From assembly GCA_902834965.1 (NCBI GenBank), contig CADFKY010000051.1:1-7045 (forward strand): a DNA stretch of 7,045 bases, given 5' to 3'. The notes beneath the pieces are model-generated. The model did not search any database and had not been told where the DNA came from. It worked only from the letters and a program-made list of their open reading frames with translations. Below are positions 1 to 7,045 of this stretch, piece after piece. Both the position numbers and the translations under genes were made by a program. This DNA comes from Veillonellaceae bacterium. GTDB taxonomy: Bacteria > Bacillota_C > Negativicutes > Veillonellales > Veillonellaceae. Every line of letters begins with the position of its first letter. The first letter of the stretch is position 1.

Positions 1-76
1 GCGTTTGAGGTCCGTAAATTCGTCTAGCGTCGACTTCGACTGGTCCCATTGAATCGTATTCAATTCTTGTTTCCAT
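1..76 (-). CDS. fumC: Class II fumarate hydratase, N-terminal fragment (cut by window edge)
   Basis: Only the first 25 codons lie in the window; the gene runs off the left edge. Translation from the ATG at 76 begins METRIEYDSMGPVEVDARR and continues IYGPQT. This is the N-terminal signature of the class II fumarase/aspartase superfamily: an R-I-E-x-D-S-M-G stretch followed by Y/W-G-x-Q-T. The DSMG and YGPQT forms fit fumarase better than aspartase, which usually has YGVxTLR. Fumarase converts fumarate and malate in the cytoplasm; in Veillonella-type metabolism it works in the reductive branch from lactate or malate to succinate and propionate. The start is supported by AAGGAGG at 88-94 on the minus strand, 11 bases upstream. 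The gene is divergent from the OPT transporter. An aspartase or another superfamily member is possible because the catalytic region is outside the window. Confidence 0.75.
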   Translation of the reverse strand, partial: METRIEYDSMGPVEVDARRIYGPQT

Positions 77-104
77 AATGTTTACAACCTCCTTAAAAGA
101 CATG

Positions 105-120
105 CCGACTCTATTGTCGG
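105..120 (-). other. Small stem-loop at the predicted 5' end of the fumarase mRNA
   Basis: CCGAC (105-109) and GTCGG (116-120) form a 5-bp stem with a 6-base loop. It lies just downstream of the predicted transcription start, about 10 bases upstream of the ribosome binding site. It may protect the 5' end; it is too short to call a riboswitch or attenuator. Confidence 0.3.
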
Positions 121-127
121 TACTTTA

Positions 128-156
128 ATTATATAAAATCCTGTATATTTGTACAG
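128..156 (-). promoter_or_regulatory. Probable promoter of the fumarase gene
   Basis: On the minus strand a perfect TATAAT (plus coordinates 128-133) sits about 50 bases upstream of the fumarase start codon. At the standard 17-base spacing the -35 position (151-156) reads CTGTAC, a poor match to TTGACA. A good -10 with a weak -35 suggests that an activator may help here. The -35 position falls inside the dyad at 141-156. Confidence 0.5.
141..156. promoter_or_regulatory. Perfect dyad CTGTA-N6-TACAG over the fumarase -35 region
   Basis: The sequence CTGTATATTTGTACAG is a perfect 5+5 inverted repeat with a 6-base centre. It covers the -35 position and part of the spacer of the fumarase promoter, a typical place for a repressor or class II activator site. 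It fits the proteobacterial LexA pattern CTGT-N8-ACAG, but Firmicute LexA normally uses GAAC-N4-GTTC, so that match may be accidental. The regulator is unassigned. Confidence 0.4.
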
Positions 157-198
157 AATAAAAGAGAATGATTTCTATTTTCATATAATTGATAGGTG

Positions 199-219
199 TA
201 TATGCATAATGCGCATATA
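199..219. repeat. Short inverted repeat TATATGC-N7-GCATATA
   Basis: TATATGC at 199-205 and GCATATA at 213-219 are perfect 7-bp inverted arms with a 7-base centre. They lie between the fumarase promoter and the large palindrome. The arms are AT-rich, so chance is possible. This could be a protein-binding dyad upstream of the fumarase promoter; no regulator is assigned. Confidence 0.3.
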
Positions 220-262
220 AGAAAGGGGATGTATATTGCGCTTTCCTTCTCCCCATACCTTT

Positions 263-576
263 ATGATTTCAATCTATATGTAAGATTGATAATGCGTTAT
301 ATGTAGAAAAATTATAAATTAAATATTTTATTTGGTGAATAATGAAAGGTCTATTTTTAGGGTAAACGATTAGGTATATATTAGCGTGGGGGTCCTCCAA
401 AAACGACTTAGCGGCCCTGCGAAGCAGGGTGGATAGCTTTGGAGGCTTTTGGAGGGCTACCACGCTTAATAAAGTGTTTTGGATACAGAATAGACCTTTC
501 AAGATATTTGTGGGAAACTTAAATTTATAATTTTCATATGTATACATTATAAATGTCGCATATATATTGAAATCAT
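263..576. repeat. 314-bp imperfect palindrome (MITE-like long inverted repeat)
   Basis: Almost the whole middle of the 576-base intergenic region can fold on itself. The tips are perfect 11-bp inverted repeats, ATGATTTCAAT (263-273) and its complement (566-576). Further inward there are perfect 13-bp pairs at 308-320 with 522-534 and at 343-355 with 489-501, then AGCGTGG (383-389) with 460-466, CCTCCAAAA (394-402) with 447-455, and CCCTGC (415-420) with 424-429 around a GAA loop. The pairs occur in the right order with near-equal spacing (arms of 158 and 153 bases), so this is one continuous structure. No transposase lies in the window. No clear target-site duplication directly abuts the tips. 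It could be a miniature inverted-repeat element, a decayed insertion sequence, or a structured transcript. The reading frame on the minus strand through it looks like a by-product of the palindrome. Confidence 0.8.
383..466. repeat. GC-richer apical hairpin of the large palindrome
   Basis: The centre of the palindrome is much richer in G and C than its flanks. It forms an outer stem (383-389 with 460-466), a middle stem (394-402 with 447-455) and a tip stem CCCTGC-GAA-GCAGGG (415-429). The right side carries a near-tandem duplication, TTTGGAGGC then TTTTGGAGG (438-455), which makes that side longer between the middle and tip stems. No run of T follows, so it does not look like an intrinsic terminator. 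Confidence 0.6.
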
Positions 577-595
577 CGCTTTAACACGATAAAAT
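567..595 (+). promoter_or_regulatory. Sigma70-type promoter of the OPT transporter operon
   Basis: TTGAAA (567-572), exactly 17 bases, then TAAAAT (590-595): each hexamer matches the consensus at five of six positions with ideal spacing. Transcription would start near 602, giving a leader of about 50 bases before the ATG at 653. The -35 box lies wholly within the right tip of the large palindrome. The -10 box lies outside it. Confidence 0.65.
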
Positions 596-652
596 GGAAG
601 TAGCTTAGTATATTGTTTTAAGTTTATGATTTCACAGAGGAGGTAAGTACTT

Positions 653-2731
653 ATGAAACATGACTTTACGAGCCATGACCTTCATCTGCCGGAACTGACG
701 TTACGTGGGATGCTACTTGGTGCATTGATTACTGTTATTTTTACAGCATCTAACGTATATCTCGGTTTGAAGGTAGGTTTGACGTTCTCGTCATCCATTC
801 CGGCAGCTATTATTTCAATGGCAATTTTACGGTTCTTCAAGGATTCTAATGTTCTTGAAAATAACATGGTACAAACGCAGGCTTCTGCGGCTGGTACATT
901 GTCCGCCATTATCTTTATTTTGCCAGGTTTACTCATGCTTGGGTATTGGAATGGCTTTCCATTCTGGCAAACATTCCTGCTCTGTGCCTGTGGTGGCTCT
1001 CTAGGTGTATTATTCACCATTCCATTGCGTCGTGCCATGGTAGTGAATAGCGATCTACCATATCCTGAAGGTCGTGCAGCAGCAGAAATTTTGAAGGTTG
1101 GCTCTCACAATGGTGAACAAGGTCCTCAATCTAGCTCTGGTATGACAGACATCGTGTCCGGTGGCTTTGTAGCTGGTCTTATTAGCCTCTGTGCAAATGG
1201 TTTTAAGGTGCTTGGCGATAGCATGAGCTTCTGGATCCCTGTAGGTAGTAAAGGGATTACTCAAATTCCTTTGGGCTTCTCTACAGCGTTGTTAGGTGCT
1301 GGTTATCTTATCGGTATCGCCTCTGGTATCGCTATCCTCGTCGGTGTACTCATCGCATGGGCTGGCTTCGTGCCTTACTTCACTAACATGTTTGCTCCAG
1401 ATGGCGGTGCTACTGCTAAGTTTGCAATGGCTATTTGGAAATCTAAAGTTCGTTTCATCGGTGCTGGTGCTATTGGTATTGCTGCGATTTGGACTTTGAT
1501 TACCTTAATCAAACCTATCATCGAAGGTATGAAAATTTCTGTTAAATCCATGAATAGCAGTTCCGCAGAACGTGAATTGCATCGTATGGATACAGATATG
1601 AGTACAAAATCCGTTTTAGGTGTATTCATACTTATTCTTATTGGTTTAGTATTTACATTCTGGGATTTCGTATCTGTCGTACCTATTAGTGCAGGATTAA
1701 TGTGGACACTCGTTGTAGTAGGTATCGTAGTAGCTTTATTGATTGGCTTCTTCGTAGCTGCAGCATGTGGCTATATGGCAGGCCTTATCGGTACATCTGC
1801 TTCTCCAATTTCTGGTATCGGTATTTTAGCGACTATTATTTCTTCCTTAGTTGTATACTTTATCGCAGCGGAAAATAATTTATTTGCTACACAAGAAGGT
1901 GTTCAGTTCGCTACTGCTATGGCTATCTTTATGACATCCGTAGTTATTGCGATTGCATCTATTTCTAATGATAATTTACAAGATTTGAAAACTGGCCAAC
2001 TCGTTGGTGCTACACCTTGGCGTCAACAAATTGCCTTGTTACTTGGTTCTGTAGCCGGTGCCATTGCAATTGCTCCAGTTCTTAACTTGCTTTATCAAGC
2101 ATACGGTTTCACAGGTGCGTTACCACGTGCTGAAATGGATCCAAACGCTGCATTATCTGCTCCTCAAGCGACTTTGATGACTACCATTGCACAAGGTATC
2201 TTCAACTCTAGCATGGATTGGGACTATATCTTAATCGGTGTTGGCGTTGGTGTTGTGGCGATTATCGTCAACTTGATTCTCAAGAGCACAACTGCAACCT
2301 TAACATTGCCTCCATTGGCTGTTGGTATGGGTATTTATTTACCACCTACTTTAGAAGTACCGCTTATTATTGGTTCTTTCATCAGCTACTTCGTAGGTCG
2401 TTATCTTGTAGCTCGTGCTAAAATGCGTGCCGGTGAGCTTGCTGACTACGATGTAGAGCAATCCAACCGCCGTGGTGTTCTCTTTGCTTCTGGTCTGATC
2501 GTTGGTGAAAGCTTGATTGGTGTAATCATAGCTGTTATTATTGTATTGTCTGTTACAACTGGTGGTGGGGAAGCTCCGCTTGAATTAGTAGGGCCTGAAT
2601 TTGAAAGCACAGCACAATGGTTAGGATTGCTTGCATTCATATTCGCTGGTCTCTATCTTGTTCGCCGTGTTGTTACACACAAGTTCAATAAAGAAGAAGC
2701 TCTTGCTATGAAAGCTGAGCAAGAACAATAA
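653..2731 (+). CDS. OPT-family oligopeptide transporter
   Basis: This 692-residue polytopic inner-membrane protein belongs to the OPT family, proton-coupled importers of small peptides or metal chelates. Family hallmarks appear in order: NVYLGLKVG with SSSIPAA (about 34-52), ENNMVQTQASAAGT (69-82), LPYPEGRAAAEILK (135-148), GTSASPISGIG (380-390), LQDLKTGQLVGATPWRQQ (442-459), LAVGMGIYLPP (555-565) and a late membrane segment following SNRRG (604-608). Many hydrophobic helices fill the rest, and the length is normal for the bacterial branch. The ATG is preceded by AGAGGAGGT (636-644) at 8-base spacing. It is the first gene of an operon with the next gene, 11 bases downstream, and it has its own promoter at 567-595. 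The substrate cannot be read from the sequence; a peptide or a siderophore-like metal chelate are both possible. The family is confident, the substrate is unknown. Confidence 0.95.
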   Translation: MKHDFTSHDLHLPELTLRGMLLGALITVIFTASNVYLGLKVGLTFSSSIPAAIISMAILRFFKDSNVLENNMVQTQASAAGTLSAIIFILPGLLMLGYWNGFPFWQTFLLCACGGSLGVLFTIPLRRAMVVNSDLPYPEGRAAAEILKVGSHNGEQGPQSSSGMTDIVSGGFVAGLISLCANGFKVLGDSMSFWIPVGSKGITQIPLGFSTALLGAGYLIGIASGIAILVGVLIAWAGFVPYFTNMFAPDGGATAKFAMAIWKSKVRFIGAGAIGIAAIWTLITLIKPIIEGMKISVKSMNSSSAERELHRMDTDMSTKSVLGVFILILIGLVFTFWDFVSVVPISAGLMWTLVVVGIVVALLIGFFVAAACGYMAGLIGTSASPISGIGILATIISSLVVYFIAAENNLFATQEGVQFATAMAIFMTSVVIAIASISNDNLQDLKTGQLVGATPWRQQIALLLGSVAGAIAIAPVLNLLYQAYGFTGALPRAEMDPNAALSAPQATLMTTIAQGIFNSSMDWDYILIGVGVGVVAIIVNLILKSTTATLTLPPLAVGMGIYLPPTLEVPLIIGSFISYFVGRYLVARAKMRAGELADYDVEQSNRRGVLFASGLIVGESLIGVIIAVIIVLSVTTGGGEAPLELVGPEFESTAQWLGLLAFIFAGLYLVRRVVTHKFNKEEALAMKAEQEQ

Positions 2732-2742
2732 GAGGTTAAACA

Positions 2743-3588
2743 ATGAAATTAAAACAGTCTGTACTCATCATTATGGCTGCTGCATTGCCAGTAGTCTCCT
2801 TCGCAGCAAGCGAAGTAATACCTGTAACGCAAGATACTGTAAATGTACAAGCAAATCAAACAAATGCGAAACGTGTTAATCGTAATGATTTAACATATCG
2901 TATTTCTAGTACTGCTACACCTGAGCAAAATCGTGCGTTGCGCTCTAAAGCGTCTAAAGTAGATCGTAATGCAGTGGAAGTGGTAGCTCCAAATGCGGAT
3001 CGTTATATGGATCGCAAAGAGGTTGCTGTATCACCTGTGGAATCTACTACAGATCATTTGGATTTAGTATTCCCAGAGGTTAAATCTGTTAGCCCTGCGG
3101 TAGAAAAAGCAATCAATACGACCATCAAAAAGTATGTTTCTAAAATACAAAATGATGTAGAAAAGTTAAATGCTAAAGAATCTGATAAAACAAATGTAGT
3201 TATGTACTATGATGTTAAAACAGATAAAAACGGTATTTTCAGCGTATTGATTCACACATATACTATGCGTGATCATGATGCCAATGGTGTAAACTATGTA
3301 AAAGGCTTCACATTTAATACCACAACAGGTCGACAATTGTCCTTGTACGATCTTGGTGGTCTTAATAAAAAAGAACTGATGAATGCGATTAATAATAATC
3401 AAGATGTGAAAGATAAATTAGGTGGCGATGTAAATATCGATAAAATGCCTACTGAATTCTACACAACAGATGATTATTCCGTTGTAATGATCTTGCAACA
3501 AGATGTGGATGCAATCCATAGCGCAGGTACGGTATATGTACCAGTTGGTATCTTGCGTGACCGCGAAAATGATGTAACAAAAAAATAA
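2743..3588 (+). CDS. Secreted DUF4163/DUF3298 (RsiV-like) domain protein
   Basis: This 281-residue exported protein starts with a signal peptide: MKLK, a hydrophobic core through about residue 18, and an S-F-A/A cleavage site near 21-22. Residues 23-100 are polar and probably flexible. Residues about 105-190 (LDLVFPEVKS, then a helix and NGIFSVLIHTYTM) resemble DUF4163. Residues about 195-275 (TTGRQLSLYDLGGL, then TEFYTTDDYSVVMIL and AGTVYVPVGIL) resemble DUF3298. Together these form the extracellular domain pair seen in the anti-sigma factor RsiV and the deacetylase PdaC. No deacetylase domain and no anchoring transmembrane helix besides the signal are present, so neither of those exact functions follows. 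The GGAH-type motif usual in DUF4163 is replaced by RDHDANG. The ribosome binding site AGAGG overlaps the OPT stop codon, which implies cotranscription. Its role is unknown; it may bind a wall or envelope ligand. Confidence 0.8.
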   Translation: MKLKQSVLIIMAAALPVVSFAASEVIPVTQDTVNVQANQTNAKRVNRNDLTYRISSTATPEQNRALRSKASKVDRNAVEVVAPNADRYMDRKEVAVSPVESTTDHLDLVFPEVKSVSPAVEKAINTTIKKYVSKIQNDVEKLNAKESDKTNVVMYYDVKTDKNGIFSVLIHTYTMRDHDANGVNYVKGFTFNTTTGRQLSLYDLGGLNKKELMNAINNNQDVKDKLGGDVNIDKMPTEFYTTDDYSVVMILQQDVDAIHSAGTVYVPVGILRDRENDVTKK

Positions 3589-3611
3589 TCGAACTGTGTA
3601 AATTCGATTAT
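3585..3611 (+). other. Perfect hairpin spanning the stop codon of the DUF3298-type gene
   Basis: ATAATCGAA (3585-3593) pairs perfectly with TTCGATTAT (3603-3611) around a 9-base loop. The left arm includes the TAA stop codon. No T-run follows, so it is not a terminator by itself. It may protect the 3' end of the message from exonucleases; it lies 32 bases before the real terminator. Confidence 0.5.
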
Positions 3612-3642
3612 GTGTGTATAGTAACAGCTGTTTAATTGTGAA

Positions 3643-3674
3643 AAGAACCGCTCCTAAGGGGGCGGTTCTTTTTT
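3643..3674. terminator. Bidirectional intrinsic terminator between convergent transcription units
   Basis: A 12-bp stem (3643-3654 with 3659-3670, one G-T pair) closes a 4-base loop TAAG. The core is AAGAACCGC with GCGGTTCTT. On the plus strand the stem runs directly into a T-run (3669-3674), which terminates the OPT operon. On the minus strand AAAA at 3641-3644 gives a short U-run, so it can also end the SLH gene whose stop codon lies only a few bases away at 3682. Confidence 0.9.
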
Positions 3675-3681
3675 GTCTATG

Positions 3682-5052
3682 TTATTGTTTGTCGTTATAA
3701 TAGTTTACGCGCGGTGGTAATGGAAATTGAATGTTTCCGTCTGACTTTGTAAGCGGTTCCGGTGGTAATTGTAAGAATACATTATCATGGAATTTCTTTT
3801 TAAATGCTTTCAACGTCGATTTTTGAATAGAATCAACGGTAATGAGAAGGGCACTCGTATCAGTATTTGGGGAGATGGAAAGGATCTTTCCTTGAGGTTC
3901 TTTTTGTTGGTAAAGGGCGATGGCATCGGATTGATACTCCTCTAGTTGGGCCTGATTTAATTTACCTTTTGATACGACTACAGTTCTATCTAGCTGTGGA
4001 TCATGAGCCTCTGTAATCGCTTTGGAAACAAGGTCAGTTTTCTTTTGATCCGTTAAAGATGCATGTAATTGGCCTGCCTCCCAGAATAGAGCTCCGTCTT
4101 GACGGAATTTGGTGAAATCATTGCCATAGCCTAATGCTTTGTCGATGATATTAGCTGTTTTGTTTTCTACTTGTTGCTTGAACAATGTATTGTGGAAGGC
4201 AAGTGCTTGTTCTGTTTGTGTCATGCGGTACGCAATTTCCGCTGCTTCTGCACGAGTTACATATTTTTCAGGGTTAAACAATGTACCTGGAGCGTAGTTT
4301 GTGAACCCAAGATAGGCAAGCTCGCGAACGGCATCTTGTGCCCAAGGAGCTACAAATTTTTGGTCCCCATAGGCTATATTATCAAGAACTGTTGGGTCTT
4401 CAGTGGTATATCCTAAGTAATGGATATAGTTATCTGCTACTACCGCAAACTCTTGGCGGGACATATATTTCTCAGGTTTATAAGTGTCATCACCATAGCC
4501 GCTGATGATATTCTTGCGAGCTACAGATTCAATAGCAAGAGCAGACCAACGGTCAGATGTAATATCTTTAAATTTACTTGATAAAAAGGCGGCCGTACCA
4601 TCATCTGTGATATTGTTGAAGAGAGCTGCTACTTCTTCACGTGTCATAGGTTGGTTAGGTCGGAATGTACCATCGGAATACCCCTTCATTAGGTTTGCTT
4701 TTGTTACAGTGCTAATCGAGTTAGCTGCCCAAAAATCACTAGGCACATCTGTAAAGATGTGGGCGCGAATTTTTTGAATATCTTGAGACGTACCAATAGA
4801 GGTGTTTACAATTGCAGGTGAGGCAGTATTAGTAGATTTGACGTTAGCCGCTTCTGTTTTAGTAGTCTCCATCTTCGTAGCATCTGTTTTAGCCATTGGT
4901 GCTTTAGTTGTTTCCATTTTAGTGGCTTCAACAGTAGTTGCAGGAGCATGAGTTGTAGTGGTTGTGTTTGCAGAAGCAAAACCAAGGACTGTTGTAGTCA
5001 ATAATGTGCCGAGTACGAGGGCACGTAATGCGTGAGGGGTATTCTTGTACAT
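3682..5052 (-). CDS. Secreted protein with three SLH domains and a C-terminal domain shared with its neighbour
   Basis: This 456-residue exported protein has a signal peptide (about 1-29, cleavage after FASA), then a Thr/Lys/Ala-rich linker (30-90) with the octapeptide ATKMETTK twice. Three SLH domains follow: about 100-145 (FTDVPSDFWA to MTREEVAAL), 161-206 (FKDITSDRWS to MSRQEFAVVA) and 224-277 (ending VTRAEAAEIA). Each keeps the W at the first helix and the T/S-R-x-E signature. Residues 318-429 form a domain that aligns without gaps with the C-terminus of the next SLH protein; the last 27 residues are proline-rich. SLH domains bind peptidoglycan or its polymers; in Negativicutes they bind polyamine-modified peptidoglycan, so a periplasmic wall-bound location is likely. 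No outer-membrane barrel is seen. The ribosome binding site AGGAAGGA (5058-5065) supports the ATG at 5052. The function of the C-terminal domain is unknown. Confidence 0.9.
   Translation of the reverse strand: MYKNTPHALRALVLGTLLTTTVLGFASANTTTTTHAPATTVEATKMETTKAPMAKTDATKMETTKTEAANVKSTNTASPAIVNTSIGTSQDIQKIRAHIFTDVPSDFWAANSISTVTKANLMKGYSDGTFRPNQPMTREEVAALFNNITDDGTAAFLSSKFKDITSDRWSALAIESVARKNIISGYGDDTYKPEKYMSRQEFAVVADNYIHYLGYTTEDPTVLDNIAYGDQKFVAPWAQDAVRELAYLGFTNYAPGTLFNPEKYVTRAEAAEIAYRMTQTEQALAFHNTLFKQQVENKTANIIDKALGYGNDFTKFRQDGALFWEAGQLHASLTDQKKTDLVSKAITEAHDPQLDRTVVVSKGKLNQAQLEEYQSDAIALYQQKEPQGKILSISPNTDTSALLITVDSIQKSTLKAFKKKFHDNVFLQLPPEPLTKSDGNIQFPLPPRVNYYNDKQ
3766..4101 (-). other. Shared C-terminal domain, copy A (residues 318-429)
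   Basis: This 112-residue region aligns without gaps with residues 469-580 of the neighbouring SLH protein. Shared landmarks are a W, then QLH and L, a VVV strand, QA, G-x-IL, P, L, V, K-x-T, K-x-F and V. My hand count gives 26 identical positions. Each half looks like strand-strand-helix-strand, suggesting an internal duplication. I do not recognise the family; the pattern loosely recalls the prodomain of alpha-lytic-type proteases, but no protease is attached. Confidence 0.6.
4858..4926 (-). repeat. Repeated octapeptide ATKMETTK in the linker
   Basis: The octapeptide occurs at residues 43-50 and 58-65 of the smaller SLH protein, separated by seven residues. It lies in the low-complexity linker between signal peptide and SLH domains. 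It probably arose by local duplication, and copy number may vary between strains. Confidence 0.6.
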
Positions 5053-5178
5053 AAAAATCCTTCCTAATCATGGTAAAGGCTAGCGCTTGATAGCCGTAGA
5101 ATATAAACTTTCACCAGCATAAAAAGCTATATCCGTCGCATCATAGTCAATTAGTTGGCATGCATAGTGATATACAAC
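5053..5178 (-). promoter_or_regulatory. Leader and promoter region of the smaller SLH gene
   Basis: This stretch must hold the promoter unless transcripts read through from the upstream SLH gene. The best -10 candidate is TATATT (plus coordinates 5100-5105), but no convincing -35 lies at 16-18 bases. A TTGACT farther upstream is not well spaced for it. In the leader, GGCTA (5078-5082) and TAGCC (5091-5095) form a short stem-loop before the ribosome binding site. I see no known riboswitch. Confidence 0.3.
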
Positions 5179-5210
5179 AAAGCAGCGTAGTACTATCGAG
5201 TATACGCTGC
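5179..5210 (-). terminator. Probable intrinsic terminator after the larger SLH gene
   Basis: GCAGCGTA and TACGCTGC (5203-5210 with 5182-5189) form an 8-bp stem, extended inward by TACT/AGTA with one bulged base and outward by A-T and G-T pairs. The tail on the minus strand is TTTGTTGT, a mediocre U-run. The position, 26 bases after the stop codon at 5236, fits a terminator. Some readthrough into the smaller SLH gene is plausible. Confidence 0.65.
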
Positions 5211-5235
5211 CTTGGCTGGTTAAGTGTAACGCCGA

Positions 5236-6984
5236 TTAGCGTTTTACTGTCATTTTTACTTTGGAACCGAATAATTTAGAGATCCCTTGTTGTGTTTCTT
5301 TAGATGCTGTAGATACAACTGCGTAAAGTTGGTTATTTTCTACATCAGGGAATGTAGCTAGAATTGTACCTGCTTTTTCATTTTTGTTGTAGTAGTTGCG
5401 GAAGTTTGTATCGATTGCATCGTATTCAGCTTGGCTGTATTGGGAGGATTCAACTACAACATAGTTATTTACAGTAGAATCACCACGGTTTGCAAGGTTA
5501 GCTTTTACTGTGGAAATATCGCTGTCTGTTTTCAAAGCTACGTGTAATTGATTGTCACGCCAGTACATTACGCCATAATTTTGGAATGCATCTTCTGTTT
5601 TATAAGTTTTATTTAATTCAGAAAATACTTTGTCTTCTAATGCAGCTTGTTGTTTTTGATCAAGTGCTTTTAGTGTGCTACGACGAACAGGGCGAACTGT
5701 GCGAGTAGGTTCAGCTTTTTCCGCTACTGCAGCATTTTTGTTGCCCTTTAAGTCTTTGTCAGCTTTTTTTGCCTCAGCTTTGGCTACTTTATCTGCCTTT
5801 TCTGCCTCTTTTTTCATGTCTTTATCAGTTTTGGACATATCTTTTTTTGCATCTTTATTTACTTTGGAGGCCTCTTTTTCGATTGCTGTATCAGCTTTCT
5901 TTATATCTTCTTTTACAGTTGTTTCAGCTTTAGCTTCAGTTGTACTGTGTTTCGGTGTTGCAAGGCCAGCACCATTAAGCATGCGGTTCAAGATTGTTGC
6001 CGCTTGTGCTCTTGTTACAGGTTGTTTAGGGTTAAAGTTTTCTGTTGCCCCAGATGCTACGATGCCACGTTGAGCCATGTATTGGATATCTGCCAAGTAA
6101 GCAGAGGAGATGCTAGCTTCGTCTTTAAATGTTACTTTTTCTGCTTTTACAGGTGTAGAAAGATTTAATTTTTTAGCTAGGCTAGCGGCGGATGCAACGA
6201 ATTGTTCGCGGTCCATAGTTTTGCTAGGTGTGAAAGCTGTTTTAGATGTGCCTTCCATTACGCCTGCAGCACTTACTAATTTGATAGCAGAGCTAGACCA
6301 ACGATCTGCTTCTACATCAGAGTAAGAAGTAGAGGCCTCTTTAGTTACGATATCAGCTAATTCTTGTTCGTTTAAGTTATGTTGTAATACTTTACCATAA
6401 ATAGCAGCAGCTTGTTCACGAGTGATTTGTGCACTAGGTTTGAATGTATTATCAGCATAACCAGAAAGGTAACCAGCTTGTGTCATTGCTTGGATAGCAT
6501 CGCGAGCCCAGTTATCTTTTGTGTCAGGGTATATACCAGCAGGTAAGTTTTCTTTAGCTTTTACAGCTTTTTTACCTTCTACCTTTACAGCATCTTCTTT
6601 TACATCATTTTTTACAGAAGTATCAATGCGTTTAACGTCATTTTTTACAGAAGTGTTAACGCGTTTAGCATCGTTTTTTACGGATGTATCAGTGCGTTTA
6701 GCAGCGTTTTTAGCAGATGCATCAGCATGTTTTGCATCACGTTTTACAACTGTGCTACCATGTTTAGCATCATTTTTTACGGATGTATCAATACGTTTAG
6801 TATCGTTTTTAACAGATGTATCAACACGGTGTTCATCCGCTTTAGCAGAAACTTCAGCTCTAGTAGCCACATTAGATACTTCGGATTTTATATGAGTCGC
6901 AGTTGTTTCAGCGTGAGCCATGCTGAATGTAGAGCCAAGGGCCAATGTAATTGCTAAAGACAAAGATAATTTATTTAGTTTCAT
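5236..6984 (-). CDS. Secreted triple-SLH protein with 11-residue repeats on both sides of the SLH region
   Basis: This 582-residue exported protein has a signal peptide (1-25, cleavage after AHA). Seven 11-residue repeats (about 54-130, consensus DTSVKNDAKRI) follow. SLH domains lie at about 150-198 (IYPDTKDNWA to ITREQAAAIY), 221-268 (YSDVEADRWS to MDREQFVASA) and 285-335 (ending VTRAQAATIL). A second lysine/alanine-rich block has five 11-residue units (362-416), then an arginine-rich stretch (428-435) and the C-terminal domain (469-580) shared with the neighbouring SLH protein. The start is ATG at 6984: AAAGGAG (6993-6999) lies 8 bases upstream. A longer frame from TTG at 7002 would place that ribosome binding site inside the gene. 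SLH domains should hold it to peptidoglycan in the periplasm, with the repeats as helical rods. No outer-membrane barrel is visible. It is probably a paralogue of the gene downstream. The exact role is unknown. Confidence 0.9.
   Translation of the reverse strand: MKLNKLSLSLAITLALGSTFSMAHAETTATHIKSEVSNVATRAEVSAKADEHRVDTSVKNDTKRIDTSVKNDAKHGSTVVKRDAKHADASAKNAAKRTDTSVKNDAKRVNTSVKNDVKRIDTSVKNDVKEDAVKVEGKKAVKAKENLPAGIYPDTKDNWARDAIQAMTQAGYLSGYADNTFKPSAQITREQAAAIYGKVLQHNLNEQELADIVTKEASTSYSDVEADRWSSSAIKLVSAAGVMEGTSKTAFTPSKTMDREQFVASAASLAKKLNLSTPVKAEKVTFKDEASISSAYLADIQYMAQRGIVASGATENFNPKQPVTRAQAATILNRMLNGAGLATPKHSTTEAKAETTVKEDIKKADTAIEKEASKVNKDAKKDMSKTDKDMKKEAEKADKVAKAEAKKADKDLKGNKNAAVAEKAEPTRTVRPVRRSTLKALDQKQQAALEDKVFSELNKTYKTEDAFQNYGVMYWRDNQLHVALKTDSDISTVKANLANRGDSTVNNYVVVESSQYSQAEYDAIDTNFRNYYNKNEKAGTILATFPDVENNQLYAVVSTASKETQQGISKLFGSKVKMTVKR
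5245..5580 (-). other. Shared C-terminal domain, copy B (residues 469-580)
   Basis: This is the counterpart of the domain at 3766-4101. The motif YWRDNQLHVAL leads into a helix and a VVVES strand. A second half begins at GTILATFPDVENNQLYAVV and ends KVKMTV. The two halves share the order strand, N/G-QL strand, helix, strand. It ends two residues before the stop codon, so it is the true C-terminus of the protein. Confidence 0.6.
5737..5901 (-). repeat. Five 11-residue lysine/alanine-rich repeats after the SLH domains
   Basis: Residues 362-416 divide into KKADTAIEKEA, SKVNKDAKKDM, SKTDKDMKKEA, EKADKVAKAEA and KKADKDLKGNK. The period is 11 residues, as expected for a hendecad helix. The first unit resembles the N-terminal repeat KRIDTSVKNDA position by position, so the two blocks probably share an origin. 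Confidence 0.7.
6595..6825 (-). repeat. Seven tandem 33-bp (11-residue) repeats before the SLH domains
   Basis: Residues 54-130 are seven consecutive 11-residue units, for example IDTSVKNDAKH, TDTSVKNDAKR, VNTSVKNDVKR and IDTSVKNDVKE. Units 3 and 4 are the most diverged. The DNA repeat is 33 bases with motifs such as TTTTTTACAGAAGTATCA on the plus strand. It encodes a charged helix with 11-residue periodicity and is a candidate for copy-number variation. Confidence 0.85.
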
Positions 6985-7022
6985 GAAAAGGGCTCCTTTC
7001 AAACTATACTTATATAAAATAA

Positions 7023-7031
7023 ATTATAACA
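7023..7031 (-). promoter_or_regulatory. Extended -10 promoter element of the larger SLH gene
   Basis: On the minus strand TGTTATAAT is a perfect TATAAT with an extended -10 TG. Transcription would start near 7016, giving a leader of about 32 bases. The -35 position at 17-base spacing falls just beyond the right edge of the window, so it cannot be checked. Confidence 0.55.
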
Positions 7032-7045
7032 CTTTTTAAATTTAT

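Follow-up and report, generated by a model that had tools for sequence, protein, structure and literature searches.

The locus and its palindrome

The window, the whole stretch of 7,045 nucleotides that was analysed (contig CADFKY010000051.1 of a Veillonellaceae bacterium), contains two divergent genes separated by a palindrome of 314 bases at positions 263 to 576. The gene downstream of the palindrome, at 653–2731, encodes an OPT-family transporter. An arm search and folding both showed that the palindrome is real and has the coordinates given in a preliminary description made from the sequence alone. The search returned four arm pairs, all mutually in register: 263–294/545–576 (84% complementary across 32 nt), 298–323/519–544 (81% complementary), 343–355/489–501 (13 bp, perfect), and 383–402/447–466 (85% complementary). 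Inspection by eye located the perfect 11-bp tips ATGATTTCAAT/ATTGAAATCAT inside the first pair and a second perfect 13-bp block, AAAATTATAAATT/AATTTATAATTTT, inside the second. The tips, both 13-bp pairs, and the GC-rich apical hairpin had all been noticed in the preliminary description. The segment 255–585 was folded under RNA rules (RNAfold) and compared with 100 shuffles per strand. Both strands folded far beyond chance: –107.9 kcal/mol for the plus strand (shuffle mean –66.3, z = –8.0) and –87.4 kcal/mol for the minus strand (shuffle mean –46.0, z = –8.8), with none of the 100 shuffles as good in either case. Only the central part of the palindrome, approximately 399–450, is common to other loci. 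The features are as follows.

263..576, whole palindrome, allele l2r2 (allele names are given below), two arms of about 155 nt each (arm search, RNAfold)
263..382, plus strand, left outer arm, of which little or nothing was found at the corresponding site of V. rogosae and V. infantium
383..398, plus strand, left inner arm, locus-specific (arm search, locus comparison)
399..450, plus strand, core common to other loci (12-copy alignment, pair counts)
399..450, plus strand, layout of the core: AAAAA, CGACTT (404–409), apical hairpin, TGGAG (440–444), GCTTTT
415..429, plus strand, variable apical hairpin CCCTGC-GAA-GCAGGG (by eye; fold, alignment), replaced by about 8–10 nt in minimal copies
451..466, plus strand, right inner arm, complement of 383–398 (arm search, locus comparison)
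467..576, plus strand, right outer arm, its outer part (about 522–576) kept at 89–91% identity in two coreless species
567..595, plus strand, promoter-like site TTGAAA-17-TAAAAT upstream of the transporter gene (consensus match only)
241..254, plus strand, pyrimidine-rich stretch CTTTCCTTCTCCCC at the left edge of the palindrome (by eye)

The right arm of the palindrome ends, at its tip, within the –35 element of the promoter-like site, so that the two overlap; promoter-like consensus matches in the region numbered 7, against 3.3 expected. Elsewhere, some left halves follow a stretch of CTCC or CTCCC, which is complementary to the GGAG of the core (by eye). A 92-residue open frame on the minus strand (269–547) crosses the palindrome, has no Pfam match, and most likely occurs by chance. 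Two other features of the window lie apart from the palindrome. A terminator-like hairpin at 3641–3672 (AAAAGAACCGCTCC/GGGGCGGTTCTTTT) is devoid of the core and provides a useful contrast. In-register coding repeats of 33 nt (11 residues) are located at 6597–6858 within the gene of an SLH-domain protein.

A dispersed family sharing a conserved tip

A search for dispersed copies, suggested in the preliminary description, revealed relatives at other loci and orthologous sites without the core. Thus, the palindrome is not confined to the locus of the window, and a structure specific to this site was rejected. Twelve aligned cores read AAAACGACTT-RGC-hairpin-GCY-TTGGAGGCTTTT, and the adjoining arm columns vary freely yet pair. 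The tip common to nearly all copies is CGACTT-(8 to ~50 nt)-TGGAG. Pair counts on this alignment showed that the core pairs covary: 95.4% of the paired cells were complementary (79.6% in shuffles) and the covariation score was 0.412 (0.136 in shuffles), with none of 500 shuffles as high for either measure. Sliding the partners by one column lowered pairing to 46–59%, a comparison that favours the true register because the structure was drawn from the same 12 sequences.

A covariance model of the core (R1) matched 12 of 14 Veillonella genomes (E ≤ 0.1), yielding 113 rows, with up to 20 per genome. Genomes G008 and G014 harbor subtypes with GTGTCGGC in place of the TGGAG side, indicating that the tip is common to nearly all R1 rows but not to all. 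G006 had no R1 match but contained one pattern match folding as a long palindrome, making it the thirteenth Veillonella genome, and no convincing copy was found in G010, where the match had no surrounding palindrome and looks like chance. Across the class, R1 matched 18 of 300 genomes (E ≤ 0.01), comprising the 12 Veillonella genomes and six others, G182 among them, with one weak match each. At E ≤ 0.5, a model of the minimal form (R2, built from 12 sequences) matched 13 of the 14 Veillonella genomes, with weak matches in two (G007, 0.48; G010, 0.004). Across the class, it matched 14 of 300 genomes (E ≤ 1e-3): 11 Veillonella, G182 with 10 matches, and G064 and G185, whose single matches are not surrounded by a palindrome and look like chance. 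G182 belongs to the same class but lies outside Veillonella. Eight of its 10 places were folded and all eight form a hairpin around the core. The family therefore extends beyond the genus, and the claim that it is limited to Veillonella was rejected. Two of the similar elements in G182 (loci L229–L236) are 110 nt apart.

A total of 1.6 Mb of V. parvula SKV38 was scanned with a relaxed pattern (CGACTT-N5-55-TGGAG, up to one mismatch, complementary flanks). The 15 copies obtained were confined to the 736 kb closest to the origin, and the 860 kb located further away had none. Control scans with four reversed or scrambled motifs returned 0, 1, 0, and 1 copies. The two motifs were separated by 8–10 nt in 12 of the copies and by 30, 30, and 37 nt in the other three.

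Comparison of the palindrome with phage and plasmid records returned only short, weak matches (E ~0.3, 8–15% of the query). None of the nine Rfam 15 matches (E up to 5) falls within 263–576, and no paper on this palindrome family was found among the literature matches listed. Veillonella is not mentioned in the main text of two papers in which the word was looked for. Head-to-head pairs of elements about 350–495 nt apart occur at G001:237276/237628, G005:133724/134105, and G013:261539/262032; the resemblance of the cores within these pairs (by eye) suggests local inverted duplication.

Variation at the locus of the window

Searching with the transporter returned 14 loci, seven of which were from Veillonella. 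The palindrome of the window is also present in V. parvula SKV38 (98% identity) and V. denticariosi (96% identity) as the same allele. At this locus, the core and almost the entire left arm are missing from V. rogosae and V. infantium, which retain the outer right arm (window ~522–585; 91% and 89% identity, respectively); this outer part is therefore probably native promoter-side DNA. The coreless sites may be deletions rather than the original state. G002 (Veillonella sp. T11011-6) and G009 have the same core at this locus but different arms. G011, G012, and G013 harbor a hybrid, combining the left arm of one type with the right arm of the other (by eye). These alleles are referred to as l2r2 (the type of the window), l1r1 (G002 and G009), and l1r2 (G011, G012, and G013).

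Arms are complementary and local, and some include inverted copies of coding ends

The inner arms, about 20 nt adjoining the core, are unlike between loci yet pair within each locus. Complementarity extends into the outer arms: the mean score at 25–175 nt from the core was 20.6 (113 rows), compared with 10.1 at 200–350 nt (112 rows) and 10.5 for mismatched arms, a control made stricter by the inclusion of some orthologous pairs. Relative to the mismatched arms, p was below 0.01 for 32 of the 113 rows and for one of the 112 far stretches. When hairpins were sorted by a loose core pattern, the score was 23.0 with the core (n = 17) and 11.5 without it (n = 102), two groups that are not matched since 65 of the 102 coreless hairpins have loops of at most 12 nt, and that include mis-sorted members (no fewer than two hairpins of the core group, n = 17, look false, and the coreless group contains at least one degraded copy). 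The score was 13.0 for coreless hairpins with stems of at least 15 (n = 23).

At several loci, one arm consists of the end of the neighbouring coding sequence and the other arm of its inverted copy (by eye):

L027 and L028, coding end in one arm and its inverted copy in the other (by eye)
G005:C1:358201, coding end in one arm and its inverted copy in the other, the orthologous G001 site being without core and without copy (by eye)
G005:480541/G013:2019819 locus, coding end in one arm and its inverted copy in the other (by eye)

According to a simple open-frame script (at least 80 residues), the right-hand gene ends towards the element in 83 of the 113 rows, corresponding to 27 of 35 locus groups made by flank matching, in which some neighbouring elements were merged. 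The stop codon is 14–101 nt from the core in 78 of these 83 rows. The locus of the window, with its divergent genes, departs from this pattern.

Stacked left halves and exchange of arms

In the 500 nt on either side of the 113 rows, left half-motifs (AAAACGACTT) devoid of a partner numbered 25 on the left and three on the right, for an expectation of about 3.4 per side based on distal SKV38 DNA. Partnerless right half-motifs were found three times on the right. Half-motifs with a possible partner according to a loose test numbered 30 on the left and nine on the right, and those in the opposite orientation 22 and one. A wider pattern gave 52 relic left-half entries adjoining 35 rows and corresponding to 51 distinct places. 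In 13 of the 51 relics, the inner arm matches the active arm of another species and not that of the species in which the relic lies, in 12 cases at the same locus. The score in question was reached by 22 of 162 same-locus comparisons versus 10 of 4,536 other-locus comparisons. Nine of the 52 entries match their own active arm and 30 match no active arm among those found.

Exchange was reciprocal at G005:480541/G013:2019819 and at G008:94935/G014:148310, the relic of one genome being the active arm of the other. G008:58138/G014:116421 is likewise reciprocal by eye, with a score of 18 in one direction and 11 in the opposite one. In 50 of 51 cases overall, and in all 13 swapped cases, the right arm is a better partner for the active left arm than for the relic. 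Most simply, exchange would affect the left arm, which would then serve as the template for a re-copied right arm; under this order of events, the hybrids (l1r2) at the locus of the window would be unrepaired intermediates. Import of whole alleles from other strains by natural transformation could also exchange arms.

Two tandem arrays were noted. At L057 (16100–16600; G005:C3:461605–462077), three tandem units of about 210 nt are present, of which only the last is a full hairpin; each of the other two terminates in a broken core, TGGAGTCCCCC. At L114 (upstream side of G014:C22:148310), four tandem left halves with two types of inner arm are spaced by about 75 nt and followed by one full hairpin.

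Clustering of the copies around the replication origin

The distance to dnaA was determined for 98 copies (R1 and R2 rows at E ≤ 1e-3, part of which were inspected individually) in five genomes, in which the gene is located at about position 350 (G001, G009, G011, and G013) or at 1,645,503 (G012). These genomes carry 16–26 copies each. In total, 93 of the 98 copies are within 450 kb of dnaA and 12 within 5 kb. The 450-kb zone accounts for 41–44% of each genome, giving binomial p values of 7e-8 to 1.5e-5 per genome, which should not be multiplied because orthologous copies are not independent. The density per Mb was 240 at 0–5 kb, 38 at 5–50 kb, 11 at 50–150 kb, 21 at 150–300 kb, 15 at 300–450 kb, 2 at 450–600 kb, and 0.3 beyond 600 kb. 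It is therefore high at the origin, uneven, and low far off.

SKV38 harbors two copies and a degraded third just before dnaA, the third adjoining a run of eight DnaA-box matches. R2 matches within about 2 kb of dnaA numbered three in G009, three in G012, two in G013, and one in G011. Clusters of three and two close relatives of the near-dnaA copies are present in G003 and G005, respectively. The copies just before dnaA in G001 (2145347–2145950) have purine-rich arms, and the copies themselves point in opposite directions (by eye).

The concentration of copies around dnaA and the proximity of the SKV38 copies to DnaA-box matches could mean that the palindrome is a DNA site for the origin domain, acting in replication start, segregation, or nucleoid folding and kept by selection, with the arms as by-products. 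We regard this explanation as unlikely: the presence of copies varies between species, the parS matches of SKV38 are separate from the copies, the density does not form a smooth gradient, and true copies folding as hairpins around the core are found far away, at G012:461120 and G011:1155372 (both about 1 Mb from dnaA) and at G013:582343 (582 kb). The clustering poses a question of its own, one that a simple statistic can test.

Arm pairing and selection at the RNA level

The preliminary description proposed that pairing of the arms may be maintained by selection. Selection on a single transcript is expected to leave mismatches that are mostly G.U on that strand. With one copy per locus group, outer-arm mismatches were balanced (84 G.T versus 77 A.C) and inner-arm mismatches displayed a mild G.T excess (32 versus 19). 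Considering all rows, the inner arms had 34 G.T versus 8 A.C in the orientation >core>>, an excess coming largely from one orthologous locus, and 32 versus 41 in the orientation <core><. Seventeen close orthologue pairs were compared at paired sites, after four of 21 pairs had been dropped for an identity below 88%. One-sided changes numbered 154, against three double Watson-Crick changes and one other double change. Among the one-sided changes, 64 led to G.T, 52 to A.C, and 34 to other mismatches, and four were between non-Watson-Crick states. Distant pairs (69–84% identical) do contain changes in both partners that leave them paired, as many as 29 in a single pair. Such double changes would also be generated by compensatory selection, which tells against re-copying. 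Together, the one-sided changes of close pairs and the double changes of distant pairs point to drift of one side in the short run, followed later by replacement of the whole arm and rematching. The little strand bias and the one-sided recent changes make the pairing look re-copied rather than selected as RNA; RNA selection is disfavoured for the arms and was rejected as their main keeper. The arms seem to agree because they are copied anew from each other or from the flank.

The same data bear on a broader explanation, in which the family is a structured RNA or a transcription-terminator module with a protein-binding tip and pairing is kept by selection on the transcript. The position of the copies is terminator-like (83 of 113 rows, 78 with the stop codon 14–101 nt from the core), the core pairs covary, and the inner arms have the mild G.T excess. 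We nonetheless consider this explanation quite improbable, given the absence of a G.T over A.C bias in the outer arms, the one-sidedness of recent changes, the location of the window copy between divergent genes, and the lack of an Rfam match. Termination does not need arms that reach into coding sequence, as those of this family do. Comparison with a Rho-independent terminator (a GC stem that follows a stop codon and precedes a T run) gave a mixed picture: the position fits in 83 of the 113 rows, AAAA lies just outside the left inner arm (TTTT on the strand of the gene) in 46 of the 113, and the terminator-like sites detected in the region do not include the window copy.

A MITE-like or REP-like mobile element, mobilized as a whole palindrome by a transposase acting in trans and with arms that merely diverged, is very improbable and, as a MITE in the usual sense, not supported. 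Dispersed copies, orthologous sites that lack the core, elements with similar cores arranged head to head, and inner arms that are distantly alike by eye in some copies would fit. However, the terminal repeats of such an element would be the arms, and these differ between loci while the tip is shared; in addition, host coding sequences end inside arms, and comparison by eye of occupied and copy-free sites, which are heavily diverged, revealed no target duplication.

A palindrome family proposed to be seeded by its tip

We propose, with a probability of about 0.58, that these elements form a family of DNA palindromes seeded by a conserved hairpin tip (CGACTT-loop-TGGAG) and re-templated during DNA synthesis. 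The site would become single-stranded during replication or repair and fold on the core. The 3' end at GGAG would then fold back on CGAC, with possible C-G, G.A, A.G, and C-G pairing as read from the alignment; the G008/G014 subtype has Watson-Crick partners at these positions (by eye). The left arm would be copied to form a new right arm, a direction of copying that we infer, and synthesis would return to the normal template in the flank, because the flank has an inverted copy in the outer left arm. Which left arm is joined to the core would change by recombination among the stacked left halves, through the shared outer-left sequence and AAAACGACTT. The window copy, located between divergent genes and overlapping the promoter-like –35 element of the transporter gene, would be one such palindrome.

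The template-switch pattern, in which the right arm fits the present left arm and not the relic, was found in the 13 swapped cases. Against seeding by the tip, the inner arms of new copies (for example G013:261539) have no shown source, and most relic entries match either no active arm among those found (30 of 52) or their own (nine). A more elaborate version of seeding and re-templating, which we find rather doubtful, views the elements as self-writing cassettes: the stacked left halves would be silent, one being joined to the core, priming by the CGAC/GGAG fold-back would write the matching right arm, perhaps by means of a specific polymerase or reverse transcriptase, and the family would spread outwards from oriC.

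Comparison with known systems

Long palindromes are usually unstable in bacteria. Despite this instability, 16–26 copies are present per genome (five genomes), beside genes and at the origin, with arms that are seemingly renewed. The family may show how bacteria keep rewriting palindromes. If the proposal is correct, it would offer a natural record, readable in the sequence, of the birth, growth, and arm copying of palindromes, and a setting in which to test the creation and removal of inverted repeats by replication forks.

The BOX, RUP, and SPRITE families share sequence along the repeat, in contrast to the Veillonella family, which shares the tip and has local arms. The stems of REP elements are conserved. 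According to the parts of the sources considered, the Veillonella elements resemble the pneumococcal BOX, RUP, and SPRITE repeats in being small, dispersed, structured, and limited to few species (PMC3049150), and the REP/BIME elements with their REP-associated tyrosine transposases in being extragenic palindromes with nearby copies in opposite orientations (PMC2817692). They differ from the latter in that stems are not shared between loci. REP elements usually exceed 100 copies per genome (PMC2817692), versus 16–26 in the five genomes studied here.

Template switching at quasipalindromes makes the arms of an imperfect inverted repeat identical, one being copied from the other, as described in the portions of PMC8604942 and PMC7202029 that were covered. 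The Veillonella arms likewise appear to be matched by copying. The differences, relative to the same portions, are the conserved tip at many loci, arms of up to about 155 nt, stacked left halves, and clustering around the origin. Long inverted repeats in coding sequence, with an arm identity thought to be actively kept, also occur in Nematomorpha mitochondria, where template switching has been proposed; unlike in Veillonella, neither a conserved core nor stacked halves are described in the passages of that paper that were covered (PMC6649704). Arm copying by template switching was thus already known, and the present analysis adds a recurring conserved tip, stacked left halves, and clustering of the copies around the origin.
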